From contig PLWZ01000056.1 of assembly GCA_003151235.1 (NCBI GenBank), forward strand, positions 62,001 to 126,000: 64,000 nucleotides of DNA. The letters are read 5' to 3'. Within the stretch, counting starts at the first letter, position 1. Each line of letters starts with the position of its first letter. Source of the DNA: Acidimicrobiaceae bacterium. GTDB lineage: Bacteria; Actinomycetota; Acidimicrobiia; Acidimicrobiales; RAAP-2. Made by a program: the position numbers and the translations under genes. Below the pieces are notes generated by a model. The model did not search any database and was not told the DNA's origin. It worked only from the letters and a program-made list of their open reading frames with translations. Of this stretch, positions 1-64,000 are shown piece after piece.

Positions 1-203
1 GAACCACCGGTCGGGGCGCCTGACCAGTTCGCACATTCCTCCGTTCCGCTGACACTTAGACGCGAGTTCAGTCTCCACGGAAACGTGGGGATCCGACTCT
101 TCCATTCCCTGATCGGCCACAAGGGAGTCGGTCCCAGACTCCGTAGCTCTCGAGGTGTTCGAAGTTGTCGCCGGTACACTTGTCGCGACTGGAGGCGGAT
201 CGC

Positions 204-368
204 ATGCCTGAAGATCAGACGCCGCAAAACGCGGCAACGGAGCCTGCCGCAGAGCCGGCAAGCTGGCCGGAACCGCCGCCGTACCGGCCGGACACGGATC
301 TGATCGGCTACATCGAGAAGGGCCAGAACCCCCCTTCCACGCCGGCTCGGCCATCCCAGGCACTCTGA
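204..368 (+). CDS. Small hypothetical protein, 54 aa
   Basis: A short frame starting at an ATG with a good ribosome site (GGAGG at 191-195, 8-base spacer). The protein is acidic and rich in Pro, Ala and Glu in its first half; the second half contains the more ordered stretch DTDLIGYIEKGQ. There is no signal peptide, membrane segment or cysteine. It stands alone, upstream of a convergent phosphodiesterase gene. I do not recognise the family. The ribosome site and the change from low-complexity to structured composition are the only support, so it could still be a chance frame. Confidence 0.45.
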   Translation: MPEDQTPQNAATEPAAEPASWPEPPPYRPDTDLIGYIEKGQNPPSTPARPSQAL

Positions 369-467
369 AACGAAGAGTTGATCGCCGAATTTCCGTCATA
401 GGTCATCCAAGAAGTGCCCGCCGTCACTGTCGCCCACTTGGAACGCAGTCCTTAGGAGCGGAGGGAA

Positions 468-1946
468 TCAGGGCAGGTAGAGGAACCCGTATCCCTCGTC
501 CCGGACCGCCACGCCGGAATCTCGGAGGACCGCATCCCAGTCCCCCCGGACCTCGGGGTCGGACTCCTCCATCCCGTGATCGGCCACGATGAAGAAGGCG
601 CAGTCGTCCCAGACGCCGGCCCGCTCGACCTGTTCGAAGATCCGCCCGACCCGGGCGTCGGTGTCGGCGACGGAGGCCGCGGCCATCTCCGAGTACGGGC
701 CTCCTTGATGGAAGGCCGAATCGGTCAGGGTGAAGTTGACCCACGTGAAGGTGGGAGGCGTGCTCCCCGACTCGCCCCACACCGAGCAGAACTGGGTCAC
801 GGCGGTGTGGTCGGCCCGCGACGCCCACCGGTAGTCCTTGCTCGGTCGCACGAATCGTTCGGTTGCGTCCGGCAGATCGTCGGGTCCGGGCGGCGGCTCC
901 GGAAGCTGGCCGTTTCGCACGAGCTCGAACGTCGAGTAGTCGGCCCCGCTGTCGCACGGCTCGTTGATCGACACCGTCTTGGCTCCGGGAAAGTGACGCT
1001 TGATCGCGTGGTGCAGCGTCTCGATGCCGGGGTTGAGCCACTGCATCGAGGTGGCCCACGTGGCCGGCGAGTTGGTGATCACCTGCTGGCCCGATGCCCG
1101 GTCAACCCACGCGTTGTGGAGGATCCCGTGGTGGCCCGGGTGGCTGCCGGTGAGGATCGCGGTGTGGTTGGCCAGCGTCACCGTTGGGAGCGATGCCAAC
1201 GCCCCGTAGCGGCAGGCCGTTCCCTCCGCCATGAGCCGGGCCACGTTCGGAGCCGCTCCCCGCATGGCGAGGTCGTGGAGCACGTTCGGGTTGGCGCCGT
1301 CGAAGAGGAAGCCGATGACGTGCCGGGCGCGACCGGGCTCGGCGATGAGCGGCTCGAACACTTCGCCGTCTTGGTGAGACAGCATCGTCGCCCCGGCTTC
1401 GGACTTCGCACCGAGGATGGTCAGCACGGTCGGGGAGACGTCGATGAGCCGGCAACCGATGTCGGCCAAGCCGAGCGACGCCACCCCGGCGCCCGCAGCG
1501 ATGAACGGCGCCCGGGCCTGCACGATGCCGAGTGAGCCGTGCTCGCCGAGGTGACCGCCCTGGTCCTCCCAGTTGTGGGAGGCCGAGTGGATGACGCAGA
1601 GGTCTGGGGCGGACGGATGGTCGAACAGCTGCGCGAACTGCGCGTACCCGTTGGGGTAGCTGTTCTCGTGCCGACGGGGATGCGGGGTCTTTCGTTCCGA
1701 CTCGAGGTCGCCGAACCGGGTGGGGTCCTGGACGGCCAGGGGGTTCTGGCCGTCCACCGATTCGACCGTGAGCTCGCCCCCGGGCGCCCTGGTGAAGCGC
1801 GCCGAGCCGTCGGCCGAGCCCACCTCGTAGGTGTCCGGTGCCGGCGACCATCCGACCATGTCGACGATGGGCTCGAGGTCCGGGCCGAGGAGCACCTCGA
1901 GGGCGCGTTCTCGCCGCTCGGAGGTGAGGGGAGGCAGTGCGCTCAT
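468..1946 (-). CDS. Alkaline phosphatase superfamily phosphodiesterase with permuted domain order
   Basis: 492 aa when started at the ATG reading MSALPP; an earlier in-frame start would add nine residues that look non-coding. It is a predicted metal-dependent phosphodiesterase or nucleotide pyrophosphatase (PF01663 type). The central and C-terminal parts carry the family elements: FLFDGANPN near 214-221 (first metal Asp), the nucleophile region LPTVTLANHTAILTG near 253-267, and VADHGM near 454-459. The N-terminal third contains GEHG (near 134-137), a PFIAAGAGV stretch and DVSPTVLTILG, elements that normally close the alkaline phosphatase fold. The order is therefore permuted, with the last His ligand first. 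No signal peptide is visible, so it is probably cytoplasmic. The substrate cannot be told from sequence. Confidence 0.85.
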   Translation of the reverse strand: MSALPPLTSERRERALEVLLGPDLEPIVDMVGWSPAPDTYEVGSADGSARFTRAPGGELTVESVDGQNPLAVQDPTRFGDLESERKTPHPRRHENSYPNGYAQFAQLFDHPSAPDLCVIHSASHNWEDQGGHLGEHGSLGIVQARAPFIAAGAGVASLGLADIGCRLIDVSPTVLTILGAKSEAGATMLSHQDGEVFEPLIAEPGRARHVIGFLFDGANPNVLHDLAMRGAAPNVARLMAEGTACRYGALASLPTVTLANHTAILTGSHPGHHGILHNAWVDRASGQQVITNSPATWATSMQWLNPGIETLHHAIKRHFPGAKTVSINEPCDSGADYSTFELVRNGQLPEPPPGPDDLPDATERFVRPSKDYRWASRADHTAVTQFCSVWGESGSTPPTFTWVNFTLTDSAFHQGGPYSEMAAASVADTDARVGRIFEQVERAGVWDDCAFFIVADHGMEESDPEVRGDWDAVLRDSGVAVRDEGYGFLYLP

Positions 1947-2024
1947 CGCGCCAGCGTACGCACGGGCAGGCAATCGATCCGGTCGAGAGCATCGGCTGGC
2001 AGCGACGCTGCCAGCCGATGCCGC

Positions 2025-2309
2025 CTACGCGGTCTGAAGGTTGTGCGCCTCGAATGCGACCTGGTCCGGTGGGCCTCCTGGGCCGTTCTCGACCGAAGCG
2101 AGGCCGGGCACGAGCGTGCCGTCACGGAAGGCGTCCCATGACGCTTCTGAGTCGAAGACGGCCACGATGACGAGGTCGCCATCGGCGATCCCGGCGACGT
2201 GGAACGTCTGCCCGGGCGGCAGTCCGCCCTTCGGGTGTACTGCCGCAACCGCGTTGTCGTACTGCTCTTTTGTGGCGCCCTTGAACGTGTGGACAATTGC
2301 GTAGGCCAT
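2025..2309 (-). CDS. Small alpha/beta-barrel protein, ABM-like
   Basis: 94 aa. The start is the ATG behind a strong AAGGAGG site, which gives MAYAIVHTFKG; a longer frame upstream of it looks non-coding. The size, the opening strand, the helix KEQYDNAVAAVH and the closing strands (DGDLVIVAVFDSEASWDAFRDG) fit the dimeric alpha-beta barrel fold used by antibiotic-biosynthesis monooxygenase-like and heme-degrading-like proteins. No cofactor residue is diagnostic, so a specific enzyme name is not justified. It is divergent from the acyl-CoA mutase gene, with about 100 bp between the two starts that must hold both promoters. Confidence 0.75.
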   Translation of the reverse strand: MAYAIVHTFKGATKEQYDNAVAAVHPKGGLPPGQTFHVAGIADGDLVIVAVFDSEASWDAFRDGTLVPGLASVENGPGGPPDQVAFEAHNLQTA

Positions 2310-2407
2310 AGCTACCTCCTTCGAACCGGCCGGTCGGCTGGCCCGAAGTGCCATCTGAGCACATCGCCAATCCCGCGGGTCCACACCCGGCTCTGTAGCG
2401 TGGCCCT

Positions 2408-4036
2408 GTGGGCGACAGACAGAAGTGGCAAGCCGAGTACGACCGGTCCTCTCGTCGCGACGTCCCGTTCGAAACCATGTCGGGCGTGCCCCTGGAACCG
2501 GTCTACGGCCCCGAGGGCGCTGAGCTGCCAGGACAGTGGCCCTACACCCGCGGCCCGTACGCGTCGATGTACCGCTCCCGCCTCTGGACGATGCGCCAGT
2601 TCGCCGGCTTCGGGACGGCGGCGGACACGAACCACCGGTTCAAGGAGCTCCTCGCGTCCGGGGGCAGCGGCCTGTCCACGGCGTTCGACATGCCGACGCT
2701 CCTCGGACGCGACTCGGACGACCCGATGGCCAAGGGCGAGGTCGGTCGGGCCGGCGTGGCGGTCGACACCCAGGCCGACATGGAGACGCTGTTCTCTGGA
2801 ATAGATCTCGGCACGGTCAGCACGTCGATGACCATCAACTCGGCGGCGGCCGTGGTCATGGCCATGTACGTCGGGGTGGGCGATCGCACCGGGGTGGCGC
2901 GCCAGGCGCTCAGCGGCACCATCCAGAACGACATCTTGAAGGAGTACCAGGCGCAGAAGGAGTACGTGTTCCCGCCGCGCCCGAGCGTCCGGCTGGTCAC
3001 CGACCTCATGCGCTTCGCGACCGCCGAGCTGCCGCGGTGGCACCCGGTGTCCATCTCGGGCTACCACATCCGCGAGGCCGGTTCGACGGCGACCCAGGAA
3101 CTCGCGTTCACGCTCGCCAACGGGTTCGCGTACGTCGAGGCCGCGCTCGCGGCGGGCCTGGTCGTCGATGCGTTCGCGCCGAGGCTCAGCTTCTTCTTCA
3201 ACGCGCACATGGACTTCTTCGAGGAAATCGCGAAGTACCGGGCGGCGCGGCGCATCTGGGCCCACTGGATGCGGGATCGCTACGGAGCGACCGACGGCCG
3301 TTCGCTGCAGCTGCGGTTCCACACGCAGACGGCGGGCGTCTCGCTCACGGCCCAACAGCCCGAGGTCAACATGGCCCGGGTCGCGATCGAGGCGTTGAGC
3401 GCCGTCCTCGGGGGCACCCAGAGCCTGCACACCGATTCCTATGACGAGGCGTTGGCACTCCCGACCGAGCGTGCGGCGCGGCTCGCGTTGCGGACCCAGC
3501 AGGTCGTCGCCGAGGAGACCGGCGTCGTGCACGTGGCCGATCCGCTCGGCGGGTCCTGGTTCGTCGAATCGCTCACCGACGAGCTGGAGTCCCAGGCCGA
3601 ATCGGTCTTCGCGCACCTGCTCGAGGTCGGGTCGGGCTCGATGCTCGACGGCGTGATCGCCTCGATCGAAGACGGCTGGTTTGGCACCGAGATCGCCGAC
3701 GCGGCCTACCAGTTCCAGTCGAAGATCACCTCGGGCAAGTGGGTCCAGGTCGGGGTGAACGGGTACACCGACGGCGACGACCACCAGCCCCCCACCCTCT
3801 ACGTCGACCCGGAGGTCGAGAGCCGACAGCTGGCCGACCTCGAGGCGATCAAGCAGGCCCGCGACGATGACGCGGTCAGGAGCTCCGTCGAGCGCCTGAG
3901 CAAGGAGGCGACCGACCCCACTCTCAACCTGATGCCGGCCCTGATCGAGGCGGCGGCTCGGTACGTCACCGTCGGCGAGTGCATGGGCGCGCTCGAGTCG
4001 GTCTTCGGGACCTGGGTCGAGCGGTCGTACGTGTAG
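2408..4036 (+). CDS. Acyl-CoA mutase large (substrate-binding) subunit
   Basis: 542 aa from a GTG start. It is the TIM-barrel subunit of a two-component, coenzyme B12-dependent acyl-CoA mutase. It shows typical motifs of the methylmalonyl-CoA/isobutyryl-CoA mutase family: RGPYASMY (48-55), LWTMRQFAGFGTA (59-71), STAFDMPTLLGRDSDDP, GTIQNDILKEY, SISGYHIREAGS and FAPRLSFFFNAHMDFFEE. Position 65 is Phe where methylmalonyl-CoA mutases normally have the active-site Tyr; Phe there is usual in isobutyryl-CoA mutase-type subunits. The length is also that of a split enzyme, with no B12 domain in the chain. The next gene overlaps its stop and encodes the B12-binding subunit. No MeaB-type chaperone gene is adjacent. 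Substrate is inferred to be a branched acyl-CoA but is not proven. Confidence 0.93.
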   Translation: MGDRQKWQAEYDRSSRRDVPFETMSGVPLEPVYGPEGAELPGQWPYTRGPYASMYRSRLWTMRQFAGFGTAADTNHRFKELLASGGSGLSTAFDMPTLLGRDSDDPMAKGEVGRAGVAVDTQADMETLFSGIDLGTVSTSMTINSAAAVVMAMYVGVGDRTGVARQALSGTIQNDILKEYQAQKEYVFPPRPSVRLVTDLMRFATAELPRWHPVSISGYHIREAGSTATQELAFTLANGFAYVEAALAAGLVVDAFAPRLSFFFNAHMDFFEEIAKYRAARRIWAHWMRDRYGATDGRSLQLRFHTQTAGVSLTAQQPEVNMARVAIEALSAVLGGTQSLHTDSYDEALALPTERAARLALRTQQVVAEETGVVHVADPLGGSWFVESLTDELESQAESVFAHLLEVGSGSMLDGVIASIEDGWFGTEIADAAYQFQSKITSGKWVQVGVNGYTDGDDHQPPTLYVDPEVESRQLADLEAIKQARDDDAVRSSVERLSKEATDPTLNLMPALIEAAARYVTVGECMGALESVFGTWVERSYV

Positions 4037-4482
4037 TGCCAGACGATCGCCCGGTCCGAGTGCTGCTGGCCAAGGTCGGCCTGGACGGCCACGACCGCGG
4101 GCTGCGGGTGGTGGCGAGGATCCTTCGCGACGGCGGCTTCGAGGTGGTCTTCGCCGGGCTGCGCCAGACCACCGACATGATCACTGCATCGGTCATCGAG
4201 GAGGACGTGGACGTGGTCGGCGTGTCGATGCACAACGGCGCCCACCTCACCCTCGCCCCCGCCGTCGTGGCCTCGCTTCGCGATGCCGGCCTAAACACAC
4301 CTGTCGTGGTGGGTGGGATCGTGCCCGACGTGGACCTGCCCAAGATGTTGGAGGCCGGGATCTACGCGGTGCTCGGGCCCGGCGCTTCGAACGCGGAGGT
4401 CGTGGCAATCATCAAGGCCGCCGCGGGCGCGACGACGGACGAGGGGACCGCCAAGCCGGCCGGCACCGGGGGCCGGACCTGA
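4036..4482 (+). CDS. Acyl-CoA mutase small (cobalamin-binding) subunit
   Basis: 148 aa. The GTG start shares one base with the TAG stop of the large subunit (TAGTG), a translational coupling expected for a 1:1 complex. Motifs of the B12-binding Rossmann fold are present: DGHDRG at 17-22 with His19 as the predicted lower axial ligand to cobalt, GVSMHNGAHL in the middle, and VVGGIVPD later. The C-terminal tail after about residue 130 is Ala/Gly/Thr-rich and probably disordered. With the upstream gene it forms the complete mutase. Small-subunit sequence alone does not separate methylmalonyl-, isobutyryl- and hydroxyisobutyryl-CoA mutases. Confidence 0.92.
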   Translation: MPDDRPVRVLLAKVGLDGHDRGLRVVARILRDGGFEVVFAGLRQTTDMITASVIEEDVDVVGVSMHNGAHLTLAPAVVASLRDAGLNTPVVVGGIVPDVDLPKMLEAGIYAVLGPGASNAEVVAIIKAAAGATTDEGTAKPAGTGGRT

Positions 4483-4554
4483 GCACCGGCTGACGCTGCT
4501 GACCCGATCGTGACCCGATCGGGCGCATTCAGGCGAGGCGCTACGATCCCGGCC

Positions 4555-5976
4555 GTGTCAGATGTCGTGGTGGTCGGTTCGGGCCCGAATGGGCTCGCGG
4601 CGGCCGTGGTGCTGGCTCGCAAGGGACTGTCCGTCGAGGTTTTTGAGGGGGCGTCGAGCATCGGCGGTGGCAGCCGGACCGCCGAGCTGACGCTACCGGG
4701 GTTCCACCACGACGTCTGCTCGGCGGTGCACCCGCTATTGATCGCATCCCCGTTCTTCCGCGACATCGACCTGGCCGCACGCGGCGTCGAGCTGCGCGCG
4801 CCGAAGGTCGCGTTCGCCCACCCGTTGGACGGCGGGCGCGCCGCGGCGCTCCTGTCATCGGTTAACGAGACCGCCGAAGCGCTTGGAGACGACGCGGTCA
4901 GGTATCGACGCCTGGTCCAGCCGCTCGTCGGGGACATCGACAAGATCCTCCCTTCGGTGCTCGCACCACTGATCTCCGTGCCGCGACACCCGTTCGCGAT
5001 GGCGCGGTTCGGCGCGATCGGGCTCCAACCGGCGCACTGGATCGCCAACCGGTTCAAGACCGAAGAGGGCCGGGCGATCCTGGCCGGCGCGGCGGCGCAC
5101 TCGATGCTCCCCCTCACGGCGCCGCTCACCGGATCCTTCGGGCTCTTGTTCATCATGGTCGCCCACGCGATGGGCTGGCCGGTCGTCGCCGGGGGCAGCC
5201 AGCACATCGTCGACGCGCTGCGCGCCGAGCTCGAGTCGCTCGACGGCCGGGTTGTCACCGACCACTGGGTGACGAGCCTCGACGAGCTCCCCGAGGCCAA
5301 GGCGGTCCTGCTCGACGTCTCCCCCCGCCAGTTCGTGGAGCTGGCCGGCGATCGGCTCGGCCCGCGCAGCCGCCGGTCGCTCGAGCGGTTCCGGTACGGG
5401 CCCGGGGTGTGCAAGGTCGACTGGGCGCTCTCGGGACCGGTGCCCTGGGAGGCCCCCGTGTGCCGCGAGGCCGGGACGGTGCACGTGTGCGGCCCGTTGG
5501 AAGAGGTGGAGCTGAGCGAGGCCGAGGTGAACGCGGGACGCCACGCCGAGCGACCCTTCTGCCTGATCGCCCAGGCGAGCATCGTCGACCCGACCCGGGC
5601 CCCCGCCGGCCAGCAGACCCTGTGGGGCTACTGCCATGTGCCGTCCGGCTCGACGACCGACATGACCGGGACCATCGAGGCCCAGATCGAGCGGTTCGCG
5701 CCCGGGTTCAAGGACCTGATCCTCGCCCGTTCGACGGTGACCGCCGCCGAGATGGAGGCGCACAACCCCAACTACGTCGGTGGCGACATCAACGGCGGCT
5801 TCTCGAGCCTGCGCCAGACGATCTTCCGGCCGACGCCGCGGCTGAACCCGTACCGGACCGCGTTGAAGGGCGTCTACCTCTGTTCGGCGTCCACCTCGCC
5901 GGGCGGCGGGGTCCACGGGATGTGCGGGCTGGGCGCTGCCCGGGCGGCGCTGGCCGACCTCGGCATCCCCATCTAG
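4555..5976 (+). CDS. FAD-dependent oxidoreductase, phytoene desaturase-like
   Basis: 473 aa from the GTG that places the dinucleotide-binding loop at the very N-terminus (VVVVGSGPNGLAAA, GxGxxG at 8-13). An upstream GTG at 4510 would add 15 unlikely residues. The C-terminus has the second FAD-contact region of the CrtI/amine-oxidase group, YLCSASTSPGGGVHGMCG near 443-460. The length is usual for the family. Proteins like this oxidise or isomerise hydrophobic substrates. No carotenoid gene is adjacent, so a carotenoid role is not supported. The preceding gap contains a short direct repeat (GACCCGATCG twice, 4503-4521). A hairpin follows the stop. Confidence 0.85.
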   Translation: MSDVVVVGSGPNGLAAAVVLARKGLSVEVFEGASSIGGGSRTAELTLPGFHHDVCSAVHPLLIASPFFRDIDLAARGVELRAPKVAFAHPLDGGRAAALLSSVNETAEALGDDAVRYRRLVQPLVGDIDKILPSVLAPLISVPRHPFAMARFGAIGLQPAHWIANRFKTEEGRAILAGAAAHSMLPLTAPLTGSFGLLFIMVAHAMGWPVVAGGSQHIVDALRAELESLDGRVVTDHWVTSLDELPEAKAVLLDVSPRQFVELAGDRLGPRSRRSLERFRYGPGVCKVDWALSGPVPWEAPVCREAGTVHVCGPLEEVELSEAEVNAGRHAERPFCLIAQASIVDPTRAPAGQQTLWGYCHVPSGSTTDMTGTIEAQIERFAPGFKDLILARSTVTAAEMEAHNPNYVGGDINGGFSSLRQTIFRPTPRLNPYRTALKGVYLCSASTSPGGGVHGMCGLGAARAALADLGIPI

Positions 5977-5986
5977 GCACCCGATT

Positions 5987-6016
5987 CACCCCTGGCCCGG
6001 GATCGGGCAGGGGGTG
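5987..6016 (+). terminator. Hairpin after the FAD oxidoreductase gene
   Basis: Eleven bases after the stop, CACCCCT(G)GCCCG folds on CGGGCAGGGG(G)TG with a GGAT loop, about 12 pairs with a bulged G on each arm. There is no U-tract, as is common for actinobacterial terminators. The role is inferred from position and stability only. Confidence 0.45.
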
Positions 6017-6120
6017 CCAGCCCCACGCACGCACACGGGTCATCACCCTTGGCCCGGTGCCTGGAAGAACGTACCGTTAAGGCAAGGCCACACCAGTGGC
6101 AGAGCCGGGGGAGTCGAACA

Positions 6121-7152
6121 GTGACCCAGCCAGACCGAATCACGAAGAAGGCCATGCGGATCGATGCGTCGGTGACCTCGATCTCGTGGATCCCATCCGA
6201 GGCCATCTCGGGCCTCAGCACCAAGCTCCCGTTCGAGATGGGGGTCGCCCACTACGACCAGGCCCCACCAGATGTCGTCACCGACCTCGTGGCCCTGCGC
6301 GACGCCGACAAGTTCCGCTTCGCCAACCAGCTGCGCGGCTGGGCCGAAGTGGAGGACGGTCGCATCGTGAAATACGGCCAGTCCGGTGGCGGGATGATCG
6401 GTGCGACCACGCTGCGGATCGGGTCGAAGGAGGCGACGTTCCAGGCGGTCGCCCTGAGCGACCTGCACCCCGAGCCGACGGTGAGCGAGACCGAGGTGAC
6501 CTTCGTCCAGACCTGCGGCGGGAGGACCGGCGTGCCGGCGCCGCGCCGGGTCCGTCGACCCCCGTTCGTCCAGTTCTCGGCCCCGCTCGCCTGGACCACG
6601 CTCTCGCTCACCCTGCGGGCCGACGGCACGGTCCGCCAGGAGATGACCGGCGCCAGCCCCTTCCCGCGCCACTGGGTCTACGACTCCGCAGGGAAGCTGT
6701 TGTCGAAGAGCGGCGTCATCGACTTCAACAACTGGTACCGGCGGGCGTTCGGCAAGCACAGCCCGTGGGGCGACCGGGACTCCCCCGCCCTCACGACCGA
6801 GGTCGAGTCGGCCCTCGAGCGCCAGCTTTCGATCGAGCTCATGCAGGGCTCGGCCAAGCCCAAGATCCGCAACGTGAAGAAGGGCGCCGCGATCACCGAG
6901 CAGGGCGAGGCGGGTGACGAGCTGTTCCTGGTCCTCGACGGCGTGGTCCGGATCGAGGTCGACGGGAAGCGCCTGGCCGAGTACGGGCCCGGCTCCATGC
7001 ACGGCGAGCGGGCCATCTTGGAGGGCGGGAAGCGAACCTCCACCATCCGCGCGGTGACCGACTGCAAGCTGGCCGTGGCCGGTGCCGGCGAGATCGACAG
7101 GGACGCCCTGATCGAGCTCTCGTCGAGCCACCGCCGGGAGGAGCAGGACTGA
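6121..7152 (+). CDS. Protein with C-terminal cyclic nucleotide-binding domain
   Basis: 343 aa from a GTG preceded by GGGGGAG with an 8-base spacer; the frame runs further upstream but without such a site. The C-terminal 98 residues (246-343) form a CRP-type cNMP-binding domain. The phosphate-binding cassette HGERAILEGGKRTSTIRA (294-311) retains the conserved GE and the R-T/S pair, so it should bind cAMP or cGMP. Residues 1-240 belong to no family I recognise; they look soluble and beta-rich, with no helix-turn-helix and no kinase motif. Two bases separate the stop from the next gene, which encodes a nucleotide cyclase. This makes the protein the likely receptor of that cyclase's product, with the N-terminal part as output. 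Confidence 0.8.
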   Translation: MTQPDRITKKAMRIDASVTSISWIPSEAISGLSTKLPFEMGVAHYDQAPPDVVTDLVALRDADKFRFANQLRGWAEVEDGRIVKYGQSGGGMIGATTLRIGSKEATFQAVALSDLHPEPTVSETEVTFVQTCGGRTGVPAPRRVRRPPFVQFSAPLAWTTLSLTLRADGTVRQEMTGASPFPRHWVYDSAGKLLSKSGVIDFNNWYRRAFGKHSPWGDRDSPALTTEVESALERQLSIELMQGSAKPKIRNVKKGAAITEQGEAGDELFLVLDGVVRIEVDGKRLAEYGPGSMHGERAILEGGKRTSTIRAVTDCKLAVAGAGEIDRDALIELSSSHRREEQD

Positions 7153-7153
7153 G

Positions 7154-8515
7154 GTGACGGGGGGCGGGCAATCCGACGGCGACGTCGGCATCTCGGTCTT
7201 CCTGGCCGACGACAACCTCATCGTGCGCGAGGGCGTGCGGGCCCTGTTGTCGCTCGAGCCCGACCTGACCATCGTCGGCACGGCGGCCGACTACGACGGG
7301 CTAGTCGCGGGAGCCACCGAGGCGGCGCCCCAGGTCGTCGTGACCGACATCCGGATGCCACCGTCGTTCCAGCGCGAGGGCATCGACGCGGCCCACGAGA
7401 TCCGCAAGCGGCACCCCGGGACCGGCGTGGTCGTGCTGTCCCAGTTCGACGACCCCGAGTACGCGATCTCGCTGCTCGAGCAGGGCGCGGCCGGTTACGC
7501 GTACCTGTTGAAGGACCGGGTCGCCGAGGGCGACCAGCTGGCCCGGGCCGTGCGCACGGTCGCTACCGGTGGCTCGGTGCTCGACCCGACCATCGTCGAG
7601 GCCATGGTCCATCCGGTCACCGACAAGAGCGACCTCGGGGTGGCCGACGAGGAGCTGCTCCGACTGGTCGCGGAGGGCCGGCCGATCAAGGCCATCGCGG
7701 TCGCGCAGGGCAGCACCCCCGCGGCGGCGGCGGAGGCGGTCGAGAAGCTCTTCTTGAAGCTGGCCCAGGACGCGAGCGGCGGCGGGCAGAGCTCGCTGCG
7801 CCGGCTGCGGATGCTGCACGAGGCCATCGTGAACCGGGAGGAGCAGGGCGAGACGCTCAGCCGCCTCCTGCCGGGCGGCGTCGCCGAGATGCTGCGGAGC
7901 CAGGGTCGCCGGGCCGGCGAGACCAAGGAGCTCGTGGTGAGCGTGCTCATGTCCGACATCCGCGGGTACACGACCATCGCCGAGCACGCCGACCCGAGCG
8001 CGCTAGCCGGCCAGCTGAACGTGCACCGGAGCGAGATGAACAAGGCCATCCTGTCGGTCGACGGCACGGTGATGCAGTTCGTCGGCGACGCGGTGATGGC
8101 GGTCTTCGGCGCCCCCGTCGCGATGGAGGACCACGCCGAGCGGGCCGTGCAGGCCGCGCTCGCGATGCACGAGGCCCAAGACGAGGTGAACCGGTCGTGG
8201 CGCGAGCAGGGGCTGGCCGAGTTCGGCCTCGGCATCGGGGTCACCACCGGGCCGGTCGCGGCGGCACTGCTCGGTTCCGAGGAACGGCTCGAGTACACGC
8301 TGGTCGGCGACACGGTCAACCTGTCCCAGCGGCTCCAGCAGTGGGCCGAGCCCGGGGACACGGTGCTGTCCGAGGCCACCTACCGCGACCTGGCGTCGCC
8401 CCCCGAGATGGAGCAGATACCAGCCGCCCTCGTGAAGGGCCGGGACACCCCGGTGTCGGCGTGGCGAATCCCGGCAGCGAACAGACCGACCCCCGCACCA
8501 CTCGGCGCGGGCTGA
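7154..8515 (+). CDS. Response regulator fused to class III adenylate/guanylate cyclase
   Basis: 453 aa, GTG start. Residues 11-135 are a NarL-type receiver with the phosphorylation set intact (DD at 19-20, Asp65 in VVTDIRMPP, Ser96, Lys120). Residues about 165-212 align with the LuxR helix-turn-helix position but are degenerate (LGVADEELLRLVAEG, then an Ala-rich run) and probably no longer bind DNA. From about 262 follows a class III cyclase domain: VLMSDIRGYTT with the first metal Asp, FVGDAVMAVFGAP with the second, and YTLVGDTVNLSQRL. The enzyme should make cAMP or cGMP from ATP or GTP under control of phosphorylation. Its neighbours are a cNMP-binding protein upstream and a histidine kinase two genes downstream. 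Confidence 0.92.
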   Translation: MTGGGQSDGDVGISVFLADDNLIVREGVRALLSLEPDLTIVGTAADYDGLVAGATEAAPQVVVTDIRMPPSFQREGIDAAHEIRKRHPGTGVVVLSQFDDPEYAISLLEQGAAGYAYLLKDRVAEGDQLARAVRTVATGGSVLDPTIVEAMVHPVTDKSDLGVADEELLRLVAEGRPIKAIAVAQGSTPAAAAEAVEKLFLKLAQDASGGGQSSLRRLRMLHEAIVNREEQGETLSRLLPGGVAEMLRSQGRRAGETKELVVSVLMSDIRGYTTIAEHADPSALAGQLNVHRSEMNKAILSVDGTVMQFVGDAVMAVFGAPVAMEDHAERAVQAALAMHEAQDEVNRSWREQGLAEFGLGIGVTTGPVAAALLGSEERLEYTLVGDTVNLSQRLQQWAEPGDTVLSEATYRDLASPPEMEQIPAALVKGRDTPVSAWRIPAANRPTPAPLGAG

Positions 8516-8528
8516 AGGAGGAGAACCG

Positions 8529-9257
8529 ATGAACGTCCTCGAGGTCCGCGGGGTCCGCAAGACCTACGAGTCTGAAGGGGTCCCGGTGCGGGCGCTGCGC
8601 GGCCTCGACATGACCATGGCCGAGGGCGAATTCGTGGCCGTCATGGGGCCGTCGGGCTGCGGCAAGTCGACCCTCCTCAACCTCGTGGCCGGGCTCGACG
8701 CCCCGACCGAGGGCGAGATCACGGTCGCCGGCGAGTCGCTCACCGACAAGGACGAGAACGACCTTGCCCGCATGCGGCGGCGCCACATCGGCATCGTCTT
8801 CCAGTTCTTCAACCTGCTCGAGGGGATGAGCGTGCTCGAGAACGTGACGCTGCCCGCGGTCATCGCCGGGACCAAGCGGCGCCAGGCCGAGAGCCGCGCC
8901 CGCGACCTTCTCGACCTGCTCGGCCTGGGCGACAAGGCCCGCAGCGCGCCTGGTGTGCTCTCGGGCGGCCAGCGGCAGCGGCTCGCCATCGCCCGGGCGC
9001 TGGCCAACGCGCCGACCCTGCTCCTCGCCGACGAGCCGACCGGCGCGCTCGACTCCGAGGGCGGCGTCGAGGTCCTCGAGCTGTTCCGACGTCTGCACGC
9101 GGGCGGCCAGGCGATCCTCCTCGTCACCCACGACGAGGACGTGGCGGCGCCGGCCACCCGGATCATCCGGATGCGCGACGGTCGCGTGGAAGACGACGGC
9201 ACCGGCAAGGCCCAGCCCGAGCCGGTCGGGGGAAGCGCTCCATCGGCAGTCCAGTGA
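8529..9257 (+). CDS. ABC transporter ATP-binding protein, MacB/LolD-like, without permease
   Basis: 242 aa, ATG with a GGAGGAG site 13 bases after the cyclase gene. Complete ATPase: Walker A GPSGCGKST (about 39-47), Q-loop FQFFN, signature LSGGQRQR, Walker B LLLADEPTGALD and the switch His in LLVTHD. Sequence style is that of the MacB/LolD/FtsE-like group, which normally pairs with a FtsX-type permease. No permease lies in the window. Its stop overlaps the start of the histidine kinase gene (GTGA), so the two are translationally coupled. It could power an unlinked permease or work as a sensory partner of the ten-segment kinase; the second idea is speculative. Confidence 0.88.
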   Translation: MNVLEVRGVRKTYESEGVPVRALRGLDMTMAEGEFVAVMGPSGCGKSTLLNLVAGLDAPTEGEITVAGESLTDKDENDLARMRRRHIGIVFQFFNLLEGMSVLENVTLPAVIAGTKRRQAESRARDLLDLLGLGDKARSAPGVLSGGQRQRLAIARALANAPTLLLADEPTGALDSEGGVEVLELFRRLHAGGQAILLVTHDEDVAAPATRIIRMRDGRVEDDGTGKAQPEPVGGSAPSAVQ

Positions 9258-11449
9258 CCAACCCGATTAGCGCACCAATCTTCGTCAACCAGCTCGGGAG
9301 GACCCCGGAGAAGGAGCGGCGCGAGCCGGCCAAACCGGTCCCGGCCCTGCTCGGGGTCGTCCTGGCCGCCATCGCGCTGGCCGGGGGGGTTGCGTCCCCG
9401 CTCATCGACCGCCACGGCGACCTGCAGACCCAGGTGGTCCGCGGCATCGTCGTCGTCGCGTTCGCGCTGGCCGGGGTCTTCGCGCTGGCCCGTCGGCCGT
9501 CGGAGCGCCAGCCGGTCCTGGTGCTGCTCGCGGCAAGCCTCGGCGGCGCCGCGTCGGCGCTGGCCGCCCTGATCGAGGCGCACGGGCACGGAATGTCCGT
9601 GTCGGCCGGGCTGCTCTCGTTCGCCCGGGTCGGCGAGCCGGTGGCCCTGGCCCTCCTGCCGATCGCGATCATGCACCTGTTGCTCGGCCTTCCCGACGGC
9701 AGCTGCCGGCTCGGCCGCCTCGCCATCGGCATCGGCTACCTGCTCGGCACGGCCCTCGGGATCGGGCTGTGGACCCGCCGCCCGACGCTGCCACTGTGGC
9801 CGGTCGGCCTCGAGCTCCTCGTCGCGCTCGGCGTCGGCGCCATCGGGTCCCAGCGCCGCTACACCCGCTCGTCGGGCCTCGAGCGCCAGCGAATGCAGTG
9901 GTTCGGGTGGGCCGCCGCGCTCACGGTCGAGATCCTGCTGGTCGCGCTGGCCATGCGGGGCCTCTGGGAGTGGCCGACCCGGTACCCGCTGGTGGCGGTG
10001 GTGTCGCTGCTCCCGATCGCGGTGGCCGTCGTCATGGGTGGCACCCGCCGCTTCGCCGCGCGCATCGACCGGATCCTCGCCCACACGGTGTCGCTGGCCG
10101 GCCTGACCGGGATCGTGGTGGTCGTCTATCTCGTGATCGTGCTCGGGCTCGGACAGGGCCCGTCCAGCCACGGTGAGCGCTCCCTGCTCGTGTACTCGAT
10201 GGTCGCTGCGGCCATCGCCTCGCTCCTCTACGGTCCGGCCCGCCAGCGGCTCGGCCAGGCCGCCAACCGCATCGTCTACGGCGAGCGGGAGGCCCCCGAC
10301 ACCGTGCTGCGGACCTTCGGAAGCCGGCTGTCGCGCGCCATCCCGATGGACGAGCTGCTCCTCCAGGTGGCCGAGTCGCTCCGAAAGACCCTCGCGCTCA
10401 GCGCAGCCGAGGTCTGGACCGGCTCGGGCGGTCGGCTGGAGCGGACCATCTCGGTGCCCGACGTGCCCGTCACCCGGCTGGCCTTGAACGAGGAGGAGCA
10501 GTCGGTGGTGGCCCGGGCCGGCGTGACCGGGACCGCGTGGCTCGAGGTGTGGCTGCCCGCGATGTTGGAGGGGCGCCGGGACTCGATCCTCCGGGTCGCC
10601 CCGACCACGCACTCGGGCCAGGTGCTCGGCTTGATCGTTGCGGTCCGGCCGCCCGGCGGCGACCAGTTCACGACCGACGACGACACGATGCTGACCGAAC
10701 TGGCCCGCCAGGTTGCCCTGGCCCTGCACAACGTCGAGCTCGACTCGGCCCTGCAGGAGTCATTAGAAGAGGTGCGCCGGCAGGCCGACGAGCTCCAGGC
10801 CTCCCGGGCCCGCATCGTGGCCGCGTCCGACGCGGCGCGGCGCCAGATCGAGCGGAACCTCCACGACGGGGCCCAGCAGCACCTGGTCGCGCTGGCGGTC
10901 AATGTGCGCCTGGCCCGCAAGCTTGCCGAGACCGACCCCGAGGCGTCCTTCGAGCTGCTCGACCAGCTCGGCCTCGACCTCCAGGACGCGGTGCAGGAGC
11001 TGCGGGCGTTGGCCCACGGCATCTACCCGCCGCTGCTCATCGACCGCGGGCTCGAGGAGGCGTTGCGCGCCGCGGCCGGCCGCGCCGCGCTCGAGACCGA
11101 CGTGGTCGCGACCGACGTCCACCGCTACTCGCCCGAGACCGAGGCGGCGGCCTACTTCTGCTGCATGGAGGCGCTGCAGAACGCGGGCAAGCACGCCGGC
11201 GAAGGCTCGACGGCCACCGTCAAGGTGTGGGAGGACGACCGCCGGCTGTTCTTCGAGGTCTCAGACAACGGGGCCGGCTTCGAGATGAAGGGGGCCGCCG
11301 GGAAGGGGGCCGGCTTCGTCAACATGTCCGACCGGGTCGGCGCGGTGGGCGGGACGCTCAACGTCGAGTCGGCTCCGGGCAAGGGCACGACGATCTCGGG
11401 TCGCGTGCCGATCACCGTGCCGGCCCAGCCGAAGGTCGCGGTCTCCTAA
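9254..11449 (+). CDS. Polytopic GAF/HisKA_3 sensor histidine kinase
   Basis: 731 aa; GTG start overlapping the ABC ATPase stop by 4 bases. Roughly ten hydrophobic segments fill residues 30-325, making a large membrane sensor. A GAF-like domain follows (about 345-505), then a short coiled-coil linker and the dimerisation/phosphoacceptor helix ASDAARRQIERNLHDGAQQH, with His537 as the site. The ATPase domain has the N-box MEALQNAGKHA and the G boxes DNGAGF and GKGAGFVNMSDR. This is the NarX/LiaS class that phosphorylates NarL-type regulators. Candidate partners are nearby: the receiver-cyclase upstream and the two regulators on the opposite strand. Its stop overlaps the stop of the convergent receiver gene. 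Confidence 0.92.
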   Translation: MTNPISAPIFVNQLGRTPEKERREPAKPVPALLGVVLAAIALAGGVASPLIDRHGDLQTQVVRGIVVVAFALAGVFALARRPSERQPVLVLLAASLGGAASALAALIEAHGHGMSVSAGLLSFARVGEPVALALLPIAIMHLLLGLPDGSCRLGRLAIGIGYLLGTALGIGLWTRRPTLPLWPVGLELLVALGVGAIGSQRRYTRSSGLERQRMQWFGWAAALTVEILLVALAMRGLWEWPTRYPLVAVVSLLPIAVAVVMGGTRRFAARIDRILAHTVSLAGLTGIVVVVYLVIVLGLGQGPSSHGERSLLVYSMVAAAIASLLYGPARQRLGQAANRIVYGEREAPDTVLRTFGSRLSRAIPMDELLLQVAESLRKTLALSAAEVWTGSGGRLERTISVPDVPVTRLALNEEEQSVVARAGVTGTAWLEVWLPAMLEGRRDSILRVAPTTHSGQVLGLIVAVRPPGGDQFTTDDDTMLTELARQVALALHNVELDSALQESLEEVRRQADELQASRARIVAASDAARRQIERNLHDGAQQHLVALAVNVRLARKLAETDPEASFELLDQLGLDLQDAVQELRALAHGIYPPLLIDRGLEEALRAAAGRAALETDVVATDVHRYSPETEAAAYFCCMEALQNAGKHAGEGSTATVKVWEDDRRLFFEVSDNGAGFEMKGAAGKGAGFVNMSDRVGAVGGTLNVESAPGKGTTISGRVPITVPAQPKVAVS

Positions 11450-11832
11450 AGGCCGAAGCCGTCGTCCTCGGCCCAGACCTTCTCCAAGACGTCGGGGCCG
11501 AACTGCTCCTTGTGCACGTAGGCGGCGGCGCCGCAGCGGCGCGCATCGTCGGGCAGGTCTTCTGAGTCGTAGGTGGAGAGGAGCACCACCCGGGTCGCCG
11601 GATGGGCCTCGGTGATCCGGCGGGTCGCCTCGATCCCGCCGATGCCCTCCATGTTGATGTCCATGAGGACCAGGTCGGGCGACACCGCACCGGCCTGGTC
11701 GACGGCCTCCTCGCCCGACTTGGCCTCGCCCACCACCTCGAAACCGGCCGTCGCGCGGACCACCGCCCGAGCCGCGATCCGGAACGGGGCCTGGTCGTCG
11801 ACGACCAGCACCCTCACCACCTGGTCGGACAC
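11446..11832 (-). CDS. Stand-alone receiver domain protein
   Basis: 128 aa from the GTG that gives VSDQVVRVLVVDDQ; an earlier start is possible but would add 16 residues of non-coding style. It contains one response-regulator receiver: acidic pair DD near the start, phospho-Asp in LVLMDINME, Thr/Ser region VVLLST and Lys in YVHKE. It ends about ten residues after the receiver, so there is no DNA-binding output. It could act as a phosphate sink or through protein contact. The gene is convergent with the kinase gene, with overlapping stop codons. Confidence 0.85.
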   Translation of the reverse strand: MSDQVVRVLVVDDQAPFRIAARAVVRATAGFEVVGEAKSGEEAVDQAGAVSPDLVLMDINMEGIGGIEATRRITEAHPATRVVLLSTYDSEDLPDDARRCGAAAYVHKEQFGPDVLEKVWAEDDGFGL

Positions 11833-11883
11833 AGGACCATCCTGACAGGGCGGTGACAACGGAAAATACACAGCCAGCACGTC

Positions 11884-11913
11884 CCCTTTGGGGGTGGCTG
11901 CACCCCCAAAGGG
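11884..11913 (-). terminator. Perfect 13-bp hairpin
   Basis: CCCTTTGGGGGTG (11884-11896) pairs perfectly with CACCCCCAAAGGG (11901-11913) around a GCTG loop. It lies directly after the stop of the minus-strand NarL-type regulator (11915), so it most likely ends that transcript. It also separates that gene from the receiver gene starting at 11832. No U-run follows on either strand. Confidence 0.7.
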
Positions 11914-11914
11914 C

Positions 11915-12580
11915 TCAACCCTGTGCGGACAGGAAGAGGAGCACCGCCTTCACCCGGCGGTGCACATCGGGCTCCTGGGACAGGGCGAGCTTCGAGAAGA
12001 TCGAGTTGATGTGCTTCTCGACCGCGCGCTCGGAGAGCACAAGGGAGGCGGCCACGGCGGCGTTGTTCTTGCCCTGGGCCATCTCGCCCAGGATCTCGGT
12101 CTCGCGGGGGGTGAGCACCCGGAGCGGCGAGTCCGACGCCCGCGACCGGGCCGCCACCAGCGCGTCGACGACCTCGGGGTCGATGACCGAGCCGCCCCGG
12201 GCCACGTCGCGGATGGCCTGGGCCAGCTGGCCGATGTTGGAGACCCGCTCCTTCAAGAGGTAGGCCCGGCCCCGCGAGCCGCTCTCCAAGAAGTCGAGCG
12301 CGTACTTGGGCTCGGAGTACTGGGACAGGACCACCACACCCAGGTCGGGGTGCTCGGCCCGCAGCTCGTTGGCCGCCCGGATGCCCTCGTCGGTCCCGGT
12401 CGGGGGCATCCGGATGTCGGTGACCACCACGTCGGGGGTCTCGGCAGCCACCGCCCCCATCAAGGAGTCATAGTCGGCGCATGCGGCCACGACCTCGAGG
12501 TCGGGCTCGGAGTTGATGAGCTTCTCCACGCCCTCCCGGACGATGTAGTTGTCCTCGGCCAGGACCACGCGAAGCGTCAC
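11915..12580 (-). CDS. NarL-family response regulator
   Basis: 221 aa from the GTG giving VTLRVVLAEDN; the frame is open a little further but the receiver begins here. The receiver has E9-D10, phospho-Asp in VVTDIRMPP and Lys in YLLKE. The C-terminal LuxR helix-turn-helix is intact: LTPRETEILGEMAQGKNN, then SERAVEKHINSIFSKL. The receiver is clearly similar to that of the REC-cyclase at 7154-8515 (shared VREGVEKL/VREGVRAL, VVTDIRMPP, YLLKE/YLLKD), which suggests duplication and a shared kinase. It probably regulates transcription in response to the 731-residue kinase. Confidence 0.93.
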   Translation of the reverse strand: MTLRVVLAEDNYIVREGVEKLINSEPDLEVVAACADYDSLMGAVAAETPDVVVTDIRMPPTGTDEGIRAANELRAEHPDLGVVVLSQYSEPKYALDFLESGSRGRAYLLKERVSNIGQLAQAIRDVARGGSVIDPEVVDALVAARSRASDSPLRVLTPRETEILGEMAQGKNNAAVAASLVLSERAVEKHINSIFSKLALSQEPDVHRRVKAVLLFLSAQG

Positions 12581-12637
12581 GGTCCGACAGGCTAGACGGC
12601 AGCGCCCGCCCACCCCGGGGCGAGACGCACGAAACGG

Positions 12638-13141
12638 CTAGCGCCGGGACGCCCGCCGCTGGTCGGCCTCGAGCTCGAGCTGGCGGGCCCGCATGCGATC
12701 ACCGCGCTCGACGCACTCGTCGCGGAACTCCTTGATCCGGGCCAGCCGCTCGTTGATCCGATCGACCAGCCGGCCGTTGGCCTCGAGGGCGTCGGCCAGG
12801 AGCCGCAGCCGCTTCGGTGTCGGGGCGTCGGCCCGTGCGGCCCGACGGGCCCGCTCGAGCGTGTCCTCGGACGCCAGCACGTCTTGGATCTCGGCCAGGG
12901 TCAGCCCGAGCAGGTCCTGGAGCTCGCGGATGTGGGTGACCCGCTCGCGCTCGGCCACCGAGTAGAGCCGCTCGCCGCTCCCCCGGTGGGCGAACGGCTT
13001 CAGCAGCCCGATCTCCTCCCAGTAGCGGAGGGTGCGGGCGGTCAGGCCGGTCACCCTGGCCACCTCCCCGATCCGAAGGCGCGGCTCCTCGTCCGGGTCG
13101 TCGACCCGATCGAGGGTCTCCGATCCCCGGGCGACCGTCAC
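12638..13141 (-). CDS. MerR-family transcriptional regulator
   Basis: 167 aa. The GTG start overlaps the TGA of the upstream MFS gene (GTGA). The MerR DNA-binding domain is at about residues 22-90: RIGEVARVTGLTARTLRYWE, then the wing around GSGERLYSVAERERV, followed by a long Arg/Glu/Ala-rich coiled-coil helix. No cysteine cluster for metal binding is present. The coupling with a DHA2 exporter suggests a drug- or stress-responsive regulator of its own operon, though its ligand cannot be read from the sequence. Confidence 0.9.
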   Translation of the reverse strand: MTVARGSETLDRVDDPDEEPRLRIGEVARVTGLTARTLRYWEEIGLLKPFAHRGSGERLYSVAERERVTHIRELQDLLGLTLAEIQDVLASEDTLERARRAARADAPTPKRLRLLADALEANGRLVDRINERLARIKEFRDECVERGDRMRARQLELEADQRRASRR

Positions 13142-14976
13142 AGCCCCGCCTCGGCGGGCGCCAGCTCGCGGGCCTCGCTCCCCGACCCCCCGGCCGGGCT
13201 GGGCTCGGGCTCGCTGTAGACGTACTTCCCGCCCCGCATTGCCGAGGCACCCGCGGCGACGATCGAGGCGAGGATCGCGAAGTCGAACGCGGTGTGCAGC
13301 CCATGATCGAACGCCCCCGAGATGAGGTTCGGGAAGTAGCTGTGCGAGAGCAGGTGGACCTGGCTCGCGTGCGGCAGGCGGTGGATCACCTTCAGGCCGA
13401 GCAGCGCGACCGTCGGGCTCAGTCCGAGGAACGCTGCGAACAGTGTCGAGACCGGGGGCACGTGGGCCACCCGGTTGGCATCGACGACCGGGACGCCCTG
13501 CGCCACCAGGCCGTGGAACAAGGAGGTCGACAGCGTCGCCGAGAGCCCGATGATCATTAGCGTGAAGAAGATCCCGATCGAGAGCACCTGTGCGGAATTC
13601 TGGAACGTGGAGTTCATGCCCGAGCCGACGCCGCGGTGGGCCGCGGGCAGGCTGTTCATGACGCCGGCCCGGTTGGGCGCCGCGAAGGCGCCGGTGGCCA
13701 ACCCGTTCAACAGCAAGAGCAACGCGAAGTCGACGTAGCTGAAGTTGACCGGCAAAAGCTCCAACAGGCCAAAGCTCACCGCGCAGCCGAGCATGCCTCC
13801 GGTCGCGAACGGCCGGGAGCCGTAGCGGTCCGAGAGGAAGCCCGAGATCGGCCCGGCCAGCAGGAAGCCCACCGTCAACGGGAGCATGTAGATGCCGGCC
13901 CACAGCGGGGTCCGGGCGAAGCTGTAACCGTGCAGGGGCAGCCATATCCCTTGGAGCCAGATGATCAGCATGAACATCAGGCCACCCCGGCTGATCCCGG
14001 AGAGCAGCGTCGAGACACTGCCCGCGGTGAACGCCCTGATCCGGAACAAGGACAGCCGGAACATCGGATCGAACACCTTCGATTCGATGACCACGAACGC
14101 CGCCAGGAGGGCCAGGCCCGACCCCACCATCGACAGGACAAACGGGCTGGTCCACCCCATGGTGTCGCGGCCATAGGGCTGGATGCCGTAGGTGATGCCC
14201 ACCATGAGCACGACGAGACCGACGGCAAAGGTGACGTTGCCCAACCAGTCGATCTTGGCCTTCGTGTGCCGAGGAACCTCGCGCAGCTTGAGATACGCCC
14301 ACACCGTGCCGAACAGCCCGACCGGCACCGAGACCAAGAAGATCAGCCGCCACTCAATCGGGCCGAGCACCCCGCCGAGGATCAGGCCGATGAACGAACC
14401 GCTAATGGCGAAGACCTGGTTGATACCGAGCGCCATGCCGCGCTGGTGCTCGGGGAACGCGTCGGTGAGGATCGCAGACGAGTTGGCCAATAGGAACGCT
14501 GCTCCGACTCCCTGGAACACGCGCATGATCACGATGTATTGGGCCGCTGCGGCGCCCGACATCCATGTCACCGTGAGCAGCAGCGAGAAGAAGGTGTAGA
14601 CGGCGAAGCCGAGGTTGTACATCCGCACCCGGCCGTAGAGATCGCCGAGGCGGCCGAGGCTGACCACCAGCACGCTCGTGATGACGAGGAAGCTGAGGAT
14701 CATCCAGAGCAGGTAGAAACTGTTGCCGGGCAACAGGGGGTTGAGCTTGATCCCCTTGAAGATGTCCGGCAGCGCGATCAGCATGATCGACGAGTCGATG
14801 GTGGCCAGGAACACGCCGAGCGTCGTGTTGGACAGGGCGATCCACTTGTAGCGGTCGTCGTCCTCGACGGGCCGGTGTCGGCGGTCGGTGTTGATCGGAG
14901 GGGTGCCGTTGCTCGACCCGTCGACTCCGGATCCGTTCGATTCGATGCTCACCCGGTCGTCACCCGTCGGTCCCAT
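13138..14976 (-). CDS. MFS multidrug transporter, DHA2 (14-TM) family
   Basis: 612 aa, EmrB/QacA type. The first helix carries the family motif TTLGVFLATIDSSIMLIALP, and loop 2-3 has LGRLGDLYGRVRMY. About 14 hydrophobic segments span residues 45-590. The first 45 residues are a hydrophilic Gly/Asn/Ser-rich leader; a GTG 8 codons in is an alternative start. The C-terminal tail is rich in Ser, Pro and Glu. It is a proton-driven exporter of drugs or similar amphiphiles, in an operon with the MerR regulator. The start region is divergent from the secreted beta-propeller gene. Confidence 0.9.
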   Translation of the reverse strand: MGPTGDDRVSIESNGSGVDGSSNGTPPINTDRRHRPVEDDDRYKWIALSNTTLGVFLATIDSSIMLIALPDIFKGIKLNPLLPGNSFYLLWMILSFLVITSVLVVSLGRLGDLYGRVRMYNLGFAVYTFFSLLLTVTWMSGAAAAQYIVIMRVFQGVGAAFLLANSSAILTDAFPEHQRGMALGINQVFAISGSFIGLILGGVLGPIEWRLIFLVSVPVGLFGTVWAYLKLREVPRHTKAKIDWLGNVTFAVGLVVLMVGITYGIQPYGRDTMGWTSPFVLSMVGSGLALLAAFVVIESKVFDPMFRLSLFRIRAFTAGSVSTLLSGISRGGLMFMLIIWLQGIWLPLHGYSFARTPLWAGIYMLPLTVGFLLAGPISGFLSDRYGSRPFATGGMLGCAVSFGLLELLPVNFSYVDFALLLLLNGLATGAFAAPNRAGVMNSLPAAHRGVGSGMNSTFQNSAQVLSIGIFFTLMIIGLSATLSTSLFHGLVAQGVPVVDANRVAHVPPVSTLFAAFLGLSPTVALLGLKVIHRLPHASQVHLLSHSYFPNLISGAFDHGLHTAFDFAILASIVAAGASAMRGGKYVYSEPEPSPAGGSGSEARELAPAEAGL

Positions 14977-15079
14977 CCAAGTTTCCGTTCACGTCAACGG
15001 TAATCTCCCCGACCGACCCGGGGCAAGCTTCCCGGGCGGCCGCGGGTCGCCGGAGCGGCCCGGTGGCAATGATGATGGT

Positions 15080-16480
15080 GTGCGCAACGCTCCGACGGCC
15101 CGTCGCGCCCTGTCGATGCTGATCTCGGCCGCCGCCGGGCTGCTGGTCACATGCGGGGCCGCCGCGACGGGCTCCCTCGACGCCGCAGCTGCGGGAGCGG
15201 GCGGGAACTGGACGGTGTACCACCACGACCCGGCGGGACGCGGGGTCGCGGGCCCGATCAACCTGTCGCGGGCTCGCCAGTCGTGGGTGTCGCCGATCCT
15301 CGACGGCCAGCTCTACGGGGAACCTTTGGTCATCGGCACAACCGTCGTCGTGGCCACCGAGAACGACACCGTGTACGCCCTGAACGCACGGACGGGCACG
15401 GTTCTGTGGTCGACCCACGTGGGGACACCCGTGCCGGCGTCGACGCTGCCGTGCGGCGACATCGCACCCACCGTCGGGATCACGTCGACGCCGGTGATCG
15501 ACCCGGCCCGCCAAGAGATCTTCGTGGTCGCCGACGAGCAGGGAGCCAATGCTCCGGTCCATCAGCTGGTCGGGCTTCGTCTGGCCTCGGGCAGGGTGCT
15601 TCTGCGCCAGGATGTCGACCCTCCCCACATCAACACCCCCGCCACACTGCAGCGGGTCGCGCTCACGCTCGACAACGGCCGGGTCGTCTTCGGCTACGGG
15701 GGGAATTACGGCGACTGCTCGACCTACCACGGGTGGGTGGTCTCTGTCCCCGAGACCGGCGGTCCGCTCGCGACCTTCGAGGTCGATCCGGCCGCCGGCG
15801 ATGACCAGGGTGCGGTGTGGATGGGCGGCGCCGCACCGGACATCGACTCGGCGGGGAACATCTGGTTCGCCATCGGGAACGGGTCGGTTCAGTCGAACGG
15901 CCGCCCGTACGACGGCAGTGACTCCGTCGTCGAGCTGTCCTCCTCGTTGAAGCTCCTGCAGTACTTCGCCCCATCGGGATGGGCAGCCGACAACGCCAAC
16001 GATCGCGACCTCGGGTCGGGCGCGCCGGCTCTCTTCACCAACGGCCTGGTGGTGCAGGCCGGGAAATCACAGACCGCCTACCTCCTCTCGCAGAAGAAGC
16101 TCGGCGGGATCGGCGGCCAGCTGTCAACGCTCGGGTCGTTCTGCGGAACCAACGTGGACGGCGGGAACGCCGTCGTGGGCAACGTCGTCTACATGCCCTG
16201 TCAGAGCGGGGTCGTGGCCGCACGTGTCCAATCCTCTCCCCCATCGCTCCTGGTCCAGTGGCGCGCTACCGGCGTCGGAGGCCCGCCGATCTTCGCCGGT
16301 GGACTGGTGTGGGCGATCAGCCGGGGCGGATCGCTCGAGGCGCTCGACCCGTCCTCGGGCGCAGTGACCCAGCAGTTCTCGCTCGGGTCGTTGGCCAACC
16401 ACTTCCCGACCCCTTCTGTCGGTGACGGCCGTCTACTCGCGCCGGGACTCGACCGCGTCTACGCGTTCAGTGAGGGTTAG
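15080..16480 (+). CDS. Secreted PQQ-type beta-propeller protein
   Basis: 466 aa from a GTG that gives an Arg-rich N-terminus, a hydrophobic stretch (MLISAAAGLLVTCGAAATG) and a likely signal cleavage near residue 40. An upstream open stretch overlaps the divergent MFS gene and is not used. The mature part has propeller blades of the PQQ/WD-like kind (VVATENDTVYALNARTGTVLW; LVWAISRGGSLEALDPSSGAV). Several cysteines could form disulfides. No residues of quinoprotein dehydrogenase activity are evident, so it is more likely a binding or scaffold protein outside the membrane. Whether it is a lipoprotein through the Cys in LLVTCGAA is uncertain. Confidence 0.8.
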   Translation: MRNAPTARRALSMLISAAAGLLVTCGAAATGSLDAAAAGAGGNWTVYHHDPAGRGVAGPINLSRARQSWVSPILDGQLYGEPLVIGTTVVVATENDTVYALNARTGTVLWSTHVGTPVPASTLPCGDIAPTVGITSTPVIDPARQEIFVVADEQGANAPVHQLVGLRLASGRVLLRQDVDPPHINTPATLQRVALTLDNGRVVFGYGGNYGDCSTYHGWVVSVPETGGPLATFEVDPAAGDDQGAVWMGGAAPDIDSAGNIWFAIGNGSVQSNGRPYDGSDSVVELSSSLKLLQYFAPSGWAADNANDRDLGSGAPALFTNGLVVQAGKSQTAYLLSQKKLGGIGGQLSTLGSFCGTNVDGGNAVVGNVVYMPCQSGVVAARVQSSPPSLLVQWRATGVGGPPIFAGGLVWAISRGGSLEALDPSSGAVTQQFSLGSLANHFPTPSVGDGRLLAPGLDRVYAFSEG

Positions 16481-16510
16481 TCGGACGGGTCCGGCGGCGG
16501 CCGGGACCTC

Positions 16511-17275
16511 TTACGACTTGGGCTGGAACAGGTTGAAGGCGGCGCCGACCGGATCCGCGACCACGGCGAAAATGCCGGGCTCGATCTCCATCGGTGGCCG
16601 ATAGACCGCCCCGCCAAGGCTCTCGAGCTTCTTGAGGCCCTCTTCGATGTCGTCCACCATGATGTAGACGACCCAGCTGGACGGGAAATCAGCCGGCATC
16701 TCGGCGGGCTTCTGCATCATCCCGCCGATCGAACGACCACCGACCTGCCACTCGGTGTACGCACCGGCTCCCTCGCCGTTGGTGACTGCGCCCCAACCGA
16801 AGACGGCCGAATAGAAGGCCTTCTCCTTTTCGGGGTCGTCGCACATGAGCTCGCTCCATCCCCAGGTGCCGGCTTCGTTCACGAGGCCGGCCCCCTTGTG
16901 GTCCGAGGCCTGCCAGAGCCCGATGGCAGCGCCGTCAGGGTCGGTGAACACGGCCATGCGGCCCGCTTCCCCGACGTCCATGGCCGGCACGATCACGTTC
17001 CCGCCATTCGCGGTGACCTTCTCCAGCGTGTCGTCCACGCTCGCGACGTCGACATACGTCGACCACAGAGGCGGCACCGAGGGGTCCATCGACGGGCTGA
17101 CTCCTGCCACCATTCGGCCGTTGACGCTGGCCATCGAATACCCGCCGAACTCCTCGGGGCCGGGCGGGATCTCCCAGCCGAACATGTCGGAGTAGAACTT
17201 CCGGCTCTTTTCGAGATCGGTCGATGTCACGTCGACCCACGAGAAAACCCCGTGTTCATAGACGTCGATCTGCAT
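16511..17275 (-). CDS. Two-domain VOC (glyoxalase-like) protein
   Basis: 254 aa; ATG behind GGAGAGGAG. Two VOC repeats are visible: residues about 8-122 (FSWVDVTSTDLEKSRKFYSD to FTDPDGAAIGLWQ) and about 135-252 (GWSELMCDDPEKEKAFYSAV to VADPVGAAFNLFQ). The architecture is that of the actinobacterial CFP30B-like two-VOC proteins. Metal ligands are not fully conserved in either repeat (few His), so catalytic glyoxalase activity is doubtful. A binding or resistance function is possible. It is convergent with the propeller gene, 30 bases away. Confidence 0.85.
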   Translation of the reverse strand: MQIDVYEHGVFSWVDVTSTDLEKSRKFYSDMFGWEIPPGPEEFGGYSMASVNGRMVAGVSPSMDPSVPPLWSTYVDVASVDDTLEKVTANGGNVIVPAMDVGEAGRMAVFTDPDGAAIGLWQASDHKGAGLVNEAGTWGWSELMCDDPEKEKAFYSAVFGWGAVTNGEGAGAYTEWQVGGRSIGGMMQKPAEMPADFPSSWVVYIMVDDIEEGLKKLESLGGAVYRPPMEIEPGIFAVVADPVGAAFNLFQPKS

Positions 17276-17447
17276 TGCGTCTCCTCTCCGCCATCCGAGA
17301 AAGTCCGTTTTCCACGGGCTTCTGCCAAGGTAGACGACGGCTGTTACAGCCGTTCGGGGCCGATTTGGGCCCCTCGGTGCCCGGAGGGAGGCGGGCAGTG
17401 ACGATCGAGACGAGCCGGTGACCGTCCGGTCGGACTGGGCCGACTGG

Positions 17448-17816
17448 TCAGACCGAGTTGATGAGGTTCCGGGACGCCATCTCGAGATAGTCGATGAGCT
17501 CGGCTTGGTCTTCCGGTGAAGCGTCGGAAACCCTGACTGAGCCGACCATGTGGGCGAGCCAGGCGTCCCGTTCGGCGAGCCCGATGACGAACGGGACGTG
17601 GCGCATGCGGAGCCGGGGATGACCGCGCTCTTCGCTGTATGTCGGAGGCCCACCCCAGTACTGGCCGAGAAAGAGCGCCAGGTGCCTCGTTGGATCGCTG
17701 AGGTCGTCCGGATACATGTGCGCGAGGACCGGGTCCTGAGCAACGCCCTGGTAGAAGCGCTCTACCAGCTGACCAAAGAACGGCTGGCCACCCACCCGCT
17801 CGTACAGTGTGCTCAC
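17448..17816 (-). CDS. glbO: Group II truncated haemoglobin
   Basis: 122 aa, GTG start. It shows the 2-on-2 globin pattern of group II (trHbO): the opening TLYERVGGQPFF, Tyr22 at the B10 position, the YWGGP motif at 53-57, proximal His73 in RMRHVPF, and Trp86 at the G8 position in ERDAWLAHM. Such proteins bind O2 tightly and take part in nitric oxide or peroxide chemistry. The gene stands alone next to tRNA-Gly. Confidence 0.93.
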   Translation of the reverse strand: MSTLYERVGGQPFFGQLVERFYQGVAQDPVLAHMYPDDLSDPTRHLALFLGQYWGGPPTYSEERGHPRLRMRHVPFVIGLAERDAWLAHMVGSVRVSDASPEDQAELIDYLEMASRNLINSV

Positions 17817-17902
17817 CCAGATGACGGTAGACGGCGCGAGGCGCTCGTCCGTACGGTCGCCCAGTCCTGCCTAGGAGCCTCGTTACACTCGAGCCGGACC
17901 CC

Positions 17903-17976
17903 GCGGGTGTAGCTCAATGGCAGAGTCCCAGCCTTCCAAGCTGGTAATGCGGGTTCGATCCCCGTCACCCGCTCCA
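17903..17976 (+). tRNA. tRNA-Gly (anticodon TCC)
   Basis: Full cloverleaf. Acceptor GCGGGTG pairs with CACCCGC. The D arm is GTAGCTCAATGGCAGAGTC-like. The anticodon stem CCAGC/GCTGG encloses loop CTTCCAA with anticodon TCC at 17935-17937. The T arm is GCGGG-TTCGATC-CCCGT. CCA is encoded at 17974-17976. The sequence style of the DNA changes to an accessory character just downstream. Confidence 0.97.
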
Positions 17977-18490
17977 ACTATCTTCCCAGTTCAAACGGTC
18001 TTTCTTAGTTGAGTGGAACTCAGCGTCCTAGTCGGCGTGTCATAGACGTGTCATAGGGGCCCGCTCATGTTCGAGATGCCGGTAAATCGCCCCACTGAAT
18101 CAATCGCTCAATCCCGTGCGAGGCTGATTGAATCAGCCGCGCTGGGCGATCTCCCAGGATGTCAGGATGGTCTGCCAGCTGATCGGTGCTGTGGTGGATG
18201 GATGAGTGCGTAACAGCCATCGTCCTCGGGCAGCTACTCCACGAGCATGATGCAGTAGTTGAGTCGACACTCGCTACGGAGCTCGGCGTCGCAGGTGCCG
18301 CATTCTCGGTACGCTCCTGCGCCCTCGCAACTGACCCACGACGGACGTTGGGTCTATGGCCCTGATGATGCGAGCGGGTAGCGGCGTAAATCCGGGTGGT
18401 ACGTGAGCGACTTAACCGGCCGTCCCGGCCGCTTTCCCCAGCAGATCGGCATGGCTCGGACGCCATAGCGACGCCCCGCCAAGATCGCTA
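17977..18490. other. Gene-poor 514-bp stretch downstream of tRNA-Gly
   Basis: No convincing coding frame on either strand. Open frames here lack ribosome sites and protein-like composition. GTCATA recurs in close succession at about 18039-18056 (GTCATAGACGTGTCATAGG). I do not see a copy of the tRNA 3' end that would mark an attachment site, nor an integrase, within the window. The stretch probably holds the promoter of the SulP gene. Confidence 0.5.
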
Positions 18491-20260
18491 ATGGCCCGGC
18501 GAGCAGCGAAGACCGCCCGAAGCCGTCCGATCGGCGATGATGACCCGGTGACCAGGGGGAGGTGGCTTTCTGGGAGGCGGAGACGGATCCGCGGGCGGGT
18601 GCCCGCAGCGCTCTTCACGTCTTTGCACGGCTACAAGCGATCATTTGCTGGAGCAGACACGCTCGCAGCCGTGACGCTGCTCGTCATCGCGGTCCCCGAG
18701 CAACTAGCGACCTCCAGACTCGCCGGCATGCCCCCAATCACCGCCTTCTACGCGTTTATAGCCGGCACGCTGCTCATCGCGGCACTCGGGTCAAACCCGC
18801 AGATGTCGGTTGGGGCAGACTCCACGATCGCCCCACTCTTCGCGGTTGGGATCGCACACCTCGCTCCGACCGGGTCGTCCCACTATGTCGACTTGGTTGG
18901 GATCCTTGCCGTCATGGTCGGAGTGTTCGTGGCCCTCGTGGGTCTCCTAAGGCTTGGATGGATTGCCGAATTCCTGTCGGCTCCGATTATCACCGGGTTC
19001 CTCGCCGGTGTGGCGGTTATCATCGTCGTGCATCAGCTCCCCGACCTCTTGGGCCTGTCCTCAACGAGCGGCTCGACGTTTCACCGGATTGCCGCGGTGG
19101 CGGGACACCTCGACCACACGAACGGCTGGGCTGTCGGCATCGGTGTGGTCACCTTCGTTGTCGTCGTTGTCGCCGAGCGCGTGGATCGCAGAATCCCCGG
19201 AGCGCTCGCTGCGCTGGTTGGATCCACCATGGTCGTGGCAATTCTTGGCCTGCATTCTCACGGGGTCACGGTGCTCGGGAGCTTTGCCCACGGCGCGCCG
19301 CGCTTCGGGTTGGTAGGCCTGTCGTGGTCGGCGTTACGAAGCGTCGTGCCAATCGCCGGAGTGGTGGCACTCGTCGTTCTCAGTCAATCGGCGGCCACGA
19401 GTCGTGCCTTCGCCGACCAAAGAGGCTATGAGGTCGACGTCGGACGAGATTTCGTCGGGGTAGGAGCGGGGAACATCGTGGCCGGCCTGTGTGGCTCCTT
19501 TCCGGTGAACGCGAGTCCTCCGCGGACCGCCGCGGTCGCCTCGGCAGGAGGTCATACCCAAGCTGCCGGGCTGGGCGCGGCGGCCGCTCTCGCGCTGCTG
19601 ATCCCGGCCGCGAGTTTGCTGAAGGACGTCCCCTTGGCGACCCTGGCTGGAGTGTTGATCTACATTGCGACGCGGATTTTCCATGTCCGCGAACTTGTGG
19701 CCATTGCTCGCTTCGACCGGTTCGAGCTCGGGCTAACGGTGATCACCTTGCTCACGGTGGCACTCGTTGGGGTCGAGCAGGGGATCGCCGTGGCGGTCGG
19801 GCTGGCCGTCCTCGATCGCACTCGACTGAGCGCTCGTCCTCAACTGCACGTTCTAGGTCGAATCTCGGACACGACGAGTTGGGCACCGCTTAGTACCACC
19901 GGAGATGCGGTCCAACTGCCCGGCGTGTTGGTCGTGCTGTTTGCGACACCATTGTGGTACGCGAACGCAGTTCATTTCCGCACCGAGTTGGATAGCGCGC
20001 TGACCCGCGGTGAAGGGATACTTCGGCTTCTCGTCCTCGATGCGATGGGCATGAGCGACATCGACTACACGGGGTCTCGGGCACTGCGCGAAGTGCTCGA
20101 CGAACTCGATCGAGCCCATGTCGAAGTCGCCGTGGCCCGGGCAGGAGCGCACCTGCGCCGGGGCCTCGCCCGAAGCGGCCTGCTCGAACGCATCGGCGTC
20201 GAGCACTTCTTTTCTTCGGTGGGCGAGGCCGTCGCATCGCTCGGTGCGAAGAGTGATTGA
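18491..20260 (+). CDS. SulP-family anion transporter with STAS domain
   Basis: 589 aa from the ATG; a GTG at 18548 is an alternative start that would drop a basic leader. Residues about 40-440 are the transporter: LAAVTLLVIAVPEQLATSRLAG matches the SulP signature region, followed by around 11 further hydrophobic segments, including PRTAAVASAGGHTQAAGL. Residues about 470-585 are a cytoplasmic STAS domain (LLVLDAMGMSDIDYTGSRAL). It should transport sulfate, bicarbonate or a related anion. No carbonic anhydrase or sulfur gene is adjacent to narrow the substrate. Confidence 0.93.
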   Translation: MARRAAKTARSRPIGDDDPVTRGRWLSGRRRRIRGRVPAALFTSLHGYKRSFAGADTLAAVTLLVIAVPEQLATSRLAGMPPITAFYAFIAGTLLIAALGSNPQMSVGADSTIAPLFAVGIAHLAPTGSSHYVDLVGILAVMVGVFVALVGLLRLGWIAEFLSAPIITGFLAGVAVIIVVHQLPDLLGLSSTSGSTFHRIAAVAGHLDHTNGWAVGIGVVTFVVVVVAERVDRRIPGALAALVGSTMVVAILGLHSHGVTVLGSFAHGAPRFGLVGLSWSALRSVVPIAGVVALVVLSQSAATSRAFADQRGYEVDVGRDFVGVGAGNIVAGLCGSFPVNASPPRTAAVASAGGHTQAAGLGAAAALALLIPAASLLKDVPLATLAGVLIYIATRIFHVRELVAIARFDRFELGLTVITLLTVALVGVEQGIAVAVGLAVLDRTRLSARPQLHVLGRISDTTSWAPLSTTGDAVQLPGVLVVLFATPLWYANAVHFRTELDSALTRGEGILRLLVLDAMGMSDIDYTGSRALREVLDELDRAHVEVAVARAGAHLRRGLARSGLLERIGVEHFFSSVGEAVASLGAKSD

Positions 20261-20582
20261 GATAAGCCTTGAAGGCGTCCGTCTGAGGGCTGTCTTCCCC
20301 TTGTCGAAATGGGCAAGGATGGCCCCTGGGTAGCACCGAGGGACAGGCCCCGGGGCCGTTCCGTGATGTGCGATGGACAGAGGACCACTAAGGGGCGCTT
20401 GTCGGCGTTACCGGATTGCTCACCTTGGCCGCGGTGGTCTTGAAGGTGGCCGGCAGCTGATGAACTAACAGCTGCAATCGGTGTGGTTCCCAGGGAGAGG
20501 CGTTAGTCACACCTTCAATCCCAGCCCCCTGGGCCGGGGACCGCTCCTGGCGCCAACACTCTCCGTTTTGGGCGCATGACGG
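20261..20582. other. Intergenic region, no gene seen
   Basis: 322 bp between the SulP stop and the convergent small helical protein gene. A short GC-rich inverted repeat occurs around 20353-20364 (GGCCCCGGGGCC) and another CCCCCTGGGCCGGGG element near 20526-20541. Either could help terminate the converging transcripts. No coding frame or RNA gene is recognised. Confidence 0.4.
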
Positions 20583-20876
20583 TTACAGGTCGAGCTTGCC
20601 CTTCGCGACACAGATCGCCAGATGAGCCTCTAGAACTGAGTCCCGGGTAGCCCGCGACACGCCCGGGTCCGCCTCCGCTGCCGCTTTGGCGCTGTCACCG
20701 GCCTGCTCGAGCTCGACTACGGCCGTGCGTTCGTCGGATGACGCAGTCGCCTTGTCCGCCTTCTTGGCGAACTCGTTGACCACCGCCACGAGCACCGGTG
20801 ATGCTCCCTCGTCACTCTGTACCGCGTCGCGTGCTCGGTCGATCTTGACTCGGGCTGCCTCTAACCGTTCTGCCAT
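20583..20876 (-). CDS. Small helical hypothetical protein
   Basis: 97 aa from ATG (MAERLEAARVKIDRARDAV); a GTG three codons upstream is an alternative. The composition is Ala/Asp/Lys/Glu-rich with heptad-like spacing, and two or three amphipathic helices are likely. No cysteine except one near the end, no membrane segment and no signal peptide. I do not recognise the family. The start region is divergent from the DUF2237 gene, 128 bp away. Confidence 0.6.
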   Translation of the reverse strand: MAERLEAARVKIDRARDAVQSDEGASPVLVAVVNEFAKKADKATASSDERTAVVELEQAGDSAKAAAEADPGVSRATRDSVLEAHLAICVAKGKLDL

Positions 20877-21004
20877 TGTCGTCACGCGAGAAGGCTACGC
20901 CGGGCGTCTCCCAGATGTCAGCCGCTAAGAAAACGTCGCACCGAATGCCAACTCGCCGGAAGGCGACGGCGTTGGTGGACCCAGCTCTGAGCGATACTGC
21001 CGGA

Positions 21005-21397
21005 ATGGCTGATCGCAATGTGTTGGGTGGCGAACTGGAGTTGTGCGGCCTCGACCCTGTCACCGGGTTCTATCGAGACGGATGCTGTCGGACCGGGCCC
21101 GAGGACCAAGGCAGCCACACGATCTGTGCAGTGGTGACCTCTGAGTTCCTCGAGCACCAGCGCCGTATCGGCAACGATCTCAGCACTCCGGTGCCTCAGT
21201 ACCGGTTCCCTGGCCTTGTGCCCGGGGACCGCTGGTGCGTCACGGCGGCGAACTGGCTGAAGGCGCACTACGACGGCGCGGCGGCGTTCGTGGTGCTTGC
21301 TTCCACTCATGAGCGGGCGCTCGAAATCGTGCCCCTCGCTGTGCTTCAAGAGCACGCTGTCGACATCCCTCCGACTCCCACCGTCCTCGAGGGCTGA
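21005..21397 (+). CDS. DUF2237 family protein
   Basis: 130 aa. The start is the ATG giving MADRNVLGGELELCGLDPVT; the frame is open upstream for 43 codons but that part overlaps the divergent gene and has no family similarity. The conserved family signatures are clear: DPVTGFYRDGCCRTGPEDQG, HTICAVVTSEFLE, GNDLSTP, FPGLVPGDRWCVTAANW and ATHERALEIVPL-like STHERALEIVPL. The function of the family is unknown; conserved cysteines and the histidine suggest metal binding or redox activity. Confidence 0.93.
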   Translation: MADRNVLGGELELCGLDPVTGFYRDGCCRTGPEDQGSHTICAVVTSEFLEHQRRIGNDLSTPVPQYRFPGLVPGDRWCVTAANWLKAHYDGAAAFVVLASTHERALEIVPLAVLQEHAVDIPPTPTVLEG

Positions 21398-21815
21398 GTA
21401 TCACCGGAGCTCGATGGCAGCTGCCAGCTGTCGTGGACCTCAAGGGCTCGCGGCCCGACCGGACGGTTCAATTGCACTGCGGAATGATGCGGAAGCCCGC
21501 GACAAGTGCCGCGGAAGCCCTCGGTTGAGGGCCGGTGAGACGCCCCCGGGTCCGAGAACAAGAAAGCGCCCCGAAGGGCGCTTTCTGCGGGGCCCCCTGG
21601 GCCTCTCTGCCGTGCCAACCAAGCCGACCCGGCGTATTGCGAGTGTGCCCCCGGCAGGGAGCGGTGTCAAGGGCGGTTGCTGGGCCAAATGTCAGGCGCG
21701 ACCGTCGGTGAACCGGAAGACCAACGGTGGGGCCGGCGGCAATGGGGCCGCCCGTCAGGACCCTGTTGTATGGCCAGCACGACGACCGGTCTCGGCTGCC
21801 GGGTGGGTGACGCGT
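21398..21815. other. Intergenic region holding a strong hairpin
   Basis: 418 bp between two convergent genes. The only clear element is the hairpin at 21561-21586. I looked for a tRNA or other structured RNA upstream of it and could not build a cloverleaf. No coding frame has a plausible start or composition. Confidence 0.5.
21561..21586. terminator. Perfect 11-bp hairpin with CGAA tetraloop
   Basis: AGAAAGCGCCC (21561-21571) pairs without mismatch with GGGCGCTTTCT (21576-21586) around a CGAA loop. It lies between the convergent DUF2237 and PRC-barrel genes and can serve both strands. The A-rich left foot (AACAAG before it) gives a weak U-tract only for the minus strand. It is 163 bp from the DUF2237 stop and 230 bp from the other. 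Confidence 0.75.
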
Positions 21816-22475
21816 CTAACTGCTCAAAGGCTGATCGAGGTTCACAGGCGGCAAGTCCTGAACTTCCTGTTTGGTGATTTTGAGCCGGATCCCGTCGCCG
21901 ACCCCTGTCACGGCACCAATCGGGATCGCCACTTCCTTGCGTCCCCACAGATGCCCCTCTTGGAGGAGGACATGGGTGACGTGGTGATTGCGAGCGTCGA
22001 GGACGAGCCCTTGGACTCGTCCGATGTCGCCATCGATGGCATGCACCTGCTCACCTCGGCGCACGGATACCTCTCCCAGGGGGAGGGTTTCGTAGGTGAT
22101 GGCCTGCGGGACCCCCGCCATGCCGCCGCCCATGCCCATGCCCATTCCTAGGCCGTAGTAGGGCCAGGACAACATCTGGCCCGGGCCGTAGCCCCTATAG
22201 CCACTGCTCCCCGGCAAAAACTGGGTCTCTTCGGCAGTGTCGAGCTGCTCGAACGCCGCCGTGGTGCAGCGGAGCCGGACCTCCTCCGGCGTGGCGTCGA
22301 CCAGATCGAGAGGAACGAGTCGGCCGAGTCCTTGGCGGTGCTTCGGTTCGACCACGAGATGGGTGATCGTCTCTGCGACGGGATCAACGACCACCCGACT
22401 TACCTCACCACAAACCCCGTCGGTGCACCTGGCGTCAACCCCGATTACGAATTGCGTTGTCTGTGCCTTGGCCAC
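21816..22475 (-). CDS. Duplicated PRC-barrel domain protein
   Basis: 219 aa. The GTG at 22475 lies 9 bases after AAGGAG, while the ATG at 22484 touches that site, so GTG is the better start. The N-terminal PRC-barrel-like segment (FVIGVDARCTDGVCGEVSRVVV to VPLDLVDA) is followed by a Gly/Met-rich, membrane-free linker (GLGMGMGMGGGMAG) and a second PRC-like segment (HAIDGDIGRVQGLVLDARN to VAIPIGAVTGV). PRC barrels occur in stress and membrane-associated adaptor proteins. It is the last gene of a same-strand block with CsbD, another PRC protein and a small membrane protein. Confidence 0.8.
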   Translation of the reverse strand: MAKAQTTQFVIGVDARCTDGVCGEVSRVVVDPVAETITHLVVEPKHRQGLGRLVPLDLVDATPEEVRLRCTTAAFEQLDTAEETQFLPGSSGYRGYGPGQMLSWPYYGLGMGMGMGGGMAGVPQAITYETLPLGEVSVRRGEQVHAIDGDIGRVQGLVLDARNHHVTHVLLQEGHLWGRKEVAIPIGAVTGVGDGIRLKITKQEVQDLPPVNLDQPLSS

Positions 22476-22528
22476 GTTCCTCATCTCCTTGGGTCCTACC
22501 CCGTCAGTACAACCTGGGAAGCAGCGAA

Positions 22529-22720
22529 CTACCTCCGGTGCAGCGCGTCCTTGACCTTGTCGACCGCTTCTTCGCCCTTGTCCTTGGCGTGGTCGAGCTT
22601 GGCTTTGGCCTCACCGGCCCGACGATCGGCCTTGCCCTCGGACTTGAGGTCCTTGTCGCCCGTGAGGGTTCCCGCGGCCTCTTTTGCTTGACCCTTCACC
22701 TGATCAGTCTTTGCGCCCAT
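22529..22720 (-). CDS. csbD: CsbD-family stress protein
   Basis: 63 aa, ATG start. The sequence MGAKTDQVKGQAKEAAGTLT, then KDLKSEGKADRRAGEAKAKL, is the standard CsbD pattern: a highly charged Lys/Ala/Glu helical protein with the GxLTGDK turn. In other bacteria members are induced by general stress through alternative sigma factors. It sits 53 bp from each flanking PRC-barrel gene on the same strand, so a stress operon is likely. I did not find a clear SigB-like GTTT/GGGTAT promoter upstream. Confidence 0.92.
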   Translation of the reverse strand: MGAKTDQVKGQAKEAAGTLTGDKDLKSEGKADRRAGEAKAKLDHAKDKGEEAVDKVKDALHRR

Positions 22721-22774
22721 TGCGGGCCGCCTTTCTTCGTTGTGGCATCTGCTTTGTCGGATTCTGGAATCTGG

Positions 22775-23149
22775 TTAGCGGCGGGCTAGGCGGCGTCCGC
22801 TCGCCGTGTCGATCGGCGTGTAGTTCAGCTCGAAGTGGTGATACAGGGTTGACTCGTCCGCCTGAGACAGCTCTTCACCATGCAGTGCGATGTCGGGGGC
22901 AGACCGGACTTGTTCCTTGGTCACGGCGACCTGCAGACCATCTGTACCAATCTGTATTCCGCCGAGCGGCACGAAGGTCAAGTGACGCGCGATAAAGCCC
23001 TCTTTGACCGTGCCGAACTGCGGCTCGTCGGTTTCGACGTCAACGTAGACGTCCTGTAGCTTTCCGATCTTTTCGCCGTTGCGATCGACAAGAACTTTGC
23101 CCAGCCAGTCGGAGACACTCCATTTGGCCTGCTCTTGATGTTCGGTCAT
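22775..23149 (-). CDS. PRC-barrel domain protein
   Basis: 124 aa, ATG start. Residues about 10-80 form one PRC barrel (SDWLGKVLVDRNGEKIGKLQ, then VKEGFIARHLTFVPL). The C-terminal tail is acidic and then basic, ending in LARR, and may be flexible. Similar proteins in actinobacteria are often stress-induced and lie beside CsbD, as here. No enzymatic residues are evident. Confidence 0.88.
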   Translation of the reverse strand: MTEHQEQAKWSVSDWLGKVLVDRNGEKIGKLQDVYVDVETDEPQFGTVKEGFIARHLTFVPLGGIQIGTDGLQVAVTKEQVRSAPDIALHGEELSQADESTLYHHFELNYTPIDTASGRRLARR

Positions 23150-23317
23150 CGGGACTCCGTGTCTTCATGCTCAGTGCGCCGAGCTGATGATCGGCTACGG
23201 CTGAACTCCGTAGGAATATGAACAGTCACCGGCATGCTCAGGGACCTCAAGGAAACTGTGGGAAACGGGACCCACTCTGATCCATGGGTGTGAGACCGGA
23301 CGCGACCTAGCTCCGGG

Positions 23318-23473
23318 TTAGAAAATGTGCCGTCGGCCACCGATGGCGTGTCCCAATGCCCCGAAGATCATGAAGACCAGACCGATCAGGAGCACGATGA
23401 CACCAATCGACCAAATGATTGGTACGGCGGCGATAAACCCAATGACGAGAAGGACGATGCCGAGGATGATCAT
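23318..23473 (-). CDS. Tiny membrane protein, DUF6131-like
   Basis: 51 aa, two hydrophobic segments (MIILGIVLLVIGFIAAVPII and IGVIVLLIGLVFMIFGALG) followed by the basic tail HAIGGRRHIF. The pattern and the GGRRH ending match the short membrane proteins of the DUF6131 type found in actinobacteria. AGGAGG lies 13 bases upstream of the ATG, rather far. The function is unknown; its place in the PRC/CsbD block suggests an envelope-stress link. Confidence 0.8.
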   Translation of the reverse strand: MIILGIVLLVIGFIAAVPIIWSIGVIVLLIGLVFMIFGALGHAIGGRRHIF

Positions 23474-23914
23474 GGCGAAGTCGCAACCTCCTAAGTGAAC
23501 AGTCGGCGCAAGCCAACCCTGTAAGCCCACACTGTCGAAGGTGAACGCCACATTACACCCCCTACTCGGGCGAGAAGCCATCGCTACGTTTGATCCCCGC
23601 GTCGCGCCCTGACGGATCCTCATCGCACCCAGCCTCCGCAGCAGCTCGAGGGAAGAGGTGTAGGGTCGATTCCACTTCGACAGTGAGGGTTTGGGAAGGG
23701 TCGGCCTGTGCCGACCGTTGCGCCTCGGAGGCATCGACTTCGTGTCGAGTTCTCGCTGTCGAATCAACGAACAGTCGCTCCGTTTCCGGGCTGGGCATGC
23801 ACTCGGACGCCGATCGGCCACTCCGTGATCGCCCACAGGGCGCAGCAGCGCCGAACCCCTCTCGGACCCGCGGTCGTGCCCGAGGTGACGACCGATTTCG
23901 CCGGAGATATCACC
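23474..23914. other. Intergenic region, no intact gene
   Basis: 441 bp between divergent genes. Open frames cross it on both strands but lack ribosome sites, and their composition is Ser/Arg/Pro-rich like antisense or non-coding DNA. It should hold the promoter of the stress block on the minus strand. Confidence 0.4.
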
Positions 23915-24225
23915 ATGACTCCGGGGCCGAGCGATGTGATCGACCGATCTCCCCAGGACGCTCTGCTCTCTCATGGCGAATTGTGGTTGCGCTACTTCGA
24001 GCTCGGGGGCGCGCGATCCGCTCTCGAACTGGATGCTTTCCTTTACGGCGCCCTCGAGCCCAACCCCCGTGACCATGGCGTAATTGCCCATGCCTAAAAC
24101 GAGCGCTTCGTGGGAGCCATCCCGTCCCCTACACCGAGGATGGCGCCGGTGAGCAGGCAAAAGACCGTCGTGCCCGGCGTCTCCAACCTGAACGGCCCCA
24201 ATATGCCGCCACTGATGACCAATGA
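23915..24225 (+). pseudogene. Broken small actinobacterial protein gene (stop plus frameshift)
   Basis: ATG with GGAG upstream opens MTPGPSDVIDRSPQDALLSH and continues through ELWLRYFELGG and LELDAFLYGA to VIAHA, then TAA at 24095-24097. Translating past the stop gives NERFV. A shift of frame at 24113-24114 then gives SHPVPYTEDG and runs to TGA at 24223. From memory, short actinobacterial proteins of this type read ...HALNERF...HPVPYTED without a break, so the TAA would replace a Leu codon (one base change from TTA) and 1-2 bases were lost or gained after it. The first 60 residues may still be made. The function of the family is unknown to me. Confidence 0.6.
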
Positions 24226-24629
24226 ACGGAGTGCCATGGATCTTGTGCTGTTGGTTGGTATAGGCATGCCGGCGGCGCTCGCCGCCGGAGTGTCGGCACG
24301 CAGAGCAGTGCTCGGTAATCAGATGGCCCGCTCGTTCGAGACCCTGAAGCTATCGATGCGACAGAGCCCCTCTCGCGATGACTGGGTGATGCGGCGAGCT
24401 CCAGTTCGAGGGACGGTCTCGATCGGGGTTGTTCGCCACGGTCTAGGTCCGAGGGCGAACAACCAGGAACCACCGGCCGAAGTCACCCGGGCCGGCGTGC
24501 GCCATGTCCCTCTCCACGCACGGCGGGCGTCTTGATGCCGGTTCCGGTCGGCGCCGGGCGTACCAGGCATAGCGGTGCGATGCATCGCCACGGATCGATG
24601 GCTAAGACAACGAGACGGAGGTATCAGAG
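24226..24629. other. Intergenic region, no supported gene
   Basis: 404 bp. A plus-strand frame starting at 24236 (MDLVLLVGIGMPAALAAGVS) could encode a short membrane-anchored peptide of about 100 aa, but it has no ribosome site and its second half is Arg/Pro-rich without pattern. I consider it unproven. Confidence 0.3.
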
Positions 24630-24893
24630 ATGGGCCTAACAGGGATGGTCTTCAGCATCTTCGCGATGGCGGCCGGTGCGGCCATGTATTGGGCTGTGAC
24701 CGCCCAAGGTCACGGTTTTCGGTTTTCAACCGTCGGGGTAATCCTGATGATCGTGGGAGCAGTCGGCCTGGTGACGTCGACGATCGTCTTTGCCATTTCC
24801 CGTCGTTCGACAGGCGGCCGACATCACACCTACGACCGTCAAGTCACAGATGCGCAGGGCCGTTCGGCGGCGGTGCACGAAGAGGTGCACTAA
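24630..24893 (+). CDS. Small membrane protein, DUF6458-like
   Basis: 87 aa, ATG behind GGAGG (spacer about 9). Two hydrophobic segments (TGMVFSIFAMAAGAAMYWAV and TVGVILMIVGAVGLVTSTIV) are separated by the short loop TAQGHGFRF. A hydrophilic His/Arg/Glu tail follows, ending in AVHEEVH. The loop and second segment match the DUF6458 type of short actinobacterial membrane proteins. Function unknown. It lies next to the stress block, which suggests a related role. Confidence 0.82.
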   Translation: MGLTGMVFSIFAMAAGAAMYWAVTAQGHGFRFSTVGVILMIVGAVGLVTSTIVFAISRRSTGGRHHTYDRQVTDAQGRSAAVHEEVH

Positions 24894-25031
24894 CCGGCGT
24901 CGATCACAATGCTGACGCCCCCTTTGGAAGATGTGTGGGGAGCGGTATCAAGCAACGAGATCGCATTGGCCGATCCCAAGAATGCAGCTTCGATGGCAGG
25001 GCGTACTGATCCCGGAAATGAAGGCGCCTGG

Positions 25032-25691
25032 TCAGGCCCGAAAGTCGGCGGGCCGCTCCGGGCCCGCTTCCGCCAATGCCTTCCTGACACCGTCGGCATC
25101 AAGGTCGGCCCCGTAGACGGGGGTGCCGGGTTGCTGGCGCCACGAGTCGTCCAGGCCCCCGGCGTCCACGCCGTCGAAACCCAGTTGATCGAACAGGTCG
25201 ATGACGACGGCCTTGGCTGCTGAGTCGTCGCCAGCTACCGGCAGAGCGATCCGGCCTGGGGTGTCGGCCGGCTTGCCATGCGTCAGCAGGTGCGAGGCGT
25301 AGATGCCGTTGAAGGCCTTGACCACAGCTTGGCCAAGCTGCTCCTGCACCCACCGGCTCTCCGTTGTGCCGTTCTCGATGTTCTCGATCTTTCCGTCGCG
25401 CTGCTGCGGGTAGTAGTTGCCCGTGTCGATAACGACCGCCCCCGGTGCCAGGCCTTCGAGGATCCCGGCAGGCAGGTTCGGGATGTTCTTCTCCGGGATG
25501 GTGACGACTACGACCTCGGCGCCGTTCGCGACCTCGGTGGCGGATACCGCCGTGGCGCCGCTCTCCTGCGCCAGGTCGGCCAGGGTCTCAGGACCCCGGG
25601 AGTTTGCAACTGAGACGTCATGGCCCAGTGCAGCGAACCGGCGGGTCAGGTTTCCGCCGATGTTGCCGGCGCCAATGATTCCGATCTTCAT
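25032..25691 (-). CDS. NADP oxidoreductase, coenzyme F420-dependent type (Rossmann)
   Basis: 219 aa, ATG start with a GGAG site upstream. The N-terminal Rossmann motif IGIIGAGNIGGNL (GxGxxG at 7-12) is followed by ANSRGPETL, typical of NADP-binding, F420-dependent NADP reductase-like proteins (PF03807). The segments VVVVTIPEKN, VVIDTGNYYP and VVKAFNGIYA also follow that family. It may transfer hydride between NADPH and F420 or act as a dehydrogenase of another substrate. An LLM/F420-type enzyme is encoded at 43.9-44.7 kb. It is divergent from the CoA-binding protein gene. Confidence 0.85.
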   Translation of the reverse strand: MKIGIIGAGNIGGNLTRRFAALGHDVSVANSRGPETLADLAQESGATAVSATEVANGAEVVVVTIPEKNIPNLPAGILEGLAPGAVVIDTGNYYPQQRDGKIENIENGTTESRWVQEQLGQAVVKAFNGIYASHLLTHGKPADTPGRIALPVAGDDSAAKAVVIDLFDQLGFDGVDAGGLDDSWRQQPGTPVYGADLDADGVRKALAEAGPERPADFRA

Positions 25692-25811
25692 AGGTGCACT
25701 CCTCCAAGGTGTTGGTCCCTGGCGTCGCCAGGGTCAAGCCCACCCATTGGGTGCAACGCCAGGACGCGCCCGGATAGTCCTACCGGCTGGTCGGCAGTAC
25801 CGTTGGGACGG

Positions 25812-26231
25812 ATGGTCGATACCGACGCCATCGTTGAGCGCATCCTGACCACCTACGACACCATCACCGTGGTCGGCGCAAGTGCCGCTCCGGCTAAGGC
25901 CGCTCACTCCGTCCCGGCGCACATGCACCAGCACGGCTGGCGCATCATCCCAGTCAACCCGCACGCCGGGCAGATCCTGGGTGAGCGGGTGTATCGGGAG
26001 CTCGCTGACGTTCCCGAGCAGGTCGGACTGGTCGACGTGTTCCGGCCGTCGCTGCAGACCCCGGACGTCGCCCGCCAAGCCGTCGCCGCCGGTGCCACCG
26101 CGCTGTGGCTCCAACTCGGCATTGCGTCCGCGGAAGCACGTGCCATCGCTGAGGGCAGCGGCTTGCTGTACGTCGAGGACCGCTGCCTGATCATCGAGCA
26201 ACGGCGCCTCGGACTGGACGCGCCCGGCTAG
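25812..26231 (+). CDS. CoA-binding protein, YccU-like
   Basis: 139 aa from ATG; the frame is open upstream but that part overlaps the divergent gene. The single CoA_binding Rossmann domain is clear: ITVVGASAAPAKAAHSVPAH, WRIIPVNPHAGQILGE, VDVFRPS, LWLQLGIASAEA and the end VEDRCLIIEQRRL. The family resembles the nucleotide-binding domain of succinyl-CoA synthetase, but the physiological role is unknown. Confidence 0.9.
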   Translation: MVDTDAIVERILTTYDTITVVGASAAPAKAAHSVPAHMHQHGWRIIPVNPHAGQILGERVYRELADVPEQVGLVDVFRPSLQTPDVARQAVAAGATALWLQLGIASAEARAIAEGSGLLYVEDRCLIIEQRRLGLDAPG

Positions 26232-26259
26232 CTAGCCGGAGGTGGGTTGGCGTAGCCGC

Positions 26260-27324
26260 TTAGCGAACTCCCTGTTTCACGAGTGTTGGGCCTGTGGCCA
26301 CTGGTACGGCGTCCGCCGCAACCTCGCGCAGGTGGCGGACGGCTTGGCGGAACGAACCGACCAGGCTGTCCTCGCAATACCCGAGGTCGCTCTCGATGCA
26401 AAATGCCCGGATGATGCTCTGGGCACGGGCCAGATTGGGTCGGGGCATCGTCGGGAAGAGGTGGTGCTCGATCTGGTAGTTGAGACCGCCGAGCATGAGG
26501 TTGGTGAACCGGCCGCCGGCGACGTTGCGCGCGGTGATGACCTGACGCCGGGCGAAGCTCATCTCCGCATCGCCTTCGATGATGGGCATCCCCTTGTGGT
26601 TGGGGGCGAAGCTGCAGCCCAGGTACAGCGAGAAGACCCCTTGCTGCACGGCGACGAACGCCAACGCCCTCAGGGGGGAGAGCACCCACAGCACCACCGT
26701 CAGATAGAGAGCAGCGTGTCCGGCCATTAGCAAGCCTTCTACGACCGCGCCTCGATCCCGGTGCCGAAGCAACTTCTGGATACCGGACACATGCAAGCCA
26801 GTACTTCGAAGGAGCATGAGGGGGAAGAAAAGCTCGGGCTGCCAGCGCGCCAGGACTCGCGTGAGGCCGCCGCGTAGCCCGGCGGCGGAAGTGGGGACCA
26901 CGATGCTCTCACCTATATCGGGGTCACGGCCCACCTGGTTGGGGTGTGCGTGATGGGCGTTGTGCTTGGAAACCCACCAGCCGAAGTTCAATCCGATCAA
27001 CGCGTTCCCGACGGCGAGCCCGAGCAGCCAGTTGGCTCGCCGGGACCGAAAGATCTGCTGATGGCCCGCATCGTGGCCGACGAAGCCCAGCTGGGTAAAC
27101 ATCACGCCCAGGAATGCTGCGACACCGAGCGTGGCCCACGAGTTTCCCACGATCACAAACGACGCCCATCCGGCGACGAACGCGGCGACGGTCAGCACTA
27201 TCTTTACGCTGTAGTAGCCCGGCCGGCGACCGAGGAGCCCGGCGTCGCGGATCTGAATGGCCAGTGCGCGGTAGTCGGCGGACCCACCGGCGGTGGCCGT
27301 CCGCACGAGCTCTCCTCCCGGCAT
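26260..27324 (-). CDS. Membrane fatty acid desaturase
   Basis: 354 aa from the ATG (MPGGELVRTATAGG). The frame also begins at a TTG (27417) that overlaps the stop of the upstream GAF-ANTAR gene. The di-iron histidine boxes are complete: HDAGH (84-88), HNAHH (121-125) and QIEHH (284-288), the last with Gln as in front-end/delta-6-type desaturases. Around four to six membrane segments lie between them. There is no fused cytochrome b5 domain, so electrons must come from a separate reductase or ferredoxin. It probably adjusts membrane fluidity, for example in the cold. The upstream ANTAR regulator is on the same strand. Confidence 0.9.
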   Translation of the reverse strand: MPGGELVRTATAGGSADYRALAIQIRDAGLLGRRPGYYSVKIVLTVAAFVAGWASFVIVGNSWATLGVAAFLGVMFTQLGFVGHDAGHQQIFRSRRANWLLGLAVGNALIGLNFGWWVSKHNAHHAHPNQVGRDPDIGESIVVPTSAAGLRGGLTRVLARWQPELFFPLMLLRSTGLHVSGIQKLLRHRDRGAVVEGLLMAGHAALYLTVVLWVLSPLRALAFVAVQQGVFSLYLGCSFAPNHKGMPIIEGDAEMSFARRQVITARNVAGGRFTNLMLGGLNYQIEHHLFPTMPRPNLARAQSIIRAFCIESDLGYCEDSLVGSFRQAVRHLREVAADAVPVATGPTLVKQGVR

Positions 27325-27413
27325 CCGTCCGAGGGTGCCACTGAGGCCGGGGTCGACACATCCGTCGACAGTTCTTAAACTTCCGCAGGTGAGTTCGTCG
27401 GGCTGAGTCGCGC

Positions 27414-28184
27414 TCAAGAGGATCGAGGTTGGCCTGTCTCTGGTCTGTCGCCGGTATCGACGAAGTCTTGGGCGACGTCTCGGAGCTTGCGGTTTAGATG
27501 CTGTGACGCTCGACGCAAGACGTCGAAGGCTTGAGCGGCAGAGACCCGCTCGCGCTCCATCAAGATCCCCTGGGCTTGTCCGATCACCTCGCGACTGGCG
27601 AGGGCAGCGTTGAGGTTGGCAGCCCGAAATTCCTCATCCTCGTGAGAGTGGGCGGCCGAGACGGCGAGACCGGCCAAAGACGCCAGGATCACCCCCTTGG
27701 CCCGATCGACGACGCCAAACGCGGCCGGGTAGCGGGCATACAGATTGAGGGCTCCCAAGCTGCCGTTGGTGGTCAAGGGGAGAGCCAAGACGCTCCGTAT
27801 CCCTGCCGCGCTCGCCTGGGGGCCGAAACTGGGCCAGCGGGGGTCGTCGGCCACGTCGTCGGCATAGAAGATAAGCCGGTCGGCGATGGCGTCGAGGCAG
27901 GGTCCTTCGTCCGTCTCGTGCTGGAGAGCATCGATCGTGTCCACGACCGGGTCGGTGTGCACCGGGGAAGTGACCACGTCCTTCTCGAGCAGAAAGAAGC
28001 CGGCACAGTCACAGCCGTCGATGGTGGTCACTGCCAACTCCAAAACCTTCCTCAAGGTGTCGCCGACACTGCCGGCGGCGAACAAGATCCGGGCCGTCTC
28101 GGAGAAGTCGGCGGCGAGCTCGGAGGTGGGGTCCCCGGCGATGATGGCCCGGTCAGACGCAGCCCGATTTTCGGTGGAATCCAT
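27414..28184 (-). CDS. GAF-ANTAR regulator (RNA-binding antiterminator type)
   Basis: 256 aa, ATG start. Residues about 25-175 form a GAF domain (TLRKVLELAVTTIDGCDCAG, GIRSVLALPLTTNGSLGALN). Residues about 180-245 form an ANTAR domain with the expected pattern (LNAALASREVIGQAQGILME, then AAQAFDVLRRASQHLNRKLR). ANTAR proteins bind paired hexaloop hairpins in nascent RNA to prevent termination. The domain order is common in actinobacteria. The frame of the desaturase begins within its stop (TTGA), so the two may be one transcription unit. Confidence 0.93.
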   Translation of the reverse strand: MDSTENRAASDRAIIAGDPTSELAADFSETARILFAAGSVGDTLRKVLELAVTTIDGCDCAGFFLLEKDVVTSPVHTDPVVDTIDALQHETDEGPCLDAIADRLIFYADDVADDPRWPSFGPQASAAGIRSVLALPLTTNGSLGALNLYARYPAAFGVVDRAKGVILASLAGLAVSAAHSHEDEEFRAANLNAALASREVIGQAQGILMERERVSAAQAFDVLRRASQHLNRKLRDVAQDFVDTGDRPETGQPRSS

Positions 28185-28595
28185 GGCGCCCCGTTCCTTC
28201 TCGGCTCAGTATCGCGCCCGGAGGTCGTGTTCGTTGGCCGATCGGCATGTGCTTCCGTCCCACCGCCATTCGGATTGAACGCGACACTACCGGACGGCGA
28301 AACTTCGTCGTTGCCGTCCGTTGGGCAAAAACAAGGCAAAACGCCGCAAGCGTCGAGAGAAATTCCCTGGTCAGCCGAACAAATCAGCTGGTCAGGGACG
28401 GGTCTGGATCCTCTTCACACGGCTGAGGTCGGTGGTTTGCGTCCTCTAGCCCCCAGAACATCTCCGTAACACATCCAAAGACGCCGGGAGAGGGCCGGAG
28501 GGCGGACAAGGAGAGGGCGGCCGGGAGGCGGCGCGATGAGGGGTGATGGTAGCTGGGTCGCTAAGGGCAACGGTCAGGGCGGGAGGCGGGTCGGG
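28185..28595. other. Intergenic region, no gene seen
   Basis: 411 bp between the start of the GAF-ANTAR gene and the stop of the PAQR gene on the same strand. No credible frame. The right-hand part is G-rich purine tract on the plus strand (about 28490-28550, repeated GGGAG/GGAGGG). It contains the promoter of the GAF-ANTAR/desaturase unit. Confidence 0.4.
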
Positions 28596-29234
28596 CTACC
28601 TGAGCCGAAACACAAGGATGCTGATAGCTGCGTATTGAGTGGCCCACCCCGCGATGGTGAGGCTGTGGAACACCTCGTGAAAGCCGAACCACTCGGGTGA
28701 CGGATTGGGTCGTTTCAACGCGTAGACGGCCCCGCCGGCCGAGTAGCACAGCCCGCCGATGAGGACGAGGATGAACACGGTTACACCAGCTCGATGAATG
28801 AGTTGGTTGAGCACGGGCAGAAGAGACCAGCCCAAGCCGACGTAGAGAGCCGTGTAGAGGGCTCGGGGGGCACCGGGCCATGTGCAGCGGAAGACGACAC
28901 CGACAGCGGTGGCGATCCAGATCACCAGCAGCAGCCGTCCGTCGGTCGGGGTAGGAAGGCCGAGGACGGCCACGGGCGTGTAGCTACCGGCTATGAGCAG
29001 GTAGACGTTGGCGTGATCGACCCGTCGGAGAACGTCATCTATTGGCGGCGTCCAGGTGCCACGGTGATAGATGGCGCTGGTGGTGAACAGAAGCAGGCCG
29101 GCGACGGCGTAAATGACCACGCTGTCCCGAGCCCGGCCCGCCGGTGCCAGACAGGCCAGCACGATGCCGCCGGCCGTAACCAACGGGGCGACGCCCGCAT
29201 GCAGCCATCCTCGTAGCTTTGGTTTCGGCGGCAT
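28596..29234 (-). CDS. Hemolysin III / PAQR family membrane protein
   Basis: 212 aa from the ATG giving MPPKPKLRGWLHAG; the longer frame upstream adds a non-membrane leader without support. Seven hydrophobic segments and the family's metal-site motifs are visible: SAIYHRG (Ser and His), DHANVYLLIAGSYTP (Asp) and EWFGFHEVFHSLT (two His). These make the Zn site of PAQR proteins. Bacterial members affect membrane lipid homeostasis, and the name hemolysin reflects early assays rather than proven toxicity. The desaturase nearby fits a membrane-lipid theme. Confidence 0.92.
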   Translation of the reverse strand: MPPKPKLRGWLHAGVAPLVTAGGIVLACLAPAGRARDSVVIYAVAGLLLFTTSAIYHRGTWTPPIDDVLRRVDHANVYLLIAGSYTPVAVLGLPTPTDGRLLLVIWIATAVGVVFRCTWPGAPRALYTALYVGLGWSLLPVLNQLIHRAGVTVFILVLIGGLCYSAGGAVYALKRPNPSPEWFGFHEVFHSLTIAGWATQYAAISILVFRLR

Positions 29235-29669
29235 GGAGGGATCGCTCGCGTCGCGCTGGCTGTCTCTCACACTGCCCGTCCATCTTTGCCTGGAGACGCA
29301 TGGCGGCTCGTATGCCTCAAGAGGAGCATGACCCACGGGTACTACTCCTATTGCTGCATCCCCGCCACCGCCTCCCCCAAGGTGCGCCTATCCGATTGGT
29401 GATCGAGGCGGGCCGACGGGCCAGGTCGGGGAGGTCGTGTGGTTGATTGGCAGCCGGCCGCCTCAGGTTCGGCGCATCGGGTTGGGCGTCGAGGGGTACC
29501 GCGCTCACGAGACACGGAACAGATCGCCACCGACCGGCCTCCCGAGCGACCTTGCTCGAGCATGATTGGGCCATGGAGCGGTACCCGTGGAGCCCAGGTT
29601 GAGCCTGGTGGATGCATCGGGGTTGATCAAGCGATGGTCGGCCCAGTTGCACTTTGCCAAGATGACCAG
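29235..29669. other. Intergenic region, no gene seen
   Basis: 435 bp between the divergent PAQR and ketopantoate reductase-like genes. A plus-strand frame runs into the reductase from 29439 but its residues before the Rossmann start have no family similarity. Promoters for both genes are expected here. Confidence 0.4.
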
Positions 29670-30644
29670 GTGAGATTCGTCGTTTTCGGGGCAGGCGCGA
29701 TCGGCGGGGTCGTCGGTGGACGATTGCTCCAGCACGGACATGAGGTCGGCCTCATCGCTCGAGGTGACCACGGGCGCGCCATCGTCGCTTCTGGGCTGAA
29801 AGTTGAGTCCCCAGACGGCTCGATCACGCTGCGTCCGACTTTTGTGGTCGATCGGCCTGAGGAAGTCGACTGGCACTCCGATGACATCGTGCTGCTAGCC
29901 ATGAAGAGCCAAGACACCACCGGTGCCCTTTCAAATCTTGCTCTTTGTGCTCCTGCCTCGGTGCCAGTGGCATGCCTCCAGAATGGCGTGAACAACGAGC
30001 GGATAGCTCTTCGCCGGTTCCCGAACGTGTACGGAGTGACCGTGATATGTCCTGCTGGACATCTGGAGCCCGGGACGGTGGTCGCCCATTCGTCTCCGAT
30101 CGCTGCGCTCTTGGATCTCGGCCGGTACCCGGCGGGTCAAGATGAGACGGCGGCGGCCATTTCGGAAGCCTTCAATTCTTCAGCGATGGAGTCCGTGGTG
30201 CGGTCGGACATCATGCGATGGAAGTACGCCAAGCTCCTTATGAACTTGACGAACGCGGTCGACGCTCTATGTGGTCCAGAGGCACGGGGCGGATTGGTCG
30301 GGAGAATGGTCCGGGAGGAGGGCATCGCGGTTCTACGTGCAGCCGGTGTGGACTTTGCGTCTGAGGAAGAGGACCGCCAGCGTCGAGGGAACCTGCTCCA
30401 GATCGGAGATGTTCCCGGACATCCAAGAGTCGGGAGTTCGTCCAGTCAGAGCCTCGCTCGATCAACGGGTTCCATTGAAGCCGACTACCTGAACGGTGAG
30501 ATCGTGTTGCTGGGTCGACTGACCGGCGTCTCAACGCCAGCAAACGAACGCCTCCAACGGCTGGCAAACCAGGCTGCACACGAGAGGTGGCCACCGGGGC
30601 GCCTCTCCGAAGCGGACATTCTCGAACGCATCGAGGCCCGTTAG
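29670..30644 (+). CDS. Ketopantoate reductase-like (ApbA/PanE) oxidoreductase
   Basis: 324 aa from the GTG that starts directly on the first strand (VRFVVFGAGAIGGVVGGRL; GxGxxG at 7-12). The N-terminal NADPH domain continues through VLLAMKSQDT and VPVACLQNGVNNE. The C-terminal helical domain contains the catalytic-region pattern MRWKYAKLLMNLTNAV. It probably reduces 2-dehydropantoate or another 2-oxo acid. Members of this family outside pan operons often have other substrates, and none of the other pantothenate genes are near, so I leave the symbol empty. Confidence 0.87.
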   Translation: MRFVVFGAGAIGGVVGGRLLQHGHEVGLIARGDHGRAIVASGLKVESPDGSITLRPTFVVDRPEEVDWHSDDIVLLAMKSQDTTGALSNLALCAPASVPVACLQNGVNNERIALRRFPNVYGVTVICPAGHLEPGTVVAHSSPIAALLDLGRYPAGQDETAAAISEAFNSSAMESVVRSDIMRWKYAKLLMNLTNAVDALCGPEARGGLVGRMVREEGIAVLRAAGVDFASEEEDRQRRGNLLQIGDVPGHPRVGSSSSQSLARSTGSIEADYLNGEIVLLGRLTGVSTPANERLQRLANQAAHERWPPGRLSEADILERIEAR

Positions 30645-30879
30645 AAGCAGCCGAGAACGCTGACCCGAGCTTCGCTGCAACATTGTCAGCCGTTCGCAGC
30701 GTTGCCCTGACTCCTCCTGGAAGGGCAGTTCGCCTCTAACATCTATTCGTTCCGGCTGCCGCTCGACGAGTCGGCCTGGCGGCACTTGCCATCTTCGGCC
30801 GCCTGGCGTGGCGGGGAGTTCGCCGGCGAACTCTGTAGCCAACGGCGAGAACGTGGGGACCACCGAGGTTGCAGTCCGT

Positions 30880-31641
30880 CTACGCCTGACGAGGCTCTCT
30901 TCCCGGAAGGAGCCGCTCGAGGAGCGCGTCGACTTCGGCCACGCGGGCCCCGTGCCGAGCGAAGTCGAGTTCGCGTTCATAGAAGCTGACCCCTGGGTCA
31001 ATGATCGCTGATGCCGGCATTGTCGCAAGCGACTCTGGTTCTGGGCGGTCGAGCCAGCGTTGCACGATCGAGTCCGGGCGGAGCTGACTCACAAAGCACA
31101 TGAGAGCGGCAGCCTTGCGGTCGAGCTCCCGCAGCCCCTCACCGAACACTTCCACGTCGGGGAAACTCCTACGGTCGAGGTGGCCAAAGTGCAGACTCTC
31201 ATCGGGCGCGTAGCCGTACAAGCTGTATACCCGCCAGCTAAAAGCTCGGTTGGTCAAAACGGAGCGGACACGCAGCGCGGCGACGTAGGCGGCGTCATGG
31301 TCCGGATGGCCCCGCTGGTAGGCGGGGACGTGAACGGTCGCCGACTTGAACTTTCCAAGTAAGTCACCTAGCGCCACAGTGAGATCCGGCACTGATCGCC
31401 ATACCGAGAGGTCGCGCAAGCCCATTTCGACGACGTCCTTCACGCGGGCACCGAGTGTCTCCCACGCAGCTTCGCACTCATGGTGCCGTCGCTGGCGCAG
31501 CGCGTTGACATCATCACCAGGTGTCCACGGGGGCACTCCGTCGCTGAGGAGGACAACCGTCGTCGCACTCTCACGAAGCACCGATGAGCAACCGAGAACC
31601 TCGTCATCGGGGTGCGGCGCAATGACTATTGATTCAGTCAC
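30880..31641 (-). CDS. PIG-L family zinc deacetylase
   Basis: 253 aa. The start overlaps the stop of the glycosyltransferase gene by 4 bases (ATGA). The Zn-binding motifs are HPDDE at 10-14 (IAPHPDDEVLG) and HPDH at 112-115, with the catalytic Asp in the first. PIG-L enzymes remove N-acetyl groups from GlcNAc conjugates, as in mycothiol or bacillithiol synthesis, or cleave amides. The loop DLSVWRSVPDL and the C-terminal half are specific to this protein. It forms a unit with the glycosyltransferase, and a second PIG-L gene lies on the other side of the divergent locus. Confidence 0.92.
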   Translation of the reverse strand: MTESIVIAPHPDDEVLGCSSVLRESATTVVLLSDGVPPWTPGDDVNALRQRRHHECEAAWETLGARVKDVVEMGLRDLSVWRSVPDLTVALGDLLGKFKSATVHVPAYQRGHPDHDAAYVAALRVRSVLTNRAFSWRVYSLYGYAPDESLHFGHLDRRSFPDVEVFGEGLRELDRKAAALMCFVSQLRPDSIVQRWLDRPEPESLATMPASAIIDPGVSFYERELDFARHGARVAEVDALLERLLPGREPRQA

Positions 31642-32702
31642 CCCAGTGCTTGGGCCAGCTCGTCGCCTAGGACGTGAACATAGGCCTCAGCGTCAGCAAG
31701 ATCAGGCCGAACTTGACGGCGACGAGTGGAGGCATGGGCGAAGAATGGTTCAACCAGATTGTCCACCGCGACATTGACCGACACTCCCCGTTCGACAGCG
31801 CGAACGGCGCCAGCGAGCTCGGCGCACCACGCCGTCTGGGCGACGCTGGCGTCAGCGCTGGGCCCCGGGGTATCTGGTGTCGTTCGGCCTGGCAGTCGAC
31901 CCCAGGCCTCGTCTGATTCGTTCATTGAGGCCTCGAGATCCGAAGGCCATTGCAGCTCCTCCCAGTATTGCTCGGGCCACGTAACGTCACTGCGGTCAGA
32001 TCGGGGTCCTTTGGAGACTCGAGTGAGCATCGCTGCCGCTACGTCTCTCATGATCGCCTCACTGTTGCTTGGGCGCTCGGGGTGCGAGACCCCTGGTAAG
32101 GGGACCTGACCGATTCGCCCGCCCCTGTCAAGCACCGACATCGTGAGGGCAATGTCGATGCCGTAGTCGTCCGGAAGGGCATCGATGTTGAGTGCCTGGA
32201 GCAGCGAGTGACCGATGAACATCTGACCGGCGAGGGGCTGGCGGACCCGAGCGCCGTATAGGGCGCGCAGCAAGGGGGACGCGAGGTAATTGGTGCTGTT
32301 TGCATGCCCCCATTGTCTGCACCACAGTGGCAATACGAAGTCGAGGTTGTTTCGGTAAGCAATGGATACGAACCGCGCCACGTTGGACGGTTCGTAGTGA
32401 CGAAGGTCGGCATCGACAAGCAGTAGGTCTGCTTCGTGCTCGACACAGTGGCGTGCAATTAGCTTGACGTTCAGCCCCTTGCCCCTGGCGCCAGGCTCGC
32501 ATTCGAGCACTCGTTGACGAATTCGAGTGGTTCGGTCGCGCCACTGAGCGAGTGTGTCGTCCTCGCTGGTCTGGTAGCCAAGCACGAGTTCGGTGACGGC
32601 CATTTCCCCAACGAGAGCAGCACCTTGCTCAAGGGAGTCCCCCATCCGGGCGACCGTGGACGCCTCGTTACGAGCAGGGATGCCTAGGACGAGGTACGGC
32701 AC
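31638..32702 (-). CDS. GT-A glycosyltransferase, GPGS/mannosylglycerate synthase-like
   Basis: 354 aa, ATG start. GT-A fold with motifs LGIPARNEASTV (5-16), GARGKGLN (71-78), metal-binding DADL (97-100), RQPLAG (154-159) and DYGIDI (179-184). The GKGxN, DAD, QPLaG and D.G(I/V)(D/E) series is that of retaining transferases such as glucosyl-3-phosphoglycerate synthase and mannosylglycerate synthase, as I recall those families. Residues after about 260 form an extra C-terminal domain with an Ala-rich helix. It has no membrane segment. It likely transfers a hexose or amino sugar to a small acceptor, which the coupled PIG-L enzyme could then deacetylate. Confidence 0.85.
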   Translation of the reverse strand: MPYLVLGIPARNEASTVARMGDSLEQGAALVGEMAVTELVLGYQTSEDDTLAQWRDRTTRIRQRVLECEPGARGKGLNVKLIARHCVEHEADLLLVDADLRHYEPSNVARFVSIAYRNNLDFVLPLWCRQWGHANSTNYLASPLLRALYGARVRQPLAGQMFIGHSLLQALNIDALPDDYGIDIALTMSVLDRGGRIGQVPLPGVSHPERPSNSEAIMRDVAAAMLTRVSKGPRSDRSDVTWPEQYWEELQWPSDLEASMNESDEAWGRLPGRTTPDTPGPSADASVAQTAWCAELAGAVRAVERGVSVNVAVDNLVEPFFAHASTRRRQVRPDLADAEAYVHVLGDELAQALG

Positions 32703-32815
32703 TTAAGGTGGAGTTGCAGCCGCGCAAGCATTTGTCGAGTTCGAACCGTACTACCCTCCAAGCGTGGCAAGGACTCCACGTTGACAAGCGCTCCTCGACG
32801 ACGTTTGCCTGTGGG

Positions 32816-33754
32816 ATGAATGTCGAAGTCGTCCATCCGGATGAGTTCGGTCCTGGTGACCTCAAAGTCTGGCGCCGCTTTCAGAGCGAGGACCAGCGTC
32901 TCACGAGCCCGTTCCTTGCGCCAGAGTTTGCGCAGGCAGTCGGTCGCGCCAGGCACGACGCCCGCGTCGCTGTCATCCACGATGGTGGCGTCGCAGGCTA
33001 TTTCGCCTTCCAAGTGAGTGCGGCGCTGGGTGTTCCCATCGGCGCCACCATCTGTGACACCCAAGCGGTCGTATGCCACAGGGATTTATGTTGGGACGCT
33101 CGCTGGCTCGTCCACAGCTGCGGTCTCGAGGTGTGGCAGTTCGACCATCTCGCTGTCCACCAGGACCCGTTCGTACCGTTCCACGCGGTTCGTCACAGCT
33201 CGCCCACAATTGACCTGTCGGGAGGGCACGACAACTTTCTCGAATCCGTTCGTGCCAGATCCAAGAATCTCATCGCCCAGGTGGCTCGTCGTCGTCGGAA
33301 ACTCACGCGGGAGGTTGGCCCCGTAGTGACAACTTGGGACAGTGCCGGCGCCGACGAGTTCGCCGCGCTGGTCAGGTGGAAGTCGGATCAATACCAGCGC
33401 ACGGGGACGTGGGACCGCTTTGAGCGTGAATGGATTCGCGACGTCCTGACTGAGTTACTCAGGTGCAAATCGGCCGGGTGCTCCGGGGTGATGGCCACGA
33501 CCCACGCTGGAGACCGCCTTGCCGCCGTACACATCGGCCTGCTCGGCGGGACTGGCCTGTCCTGGTGGTTCCCAGCCTACGACCCGGACCTGAGCCAGTA
33601 TTCGCCGGGTCTAATAATGCTGCTCGACCTCGCCGCACAGGCCTCCGAGCGCGGCGTACGCACAATCGACCTCGGACGTGGCGAGCACGCTTACAAGCTG
33701 CGCGTGGCGACCGGGGCATACGACTTGGCTGAAGGGCAGGTGCCCGCGGCATGA
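32816..33754 (+). CDS. CelD/BcsL-type GNAT acyltransferase
   Basis: 312 aa from the ATG (MNVEVVHPDEFGPGD); the frame is open 36 codons upstream but that part reaches into the region shared with the divergent gene. It shows the double-GNAT layout of CelD/FemAB-like proteins. The second half contains RSKNLIAQVARRRRKLTREV, AALVRWKSDQYQRTGT and the acyl-CoA-side part AVHIGLLGGTGLSWWFPAYD, ending with IDLGRGEHAYKLRVATGAYD. These enzymes acylate sugars or amino groups. The next gene starts 4 bases before its stop (ATGA), so it works together with the second PIG-L protein. Confidence 0.85.
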   Translation: MNVEVVHPDEFGPGDLKVWRRFQSEDQRLTSPFLAPEFAQAVGRARHDARVAVIHDGGVAGYFAFQVSAALGVPIGATICDTQAVVCHRDLCWDARWLVHSCGLEVWQFDHLAVHQDPFVPFHAVRHSSPTIDLSGGHDNFLESVRARSKNLIAQVARRRRKLTREVGPVVTTWDSAGADEFAALVRWKSDQYQRTGTWDRFEREWIRDVLTELLRCKSAGCSGVMATTHAGDRLAAVHIGLLGGTGLSWWFPAYDPDLSQYSPGLIMLLDLAAQASERGVRTIDLGRGEHAYKLRVATGAYDLAEGQVPAA

Positions 33755-34575
33755 GCCAGACGCGAGAGCTCACTCTGATGGCCGTGCACGCTCACCCCGA
33801 CGACGAAGCCATCTCGACGCCCGGCGTGCTGGCAAGATACTCACTCGAAGGTGTTCGCACGGTGCTGGTGACCTGCACCGACGGCGCCCTCGGCTTCGGC
33901 CCGGGCCGCAGTAGTCCGGGCGAGCCAGCCCATGATCCGATGTCCCTGGCTGTGCTGCGTAGAGCAGAGCTTGAGCGTTCGTGTGCGCACCTGGGTGTCC
34001 GTCACCTCGAGGTGCTCGGCTATCACGACTCCGGGATGGCGGGTTGGGAAGCGAATCGCCATCCTGATGCGTTCTGCAATGCGCCGATCGACGAGGTCGC
34101 CGATCGACTTGCGTCCCTGATCGAGCGGTATCGTCCGCATGTTCTTGTAACTTACGATTCAGATGGCGGTTACGGTCATCCCGACCACATCCGGACTCAC
34201 CGCGTCACGATGGCGGCGCTGGAGCGCACCGAGGTGGTTTTGAAGGTCTACCTGACGGCTCGCACGGAAGGATTTCGGCAACGCATGCACGCAGCACGTG
34301 CCACCTTCCGACCTGGTCCCGATGGAGTAAGCGCCCCCTCAGTCGTGGGTATCAGCGACGATCGAATCACGACGAGGGTTGACACATCGATGGTGATGGA
34401 CCGTCATCGTGCTGCGCTCGCCGCTCACGAGAGCCAGCTGTCGGGCACCCACTGGCTCCGCATGCCTGCCGATATCTTCAATACGCTTTTCGATGAGGAG
34501 ACTTTCGTCCGCTGTGCCGACTCCACCGGGTCGCCGGTACCCGAGGACGACCTGTTTGCCGGCCTGCGCGGCTAA
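33751..34575 (+). CDS. PIG-L family deacetylase, MshB/Mca-like
   Basis: 274 aa, ATGA overlap with the acyltransferase gene. Zn motifs are HPDDE at 15-19 (AVHAHPDDEAIS) and HPDH at 143-146 (DGGYGHPDHIRTH), with GYHDSGMAGW at 90-99. This set and the length match the MshB/Mca branch (mycothiol deacetylase or conjugate amidase) better than the other PIG-L protein of the locus does. I do not assign it as MshB because no other mycothiol genes are in the window. Confidence 0.9.
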   Translation: MSQTRELTLMAVHAHPDDEAISTPGVLARYSLEGVRTVLVTCTDGALGFGPGRSSPGEPAHDPMSLAVLRRAELERSCAHLGVRHLEVLGYHDSGMAGWEANRHPDAFCNAPIDEVADRLASLIERYRPHVLVTYDSDGGYGHPDHIRTHRVTMAALERTEVVLKVYLTARTEGFRQRMHAARATFRPGPDGVSAPSVVGISDDRITTRVDTSMVMDRHRAALAAHESQLSGTHWLRMPADIFNTLFDEETFVRCADSTGSPVPEDDLFAGLRG

Positions 34576-34649
34576 ACCGTCCGCGGCGACAAACAGCCGC
34601 CAGTGTGTGACCCCGGTTCAGCCGCATCCCCAACGATCTAGAGGCTCGT

Positions 34650-35105
34650 TCAATGCGACAGGTAGTGCACGATGAACAGGGCTGCATAGACCGACAGCAA
34701 GGCCAGGGCGAGGACGAACGGGATTGCGAAGAGCGCCAAAGAGATGATGAAAACGCTCCGAGCCGGTCCGGACTTTGGTGTCCTTGGCCGTGAGCCTCGG
34801 GAGGCCGATGCCTTTCGCCATCTCGACGTGTTGGGTGACGCCAGCCAAGCGAACACCGCAGTAGATAGGAGTAGCGGCAACACGCCTGCTAAGAGCCAAG
34901 CCATGCGAGATCCGTACGTGCCGTTGGTCCAGACGACGCCAGCGACGAACACAATGAAAGCGCCGACGAAACAACCTATTGAGCACCCAAGGTAGATCGG
35001 CGTTGCTTTTACCCGGGCCGCAGTGCCACCCGTCGGATTCACAGATTGAACCGTACTGCCGACGATTACCGAGTTGGGCTGCCGGGGCTGACGGCGTACC
35101 AGCAA
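34650..35105 (-). CDS. Hypothetical membrane protein, three TM segments
   Basis: 151 aa in its longest form; the true start may be an internal GTG or ATG. Three hydrophobic stretches are clear: IYLGCSIGCFVGAFIVFVAG, AWLLAGVLPLLLSTAVFAWL and FALAL-type FIISLALFAIPFVLALALLS. Between the second and third lies a basic loop (RWRKASASRGSRPRTPKSGP). No family recognised. It is convergent with the PIG-L operon, so it is probably unrelated to it. Confidence 0.65.
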   Translation of the reverse strand: MLVRRQPRQPNSVIVGSTVQSVNPTGGTAARVKATPIYLGCSIGCFVGAFIVFVAGVVWTNGTYGSRMAWLLAGVLPLLLSTAVFAWLASPNTSRWRKASASRGSRPRTPKSGPARSVFIISLALFAIPFVLALALLSVYAALFIVHYLSH

Positions 35106-35378
35106 CCCCCCGGCTGTTTGTGAATCAGCCCCTTTGTGCCAAGAAAAGACTAGGTCTGGCCTTCGTCGTGGAAGCCAGGTTTACACGTAGTGCAGCTTCC
35201 CTGACGGGCCCGGCGGCGAGCCCAGAACAGGGTGTGGCCACGGTTCCTGCTGGGACGCAGAAGCTGGCCATGATGTCGAAGCCTGCCGCCTGCATCCAGT
35301 CGCGGCAGCTGCGCGCATCGTGATGACCACACCAAAGGGCCTGCACATTGACAACTCCAACGGATATAGCCTGCGACA

Positions 35379-36080
35379 ATGACCGACCCTGATCCCCACC
35401 AGGCATCAAGTGATTCGTCGGGGTCCGAACCTGCCAATTCGGCAGTCCTCGACTTCGCCGGGGTCCACCGGATGATCCGCGGTTACATCATCAAGATCGA
35501 TGCTGCGCTCAAGAACCCACGCAACGAGGCGGCATGGGCCAAGACCCTGGCAGGTCTCGTCCTTTTCGGAGTTGCCGGATTGCGTTTTCACCATCACGTC
35601 GAGGACGACGAGTATTGGCCGGCGCTCATCGCCAAAGGAGCCGACGCCAACCTTCTCGAGCCCCTCACTGGATCGCACCGCGATCTCGACGTGGTGCTGA
35701 ACCAGGTGGAGTCGGCGGCGCGACGCCTGACCGCATCACCAACGGACACCACGGCGATGGCTGCCCTCGCTGATCTCATGGCTCAATTTCGGGATCATGT
35801 TCGCCAACACCTCGATGAAGAAGAGCCGATCATCTTCCCACTGCTCGAGCAATACATCTCCGACACCGAGGCCCATGCCATGGCGGCTCGGGCAGCCAGG
35901 AACGCCCCCAAGAAGGGCATCTCTTGGATTATGGGTGGCGTGACCTACGCAATGACGCCCCCGGAGGCGGAGAACTTCCTGAGCGCCTTTCCAAAGGCGA
36001 TCATCTGGTTGCGCCCTTTGCTTCTCCGGACCTACCGCCGGAACTGCGCCACTTTGGGGATCGACCCGCAGTTCTCGTAG
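35379..36080 (+). CDS. Hemerythrin HHE domain protein
   Basis: 233 aa, ATG start. The di-iron ligand pattern of HHE proteins is present: H30 in GVHRMIRG, HHHVEDDEYW with its His and Glu, the middle HRDLDVVL, and HVRQHLDEEEPIIFPLLE. The C-terminal 70 residues (GISWIMGGVTYAMTPPEAEN, then WLRPLLLRTYRR) are typical of actinobacterial HHE proteins with an extra helical domain. It should bind O2, NO or peroxide at a di-iron site. It precedes a ferritin-fold protein on the same strand, about 240 bp away. Confidence 0.9.
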   Translation: MTDPDPHQASSDSSGSEPANSAVLDFAGVHRMIRGYIIKIDAALKNPRNEAAWAKTLAGLVLFGVAGLRFHHHVEDDEYWPALIAKGADANLLEPLTGSHRDLDVVLNQVESAARRLTASPTDTTAMAALADLMAQFRDHVRQHLDEEEPIIFPLLEQYISDTEAHAMAARAARNAPKKGISWIMGGVTYAMTPPEAENFLSAFPKAIIWLRPLLLRTYRRNCATLGIDPQFS

Positions 36081-36323
36081 TTGTCCTTGACCACCGCTCC
36101 CGACGCGTCAGGTGCACAAATCGGACTCAACCGTCCTAGGCACCCACCCGGCGAACGGGCTGGCGTTGGGCATCGCCCCTCTTGAGGTCACACCTGGACC
36201 TCGCGATTCCCTCAGTGACGCACAGCTCTTGTCGCTGACTGTCCCCACTACCGGTTCCTGGAACGATGTCAGTGCTGTCGCGCCGAGAACAGCGGCTGCC
36301 CGTCGAGCTATAGATTGCTTCGA

Positions 36324-37589
36324 ATGGCACCCGAGTCGACGATCGTTGTCGAGCGCCGCAAGGAGTTGACGTACCTTCTTTGCCAGGGAGCAGAGCTCGA
36401 ACACGGGCTGATGTGCCAGTATCTCTACGCTGCCTTCAGCTTAAAGACGAGACCTGGACCCGGGGTTCGGCCAGACCAGCTGGAGGCGATCGAACGGTGG
36501 CGATCGGTCATCCTCGCCATCTCGCGTGAGGAAATGCTCCATTGGTCGATGGTGCAGAACCTTCTGACGGCGGTCGGATCGGCTCCGTTCGTTAGCCGTC
36601 CCCACATGCCCCATCAAGCCAAGGGCTACCCACCCGGTGTGCAGCTCCGGCTCCTCCCATTCGGCGAAGCAGCGTTGCAGCATTTCGTCTACCTCGAGCG
36701 TCCCGAAGGCATGGAACTCTCGGATGCGGCCGGATTCGAGCACGATGGCCAGACGCTGACACCCATGACCGCGAACGAGATCGTGCCCCGGGGCCAGAAT
36801 TTCGCGACCCAAGGCGATCTCTACCGGTCGATCGAGACCGGGCTGGTTGAGCTGGCGCGCAAATTCGGCGAGGACCAACTCTTCATCGGTCCTGTGTTTC
36901 ATCAGACGGATGAAGAGACGTTCCGTTGGCCCGAGCTCGAGCCCATTGTTGATCTCGAAGGAGCGATCCGCGCCTTGGAGCGCATTGTCGAGAATGGAGA
37001 AGGCACCCGAGGCGAGTGGTCAACGGCGCACTTCGGCCGGTTCCTCGACGTGCTCCACGAGTACCAGGAAATGCAGAGCGACGACCTCCAATTCGAGCCG
37101 GCGCACCCGGTCGTCGCAGCTGGAATGCGGGCTGTCGAAGGCATAGAACCGGACGTCTACATCACCGATCGAACCACCGGGCTGACATCGGACCTGTTCA
37201 ATGCGATCTACGAGCTGTTGCTCCAGATGATCGCCCGGTACTTTGCCTTCGGGCATGAGACTTCACAGCAGCGCGCGGTGCTAGCTCGCGCCGCGGTGGA
37301 TCTGATGTTCAATTCGATCGATCCGCTCGGCCTTCTACTCGCAGAGCTCGACGTCGGTCCCGAGCACCCCGGCGCCACCGCGGGTGCGAACTTCCAGCTT
37401 CCGTACCGGGCCAACTTCCTGCTGCCTCACCGGCGTTCAGCGTGGATTCGCTTCGTCGAACGCCTTCGCGAACTTGCCGCGTTCGCGCACGATATTGGCC
37501 CGTTCCGGGGGGAGCAGGTGGTGCGTGGTGTCGCCGACGCGCTAGACAGCATGGCGACAGATCTGGCCGCGCATATCGAGGCCGTGTGA
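36324..37589 (+). CDS. Ferritin-like protein, VioB/iminophenylpyruvate dimer synthase-type domain
   Basis: 421 aa from ATG (MAPESTIVVERRKELTY); a TTG three codons upstream is less likely. The N-terminal ferritin-like four-helix domain has GAELEHGLMCQYLYAAFSLK (E26, H27) and ISREEMLHWSMVQNLLTAVG (E69, E70, H73), the di-iron ligand arrangement of the VioB/RebD N-terminal domain family. The C-terminal half contains LFNAIYELLLQMIARYFAFG and more helices. There is no VioB C-terminal domain and no tryptophan-dimer pathway nearby. The protein may be an oxidase or an iron protein; the substrate is unknown. The preceding hemerythrin gene suggests a shared O2/iron theme. Confidence 0.8.
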   Translation: MAPESTIVVERRKELTYLLCQGAELEHGLMCQYLYAAFSLKTRPGPGVRPDQLEAIERWRSVILAISREEMLHWSMVQNLLTAVGSAPFVSRPHMPHQAKGYPPGVQLRLLPFGEAALQHFVYLERPEGMELSDAAGFEHDGQTLTPMTANEIVPRGQNFATQGDLYRSIETGLVELARKFGEDQLFIGPVFHQTDEETFRWPELEPIVDLEGAIRALERIVENGEGTRGEWSTAHFGRFLDVLHEYQEMQSDDLQFEPAHPVVAAGMRAVEGIEPDVYITDRTTGLTSDLFNAIYELLLQMIARYFAFGHETSQQRAVLARAAVDLMFNSIDPLGLLLAELDVGPEHPGATAGANFQLPYRANFLLPHRRSAWIRFVERLRELAAFAHDIGPFRGEQVVRGVADALDSMATDLAAHIEAV

Positions 37590-37659
37590 CAACGCCAAAC
37601 TTCAAAGCGAACGCGCTGTCCGATCCACCGTGTCAAACGGGGGTTCCTGAACACTCCGT

Positions 37660-37978
37660 CTATCTACTGGCCTGGGTGCCGGCTGTCGGAAACGAGCGAC
37701 AGGCCCACCGTGGGATGGTCACCAAACAGGACTGCACGACACCGACAGCCTCTCGCAACGCATTCGCTATCCGATTCACGGGTGGCGGTCCCCTTTCCGC
37801 CCAGGGGTCCTGCCGAGTCGCCTGAGTTCGGCCGAGTACGGCGAAGTGAGCGCCTTCCGCCGCCAACACCAACGCGACCCCTCGACCGACGTCCTGACCA
37901 CAGCCAGTGACGATCGCTGGCCGTTGCTCAAGCTGCGTCCCACGCGACTCGTACCGATGCGGGGCCGCGCAAGATCAC
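37660..37978 (-). pseudogene. Short-chain dehydrogenase N-terminal remnant
   Basis: In one minus-strand frame, without a start codon in context, the sequence reads PAIVTGCGQDVGRGVALVLA followed by AEGAHFAVLGRTQ. This is the opening Rossmann unit of a short-chain dehydrogenase (TGxGxxxG). After GRTQ the family pattern is lost and the frame ends at 37660, so only about 45 codons are recognisable. It adjoins a second gene fragment on the same strand. It is not expected to make a functional protein. Confidence 0.5.
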
Positions 37979-38178
37979 CCCTCTAACGCAAGGTTTCTTC
38001 GAGCAACCTCATGTTCGGAAGCCGGCTCAGCACCTGCCCCCCTATGGCATGCAAACGGCCGGCCGGCCTGCACCGCCATCTCGGGAAGCAGGAGAACATT
38101 CGTTGGGACTTCTGGAGTGAAGGTGGCCCGATGGGCAAGGTGGATTGCCCCGCTGACCCTGAAGGATGCCGCGACCAA
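37975..38178 (-). pseudogene. DoxX-like gene remnant, paralogue of the gene at 54365
   Basis: The frame reads VAASFRVSGAIHLAHRATFT and PEVP, then decays. The intact DoxX-like protein at 54365-54787 reads VAAAFTVSGVIHLAHPATFT PIVP at the same place. The similarity is also visible in DNA: 38115-38160 and 54665-54711 agree at most positions. The remaining two thirds of the family (three more membrane segments) are missing. It lies head to tail with the SDR remnant. Confidence 0.65.
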
Positions 38179-38327
38179 TCCAGGGGAAGTACTGGCAGTA
38201 GCGAGCGGACCGCCCCACGGCCGCCGCTGGTTGCCCTAACGAGTCACCTTGGCAGTTCGCGTCTTGAGGTTGACGATTCCCCACGGTTGACCGACTCGTG
38301 AAACCAAGGAGCCGTAGACTTGTACCG

Positions 38328-38714
38328 ATGACTGACGATGATGACCGCTCGTCAATCATCGAGTGCGAGCTTCGACTGCATTCGGGGCGTCCGGCCGATA
38401 GAGCAACTGGAGAGTTGACGTGGGCCGATTGGTCGGAAACTGTTGTCGGTCACGCGGTTACATTCCAAGCCATAGTGAATACGGCAATGGGGACTTGGAA
38501 TGGTCCACTACCCCCTGGAGTGGAAGTCGCCCCGCCACAAGCATTGGACGATCCGCACTGGACCGTGTTTCTTCCCGCAAGTAGGGGCGTTCCAATCATC
38601 GTTGGCCAAGTTGGCCGTGCGCTAGCGACCGGAGAAGCCTTTACTTTGGCTCCAGCCGAACCTGGAAACTGGACAGCGAACGTGGTTTTCGACGGGGCGA
38701 TTGTCACCGACTAG
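38328..38714 (+). CDS. Hypothetical protein, 128 aa
   Basis: Start at the ATG giving MTDDDDRSSIIECELRLHSG; a longer frame starts 30 bases earlier. It is an acidic, beta-rich soluble protein without cysteine clusters or membrane segments. The segment GVEVAPPQALDDPHWTVFLP and the Pro/Gly turns suggest a small barrel. Codon use is less GC-biased than its neighbours (for example TTACATTC, CAATCATC), so it may be acquired. Not recognised; no operon partner, since the next gene is convergent. Confidence 0.5.
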   Translation: MTDDDDRSSIIECELRLHSGRPADRATGELTWADWSETVVGHAVTFQAIVNTAMGTWNGPLPPGVEVAPPQALDDPHWTVFLPASRGVPIIVGQVGRALATGEAFTLAPAEPGNWTANVVFDGAIVTD

Positions 38715-38748
38715 GAGCCAGAGCGGTTAAACCGCACGATCATCTCCG

Positions 38749-38937
38749 TCAATCGAGATCGTCAATTAGATCGAGATCGTCAATTAGGAGGAGCGGAGCC
38801 ATTTCTCCTTGCCGAGAACGAACTCCCTCATCGCTGAGCACACGATCGTCCACCCCGTCCGGGAACTCATCCGTCAAGGTCTGTGCCAGCGTCTCGGCCA
38901 CCTGCTCGCCTGCATCTGCACAGAGGTCCGATGTCAC
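38749..38937 (-). CDS. Small acidic protein with duplicated LIDDLD end
   Basis: 62 aa from a GTG placed 7 bases after GAGGAGGG, a very good ribosome site. The protein reads VTSDLCADAGEQVAETLAQT, then LTDEFPDGVDDRVLSDEG, and ends LLLIDDLDLIDDLD. It is strongly acidic. The final LIDDLD is repeated because of an 18-base tandem duplication at 38753-38788. Not recognised. The ribosome site and acidic helical composition support it, but it could be a non-functional frame. Confidence 0.45.
   Translation of the reverse strand: MTSDLCADAGEQVAETLAQTLTDEFPDGVDDRVLSDEGVRSRQGEMAPLLLIDDLDLIDDLD
38753..38788. repeat. 18-bp tandem duplication
   Basis: ATCGAGATCGTCAATTAG occurs twice back to back (38753-38770 and 38771-38788), identical copies. 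It lies at the 3' end of the small acidic protein gene and keeps the frame. Confidence 0.95.
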
Positions 38938-39369
38938 GATCAATCCCTCCTCGTCCCCAGACGGGAAGACGCTGGCATCATCGAGGCACCGAAACTCTTT
39001 TTCGGAGGACTTGGCGGCCGGCGAGCTATCGAGAGCTGGTACGCGGGACACCCCATGTGGGTTGTAGAGGTGGGCAGCCGAAACAGGCCGGGGCGGCCCC
39101 TGGCCCGAGCGTGCCAGTCTGGTCCGCGAACGGTCAGAGCCTTCCCTGCGCGGCGAATGACGGGCTGTGGCTCGTGACGAGGCTTTCGAAGAACCCGGTC
39201 GAGATCGCTTCACCGCTCTTCCCGGTCGATCAACGGCCCAGCGACTACGCCCAGGTCGATTGGACTGGCCAGTTCGATTGGTGGTCGTCGTAACGACCCA
39301 ATGACATCCACTCGAATCCCCTCCGATTATCTCTCTGGATTCATCGGTTGGAGTAGCTTGAACCGAGCC
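38938..39369. other. Intergenic region, no gene seen
   Basis: 432 bp upstream of the DrrAB-type exporter. Frames on both strands are open but lack ribosome sites. The ATP-binding protein frame could begin at 39301. The region should hold the promoter of the exporter. Confidence 0.35.
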
Positions 39370-40362
39370 ATGACCGATACTGCCATTGGCCGACTCGCCA
39401 ACTCGGCGGGCGCTCCCGACTACGCCATCCGCACCGTCGACCTGACCAAGGTCTACCAAGGCACGGACTTTCGGGCTGTCGACGAACTCAGTCTCACCGT
39501 TGGCGCTGGCGAGATCTTCGGCCTCCTCGGCCCCAACGGTGCAGGGAAAACAACGACTGCCGGAATCCTCACTACCCGCGTCATCCCCACCTCCGGGCAG
39601 GCATTCGTCGGTGGAATCGACGTCGTGGCACATCCAACACTCGCGAAACAGATCCTGGGGATCGTCAGCCAGGAGAACACTCTTGACCGCCAGCTTTCGG
39701 TGTGGGAAAACCTCTATTTTCACGGGCGGCTCTTCGACATGGGTGCGCGTGAATCGCGTCGGGAGGCAGACCGACTACTGGAGCAATTCCAGCTCTCCAA
39801 TTTTGCCAAGGCTTCTGTCTACGCCCTGTCGGGTGGGATGGCGCAGCGCCTCATGGTGGCCCGAGCAATATTCCACCGCCCCGCGGTCCTTTTCCTCGAT
39901 GAACCGACAGCCGGCCTCGACCCACAGGGTCGCCTCGCACTCTGGGACCTTCTCCGCGAGCTCAATGCCGAAGGACAGACCATCCTTCTCACTACCCACT
40001 ACATGGAGGAAGCAGATCAGCTCTGTGGACGCGTCGCGATCATGGATCACGGACGGGTCCTGGCCCTCGACACGCCGGCGGAGCTAAAGCGAGGCGTTGG
40101 CGCCGACACGATTGTCAACATAAAGACGACCGGCGACCCTCACCTCCTGGCTGGAGTACTGGTGAAGGACATCGAGGGAGTGACCCGCACTCGCGAAGTC
40201 CAAAGCGGACTCGAGATCGGCGTCAAAGGTTCCGATCGAATTGTCCCTCGTATCGTCAACAGTGCCGAGGGCGCCGGGTTCGATGTGGTTGAGCTATCGG
40301 TCGCTGAACCGAGCCTCGAGACGGTGTTCATCGGCCTTACCGGCAAAGAGCTGCGCGACTGA
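39370..40362 (+). CDS. ABC-2 exporter ATP-binding protein, DrrA-like
   Basis: 330 aa from the ATG giving MTDTAIGRLANSAG; an ATG at 39301 would add 23 residues, and neither has a good ribosome site. Complete ATPase: Walker A GPNGAGKTTT, Q-loop VSQENTLD, signature LSGGMAQR, Walker B VLFLDEPTAGLDP and LLTTHYMEEAD. The C-terminal extension (VSVAEPSLETVFIGLTGKEL-like ending VAEPSLETVF) is that of DrrA/daunorubicin-type exporters. The permease gene starts within its stop codon. Confidence 0.93.
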   Translation: MTDTAIGRLANSAGAPDYAIRTVDLTKVYQGTDFRAVDELSLTVGAGEIFGLLGPNGAGKTTTAGILTTRVIPTSGQAFVGGIDVVAHPTLAKQILGIVSQENTLDRQLSVWENLYFHGRLFDMGARESRREADRLLEQFQLSNFAKASVYALSGGMAQRLMVARAIFHRPAVLFLDEPTAGLDPQGRLALWDLLRELNAEGQTILLTTHYMEEADQLCGRVAIMDHGRVLALDTPAELKRGVGADTIVNIKTTGDPHLLAGVLVKDIEGVTRTREVQSGLEIGVKGSDRIVPRIVNSAEGAGFDVVELSVAEPSLETVFIGLTGKELRD

Positions 40363-41237
40363 TGATTTCTGACGTTTCTGCGACGCCACGCACCATCGAG
40401 CTACACCCCCCACGGTCAGCCTTCGGAGCGAGCAGAGTCACGCTCGCGGCCCTACTGCTGCGCGACTTCGTTGTGTTGAAGAAGAATTTGGGCGAGTTCG
40501 TGATTCGTACCCTGATCCAGCCGTTCCTGCTGTGCTTCGTTTTCCTGTTCATCTTCCCGAAAATCGGCCAGGGTATCGGAGGTCATGGGGCGGCGGCGGA
40601 GTCCGGATTCGCGACCGTGCTTGTGCCTGGCGTCGTCGGCCTCTCCATCATGTTCCAAGGCGTGCAGTCCATCGCCCTGACCATGGCTCAGGAGTTTGGT
40701 TTCACCCGCGAGATCGAGGATCGCGTCCAGGCGCCGTGCCCCATCTGGTTGGTGGCGGTCGAGAAGGTCCTGTCCGGGACGGTGCAGGGTCTCATTTCGG
40801 CTGCGATCGTCTTGCCGATCGCCTCAGTCGTTCATGCAGCAGGCGCAGAGGCCAACATTTCCCTTCACTGGTGGATAATCCTTACGCTCGTGCCGCTGTC
40901 GTGTGTCGCGATGGGATCACTCGGACTGGTTCTCGGAACGTCTTTCGAGGCACGAAATATCGGTCTCATGTTCGGCTTCGTGATACTCCCGATCACGTTC
41001 CTCGGCGGTACCTACTACCAATGGACGAGGCTCAATCCTGTGAAGCTTGGCGGGTGGCACTGGCTTCAGACCATCGTGCTGATAAATCCGCTTATCTATA
41101 TGAACGAGGGCATGCGAGCTGCCTTCACTCAGGCGTCGCACATGCATCTCTACATCATCTATCCGGTGTTGGTTGGATTCTGTGCATTGTTTCTCAGCAT
41201 TGGATTGCGCAACTTCCGGCGAAAGGTTCTGTCCTGA
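40362..41237 (+). CDS. ABC-2 exporter permease, DrrB-like
   Basis: 291 aa. The ATG uses the last base of the preceding TGA (TGATG). Six hydrophobic segments, beginning FVIRTLIQPFLLCFVFLFIF and including GLMFGFVILPITFLGGTYYQ, which is the conserved ABC2 region near the fifth segment. With the ATPase it makes a two-gene exporter for a hydrophobic or glycosylated compound. Nothing in the vicinity identifies the substrate. Confidence 0.92.
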   Translation: MISDVSATPRTIELHPPRSAFGASRVTLAALLLRDFVVLKKNLGEFVIRTLIQPFLLCFVFLFIFPKIGQGIGGHGAAAESGFATVLVPGVVGLSIMFQGVQSIALTMAQEFGFTREIEDRVQAPCPIWLVAVEKVLSGTVQGLISAAIVLPIASVVHAAGAEANISLHWWIILTLVPLSCVAMGSLGLVLGTSFEARNIGLMFGFVILPITFLGGTYYQWTRLNPVKLGGWHWLQTIVLINPLIYMNEGMRAAFTQASHMHLYIIYPVLVGFCALFLSIGLRNFRRKVLS

Positions 41238-41253
41238 TCCGCCAACATTCGTA

Positions 41254-41271
41254 AACGCCGATGGCGGTGTT
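41254..41271 (+). terminator. Short hairpin after the exporter operon
   Basis: AACGCCG (41254-41260) pairs with CGGTGTT (41265-41271) around ATGG, including one G-U pair, and is followed by CTCTC. It lies 16 bases after the permease stop, between convergent genes. It is weak evidence only. Confidence 0.3.
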
Positions 41272-41353
41272 CTCTCGGTGATGGTTGTACCGATCTGAGC
41301 GGTCCGAGACTGTGACGCGCCTGCTAGCGGAATCGCGGACCTTTGACCTGCGG

Positions 41354-41998
41354 CTAGGTCGCGGATTGGGTCGATCGTCCTGGGTGCAACGCCGAAGCTC
41401 CCTCCGGCCCGGGAACTTCGACCACGGGATCTCCGCGATCATCGAACTCTGTTTTCAGGGCCCGCGACATAACGGCGTGCTGAAGGTACAGGGCGGTGAT
41501 GTAGGTCAGCTCGAGGATCTCCTCGTCGCTCAGCCGCTCCTGAAGCGCGCTAAACAGCGCGTCGGGAACACGGCCATGTTCATAGACGAGGCAGTCGGTG
41601 TACGCGAGGACCAGGCGCTCCATCTCGTCGTAGCAGGTTGCCACCGACCAGTTGGGGATCGACCGGATCTTCTCCTCGGCCACACCGAGGTCCCGCATGG
41701 ACTTGCAGTGCTGGGAGAAGACGAACTGGCTCCCCGCCGCCCATCCAGCGCGGATCTGGCCTAACTCGCGCAGTACCGGATCTAGTCGCCGTTTCGGGCT
41801 CTGGTACAGCGCGAAACCCGAAACGGCGTGTTCAAAGACGTCTGGGACGAGAGCAAACACGGTCCACCAGTCACCGGGCGAGCCTGTCCACGTGCCCGGT
41901 TGGGCAACCGGATCCCGCCCCTCGAAGAGGAAGTCGTACATGTTCGTGATGATGGGCGCGCCCGCCTCTGCTTTCGGCACTTGACGCAGTCGGGGCAC
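41354..41998 (-). CDS. Carboxymuconolactone decarboxylase-like (AhpD fold) protein
   Basis: 214 aa, GTG start 9 bases after the stop of the upstream VOC gene. It has the all-helical CMD/AhpD fold: LRELGQIRAGWAAGSQFVFS, HCKSMRDLGVAEEK and TYITALYLQHAVMSRAL. In the position of the AhpD CxxC only a single Cys remains (QHCKSM), so peroxidase activity through a dithiol is unlikely. It probably acts with the adjacent VOC protein in breakdown of an aromatic or lactone compound; that pairing is inferred from the operon. Confidence 0.85.
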   Translation of the reverse strand: MPRLRQVPKAEAGAPIITNMYDFLFEGRDPVAQPGTWTGSPGDWWTVFALVPDVFEHAVSGFALYQSPKRRLDPVLRELGQIRAGWAAGSQFVFSQHCKSMRDLGVAEEKIRSIPNWSVATCYDEMERLVLAYTDCLVYEHGRVPDALFSALQERLSDEEILELTYITALYLQHAVMSRALKTEFDDRGDPVVEVPGPEGASALHPGRSTQSAT

Positions 41999-42007
41999 CC
42001 TCCCCCC

Positions 42008-42562
42008 TCAGGAGTTGACGCGCTCGACGAGCGGGGCAGGGTCATGCGCCACATCACCATCCCTGAGAACCCGGGTCCAGGAGGCAAATTCGAGAAGGAT
42101 CCCGTCGGGGTCCTGGAAGTAGACGGACCGCACAAACACTCCCGGATGCATGGTGTCGCTGACGCCGAACTCGCTGTCGTCGTGATTGATGACCTCACTG
42201 CACTCGACCCCAGCGGCCACAAGGCGTCCCTTGTACTCGTCGATCCGCTCCGGCGCGACGGTGAACGCCACGTGGTTCATAGAGCCGATGGCACTCGTGA
42301 GATCACCTTTATCGGGGCGGGCGGCGGGTGCCGATATGCCGGGGATCCCCTCGGGAGCTCGGGGGAACCAGAAGAAGGCGAGACAGTCGCCTCCCCCGCA
42401 ATCGAAGAAGAAGTGCTGGCCCATGCCTTCGGGTAACTGGATCGTTTTGACCAGTCGCATTCCGAGCACGTTCGTATAGAAGTCGACCGTGCGGCCCATA
42501 TCCCGACATACGAGCGCCAAGTGGTGGACACCCCCGAACTCGAATTGTTTGTGGTCCTCCAT
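42008..42562 (-). CDS. VOC-family dioxygenase/glyoxalase-like protein
   Basis: 184 aa, ATG start. A single VOC domain with the metal-binding pattern: VHHLALVCRDM (His), MNHVAFTV (His) and DPDGILLEFASW (Glu). FYTNVLGMRLVKT is the usual first motif after the strand. The complete 2-His/1-Glu set supports metal-dependent catalysis, such as extradiol cleavage or glyoxalase-type isomerisation. It leads the two-gene unit with the CMD protein. Confidence 0.9.
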   Translation of the reverse strand: MEDHKQFEFGGVHHLALVCRDMGRTVDFYTNVLGMRLVKTIQLPEGMGQHFFFDCGGGDCLAFFWFPRAPEGIPGISAPAARPDKGDLTSAIGSMNHVAFTVAPERIDEYKGRLVAAGVECSEVINHDDSEFGVSDTMHPGVFVRSVYFQDPDGILLEFASWTRVLRDGDVAHDPAPLVERVNS

Positions 42563-42726
42563 GCAACAGACCCCCGCTGTGAAGTGTTCGAACCACTCTA
42601 GATCCTGCGCGGAATATCGTCCTGATCGCCGTCAACGTCGTCGAGTCCACGCTGACTTTCCGTCTCGAAGTAAGTCGCAGCGCGGAGAGCGTGGGCCTGG
42701 TTCCGGCCCGGACATGGTCCGTTGGG

Positions 42727-43116
42727 TTAACCGACGAAGGTGTGAATCTGCTTGACGAGCTTGTCCTCGATCTCAAGGTTCCAAGCGGTCTCGCCCACGT
42801 CAACGAGGAGAAACAGGTCGGAGAGCAGCAGCGTCTCGATGGCCGCGGTTGCAAGGTGCTGCAGCCACTTGCCAATGCCGACGCGCACCACGCAGTCATC
42901 CGACGATCCCGACACGGTGATCGTCAGGGCTCGGTCGGCGTCGATCACATGGGCCAAGAATTTGCCTTTCTTGGCCTGGAGAACGATCCCGTGGTCGCTG
43001 GGGGTGGAGGTCTGCACGGTGAAGCCGTCAGACTTCAGGTACTCCTCGATCTTCGATTGCAGGGACGCCAGGTCGACATGCTTGCCCTGGAACTGCAAGG
43101 TCTTCTCACCTATCAA
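42727..43116 (-). CDS. Hypothetical protein, 129 aa
   Basis: The best start is a TTG 5 bases after GAGAGGAG, giving an N-terminus of (M)IGEKTLQFQGKHVDLASLQS; the frame is open further but without any site. It looks like a soluble alpha/beta protein (KIEEYLKSDGFTVQTSTPSD, VLQAKKGKFLAHVIDADRAL) with a C-terminal helix (NLEIEDKLVKQIHTF). No membrane segment apart from the moderately hydrophobic AAIETLLLSDLFLLVDVG. I do not recognise the family. Confidence 0.65.
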   Translation of the reverse strand: MIGEKTLQFQGKHVDLASLQSKIEEYLKSDGFTVQTSTPSDHGIVLQAKKGKFLAHVIDADRALTITVSGSSDDCVVRVGIGKWLQHLATAAIETLLLSDLFLLVDVGETAWNLEIEDKLVKQIHTFVG

Positions 43117-43321
43117 TTGGGCTCCTCTCGGGCCGTGGGGGCGAGCATGGCCGCCCACCACTCCGAGCGCCCGCGGATGGAGTGCTCACCATGGAGGCTA
43201 CCGGTGCCCTCCGGTGTCGTGGTCTCGGCCCGGTTCCGTGATCGGCTGCGGTGTGGCTCAGGGCGCCAGGCGGTCCAAGCCGTCCGATTCTCGGGCTCTA
43301 CCGGCGATCGCAGATTGTCCA

Positions 43322-43650
43322 CTAGGGAGATTCGGCGCCAAGTACCTGCACCCGGGTAGCCACCTCCGCGACCCACATCGCCGGTGTCCCACCGCCTGGT
43401 AGAGCGACACCCGCATCTGAGCGCCCTACGGCGTCACCGAGGAAGGTGCGGACATGCCAGCCCAACACTCTCCGTATGTCGACCCTTTGGCCGCTGGCTG
43501 CCTCGTAGACGGTCATCACCTCGCGGAAGAAGTCGAGCGTGCCACCAACGGCTGGCAGGTACCGGAAGTCGAAGTTCGGGTCCCCGACGGCTGCGCTCTC
43601 GAAGTCAGCCACCAGCTGAAGGCTCCAGTCGAAGTCGTGAGGGATGCCGA
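43322..43650 (-). pseudogene. Aminoglycoside phosphotransferase C-terminal fragment
   Basis: The minus-strand frame reads IPHDFDWSLQLVADFESAAV, then GDPNFDFRYLP, and continues for about 105 codons to a stop at 43322. The DFESAAVGDPNFDF part is the conserved metal-binding Asp and following segment of aminoglycoside phosphotransferase/choline kinase-like folds. The N-terminal lobe and the catalytic HxDxxxxN loop are missing: directly upstream in DNA lies a piece of another gene in a different frame. It has no start codon of its own in context. Confidence 0.6.
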
Positions 43651-43750
43651 GGGGCAGTAGGGCCGCAGGTCCACCAAGAGGCGGGGCCCGACGTGGGTGT
43701 CGCAGGAGACTGCGATCACCGGCTCGTCGGGACGACCCCCATGACGTTCC
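43651..43750 (-). pseudogene. Amidohydrolase N-terminal fragment
   Basis: In a different minus-strand frame from the phosphotransferase piece, the DNA encodes EPVIAVSCDTHVGPRLLVDL followed by RPYCP. This matches, from memory, the opening of actinobacterial amidohydrolases (SxDTHxGPRL, with the metal-binding His and the following DLRPYCP). It stops matching at 43651, exactly where the phosphotransferase similarity begins, so two unrelated genes were joined here. Confidence 0.5.
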
Positions 43751-43911
43751 CCTCCGTCGACCGAGGGCGCGCAGCCACCGGTCGTGCCCTTGCACCATCT
43801 GTCTCGGCAGAGCATGCGAGATAGTGCTGCCCCGCAGGAGATGCGAGGGTCGTGCAGGAACCGATCGCCGATGAGTCAGGCTCCTGGCTCAGACCGGGTC
43901 TTCTCGTCCCG

Positions 43912-44679
43912 TCAGCGTCGGCCCGCGGCCAGTCGGTGCACATGATCGGCAAAGGGTGCTTCGACAAAGGAGACGACCCGGTCGACTTCGAGTTCCTCCA
44001 GTCGTTTGAGTGCCGCTGCATGGAGGCCAGAGGACACAACGACCAAGAAGGTCGACGGATCGCCTCCCGAGGCTGCCCTCGCTGTCCTGGCGGACGCGAG
44101 GAGGCGCGCCAGGCCCGGGCCGCCGGGCAGGTTGACACCGTCGGCTACGCGACCGGCCAGGTCCGCCATCTTCGGCCCGAAACCTCCGACGATGATTGGC
44201 GGTGGTGGGTCGGGCCGTAGAAAGCCACCGACACCGCCGACGGATCCGGACCACACCGACCGTAAGGTCAGCACTGCCGCCTCCAGGGCGGCCCTCCTGG
44301 TGGCATCGTCGGGCACCGGCCGTCCCAGGGCTTGCTGCTCGGCTGCATAGGGTGTCTCGCGTCCACCACCGGCACCGAGACCGAGCAAGAGGCGGCCTTC
44401 ACTCACCTCTTGAAGCGTGGCGGCCATCACCGCGAGCGTCCCAGGGTCACGGTTGGCGACGTTGAGAACCATCGGACCGACGGCGATGCGTGGCACCATG
44501 GCAGCGATCGCGGTGAGCGTCGTCCAGCACTCGAGAACCCGATCCTGCCCGTGTACCGAGCCCGCTAGGTGGTCGTACAACCACACACCGTCGAAGCCCT
44601 CACCCTCGGCCACGATGGCTCCCTCTCGCACCTCTGTCCATGTGGCGCCGAATGGGTCGAACAGCAAATCGATCTGCAC
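43912..44679 (-). CDS. LLM-class (F420/FMN-dependent) oxidoreductase
   Basis: 255 aa from the GTG giving VQIDLLFDPFGATWTEVREG. The family pattern of bacterial luciferase-like TIM barrels is clear: AIVAEGEGFDGVWLYDHLAG, RIAVGPMVLNVANRDPGTLA, GRLLLGLGAGGG and PPPIIVGGFGPKMADLAGRV. In actinobacteria such proteins usually use F420. It is shorter than many (about 290-340), ending soon after VDRVVSFVEAPF. The substrate is unknown. The NADP/F420-type oxidoreductase at 25.0-25.7 kb could supply reduced cofactor. Confidence 0.9.
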   Translation of the reverse strand: MQIDLLFDPFGATWTEVREGAIVAEGEGFDGVWLYDHLAGSVHGQDRVLECWTTLTAIAAMVPRIAVGPMVLNVANRDPGTLAVMAATLQEVSEGRLLLGLGAGGGRETPYAAEQQALGRPVPDDATRRAALEAAVLTLRSVWSGSVGGVGGFLRPDPPPPIIVGGFGPKMADLAGRVADGVNLPGGPGLARLLASARTARAASGGDPSTFLVVVSSGLHAAALKRLEELEVDRVVSFVEAPFADHVHRLAAGRR

Positions 44680-44840
44680 GTACCCAATCCTGTCGCAAAT
44701 GGGCCGGGTGGAAGTGTCCGTGCAGTTCTCAGCAGTGCGAGTCACCGCGGCCGTTCAGTCCCGCACGGACGTCACATATCCTGATCTGTGGATCCGCTCG
44801 CGATGAGTGACGGGTGGCATTTGGATGTAAAGCTCACGAG

Positions 44841-45482
44841 GTGACTTACTCGTTCGATGAGCCAGCCTTCTTCGATCGTGCGGACCAATCGCCCGACGCG
44901 GCCTTCTACTCTTGGCCCAGGCTGGTTACCCACATCGACGACCAAGCCATCGCCGCAGTGGGACAGCTCTACGAGGAGCTGGCGATCGACGGGGACGTGC
45001 TGGACCTCATGGCCTCCTGGGTTTCGCATTTTCGGCGCCGACCCAGCCGTCTGACGGTCCTCGGAATGAACGCTCAGGAGCTCGAGGCCAACTCCGAGGC
45101 GACTGACGCCGTGGTTCACGACCTAAACGCCGATCCGTGCCTGCCCTTTGCTGCTGATTCGTTCGATGCCGCCGTTTGCTGCGTGTCGGTCGACTACCTG
45201 GTGCGCCCGATCGAGGTGTTCACCGACCTCGTCAGGGTGCTGCGACCAACCGGGTTGTTCGTTTGCACGTTCTCGAATCGCTGCTTTCCCACCAAGGCGG
45301 TGCGGGGCTGGCTTGCCACCAGCGACGCCGAGCACTGCTCTGTCGTTAACGGTTACTTCGAGCGGTCTGGCGGATGGAACCCTGCGGTAATCGAGCGTCG
45401 CACACCGCCGGAGCACCTCGGCGATCCACTCTTTGCCGTGTGGGCGGCCAGAGCCGGGGAGGTCGAGGAGCGCTCCTCGTAA
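44841..45482 (+). CDS. SAM-dependent methyltransferase-like protein
   Basis: 213 aa from the GTG giving VTYSFDEPAFFD; a GTG 27 bases upstream is an alternative. It has the class I methyltransferase outline: VLDLMASWVSHF near residue 50, VVHDLNADPCLPFAADSFDA with the acidic loop, then CVSVDYLVRPIEVFTDLVRV and LRPTGLFVCTFSNR. The glycine-rich loop after VLDLM is atypical (SWVSHF instead of GxGxG), a recurring variant in a group of small bacterial methyltransferases. The substrate is unknown. It is divergent from the LLM gene. Confidence 0.85.
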   Translation: MTYSFDEPAFFDRADQSPDAAFYSWPRLVTHIDDQAIAAVGQLYEELAIDGDVLDLMASWVSHFRRRPSRLTVLGMNAQELEANSEATDAVVHDLNADPCLPFAADSFDAAVCCVSVDYLVRPIEVFTDLVRVLRPTGLFVCTFSNRCFPTKAVRGWLATSDAEHCSVVNGYFERSGGWNPAVIERRTPPEHLGDPLFAVWAARAGEVEERSS

Positions 45483-45677
45483 TGTGTGCGAGATGGGCCG
45501 TGACGCGGTAGGCCGGTGTGGGATTTGATGCAAGGCCCGTGGCTGCTTGCCTGTCAGGCGCAGCGAGCTCGGTCCCGGCCTGACCAGCGACGGTCCACAA
45601 CATCCCGCCGTGATCTGCCAAGTTTGAGACTGACTTACGTAATCACAACGCGGCTGACAACTGGGATCCGACCTCTC

Positions 45678-46670
45678 TCAACGTGGCGCGTCACCCATGC
45701 GGTAGTCATGGGTGAGCTCATCGAGACGGGCTTTGAGTTCGTCGCTTAGCACGTACTGCGTAGCTTCGAGGCTCGAATCGAGCTGGTCTGGGCGACTCGC
45801 GCCGATGATCGGAGCTGTGATTGCGCCATTTGCAAGTACCCAGGCGACCGAGAGAGTGACGAGACTGACGCCGGCCTCGTTCGCGAGTGAGATGAGCTGC
45901 TCAACGGTGTCGAATTCTCGGTCGTGCCAGTAGCGGTTCTGGTACATCGGCCCAGCATGGCCAAGGGTGAAACGCGAGCCGTCGGGAGGTGGAGCCTGGC
46001 GGTCGTGCTTGCCCGAGAGCAATCCTCCGGCAATCGGGTTGTAGGAGATGACGCCCACTCCCTCTTCAGCACAGAAAGGAAGCATTTCGCGCTCGATCTG
46101 GCGAAAGAGCAGGTTGTAACGGGGTTGGACGGAGTCAAAGCGCGCTAGCCGGAGAGCCTCACTTCTTCCGATCGCTCGAACGAGTTGGTAGGTGAGGAAG
46201 TTCGAGCAGCCGATATAGCGGACCTTGCCCTGACGAACGAGGTCGTCGAGTGCCCCGAGAGTCTCGTCAATCGGGGTATCGCGATCGAACCCGTGAAGCT
46301 GGTAGAGGTCGATGTAGTCGGTCTGCAGACGACGAAGGGAAGCTTCGATTGCGTCGAATATGTGTTTTCGAGAGTTGCCGCCGTCGAAAGGAGCTGGTCC
46401 TGTGCGTCCGAAGCACTTGGTTGCGACCACGAAGCGATCGCGCTTGCCTGTTAGCCATCGTCCGAGAATGTCTTCGGTATGACCTTGGGTCGTGAGGTCA
46501 CCACCAAGTGGGTAGACGTCGGAGGTGTCGATGAAGTCGATGCCTCCCTCGGCGGCATGGTCGAGAATCGCCTCCGACGTCGACTCGTCGCACTGGAGGC
46601 CAAAGGTCATCGTTCCAAGACAGAGCTTCGACACCTGAAGACCTGTCTGTCCAAGGCGCACATGGTCCAT
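45678..46670 (-). CDS. Aldo/keto reductase
   Basis: 330 aa, ATG start. NADPH-dependent TIM-barrel reductase with the catalytic tetrad in context: DFIDTSDVYPLGG (Asp and Tyr), VVATKCFGR (Lys) and LYQLHGFDRDTP (His). Further signatures are SLRRLQTDYIDLYQLHG and VRYIGCSNF. The end IIGASRPDQLDSSLEAT is the cofactor phosphate site. It reduces aldehydes or ketones of unknown identity. A second family member is encoded 0.7 kb away on the other strand. Confidence 0.93.
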   Translation of the reverse strand: MDHVRLGQTGLQVSKLCLGTMTFGLQCDESTSEAILDHAAEGGIDFIDTSDVYPLGGDLTTQGHTEDILGRWLTGKRDRFVVATKCFGRTGPAPFDGGNSRKHIFDAIEASLRRLQTDYIDLYQLHGFDRDTPIDETLGALDDLVRQGKVRYIGCSNFLTYQLVRAIGRSEALRLARFDSVQPRYNLLFRQIEREMLPFCAEEGVGVISYNPIAGGLLSGKHDRQAPPPDGSRFTLGHAGPMYQNRYWHDREFDTVEQLISLANEAGVSLVTLSVAWVLANGAITAPIIGASRPDQLDSSLEATQYVLSDELKARLDELTHDYRMGDAPR

Positions 46671-46810
46671 AAGCGAACATTACTGCCAAGACCTTTTGAC
46701 TCCACTTTGGCGGCGTAGCGCCGACGACTGTCCATCTCAAGACGGCCGCAGAAGTTCGTCTGGCTCGGGATGGGTATCGCCCCGTCGATCCGTCGCAAAG
46801 GAGGGCGTCG

Positions 46811-47230
46811 ATGACTACGACGAAGCTAAAGGTGACGGGAATCGATCACGTGGTCCTGCATGTTGCGGACGTGGAGCGCTCCAAGAGGTTCTATATGGAG
46901 GTTCTCGGCTTCGAAGACCGCAACGTGTCCGGAGGGCCGAACATGAAAGCGAGCTTCCTCCGTTGTGGTCATCAGGGCCTGGACCTGTTCGAGGTTTCCA
47001 GTGGCGACGTCCACGGTGGCGAGGAGATGAACCACATGGCGCTGTGCGTTGCAGCCAACGATCTCGACGAGATTGTCTCAGAGCTCTCGAAGATCGGGAT
47101 CGAGACCTCCGACAGGACACCACGCAATACGGTCTTCATCTCGGATCCGGACGGACACCGTATCGAGATGCTGCCATTTTCTGCTGATGAAAGGGCCCGG
47201 GAGCGTGATGCGGCGAGAGCTTCGGGATAA
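46811..47230 (+). CDS. VOC-family protein
   Basis: 139 aa, ATG behind AAAGGAGGG. Single VOC domain with metal ligands conserved: GIDHVVLHVAD (His), MNHMALCVAAND (His) and DPDGHRIEMLPF (Glu). RSKRFYMEVLGFEDRN is the usual motif. It could be a dioxygenase, glyoxalase or epimerase-like enzyme. It lies between two aldo/keto reductase genes, and 164 bp separate it from the one downstream on the same strand. Confidence 0.9.
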   Translation: MTTTKLKVTGIDHVVLHVADVERSKRFYMEVLGFEDRNVSGGPNMKASFLRCGHQGLDLFEVSSGDVHGGEEMNHMALCVAANDLDEIVSELSKIGIETSDRTPRNTVFISDPDGHRIEMLPFSADERARERDAARASG

Positions 47231-47394
47231 GTAGCAAGAGGCGACCTGACGCCAACGGCCCATTTGGCGAGCGCGGTTGGGCTTCAAAGGAACGGTTTAC
47301 CTGCCGCCAACCAGTTGCGGCGGGCAACGGGCGGGTTTAGCTTCGACGTCAGTTGCCGCCTCAAAGCACATCCAGATGCAAAGGATGACCACCC

Positions 47395-48348
47395 ATGGAG
47401 TACCTGACCCTCGGCCGCTCCGGTCTGCACGTCTCCCGGGCGTGCCTGGGAACCATGATGTTTGGCCACAGCGCCACCGCCCCGTGCAACGAAGACGAGG
47501 CCCGTCGGATCATCGACGGGTTCCTCGGTTACGGGGGCAACTTCATCGACACCGCCAATGGCTACACCGGCGGTGAATCCGAGGAGGTGGTCGGCCGGGT
47601 CATCAAAGCCAAGCGCGACGAGGTCGTGCTGGCCACCAAAGGTTTCATGCCAATCGGTGAGGGCCCAAACGACAGGGGGCTCGGCCGCAAGTACCTGACC
47701 CGGGCGTTGGAGAACAGTCTTCGCCGGCTCGGAACCGACTACATCGATGTCTACCAGTGTCACCGTGCCGACGCCGACACGCCGATCGAGGAGACCATGG
47801 CGACGCTGCACGGGTTCGTCCAGTCGGGCAAGGTGCGCTATATCGGCTGTTCCAACTGGACCGGCTCACAGATCGTCGAGGCCCAGTGGGCAGCGGAAAG
47901 GATCGCGGGTTCCCCGCTGGTCAGCCTGCAGCCTCCCTACTCGCTCGTCTCGCGCGGGATCGAAGAGGACGTGCTGCCGACCTGTCAGCGCCAAGGACTT
48001 GGGACCATGATCTACAGCCCGCTCGGCGGTGGGGTTCTCACCGGCAAGTACAAGAGGGGCGAGGAGCCCCCTGCCGACAGTCGCTTCGGACGGGGCGCCA
48101 TGTGGCGCCGAGGGCTCAACGATCAGAGCCTCGACGCCGCGGACGAGCTCGGCAAGGTGGCCGCCGAGCTCGGCGCGACCCCGACTGCCGTCGCCATCGC
48201 CTGGGTGCTTAGTCGCCGAGGCGTCACCTCGGTCATCATCGGGCCACGGACCTTCGACCAGTTCCAGCAGAACATGGAAGGCTTCGACGTGCAGCTTGAT
48301 CCGGCCGTGGTCAAGCGCCTGAGCGACGCCACCCGGTGGGCCCGCTAG
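47395..48348 (+). CDS. Aldo/keto reductase
   Basis: 317 aa, ATG start. The tetrad is in context: GGNFIDTANGYTGGESEE (Asp, Tyr), VVLATKGFMP (Lys) and DVYQCHRADADTP (His). SLRRLGTDYIDVYQ, VRYIGCSNWTGSQI and the cofactor site SVIIGPRTFDQFQQN are typical of the AKR group that includes YajO/IolS-like enzymes. It shares the family but not close sequence with the gene at 45678-46670, so a recent duplication is unlikely. Confidence 0.93.
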   Translation: MEYLTLGRSGLHVSRACLGTMMFGHSATAPCNEDEARRIIDGFLGYGGNFIDTANGYTGGESEEVVGRVIKAKRDEVVLATKGFMPIGEGPNDRGLGRKYLTRALENSLRRLGTDYIDVYQCHRADADTPIEETMATLHGFVQSGKVRYIGCSNWTGSQIVEAQWAAERIAGSPLVSLQPPYSLVSRGIEEDVLPTCQRQGLGTMIYSPLGGGVLTGKYKRGEEPPADSRFGRGAMWRRGLNDQSLDAADELGKVAAELGATPTAVAIAWVLSRRGVTSVIIGPRTFDQFQQNMEGFDVQLDPAVVKRLSDATRWAR

Positions 48349-48483
48349 GAGTGCTTCAGGCGTGACTGGATCGCCACCTGACGCGGCGGGTGCTCCACAT
48401 GCCTCGGGCCCAGATCCGGCCGAAGCGGCTTCAGTCGCGACGAGTGGAGCAAAAGGGCCGGCACAGCTAACTAACGCGGTGTA

Positions 48484-51400
48484 ATGGAGAGGGTGGAGCC
48501 AGCCCCCGAACAGCCTGGCCTCGACGACGAGCTCATCTCTCGCTCAGTCGCGCTGGCGGCCGATCTCATGACCCGGGCCGCGGTGCTCACCGGACGACGG
48601 CAGGGCCGCCAACGGGCCCGATTCCGGCGACTGCTGGCCAGCGACACCGGAACTCGATTTGTGTTCTCCCTCGCCGACCGCGTCCTGCGACCGGTGAACG
48701 TCAGGACGGCTGCCGACCAGTTGGCCGCCCTCACCAAGGGCCAGCTTGCAGGAACATCGCTGGCCGACCGCGCTCTTCTCCGATTGGCCGGTGTCGCTGG
48801 ACGCGTGGCCCCAACGCCGGTGGTGAGTCTCGTAGCAGCGAGGTTGCGCCGCGAGACCGCATCGCTGGTGTACCCAGCGGAGCCCGAGGCGTTGGGACAG
48901 CGGCTGGCTGAGTTGTGGGGGGAGGGACGCCGACCGAACCTCAACCTGCTCGGTGAGACAATTCTCGGTTGGGATGAGGCCGACCGGCGTACGGCGGCGC
49001 TGGAGGCGCTGCTGCGTCGTCCGGATGTCGACTGCGTGTCGGTCAAGGTGTCCTCGATGGCCGCTGGACTGTCCCTGGTCGATTTCGCCGGCTCAGTGGA
49101 CCGGATCAGTGCGCCCCTGCTCCGTCTCTACCGCGTAGCGCTGGAGTCGGATCCCCCGAAGCTTGTCAACCTCGACATGGAGGAGCACAAGGACCTTGAC
49201 CTCACGGTGGCCGTGTTCAAGCGTGTCCTCGACCAACCCGATCTCGCCTCGCTGACCGCCGGGCTGGCCCTGCAGGCCTACCTGCCCGACAGCCACGAGG
49301 CCCTTGACAATCTGCTGGCGTGGGCCGGGCACCGCCTTGCTCGCGGAGGCGCACCCATCCGCATCCGCCTGGTCAAAGGGGCCAACCTGGCTCTCGAGAC
49401 AGTCGAAGCCGAGCTGCACGGATGGCCGGCCGCTCCCTACGCCAGCAAGGCGGAAACGGACGCGTCCTACAAACGCCTCCTGGAACGGCTAATCGACAGC
49501 GCAGCCACGGGCGCGGTGCGGGTGGGCGTGGCGTCCCACAATCTCTTCGACATAGCGCTGGCCCTCGTGCTGTCCGACCGGGCCAATGTGGACCTCGACA
49601 TTGAGATGCTTGCGGGCATGGCCGACGCGCAAGCCGCGGCGGTGGCCGAACGGGTGGGGACAATGCTCTTTTATGTGCCGACCACGTCGCGTCAAGACTT
49701 CCGCAACGCACTGGCGTACCTGGCCCGGCGCCTCAACGAAAATGCGACGCCCGACGGCTTCCTCCGGCATGCCTTGGGCATGCTTCCGGGCAGCCCAGCA
49801 TGGGAGGAGCAAGCGGCGGGCTTCGCCAGGGCGGTGCGTGAGCGAGACGGCGTCGGCACGTGTCGCCGCCAGGAGCAGGACCGTCATGCACCCGGTGGTG
49901 GCGTCTCACCGACGGGTCTTTTCGGAATGCGCGGCGATGATCGTTGGGTCAACGAGCCGGACACAGACCTGACCGTCCCGGCCAACCGGGCATGGGCGTT
50001 GCGAGCGCTGGCATTCAAACCGGTGCTGCCACCTTCCACGGCCTCCGGCGCCGACGTCGAGGCCGCCGTGGCCCGGGCGGTAAAGGAGGCGTCATCGTGG
50101 TCTGGCGCCTCGGCGGCGGAACGGCGGAGCCTGCTGGGCCGTGCCGCCGAGGTGATGGCGGCCGGGCGGGCCGACGCCGTGTCGGTGATGGCGGCGGAGG
50201 CGGGAAAGACCTTCTCGGAGGGAGACCCCGAGGTCTCCGAAGCCGTCGACTATGCCCGCTGGTACGCGCGCGAGATCGATCTGATCGAAGCGCTGGGGAA
50301 GGTCGTGGACAGCGATCCGCTGGGCGTGGTCGTGGTCGCTCCACCGTGGAACTTCCCCTACGCCATCCCCGCGGGTGGCGCCCTGGCCGCCCTGGCCGCC
50401 GGCAATACCGTGATTCTCAAGCCGAGCCCCCAAGCCCCAGGCACCGTCGCCCTCTTGGCCGATCAGCTGTGGTCGGCTGGCTTCAGCGCGGCCCAGGTGC
50501 AGGTGGTGCCGGCGCCTGATGGCCCGACCGGCAAACTCCTCGTAACCCATCCTGGCGTCGGCGCCGTGGTGTTGACCGGAGCCGTCGACACGGCTCGTCT
50601 CTTCTTGCGGTGGGCACCCGGGCGGCGACTTCTGGCCGAGACGAGTGGGAAGAACGCCATGGTGTTAAGCGCTACCACCGATGTCGATCAGGCGGTGGGC
50701 GATCTGGTGCGCTCGGCCTTTGGCCACGCCGGTCAGAAGTGCTCGGCCGCCAGCCTGGCCATTGTCGATGCGTCGATCCACGATCACAGCCCGTTCCTGC
50801 GCCAGCTGGCCGATGCCACTCGGAGCTTGCGCGTGGGGATGGCCACCGACCCGGCCACCGAGGTCGGCCCGATCGTGGGCCCATTCACGCCGGCTCTCGA
50901 GCGCGCCTTGACCCGGCTGGATCCCGGGGAGTCGTGGCTTGTCGTTCCCCGGCTCGTGGATCCTGAAAAGCACCTGTGGTCTCCGGGGGTGCGTATCGGG
51001 GTCCGACCGGGTTCGTGGGCGCACCTAACCGAGTGGTTCGGGCCGGTTCTGGCGGTGATGCGTTCTGACAACCTAGAAGACGCGATACAGCAACAAAATG
51101 CAATCCCCTACGGTCTGACCGCTGGGCTGCACTCCCTCGATCCCGATGAACATGCTCGGTGGGCGGACGTCGTCGGTGCCGGGAATCTCTACATCAACCG
51201 ACCGACCACCGGCGCCATCGTCGGCCGCCAGCCCTTTGGGGGGTGGAAGGGATCGAGCGTTGGCCCGACGGCCAAGGCGGGCGGGCCCAACTACCTATTG
51301 GGGCTTCGGCGCTGGCGCGACGCGGGGCCGGTGAGTGTGGAGGAAACACGACGTGACTACCGTCAATGGTGGGACCGGTATTTCTCAACGCGGATCGATC

Positions 51401-51840
51401 TGGCCGATCTGGCCTGCGAGGTCAACGTCCTTCGGTACCGGCCGTTCGAGCCCGGGATAGTGCTCCGGATGACAGCGGACGTCTCGGACGAGGAGCTGAT
51501 CAAAGCGGTGGCGGCGGCACAGATCACGGGCACGGCCCTCCGTGTGTCCAGCTCCACGCCTCGCCACGGGCTGGCAATGGCGCTCCAGGGCGAAGAGGTT
51601 GGCGTGGAGGTGGAGAGTGGCGAGTCGTTCGCCGCCCGGACGGCACACGATCCAGGCGCCCGGATCCGCCTGCCTGGCGCACCCGAGCCCGAAGTCCTGG
51701 CCGCAGCGGCCGAGCACGGCGTAACCGTCCTGGACGAGCCGATTTGCTCACACGGGCGGATCGAGTTGGTGCGCTGGCTCCGGGAGCAGTCTTTGAGCCG
51801 CAGCTTGCACCGCTACGGGAACGTCGTTTACCGGCGATAG
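48484..51840 (+). CDS. putA: Bifunctional proline dehydrogenase / glutamate-semialdehyde dehydrogenase
   Basis: 1118 aa, ATG start. The N-terminal PRODH TIM barrel spans about 70-470 (SVKVSSMAAGLSLVDF, IRIRLVKGANLALE, LDIEMLAGMAD). The aldehyde dehydrogenase spans about 520-990: VVVVAPPWNFPYAIPAGG, ETSGKNAMVL and catalytic Cys753 in AGQKCSAASLA. A further 110-residue C-terminal region (EEELIKAVAAAQITGTALRV-like) resembles the degraded C-terminal domain of long PutA proteins. It has no N-terminal ribbon-helix-helix, so it is an enzyme and not a repressor. It oxidises proline to glutamate, passing electrons to quinone through FAD. Fused PutA is less usual in actinobacteria than split enzymes. 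Confidence 0.95.
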   Translation: MERVEPAPEQPGLDDELISRSVALAADLMTRAAVLTGRRQGRQRARFRRLLASDTGTRFVFSLADRVLRPVNVRTAADQLAALTKGQLAGTSLADRALLRLAGVAGRVAPTPVVSLVAARLRRETASLVYPAEPEALGQRLAELWGEGRRPNLNLLGETILGWDEADRRTAALEALLRRPDVDCVSVKVSSMAAGLSLVDFAGSVDRISAPLLRLYRVALESDPPKLVNLDMEEHKDLDLTVAVFKRVLDQPDLASLTAGLALQAYLPDSHEALDNLLAWAGHRLARGGAPIRIRLVKGANLALETVEAELHGWPAAPYASKAETDASYKRLLERLIDSAATGAVRVGVASHNLFDIALALVLSDRANVDLDIEMLAGMADAQAAAVAERVGTMLFYVPTTSRQDFRNALAYLARRLNENATPDGFLRHALGMLPGSPAWEEQAAGFARAVRERDGVGTCRRQEQDRHAPGGGVSPTGLFGMRGDDRWVNEPDTDLTVPANRAWALRALAFKPVLPPSTASGADVEAAVARAVKEASSWSGASAAERRSLLGRAAEVMAAGRADAVSVMAAEAGKTFSEGDPEVSEAVDYARWYAREIDLIEALGKVVDSDPLGVVVVAPPWNFPYAIPAGGALAALAAGNTVILKPSPQAPGTVALLADQLWSAGFSAAQVQVVPAPDGPTGKLLVTHPGVGAVVLTGAVDTARLFLRWAPGRRLLAETSGKNAMVLSATTDVDQAVGDLVRSAFGHAGQKCSAASLAIVDASIHDHSPFLRQLADATRSLRVGMATDPATEVGPIVGPFTPALERALTRLDPGESWLVVPRLVDPEKHLWSPGVRIGVRPGSWAHLTEWFGPVLAVMRSDNLEDAIQQQNAIPYGLTAGLHSLDPDEHARWADVVGAGNLYINRPTTGAIVGRQPFGGWKGSSVGPTAKAGGPNYLLGLRRWRDAGPVSVEETRRDYRQWWDRYFSTRIDLADLACEVNVLRYRPFEPGIVLRMTADVSDEELIKAVAAAQITGTALRVSSSTPRHGLAMALQGEEVGVEVESGESFAARTAHDPGARIRLPGAPEPEVLAAAAEHGVTVLDEPICSHGRIELVRWLREQSLSRSLHRYGNVVYRR

Positions 51841-51974
51841 CCGAGAATCGGACGATGCTCCTCCTTGTTTCTCAGCGATGGCAGGAGAGAATCGGCAGAG
51901 CCCGAAGGTCCAGCGTGGAGCACCCGGGCCTCGGGCATGCGTAGCGACGCCGCGCGGTCGGTGAATTCTCCCCG

Positions 51975-52537
51975 TTACAACTTCGGAAGAATGGCGGTGG
52001 CAAGCTTCTCCTCGTCTGGCAGCGACGGCGGAGCGCCAGCAGGGATGACGGCGACCCGGAGGTAGTAGGCGCCCTTCAGAACACTCAGGGAGGCGTCGCC
52101 GTCGTAGTAGGCCTGGTTGCCGTATCCGGTGATCGGCTGGGCATTGACCTTGGACTTGTAGTCGTTGTACCACTTCAGGGCGTCGGAGCCCTCGACCACG
52201 ACGACCCGGACGGTGTCGGGCTGGCCCACGTTCGGGGTGGTGGGGGGGGGGGCGCGGAAGGCCCGTAGAACACACAGGCGAGGCCCCCTTCGACGGTGGC
52301 GTTGCCGAGGATCCCAGCAGTCACCGACGTCCCGATGGCGCTGGCCGCTTCGGCTTGGGTGACCACCGAGCAGGAGCTGAAGTTCCCGGTGACCTTGGCC
52401 GAAGCCTTCTTCTTCGGCTTCGGCTTCGCCTTGTGCTTCGCCGCCGCCGCTGGCGCCGACATTACGGTCGATGCTGCAACCGCAACACCCAGGATGCTGG
52501 TGGCGGCAATCGCCCCCGCCGCAATGATCCGTCGCAC
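51975..52537 (-). pseudogene. Secreted protein gene interrupted by a frameshift at a C11 run
   Basis: The start (MRRIIAAGAIAATSILGVAV) gives a signal peptide, then a Lys/Pro/Ala linker (KHKAKPKPKKKASAKVTG) and a domain with CSVVTQAEAASAIG and LACVFYGPSA, in the style of secreted actinobacterial DUF3558-like proteins. At a run of 11 C (coding strand) the frame leaves the good sequence. In another frame it resumes TTPNVGQPDTVRVVVVEGSD and continues through WYNDYKSKVNAQ to LATAILPKL at 51975. The total length is two bases over a multiple of three, so a run of 12 or 9 C would restore one protein of about 187 aa. It may be phase variation, a real mutation or a sequencing error. Confidence 0.75.
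52242..52252. repeat. G11 homopolymer
   Basis: Eleven consecutive G on the plus strand, inside a Pro-coding stretch of the minus-strand secreted protein gene and exactly at its frame break. It is the longest homopolymer I notice in the window. Confidence 0.95.
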
Positions 52538-52723
52538 TGTGTGGCCGCCGGCACTGTTTGCTGCCGATCACTCTCGGCGAGAGTACCTGGTGAATCGCTT
52601 CCTCGCCACGCATGTGCGAAGCGGCGCCCGTTGCGTGTCCCGGTGACGCGAGGCGGTCTGGATCAACTGTTCCATTGCGAACGCGGAGGCCGGGTCGAAA
52701 GCTCTGAGCATTTGCGGCAAGCT

Positions 52724-54295
52724 ATGCGAACGCGTCCTTCCAGAGCTAGATCGAAGCGATCCGCTGCAATCGCCATGTTCCTGGCGATTGGCACCCTTAC
52801 TGCTTGCGGCGGAGGCGGAGGGGCCGCCCCTTCTTCCGCTGCCTCCACAATCGAGCAGGTCGCCGGTGGGCCGACCGGAACGTACGTCGTCGCGAGCGGC
52901 ATCCACAAGATCAAGCACGTGATTGTGGTCATGCAGGAGAACCGTTCATTCGACAGCTACTTCGGCACGTTCCCCGGCGCCGATGGCATCCCGATGAGTA
53001 ACGGCGTACCAACCCCCTGCGTGCCCAACCCCGCCACGCAGGGGTGCACCAGTCCGTATCACGACACGGCCGACGTCAACGGCGGGGGACCGCACGGACA
53101 CGCCAGCGCAGTGGCGGACATCGACGGCGGCAAGATGGACGGCTTCATCAAGCAGCGTGAGAAGGCGGTCAAGACCTGCACCAACGCGGAAGATCCCGCC
53201 TGTGCGGTCGGCCCGAGCACGGTGCCCGACGTAATGGGGTACCACACTGCGGCCGAAATCCCGAACTACTGGAAGTATGCCAGTGACTTCGCGCTCGACG
53301 ACTACATGTTCGAACCGGTGTCCAGTTGGTCGCTGCCAGACCATCTGTATATGGTCTCGGCCTGGTCGGCGCGCTGCACCAACGCCTCACCGAGCAGCTG
53401 TACCAACCAGATCGTTGGTCCCTACGGGGTCGCTCAAATGGAACAAGCGGTCACCCAGGAGCTCGAGTCCGGCGTGGCGGAGTACGACTTCGCCTGGACG
53501 GACATCACCTGGCTTCTCTACGCCAAGCACGTCAGCTGGGCCTACTACATCCAGACCGGAACACAGCCCGACTGCGGCGACGATGGTGCCGAGACGTGCG
53601 CGCCGATCCCCCAGCGCTACTCCACCCCGGGGATCTGGAATCCCCTGCCGCTCTTCGGCGACGTGAAGCAGGACCACCAACTCGACAACATCCAGTCCCT
53701 CAATAGATATTTCTCCGCAGCAAAGGCTGGCACGTTGCCGGCGGTGAGTTGGATAACGCCATCGGCACAGGACAGCGAGCACCCGCCAGCAAGTGTGCAC
53801 CAGGGGCAGGCCTACGTGACGGCGATCATCAACGCTGCCATGAAGAGTCCGGACTGGGACTCGACGGCCATCTTTCTCTCCTGGGACGACTGGGGTGGCT
53901 TCTATGACAACGTGGTCCCGCCCACGGTTGACCAGAACGGCTATGGACTGCGGGTGCCGTCCATCGTCATTTCCCCGTACGCCAAGCGGGGCTACATCGA
54001 CCATCAGACATTGAGTAGCGACGCCTACCTGAAGTTCATCGAGGATGACTTCTTAGGGGGCGCCCGGCTCAACCCAAAAACTGACAAACGCCCTGACCCG
54101 CGCCCGGACGTCCGGGAGGACGAGCCGATACTCGGGAACCTGGTGAACGATTTTGACTTCTCCCAGGTGCCGCGGCCGCCCGTTCTGTTGCCAACCAATC
54201 CCCCCACGGACTCGCCGTCGATCCCGACCTTCTTCAAGACGGCGCCGGCGTGCATGGGCTGCACCACTGTGCCGCCGTTCGTGCCTACTGGCTGA
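52724..54295 (+). CDS. Lipoprotein phospholipase C / phosphoesterase
   Basis: 523 aa from the ATG giving MRTRPSRARSKRSAAIAMFL; the frame is open upstream but overlaps the divergent secreted gene. The N-terminus is a lipoprotein signal, IAMFLAIGTLTACGG, with the lipobox LTAC. The PF04185 phosphoesterase pattern is strong: HVIVVMQENRSFDSYFGTFP, SWSLPDHLYMVSAWS, WAYYIQTG, SWITPSAQDSEHPP, FLSWDDWGGFYDNVVPP and VPSIVISPYAKRGYIDHQ. It hydrolyses phospholipids or other phosphoesters outside the membrane. Such enzymes can also scavenge phosphate. Confidence 0.93.
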   Translation: MRTRPSRARSKRSAAIAMFLAIGTLTACGGGGGAAPSSAASTIEQVAGGPTGTYVVASGIHKIKHVIVVMQENRSFDSYFGTFPGADGIPMSNGVPTPCVPNPATQGCTSPYHDTADVNGGGPHGHASAVADIDGGKMDGFIKQREKAVKTCTNAEDPACAVGPSTVPDVMGYHTAAEIPNYWKYASDFALDDYMFEPVSSWSLPDHLYMVSAWSARCTNASPSSCTNQIVGPYGVAQMEQAVTQELESGVAEYDFAWTDITWLLYAKHVSWAYYIQTGTQPDCGDDGAETCAPIPQRYSTPGIWNPLPLFGDVKQDHQLDNIQSLNRYFSAAKAGTLPAVSWITPSAQDSEHPPASVHQGQAYVTAIINAAMKSPDWDSTAIFLSWDDWGGFYDNVVPPTVDQNGYGLRVPSIVISPYAKRGYIDHQTLSSDAYLKFIEDDFLGGARLNPKTDKRPDPRPDVREDEPILGNLVNDFDFSQVPRPPVLLPTNPPTDSPSIPTFFKTAPACMGCTTVPPFVPTG

Positions 54296-54364
54296 CAGTC
54301 CGTAACGAAGCGGACTACACGAACCCGCAGCTGGTTTCACCAGCGTGGCCTTACGGCCGCTGCG

Positions 54365-54787
54365 TCAAGTCCGATCCGCTGCAACTTCCTTGGCTGGGCC
54401 TCGGCCCGACTGAAGGGCGAACCAGATGAGGGGAATCTGCAAAGGGAATCGAATCCAATCGACCACTTTGGTCGTCAGGTCGTGGCCCTGCTGAGCGGTT
54501 ATGGCGTCCTGCAGGTTGGCCGGCCAGATGATTGCCAGCAGCACGGCGGCGGCGATCCCCGCCCAGCGCTCCCGGCGCCATAACCCAACGGCGCAGATGA
54601 GCTCGGCCACCCCGCTGGCATAAACCAACTCGGTCGGCAAGGGCAGGAAGTGGGGGACGATCGGGGTGAAGGTAGCCGGGTGGGCCAGGTGGATCACCCC
54701 GCTGACCGTGAAGGCGGCTGCGACGAGCCACGGAAGGTGAGGGAAATGGCGAGCGCACCGCCGTTGGCCGCCGGACGCTGTCGTCAC
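54365..54787 (-). CDS. DoxX-like membrane protein
   Basis: 140 aa, GTG start. Four hydrophobic segments: WLVAAAFTVSGVIHLAHPAT, LVYASGVAELICAVGLW, WAGIAAAVLLAIIWPANLQD and IRFPLQIPLIWFALQS. This is the DoxX/DoxD-like layout (four-helix membrane protein, oxidative-stress or quinone-associated in other bacteria). A fragment of a close relative is at 37975-38178. It is alone on its strand and convergent with the phospholipase gene. Confidence 0.87.
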   Translation of the reverse strand: MTTASGGQRRCARHFPHLPWLVAAAFTVSGVIHLAHPATFTPIVPHFLPLPTELVYASGVAELICAVGLWRRERWAGIAAAVLLAIIWPANLQDAITAQQGHDLTTKVVDWIRFPLQIPLIWFALQSGRGPAKEVAADRT

Positions 54788-54967
54788 CGGCTCACCCTAC
54801 GACCGGGGCCTCGAATGCCGGCTCCGGGTCCGGCGACGCCTTGTCCAAAGTCGCGTGCCAAAGCGAGCGGCTTCGCACCCCGCCGCTATCCCAAGGGCGG
54901 GATCAGCCCCGGCGAGCGTGGCCAATGGGGATTCGTCCGCGAACCTCCGGCGGCGGAGCCACCAACC

Positions 54968-55165
54968 TCAGCCCGCCAACGCCTCGATTGCGGACTCGGG
55001 GCAATTGGCAATGGCGAGATGCGCCTTCTCCTCAAGCTCGGCGGGCACGGTGCCATCACCGACTACCGAACTCTGGCCATAGTCGTCCACTGAGAACAGC
55101 TCGGGTGCAAGTGCGTAGCACCGTGCGTGGCCCTGGCACCTGTCGGGGTCGACTCGGATCTTCAC
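54968..55165 (-). CDS. Small ferredoxin partner of the P450
   Basis: 65 aa; its GTG start overlaps the P450 stop by 4 bases (GTGA). The sequence is MKIRVDPDRCQGHARCYALA, then PELFSVDDYGQ, and near the C-terminus ANCPESAI. The motif is CxxHxxC...C-P, with His in place of the second Cys of a 4Fe-4S ferredoxin, as in the 3Fe-4S or variable-cluster ferredoxins that serve actinobacterial P450s. It delivers electrons to the adjacent P450. A ferredoxin reductase is not encoded nearby. Confidence 0.93.
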   Translation of the reverse strand: MKIRVDPDRCQGHARCYALAPELFSVDDYGQSSVVGDGTVPAELEEKAHLAIANCPESAIEALAG

Positions 55166-56373
55166 GGGAACACCACCGGCAGGACCCGCGGACCACGAAC
55201 CTGACCTCCAGCCCAGGTCACCTCAGCACCTTCGGCGAGGCGAAACGTCGGGATCCGCGCCAGCCACTCCTCCAGGGCCACGGTCAGCTCCATGCGGGCC
55301 AGGTTGGATCCCGCACAGCGATGGATGCCTGTTCCGAAGGCGACGTGACGGTTGATCGCTCGATCGAGGACGACCTCGTCGGCCCGCTCGAAGACCTCGG
55401 GGTCGCGGTTCGCTGCCGGGAAGTTCATGAGCAGCTTGTCGCCCTCGCGCATCGGGGACCCGCCGAACTCGGTGTCGGTCGTTACCAACCGCGCCATTGT
55501 CACGGGTGAGTAGGCCCGAAGGAACTCCTCGACCGCCGAGGACATCAGACCGGGTTCAGCGACCAGGCGCGCCGCGTGGTCAGGGTGGGTGGCTAGGTGC
55601 CACAACGAGGAGCCGATGCTGCTCCAGGTCGTGTCGATGCCGGCGATCATCACGAGCGCAGCCATCCCGAGCACGAGGCGGTCGTCGAGGGGCTCACCGT
55701 CGTGGCTCGTCGCCAAGAGCTCGCTCATGAGATCGTCGCCGGGGTCGTTCTTGCGTCGCTCGAGTTCCGCCATCAGGTATGAACCAAAGCCTTCTTGTCC
55801 CCGGAGGTTCCGCTCGGGGTCGTCGGCAAACTCGAGCATGTCGCGAACCCAGCCGGTGAAGGTGTCCGAGAGCGTCTCGGGCACCCCCAGGATCTGCGCG
55901 ACGACTCTGACCGGGATCTGCTGCGCGTAGTCAGTGGCCGCATCGGCGTGGCCGGCCTCAAGGAACCCGTCGATATGGCGTCGGCAGAGGTCGCGAGTCA
56001 GCTTCTCGTAGCCGGCGACGCGCGTGTGGGAGAACCACGGCAGAATGAGTCGCCTTGTCCAGGTATGCAGCGGCGGATCCGCGGAGATGGGCGGGAGGCC
56101 ATACTGCGCGTCGGCCTCGTCGTAGCCCTCCGGTTGCACGTCGGAGTTGATGACACCGATCTCAAGAGAGCTGAACCGCTCGATGTCGTGGGCTGCTTCG
56201 ACGACGTCGGCGTACCGAGTGAGCATCCACGCTCGGCCGCGGCGCTCTGTGTGGGCGACGGGACAGGACTGCCGCAAGTCATCCCAGATCGGGTACGGAT
56301 CCTCGATGTACCCCGCATCGAGGACCTCAAAATCCTGTGACCAATCACCAACTGGTGCTGTTACTCGCGCCAT
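55162..56373 (-). CDS. Cytochrome P450
   Basis: 403 aa, GTG/ATG region at MARVTAPVGDWSQDF. Standard P450 elements: I-helix AGIDTT (244-249), the EXXR motif EFLR (283-286) and the heme-binding loop FGTGIHRCAG with Cys353. The substrate-entry segments (SADPPLHTWTRRLILPWFSH) fit the soluble bacterial type. The pair with a translationally coupled ferredoxin suggests hydroxylation of a terpenoid, steroid or xenobiotic; the substrate is not readable. Confidence 0.95.
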   Translation of the reverse strand: MARVTAPVGDWSQDFEVLDAGYIEDPYPIWDDLRQSCPVAHTERRGRAWMLTRYADVVEAAHDIERFSSLEIGVINSDVQPEGYDEADAQYGLPPISADPPLHTWTRRLILPWFSHTRVAGYEKLTRDLCRRHIDGFLEAGHADAATDYAQQIPVRVVAQILGVPETLSDTFTGWVRDMLEFADDPERNLRGQEGFGSYLMAELERRKNDPGDDLMSELLATSHDGEPLDDRLVLGMAALVMIAGIDTTWSSIGSSLWHLATHPDHAARLVAEPGLMSSAVEEFLRAYSPVTMARLVTTDTEFGGSPMREGDKLLMNFPAANRDPEVFERADEVVLDRAINRHVAFGTGIHRCAGSNLARMELTVALEEWLARIPTFRLAEGAEVTWAGGQVRGPRVLPVVFP

Positions 56374-56530
56374 CCCAAACCCTTTCGACTACTAATGAAA
56401 CTAGCCACCAGACGCGCCCATCGGGGGCGAACGTCCCGGACCGCAGTGGCGCTGGTCACTCGATTGGGACGTGCGCGGCCGTGCCTAGGGCGACATGACC
56501 CCTCCCCGACCAGGGGCGTGCGAGTTGGTC

Positions 56531-56716
56531 CTATCGGGATTTCGCGAGTCGGTCGCCAAAGACCTGGTCGGCAGACCATGCAACGAACCCTGCTGCGATC
56601 CAGACCGGCCAATTCACGGTGAGGAACGTTCCAGCTGAGTTCGCCGCAGCAATCAGGGCGAAGATGAACATAACGAGTGCTGCCAAACGCAGAAAGCGCA
56701 TTACCCCTGTCTCCAT
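56531..56716 (-). CDS. Small membrane protein, 61 aa
   Basis: METGVMRFLRLAALVMFIFA, then LTVNWPVWIAAGFVAWSADQ, and a short tail FGDRLAKSR. One or two membrane segments, a basic end and a possible internal start at MRFLRLA (56701). The composition is typical of short actinobacterial membrane proteins. No family recognised, and there is no operon partner: the P450 unit starts 158 bp away in the same direction. Confidence 0.6.
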   Translation of the reverse strand: METGVMRFLRLAALVMFIFALIAAANSAGTFLTVNWPVWIAAGFVAWSADQVFGDRLAKSR

Positions 56717-56834
56717 CCTCCGAGCGCGTTAGCCCGATGAGTCAGCCGTACCCTACGACCACATTGTGAAAACGTCGACCGCGGTCAGGGTAGGACGAAG
56801 GTGGCGTCGCCCAATGCCTCCGATCGCACCTGCT

Positions 56835-57014
56835 TCATGACCTGGGGCGGCGGGTAGGTCGCACAACGAGGCCACCGGAGCAATTCGGGCAAACGCTGTC
56901 CATCTCCCCCGAGCACTCGGGGCAAAAGGTGCACTCGTAGCTGCAGATCATGGCGTCCCCGGCCGCGTCGAGCGCGACCTCACAACGTTCGCACCGCTCC
57001 CGCATCTCCAGCAT
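56835..57014 (-). CDS. DUF1272 zinc-ribbon-like protein
   Basis: 59 aa from the ATG giving MLEMRERCERCEVALDAAGD, behind GGGGGAGGGG. The conserved DUF1272 cysteine pattern is present: CERC, SYECTFCPEC and CPNCSGGL, with six or more Cys in CxxC pairs, so Zn binding is expected. The N-terminal half of the longer frame is antisense to DipZ and not used. It begins 41 bases after the DipZ stop on the same strand. Confidence 0.9.
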   Translation of the reverse strand: MLEMRERCERCEVALDAAGDAMICSYECTFCPECSGEMDSVCPNCSGGLVVRPTRRPRS

Positions 57015-57054
57015 GCCCCTCCCCCATCTCTCCTCGCCGGACCGCCGCGCGGTT

Positions 57055-58749
57055 CTAGCCGAAGGTGAAGTCGTACGCCTTGATGCCGGGTGAAGCCTTG
57101 AGCAACAGGGTCGCATCGGCCAGGGAGCCGTGGAACAACGTGTAGAGCTTCGGGATGCCGCTCACATCGATCGTCTTGGTGTGGGCGCCGTTGATCGAGA
57201 CCTCCAGCGTCCCGGTTCCCCCGAGCACGAGGTAGACGTCGTCGGCCTGAAACCCGAGCTCGAGCTGCGCGTTCGAGCCGGCCGTCGCCTGCTGGGCGTG
57301 GTCCGTCCAGGTACCCGACAGGCCGAGCCCGCCCGCCGGGAGGCTCGGGGGGAACTGGTAAACGGCCGGGATGTCGCGGGCGACGTTGTCGTCGGGGAGC
57401 AGGTACTGGAGCCGCGAGTACCCGACGTAGGTCTCCGGGCTGACGGCGGCGGTCGGTGTCTTGTTGGGGACGTCGGTCGACCTCGGGAGTGCGACCCCCG
57501 GGTGGGCGTCGGTGAGCAACTGACGGATCAGCGATTCGGTGCCCGAGTAGTCGCCCTCACCGAACCCGATGTGACGGACGATCCCGTTCGCGTCGATCAG
57601 ATAGTCGGCGGGCCAGTACTCGTTGTCGTAGGCGTTCCACGTGTCGTAGCTGTTGTCGATGGCGATCGGATAGTGCACGCCGAGCTGCGCGGACTCGGTG
57701 CGCACGTTCGAGACCACATGCTCGAAGGCGAACTCGGGGGTGTGCACCCCCACCACCACGAGCCCGTCCTTCGCGTAGGTCTTGTACCAGGACTCGACGT
57801 GGGGAAGCGTGCGCTGGCAGTTGATGCACGAGTAGGTCCAGAAGTCCACCAGGACGACCTTGCCCCGCAATCCCGCGAGTGTGAGCGGCTTGCCGCCCGG
57901 TGTGTTCAGCCACGCGGTGATCCCCTTGAACGCCGGCGCCTTGCCGCAGCTCACCAGTCCGGTGGTGGCCGACTTGCAACTGGCGAGCGAGGTGTGGCCG
58001 TTGCCGGTGAGGTTGCCGAGCTCCTGGCGAACGGTGGCCGATCCCTCGATTCGGTTCTGCAACGCGCTCGTGTATCCCGGCACATCGCGCTGCAACGCGG
58101 CGAACACGTTCAGGCCGATGGCCAAGGCCATGCCGATGAGGATGACTCCGCTCACCTGGCGCAGCCGGGGCCCGCTTTCGCGCAGCATCTTCACCCGTTT
58201 GGTGAGCTCGTTGCCGGCCAGCGCGACCGCGAGCAGCGGAACCGCGGCTCCCGCCCCGAACGCGACGGTGAGGAACACTGCGGTCAGACCCACATGATGG
58301 GTTGCGCCGACGACGGTGATCGCGGCCAGGACCGGGCCGGCACACGGGACGAACAGCACGCCGAGGCCCAGCCCGAGGACGAACCCGCCGGCCTTCCCGC
58401 TTGGTTGGCGAGAGCCGACCCTCGCGAACGGGCGCTCCAAAAGTGCGGCCAACGGCGGGAAGATGAACCCGAGGCCGACGAGGATCAGCAGGGCGATGCC
58501 GGCGTCGCGGAGGAAGTCCTGGGGCAGGTGGAAGAGGGAGATGATCTCGGAACCGGCCAGGATCAGCAGGCTGAAGCTCAGGACCAGCCCACCGACCACC
58601 GCCAACGGCCGGGCTCGGGACTTGAGCGATGGCGCGGTGCCCGGAGTGGTTGCACCGGCCACGAGGATCACCGGAAGCACCGGGAGGATGCAGGGCGAGA
58701 TGCCGGCGACGATCCCGGCTACGAAGCCGATCCCGATGAGCTCGACCAT
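57055..58749 (-). CDS. dipZ: DipZ: CcdA-type membrane domain fused to thioredoxin-like domain
   Basis: 564 aa, ATG start. Residues 1-240 are a CcdA-type domain of six segments with the paired Cys in ISPCILPVLPVI and VLFVPCAGPVLAA, which carry electrons across the membrane. Residues about 285-420 are a TlpA/AhpC-like thioredoxin domain with the active site SCINCQ in VDFWTYSCINCQRTL. Residues about 440-564 are the beta-rich C-terminal domain of DipZ proteins (TYVGYSRLQYLLPDD, LVLGGTGTLEVSINGA). The order matches mycobacterial DipZ. It reduces extracytoplasmic disulfides, for cytochrome c maturation or repair. Confidence 0.94.
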   Translation of the reverse strand: MVELIGIGFVAGIVAGISPCILPVLPVILVAGATTPGTAPSLKSRARPLAVVGGLVLSFSLLILAGSEIISLFHLPQDFLRDAGIALLILVGLGFIFPPLAALLERPFARVGSRQPSGKAGGFVLGLGLGVLFVPCAGPVLAAITVVGATHHVGLTAVFLTVAFGAGAAVPLLAVALAGNELTKRVKMLRESGPRLRQVSGVILIGMALAIGLNVFAALQRDVPGYTSALQNRIEGSATVRQELGNLTGNGHTSLASCKSATTGLVSCGKAPAFKGITAWLNTPGGKPLTLAGLRGKVVLVDFWTYSCINCQRTLPHVESWYKTYAKDGLVVVGVHTPEFAFEHVVSNVRTESAQLGVHYPIAIDNSYDTWNAYDNEYWPADYLIDANGIVRHIGFGEGDYSGTESLIRQLLTDAHPGVALPRSTDVPNKTPTAAVSPETYVGYSRLQYLLPDDNVARDIPAVYQFPPSLPAGGLGLSGTWTDHAQQATAGSNAQLELGFQADDVYLVLGGTGTLEVSINGAHTKTIDVSGIPKLYTLFHGSLADATLLLKASPGIKAYDFTFG

Positions 58750-58929
58750 CCGATGGGTCCTCCGATAGGGGTCCGGGGATCACGGCCACCCACATCGCTT
58801 TTGGGAGGCTCCCGCCTGGTGGACGAGCCACGGTACCGGTCGGGGCTTCGAATTTGGGGTCGCGGCGGCCGGTGAGACTGCTCGTCCACGCTCGGCCGGG
58901 CGCGACCTACGCACCTCGACCGGGCGAGT

Positions 58930-59721
58930 TCAAGATCCCTGGCGCAAGTCCAGATGGAAGGTCTTGAACCTCCCTACCGGTCGGAAGCCGATCTTCTGGT
59001 ACAGCGTCTTCGGCCAGTCGTTGTCGTCGGCGACGATGAAGGTCAACTCCGACCCCGCCGAGAGCGCGACGGCGTTCGTGACGAGCGAGCGGGCATACCC
59101 CCGACCGCGTGCCTCGGGCGTTGTGTAGACGTCTTCGACCCACGCGATCGGGCCGTCGATCCGAAGCTTGGTGATCGCGAGCGGGGAACCCTGTTCGTCG
59201 ACGAACCCAAAGCGTCGCTCGCCGAGCAGTCGACCCTCTCGGCGGTTGTACTCGTCGATCTGATCCAGTGCCTCTTCCGAGATGCCGGCCCGCTCCTCGA
59301 TGAGCCACTCCCTCATGAGGACGAGCATCTGGTCCTCGGTAAGCTCGGTGATCGCGCTCGTGTCGTCCTCGCGGTCGGGTTGTTCGGCAATCACCATGAT
59401 CACCTCGGTATCGACGGTCCAGCCCGCCTCGCGCAACGGCCCCTGGAGCTGATCGGCCGTCGCCTCGTGCTCGACGAGCACGTGCCGGTACGGGAGTCCG
59501 GACAGGACCTCGTCGACGACGGCGAGCAGATCCGGAAACGAGATCGGCTCGGAGACCCTCAGGTGGTTGAGGGACCAGACCCAGGGAAGCGACGGCGTCC
59601 GCGCGACCCGGCCCGGACCCACGAGACGCGTTTCATCGGCCGCCGCGCCCTGCGATCGCCGGAGCTGGTCGTGGAGACGGGCGAGCGTGCCGTCGCCGGC
59701 CGAGGATTCAGCCGTTGTCAT
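58930..59721 (-). CDS. GNAT-family N-acetyltransferase
   Basis: 263 aa, ATG start. The C-terminal GNAT domain (about 120-255) includes the acetyl-CoA pyrophosphate motif VEDVYTTPEARGRGYARSL (R/QxxGxG/A-like RGRGYA) and the final strand WPKTLYQKIGFRPVGRFKTF. The N-terminal 110 residues are a second, degenerate half, as in two-domain GNATs (LPWVWSLNHLRVSE). No substrate clue. It is divergent from the peptide transporter remnants. Confidence 0.9.
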   Translation of the reverse strand: MTTAESSAGDGTLARLHDQLRRSQGAAADETRLVGPGRVARTPSLPWVWSLNHLRVSEPISFPDLLAVVDEVLSGLPYRHVLVEHEATADQLQGPLREAGWTVDTEVIMVIAEQPDREDDTSAITELTEDQMLVLMREWLIEERAGISEEALDQIDEYNRREGRLLGERRFGFVDEQGSPLAITKLRIDGPIAWVEDVYTTPEARGRGYARSLVTNAVALSAGSELTFIVADDNDWPKTLYQKIGFRPVGRFKTFHLDLRQGS

Positions 59722-59834
59722 CGTGCCCCCAGCTCGTCGATCACGGGTCTCCGGACGATAGCGGCCGGGCGCGGCGAACGGGCCGCTCGATCAAGGCGCT
59801 TCTCGAAGGTCGCAGTAGTGTCCCGGGATAGACA

Positions 59835-60098
59835 CCGTCCTCGAGGTCAACGATCTCCACACGCAGTTCCGCGGTCGCGGATCTCCACACGCAGTTCCGC
59901 TGTCGCGCGGCCACCGTCAGCGCCGTCGATGGCGTGTCCTTCTCGATCGACGCGGGGGAATGCGTCGGGATGGTCGGTGAGTCGGGTTGCGCGAAGAGCA
60001 CCGTCGGTCTCTCCGTCATGCGGCGGCTCCCGGCCAACGGCCGGGTCGTGTCTGGTTCGGTTCGGCTCTTGGGGCGCGATCTGGAACGACGAACGTGA
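59835..60098 (+). pseudogene. Oligopeptide ABC transporter ATPase fragment (OppD/DppD-like)
   Basis: Allowing one frame correction at the 28-bp duplication, the plus strand reads VLEVNDLHTQFRCRAATVSA, VDGVSFSIDAGECVGMVGES and GCAKSTVGLSVMRRLPANGR, then VRLLGRDL. This is the opening of an OppD/DppD-type ATPase with the Walker A GESGCxKST, where the usual Gly is Ala. The frame ends at TGA 60096-60098, before the Q-loop. It has no start codon in frame (TAG precedes it). The rest of the gene is absent: the fragment abuts an inverted permease fragment. Confidence 0.7.
59852..59907. repeat. 28-bp tandem duplication
   Basis: GATCTCCACACGCAGTTCCG plus CGGTCGCG (59852-59879) is followed directly by the same 28 bases with one difference (59880-59907). 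Because 28 is not a multiple of three it shifts the frame of the ATPase fragment. Confidence 0.95.
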
Positions 60099-60210
60099 CC
60101 ATGAGGACGAACGTGACCATGAGGACGTCAAGGACGACCACGATCGGTTGGCCGATTCCCCGCACCAGAAACTGATCACGCCACTCCTGCCAGCCAGGGG
60201 ATGTGAGCAC
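60016..60210 (-). pseudogene. Peptide ABC permease N-terminal fragment (DppB-like)
   Basis: The minus-strand frame reads DQFLVRGIGQPIVVVLDVLM and VTFVLMVTFVVPDR. The first membrane segment of DppB/OppB permeases typically reads RFLVRRIGQ...VVTFVL, so this is its start, next to an AGGAG and GTG one base out of frame. It lies directly downstream of the intact solute-binding gene on the same strand, the usual position of the permease. An 18-bp duplication repeats VLMVTF. After about 30 codons the sequence passes into the inverted ATPase fragment. Confidence 0.5.
60088..60123. repeat. 18-bp tandem duplication
   Basis: GACGAACGTGACCATGAG occurs twice in tandem (60088-60105 and 60106-60123), identical copies, at the junction of the ATPase and permease fragments. 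Confidence 0.95.
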
Positions 60211-60253
60211 CGTTCGATCCGGCCGCCCCGAAATGGCGATCCGGAGCTGTCGA

Positions 60254-62056
60254 CTACTCCGTGAAGTAGTAGTTCTCTGGCGTGAGCTGGAGGTAGCCGT
60301 TCTGCGGGTCCACGCCCTTCAGGGTCGACTTGATCATGGTCAGCTGGTAGGGCGGCGTCGGCATCCAGAGCCATGGGAGCTGCTTGGCCAAGTAGTTCTC
60401 GTACTTGAAGAACGCGCTCGGGTTGTTGGAGTTCAAGGTCGCGTTCACATTGGCCGTGTTGACCGGGTCGCTGTAGTTGCCGGCGTTCAACGTGGCCCCG
60501 GGAAGGAACAGAGCGCCGCCGGTCGGCACCGTGCCGTAGATGATGCCCCCGTAGACGCCGATCTGCCAGTTGCACGCCGTTGGGCAAGGGTCGACGGTGG
60601 AGACGACGTCGTTGAACGGCTGTGCCTTCAACGTGATCTTGATGCCGGCCTGTCTCGCTGCCGACTGGATCGTCTCGATCTCCCGCACCAGGTCCTGGTT
60701 GCCCGACGCATAGAGCAGCTGGAAGTTCAGTTGGGCACCCTTCGCGATGCCCTGGCCGCAGTCGCCGGAACCCGATCCGGGCTTCTGACACACGTCGGTG
60801 CCGCCGGGTTTGATCTTCCAACCGTGGCTGGACAGCAGCGACGTCGCGTCCGAGACGCTGAACGGATACGGGTTGGTCCGCTCGAGCGGGGAGACGAGGT
60901 TGTTCTTCGGTTTGAGCGGGATGGGACCGTAAGTCGGGAACCCGTAGCCCTTGAAGATATCCTGGATGATCTCGGGCTGGTTCTCAGTGTGCTGGATCGC
61001 CTGGCGAACGTAGAGCTGGGACAGGATCTTGCCCACCTTCGGGTTGGTCAGGTTGTAGATCGCGTAGTTGACCCCGAGGTTCTCCCACGGAACGAGCCGG
61101 TAACCCTCATCCGCCAGGGCGCTCTTCTGCCCGAGGTCCGACGTCGGCAGGTAGCCGATGTCGATGCTGGTCCCGGAACGCAGTGCGTTGACCTCGGCCT
61201 TGTTGCTCGTGAAAGGCAGCTCGATGAACTTCGAGATGGTGGCCTTGACCGGGCCCGAGTAGCTCGGGTTGGGAACGAAGGTCGCCTCGCCTGTGGTCGT
61301 CTCAGCGGAGAGCTTCCAGGGCCCGTCGACGACCTGCCACAGGGGGTTGGTCGCAAATTTGGTCAGGTCCATGGCCTGGGCGTTCAAGAAGTTGAATACC
61401 TTCACTGCTCCGGCAGACGTGGTGTCGTAGTCGCCGATCGCGCCGGTTGCCGATGTTTTGTCCCACGCATGCTGCGGCATCGGCGTGATGAGTCCCAGCT
61501 CGTTGTCGGTAAACCAGGTCTGGCTGACTGTGTGGGTCAGTGTGAAGACGATCGTGCGGGGGTCGGGCAGGGCCACCGAGGAGACGTTGTCGGGCAAATC
61601 GCCGGGCGAGTACTGGCTCCACAGGACCTTGTTGTACTTATACAGATTGAACGCAAACTCGACGTCGCGACTCGTGACGGGCTGACTGTCGGACCACATA
61701 TACGGCTTGAGCTTGATGGTCACAACGGTCGAATTGTCCGAGTAGGTGACCGAGCTGTACAGCGTGAGGCTGGTGTCGACCTTCACCGCGGTCTCGTTTG
61801 TCCCAAACCAGTTGAGGGGCCGCCACATGAGGAATTGGAACTGGTTCACGTTGTCAACCGAAGCACTTGTGGTCGGGTCGAACGGGAAAATGTAGGTCGG
61901 CTGGCCCCCGGGCGGTTCGGCGAACGTGACCGTGCCACCCTCGACCTTGGTGGCGCCACTGCTGGCGCTCGTAGTCGCCACGACCACGCCCGCCGTCAGC
62001 AGGCCGGTGGCCATCCCAACAGCCGCCATCTTCCGCACGATGCCAAACCGCCCCAT
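60254..62056 (-). CDS. Peptide/nickel-type ABC transporter substrate-binding protein (family 5)
   Basis: 600 aa from the ATG (MGRFGIVRKMAAVGMATGLL) 9 bases after GGGAGG; the frame is open upstream but lacks support. The signal peptide ends near VVATTSASSG; there is no lipobox Cys. The family 5 binding-protein pattern is clear: LKPYMWSDSQPVTSRDVEFA, VFTLTHTVSQTW, AINYA-like VNYAIYNLTNPKVGKILSQL, YVRQAIQHTENQPEIIQDIF and the late WQIGVYGG. It captures peptides or similar solutes outside the cell. Its permease and ATPase survive only as fragments downstream, so it is orphaned unless another system accepts it. Confidence 0.92.
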   Translation of the reverse strand: MGRFGIVRKMAAVGMATGLLTAGVVVATTSASSGATKVEGGTVTFAEPPGGQPTYIFPFDPTTSASVDNVNQFQFLMWRPLNWFGTNETAVKVDTSLTLYSSVTYSDNSTVVTIKLKPYMWSDSQPVTSRDVEFAFNLYKYNKVLWSQYSPGDLPDNVSSVALPDPRTIVFTLTHTVSQTWFTDNELGLITPMPQHAWDKTSATGAIGDYDTTSAGAVKVFNFLNAQAMDLTKFATNPLWQVVDGPWKLSAETTTGEATFVPNPSYSGPVKATISKFIELPFTSNKAEVNALRSGTSIDIGYLPTSDLGQKSALADEGYRLVPWENLGVNYAIYNLTNPKVGKILSQLYVRQAIQHTENQPEIIQDIFKGYGFPTYGPIPLKPKNNLVSPLERTNPYPFSVSDATSLLSSHGWKIKPGGTDVCQKPGSGSGDCGQGIAKGAQLNFQLLYASGNQDLVREIETIQSAARQAGIKITLKAQPFNDVVSTVDPCPTACNWQIGVYGGIIYGTVPTGGALFLPGATLNAGNYSDPVNTANVNATLNSNNPSAFFKYENYLAKQLPWLWMPTPPYQLTMIKSTLKGVDPQNGYLQLTPENYYFTE

Positions 62057-62506
62057 TGGCTTTGGCCTCCCTCGCGTCAGCCGCTGTGCGCGTGCCTGTT
62101 CACCGTCGGGACTGCGCCGACGCCCCCCTCTCCCTACGACGGGAACGGTAACGGGTAGCAGGTCAGTTCCGACCCTATGCACCTTGGGACTGCCGGGCTC
62201 TACCGGCCCGAAGGATCTTCTCAGCCGCATTGACGTCGGCGTTGGCCTCGCGGTCCTCGGCCCAATCCACTCCAATGAAGATCACCGCTTCTCCTCTCTC
62301 GGCTGATGAACACGAGCCTGAGGAGATCAGCGGCGACCTAATGGTTCAGTGCTCGAGACACGACCCCCCACCAGCCGTCATCCTCCTCACCAACCGGTCG
62401 GGGCACGATCTAGAGCTAGAGCTCAATGGATCGGGGCTGAAAAGTGCTCACCGACAAGTGGCTCGGGGATCAGCCTTGCCTCAATGAGGTGTCTGATCCA
62501 ACCCCA
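62057..62506. other. Intergenic region, no gene seen
   Basis: 450 bp between the start of the solute-binding gene and the stop of the EAL-domain gene, both on the minus strand. No credible gene. It should carry the promoter of the solute-binding protein. Confidence 0.4.
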
Positions 62507-64000
62507 TTAGGGGTGGGTGAAATCCGGGACCCCCGACGTTCGCTCGTTCGTCTCGCCCCGGGCGAACCCGAACAGCTCGTCGGCCGGCATCGGCCTTGCA
62601 GCGAAGTAGCCCTGGAGCACGCCGTATCCGAGCCCGGCCATGTCGCGGGCCAGCTCCTGGGTCTCGACCCCCTCGGCGACCGCGACCAGCCCGAGGCGCT
62701 TGGCCAGATCCGAGACGGTGCGGACGATCGCGAGGTCGTTGTGGGACTCCCGGGAGCGGCGGACGAACTGCTGATCCACCTTGATCTCGTCGAGCGGCAT
62801 CTCGGGCAGCGCCGACAGCGAGGTGTAGCCGCTCCCGAAGTCGTCCACCGAGATCCGGATGCCCAGCGACTGCAGAGGCCTGAGGCGCTTGACCGCGCTG
62901 GTGAGGTCGGCTGCGGCCGTCTCGGTGATCTCGAGGGTCAGACACGCCGGCGGGAGCCGGCGCAAGCGGATCTCGTCCATGACCCAGTCGGTCAGGCCGG
63001 GCCGGGTCAGCGTCACCGGTGAGAGGTTCACCGAGACCGAGATCGTGAGGCCGGCACGTCGCCAGCCCACCTGGGCGTCGAGGGCCTGGGGAAGGATCCA
63101 CTCGGTGAGCCGGTTGATCAGGCCGATCCGCTCGGCCAGGGGAATGAAGACGCCCGGAGGGACGTCGCCGCGCGCTGGGCTGTGCCAACGGAGCAGGGCT
63201 TCGGCGCCGATCGTCTTGGCGGTCCGCGAGTCGATCTGGGGCTGGAAGACGAGCGAGAGCTCTCCCTTTTCGATCGCCGCGCCGAGGTCGGCCAGCATCG
63301 CCAGGTCATCGGCCGTGAGCGTGCGGTTGTCGGCGAGCCACATGACCGACGTTGCGCCGTCGGCAACGGCCCTCTTCGCGCTCAGCGACGCCCGGCGGAG
63401 CAGCTCGGGTGCGTCGGTCCCGTCCCACGGCGCGATCGAGATTCCCGTGTGGGCGCGCAGCGCCACCTCGACACCGTCGACCTGGTAACGCCCGGCTGCG
63501 ATCGCGCGCTCGACGGTCTGCACCAGCTCGTCGCTCGAGTCGATGGCCTCTTGAGGGATCTCGGCCGACCTGTCCTGCGGGTCGAGCGGTATCCCCCCGA
63601 GTGACTGTGCCACCACCAGCTCGGCGCCCTCGATTCGGCCGATAGTGGCGTCGGATGGCAGCACCTGGCCGATGTCTTCGACAACCCGGCGGAGCAGCTC
63701 GGTACCGGCCTGATAGCCGAGGGCCTCGATTGCGCTGTCGATGCCCCGCACGAGCACCGACACCACCGCGAGCGGCCTCGTCTGGTCCCGCTCGCGGATC
63801 CGCCTGGCCATCCCGAAGCCGTTCGGAAGTCCGGTCTCGGGGTCGACCGCGCCGAGGCGACGGATCGACCGATTCAACAGCATCACGGTGAACGGAGCGG
63901 TGGAGAGGCAGATCGAACCGGTGATCGCGCCGAACGCCGCCCGGCCGACCCCGAACGTGCCCATGCGGGTCAGCCAGAGACAGAGCCCGATCGCGATCTG
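62507..64000 (-). CDS. Degenerate GGDEF / EAL domain protein (partial, cut by window edge)
   Basis: The frame runs to the right edge without a stop; residues upstream of the first in-window ATG (63964) are still membrane-like (IAIGLCLWLTR), so the true start lies beyond. Visible order: end of a membrane region, a GGDEF-like domain (DPETGLPNGFGMARRIRE) whose active site reads RIEGAE instead of RxGGDEF, and a full EAL domain. The EAL has GAEALLRW, ITETA, VDDFGSGYTSLS, EIKVDQQFV and AVAEGVETQ, all catalytic residues in place. It should hydrolyse cyclic di-GMP, with the GGDEF part possibly a regulatory GTP site. Confidence 0.92.
   Translation of the reverse strand, partial: QIAIGLCLWLTRMGTFGVGRAAFGAITGSICLSTAPFTVMLLNRSIRRLGAVDPETGLPNGFGMARRIRERDQTRPLAVVSVLVRGIDSAIEALGYQAGTELLRRVVEDIGQVLPSDATIGRIEGAELVVAQSLGGIPLDPQDRSAEIPQEAIDSSDELVQTVERAIAAGRYQVDGVEVALRAHTGISIAPWDGTDAPELLRRASLSAKRAVADGATSVMWLADNRTLTADDLAMLADLGAAIEKGELSLVFQPQIDSRTAKTIGAEALLRWHSPARGDVPPGVFIPLAERIGLINRLTEWILPQALDAQVGWRRAGLTISVSVNLSPVTLTRPGLTDWVMDEIRLRRLPPACLTLEITETAAADLTSAVKRLRPLQSLGIRISVDDFGSGYTSLSALPEMPLDEIKVDQQFVRRSRESHNDLAIVRTVSDLAKRLGLVAVAEGVETQELARDMAGLGYGVLQGYFAARPMPADELFGFARGETNERTSGVPDFTHP

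Follow-up and report, generated by a model that had tools for sequence, protein, structure and literature searches.

In mycothiol biosynthesis (MshA-MshB-MshC-MshD, with Mca), retaining transfer of an amino sugar is combined with de-N-acetylation by a PIG-L enzyme and acylation by a GNAT enzyme. A glycosyltransferase, an N-deacetylase and an N-acyltransferase are likewise clustered in NodC-NodB-NodA, the genes for the lipo-chitooligosaccharide core. These differ from the proteins described here, NodB being a CE4 deacetylase and NodC a processive GT2 enzyme. A third point of reference is provided by glucosyl-3-phosphoglycerate synthase (GpgS, GPGS) and mannosylglycerate synthase (MGS), the closest families to our glycosyltransferase (GT), whose best-known relatives use GDP-mannose or NDP-glucose. 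In Caulobacter, the authors of a study on the GNAT/FemX-like protein HfsK suggested that it might acylate amines that the deacetylase HfsH has laid bare (PMC5362036). Here we analyzed a divergent locus that brings together a GT, an acyltransferase (AT) and two PIG-L proteins (PIG-L1 and PIG-L2). It comes from an Acidimicrobiia metagenome-assembled genome (G000); the window, meaning the whole 64,000-nucleotide stretch of DNA that was analyzed, lies on contig C4.

Gene layout and start codons

An ORF check found four intact ORFs without internal stops, at the positions proposed by an earlier sequence-only reading of this DNA:

PIG-L1: 30880..31641, minus strand; 253 aa, N-deacetylase of the LmbE/PIG-L type whose GTG start overlaps the stop of GT; part of the module's core
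GT: 31638..32702, minus strand; 354 aa, glycosyltransferase of the GT-A type, a distant outgroup to the GPGS/MGS families; part of the core
Divergent intergenic region: 32703..32815, no strand; 113 bp between the two gene pairs
AT: 32816..33754, plus strand; 312 aa, GNAT/FemAB-like acyltransferase (Acetyltransf_6); core gene
PIG-L2: 33751..34575, plus strand; 274 aa, PIG-L of the MshB/Mca superfamily, third subfamily, usually stand-alone; ATGA overlap with AT

The sequence-only reading had described ATGA overlaps on both sides and a 113-bp space between two ATG starts. The ATGA overlap holds for AT/PIG-L2, whereas PIG-L1 and GT overlap by GTGA; the 113-bp length and the ATG of AT also stand, but GT, like PIG-L1, starts with GTG in the window. 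For AT, an upstream in-frame GTG would give a protein of 348 aa. The start at 32816, an ATG, agrees better with the homologues and yields the 113-bp gap. This divergent region must carry both promoters; a promoter scan of the 113 bp found no sigma-70 consensus.

Conservation of the locus

All four genes were found in a second species assigned to the window's genus (G001), with 88-92% protein identity to the window (PIG-L1 88%, GT 92%, AT 92%), and the 113-bp spacer was 96% identical. Between the window and this species, dN/dS was 0.38 for PIG-L1, 0.35 for GT, 0.18 for AT and 0.25 for PIG-L2; two flanking genes gave 0.15 and 0.22. The four genes are under purifying selection. The block (window 30772-34578) was inverted in the second species and placed on the opposite side of the hemerythrin gene. 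As the surrounding HlyIII, ApbA, hemerythrin and ABC genes keep the same orientation in both genomes while the block is inverted and relocated, the block moved as a unit. An ABC transporter operon directly adjoins the block in the second species.

Among 395 genomes of the class, one further GT orthologue was detected, in a genome from another family (G496, locus L176). Its locus was as follows:

AT: L176 7880-8827, minus strand; 54% identity to the window AT
GT: L176 8971-10047, plus strand; 46% identity to the window GT
PIG-L1: L176 10058-10807, plus strand; 38% identity to the window PIG-L1, adjoining GT

Here AT is divergent from GT–PIG-L1, the same layout as in the window, and the 20 kb around the module, the part of this genome that was searched, contained no PIG-L2 relative. 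The question raised earlier of whether the genes co-occur elsewhere can thus be answered for GT, PIG-L and the acyltransferase, which stand together, arranged divergently as in the window, in a second family of the class. No fifth gene, such as the ligase or methyltransferase partner that had been envisaged, was common to the loci. Nor did the proposed four-gene unit hold, since PIG-L2 is absent beside the G496 locus and its subfamily, which lies outside the Mca clade, is widespread and usually stands alone. Because G496 keeps AT and GT–PIG-L1 without a neighboring PIG-L2, the ancestral unit probably comprised three genes, GT, a PIG-L deacetylase and AT.

These data also bear on whether the locus is simply a chance grouping of four unrelated genes. 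The stand-alone occurrence of the PIG-L2 subfamily elsewhere and the varied neighbors around AT relatives in half of the loci would agree with such chance adjacency. However, the three-gene divergent layout is kept at 38-54% identity in another family, stops and starts overlap, and the block moved as a unit. We therefore regard chance as a very improbable explanation; the evidence largely refutes it for GT, PIG-L1 and AT, while PIG-L2 may still be a chance neighbor.

The module was rarely encountered. Across 396 genomes sampled over the phylum, the limits set for GT orthologues and PIG-L1 matches were passed only in the window's own genome, and PIG-L1 had no other Actinomycetota match at 1e-12. 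No GT orthologue other than its own was found among 237 relatives of G496. A whole-collection scan with two GT peptide patterns, which detect close relatives and may miss orthologues like that of G496, returned only the same-genus genome. No DNA match was found in phages, no GT relative in viral contigs, and no report of the gene combination in the literature searched. The known carriers are three genomes (the window's, G001 and G496), so the co-occurrence rests on few independent cases. As the module is rare and sporadic, its distribution suggests horizontal transfer. The module is real, rare and selectively maintained.

The two PIG-L proteins

Both PIG-L proteins scored above the Pfam PIG-L cut-off (PIG-L1, 8.4e-15; PIG-L2, 2.8e-31). 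Using a published table of PIG-L metal ligands for the motif check (PMC4101496), we found the HxDD + H zinc/base motif of PIG-L/LmbE metallohydrolases in both. In PIG-L1 it is intact as HPDDE at 10 and GHPDH at 111-115, and in PIG-L2 the motifs HPDDE and GGYGHPDH are intact. The nearest plasmid relatives of PIG-L1 (31%) lie in ACD-PIG-L-methyltransferase-GT operons of Proteobacteria.

PIG-L2 reached 182.6 bits against the MshB model TIGR03445 (cut-off 224.35) and 154.9 bits against the Mca model TIGR03446 (cut-off 277.15), below the cut-off in both cases. In a tree of 51 sequences, the Mca clade (support 100/96) did not include it; it sat on its own long branch, and deeper branches were weak. 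Near it was a subfamily that most relatives have and that also occurs in Streptomyces, Kitasatospora and Nonomuraea, and homologues at 50-57% identity occur in relatives without the module. None of five annotated plasmid loci carrying a gene of this subfamily had an adjacent relative of PIG-L1, GT or AT; in one of them (CP090842.1), a GT2 gene lies about 2 kb away. PIG-L2 is thus most likely a recruit in the window's genus. With three genomes to compare, its gain there is tentatively preferred over a loss from the G496 lineage because its subfamily stands alone elsewhere. The sequence-only reading had cast PIG-L2 as an Mca-like conjugate amidase; with its position outside the Mca clade and its score below the cut-off, that role is at most a lineage-specific possibility.

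Relation to mycothiol

In the same genome, MshD (220 bits, cut-off 163) and a true Mca on contig C16 (307 bits, cut-off 277) were encoded elsewhere. An MshA-like gene on another contig (417 bits, cut-off 462) and an MshC-like gene on contig C30 (405 bits, cut-off 485) scored just below their cut-offs. The window GT gave a weak GPGS match and no MshA (GT4) match. As the MshA-like, MshC-like, MshD and Mca genes are on other contigs, the module, judged by these profile scores, is not the genome's mycothiol pathway, and the earlier suggestion of a thiol-like cofactor is weakened accordingly. The absence of a cysteine ligase from the locus, also pointed out earlier, was confirmed.

A side branch could still be envisaged, with the module producing or recycling a thiol or conjugate similar to mycothiol and with PIG-L2 as the MshB or Mca equivalent. 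MshB is indeed the best score of PIG-L2 (182.6 bits), the GGYGHPDH motif of MshB is present, and none of the genome's PIG-Ls scanned reached the MshB cut-off, so that PIG-L2 could supply this step. Several observations argue against it: the other mycothiol genes are located elsewhere, G496 has the module without PIG-L2, GT is not GT4/MshA-like, the locus has no cysteine ligase, and PIG-L2 homologues at 50-57% identity occur in relatives that lack the module. We consider a mycothiol side branch quite improbable.

The glycosyltransferase

GT matched no Pfam family. Its nearest NCBIfam model was glucosyl-3-phosphoglycerate synthase NF010496 (4.3e-14, 52.3 bits vs. a cut-off of 262), and all three module GTs matched this GpgS (GT81) profile only distantly; the G496 GT additionally gave a weak match to PF21969. 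The GPGS/mannosylglycerate-synthase style attributed to GT earlier is therefore upheld as a resemblance, while no family cut-off is passed. In an alignment with eleven relatives, GKG, DAD (97-99), QPLAG and H207 were kept. The residue after QPLAG/QPIGG was Gln in the window GT and His in the G496 GT, whereas it was Glu or Asp in all eleven others, and N135 occupies the position where four GPGS-like sequences have the Arg of GGR[VT]T. Compared with GpgS/MGS, the signatures N-[ST]-TNYLASPL and QPLAG-[QH] thus replace GGRVT and QPLAGE. These departures suggest a different acceptor without proving one. As they affect two usually conserved positions, activity may be altered or even lost, although selection argues against loss. 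A HexNAc donor is predicted for GT; against it stands the use of GDP-mannose or NDP-glucose by its best-known relatives. Sequence searches of the PDB returned no usable relative of GT or AT. Structure models of the two, built from two-sequence alignments, were uninformative (pLDDT 35 and 34) and were not used.

The acyltransferase and its relatives

AT matched Pfam Acetyltransf_6 (PF13480) at 6.9e-34 and 117.5 bits, above the cut-off of 22, and the G496 AT reached 124.1 bits. Relatives at ~40% identity occur in Streptomyces and other Actinomycetota, often with a glycosyltransferase and a polysaccharide N-deacetylase as neighbors. Sequence clustering placed a CE4 polysaccharide deacetylase next to these relatives in 5 of the 12 loci fetched, and Pfam confirmed it for 3; the five share one cluster type and so are not independent. 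In a sixth locus (L100), the neighbors of the AT relative are a PIG-L, a GT2 and an ORF in which a NodB-like motif was recognized by eye. In G369, an AT relative lies close to a PIG-L and to genes resembling those for UDP-glucose dehydrogenase and a sugar transferase.

This context raises the alternative that what GT, PIG-L1 and AT assemble or decorate is an exported cell-surface glycan or glycolipid and not a small cytosolic metabolite. It is consistent with the polysaccharide-type clusters of AT relatives with GT2 and CE4 deacetylase genes, with the G369 context, with the ABC transporter operon directly beside the G001 block, and with the function of HfsK in holdfast polysaccharide (PMC5362036). 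However, no flippase, polymerase, export or lipid-carrier gene was conserved with the three genes in the loci compared, the ABC genes do not adjoin the G496 locus, and GT resembles soluble GPGS/MGS enzymes with small acceptors. We judge a surface glycan unlikely, but to be taken seriously.

A proposed amino-sugar conjugate pathway

We propose, at about even odds, that GT–PIG-L1–AT constitutes a route of transfer, de-N-acetylation and N-acylation to an undescribed N-acylated amino-sugar conjugate. GT, with its GT-A fold near GPGS/mannosylglycerate synthase, would move an N-acetylated amino sugar onto a small or lipid acceptor. PIG-L1, a predicted zinc hydrolase, would then take off the N-acetyl group, and AT, of the GNAT/FemAB type, would load a different acyl or aminoacyl group onto the freed amine. 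PIG-L2, probably recruited into the AT operon in the window's genus, could provide a second deacetylase activity, or serve as an amidase stripping the acyl group again for turnover, as Mca does for mycothiol conjugates. Substrates, reaction order and product are all predicted from family membership and motifs.

An undescribed amino-sugar conjugate, already named among the earlier options, is the best reading. A compatible solute of the glucosylglycerate type may fit less well, since it would need neither a de-N-acetylase nor an acyltransferase. More tentatively, and somewhat against the odds, the locus could be an undescribed amino-sugar conjugate pathway of Acidimicrobiia where a GT-A enzyme resembling GPGS/MGS takes the place of the GT4 enzyme usually partnered with a PIG-L deacetylase, FemAB-like acylation follows, and an Mca-like amidase was recruited later for turnover. 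If the proposal is correct, a new glycosyltransferase lineage would be added to the few partners known for PIG-L deacetylases, uncultured Actinomycetota would contain an uncharacterized amino-sugar metabolite, and a usually stand-alone PIG-L subfamily would have been drawn into a pathway.

Comparison with known systems

The ACD-PIG-L-NodS-like methyltransferase-GT operon of Proteobacteria shares with the module a GT and the PIG-L that is the nearest plasmid relative of PIG-L1, but has an acyl-CoA dehydrogenase and a methyltransferase instead of AT. It was rejected as the parent system of GT, as no relationship could be detected between its GTs and that of the window. HfsK/HfsH of the Caulobacter holdfast is similar by description, in that a GNAT/FemX-like acyltransferase is suggested to cooperate with an enzyme that de-N-acetylates sugars (PMC5362036); HfsH, however, is a polysaccharide deacetylase with a polymer substrate, and c-di-GMP control is not indicated for the module. 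GpgS and MGS have GKG, DxD, QPLAG and His motifs in common with the window GT, which differs in scoring far below the curated cut-offs and in having PIG-L and acyltransferase genes as neighbors. To our knowledge, no family-level homology of NodC, NodB or NodA to the window proteins is to be expected. Mycothiol biosynthesis differs in its GT4 transferase, where the module has a GPGS/MGS-like one, in MshD, where AT belongs to Acetyltransf_6, and in having a ligase, while PIG-L2 falls within the MshB/Mca superfamily. The proposed order of steps would nevertheless be that of MshA-MshB-(C)-MshD or NodC-NodB-NodA, carried out by catalysts that are unrelated or only distantly related.

PIG-L genes of the window's genome and the surroundings of the module

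None of the PIG-L proteins scanned in the window's genome reached the curated MshB cut-off (TIGR03445), and other mycothiol genes do occur there. One PIG-L gene of this assembly lies on a separate 9.2-kb contig, C33 (loci L003/L082), and its product is separated by a tree distance of only 0.03 from a PIG-L of G023, a genome of a different genus. Because of this near identity across genera, contig C33 may be a contaminant of the assembly.

Within the window, the stretch 36315-39300, which includes a ferritin-like gene, is flanked by hemerythrin and ABC genes. When the window was compared with G001, a second species of the genus, no counterpart of this stretch was found at the corresponding place.

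Neighbourhoods of related genes

Four loci with relatives of the acyltransferase AT (L047, L048, L101 and L103) had one neighbouring gene in common, which in L048 is a DegT/DnrJ-type aminotransferase.

Distant relatives of the window's glycosyltransferase (GT) were observed on plasmids of Streptomyces NBC_01304 (L045) and Halorussus salilacus (L046), in both cases near genes for methionine adenosyltransferase, shikimate dehydrogenase and a Gfo/Idh protein. This gene set is possibly a cluster that the haloarchaeon has in common with the actinobacterium.

An operon with genes for an acyl-CoA dehydrogenase, a PIG-L protein, a small methyltransferase and a glycosyltransferase, in that order, is carried by plasmids from Paracoccus, Sulfitobacter, Comamonas and Komagataeibacter (L170, L172, L173 and L174), and several copies have stress-type genes nearby (catalase, ferritin-like, trehalose).
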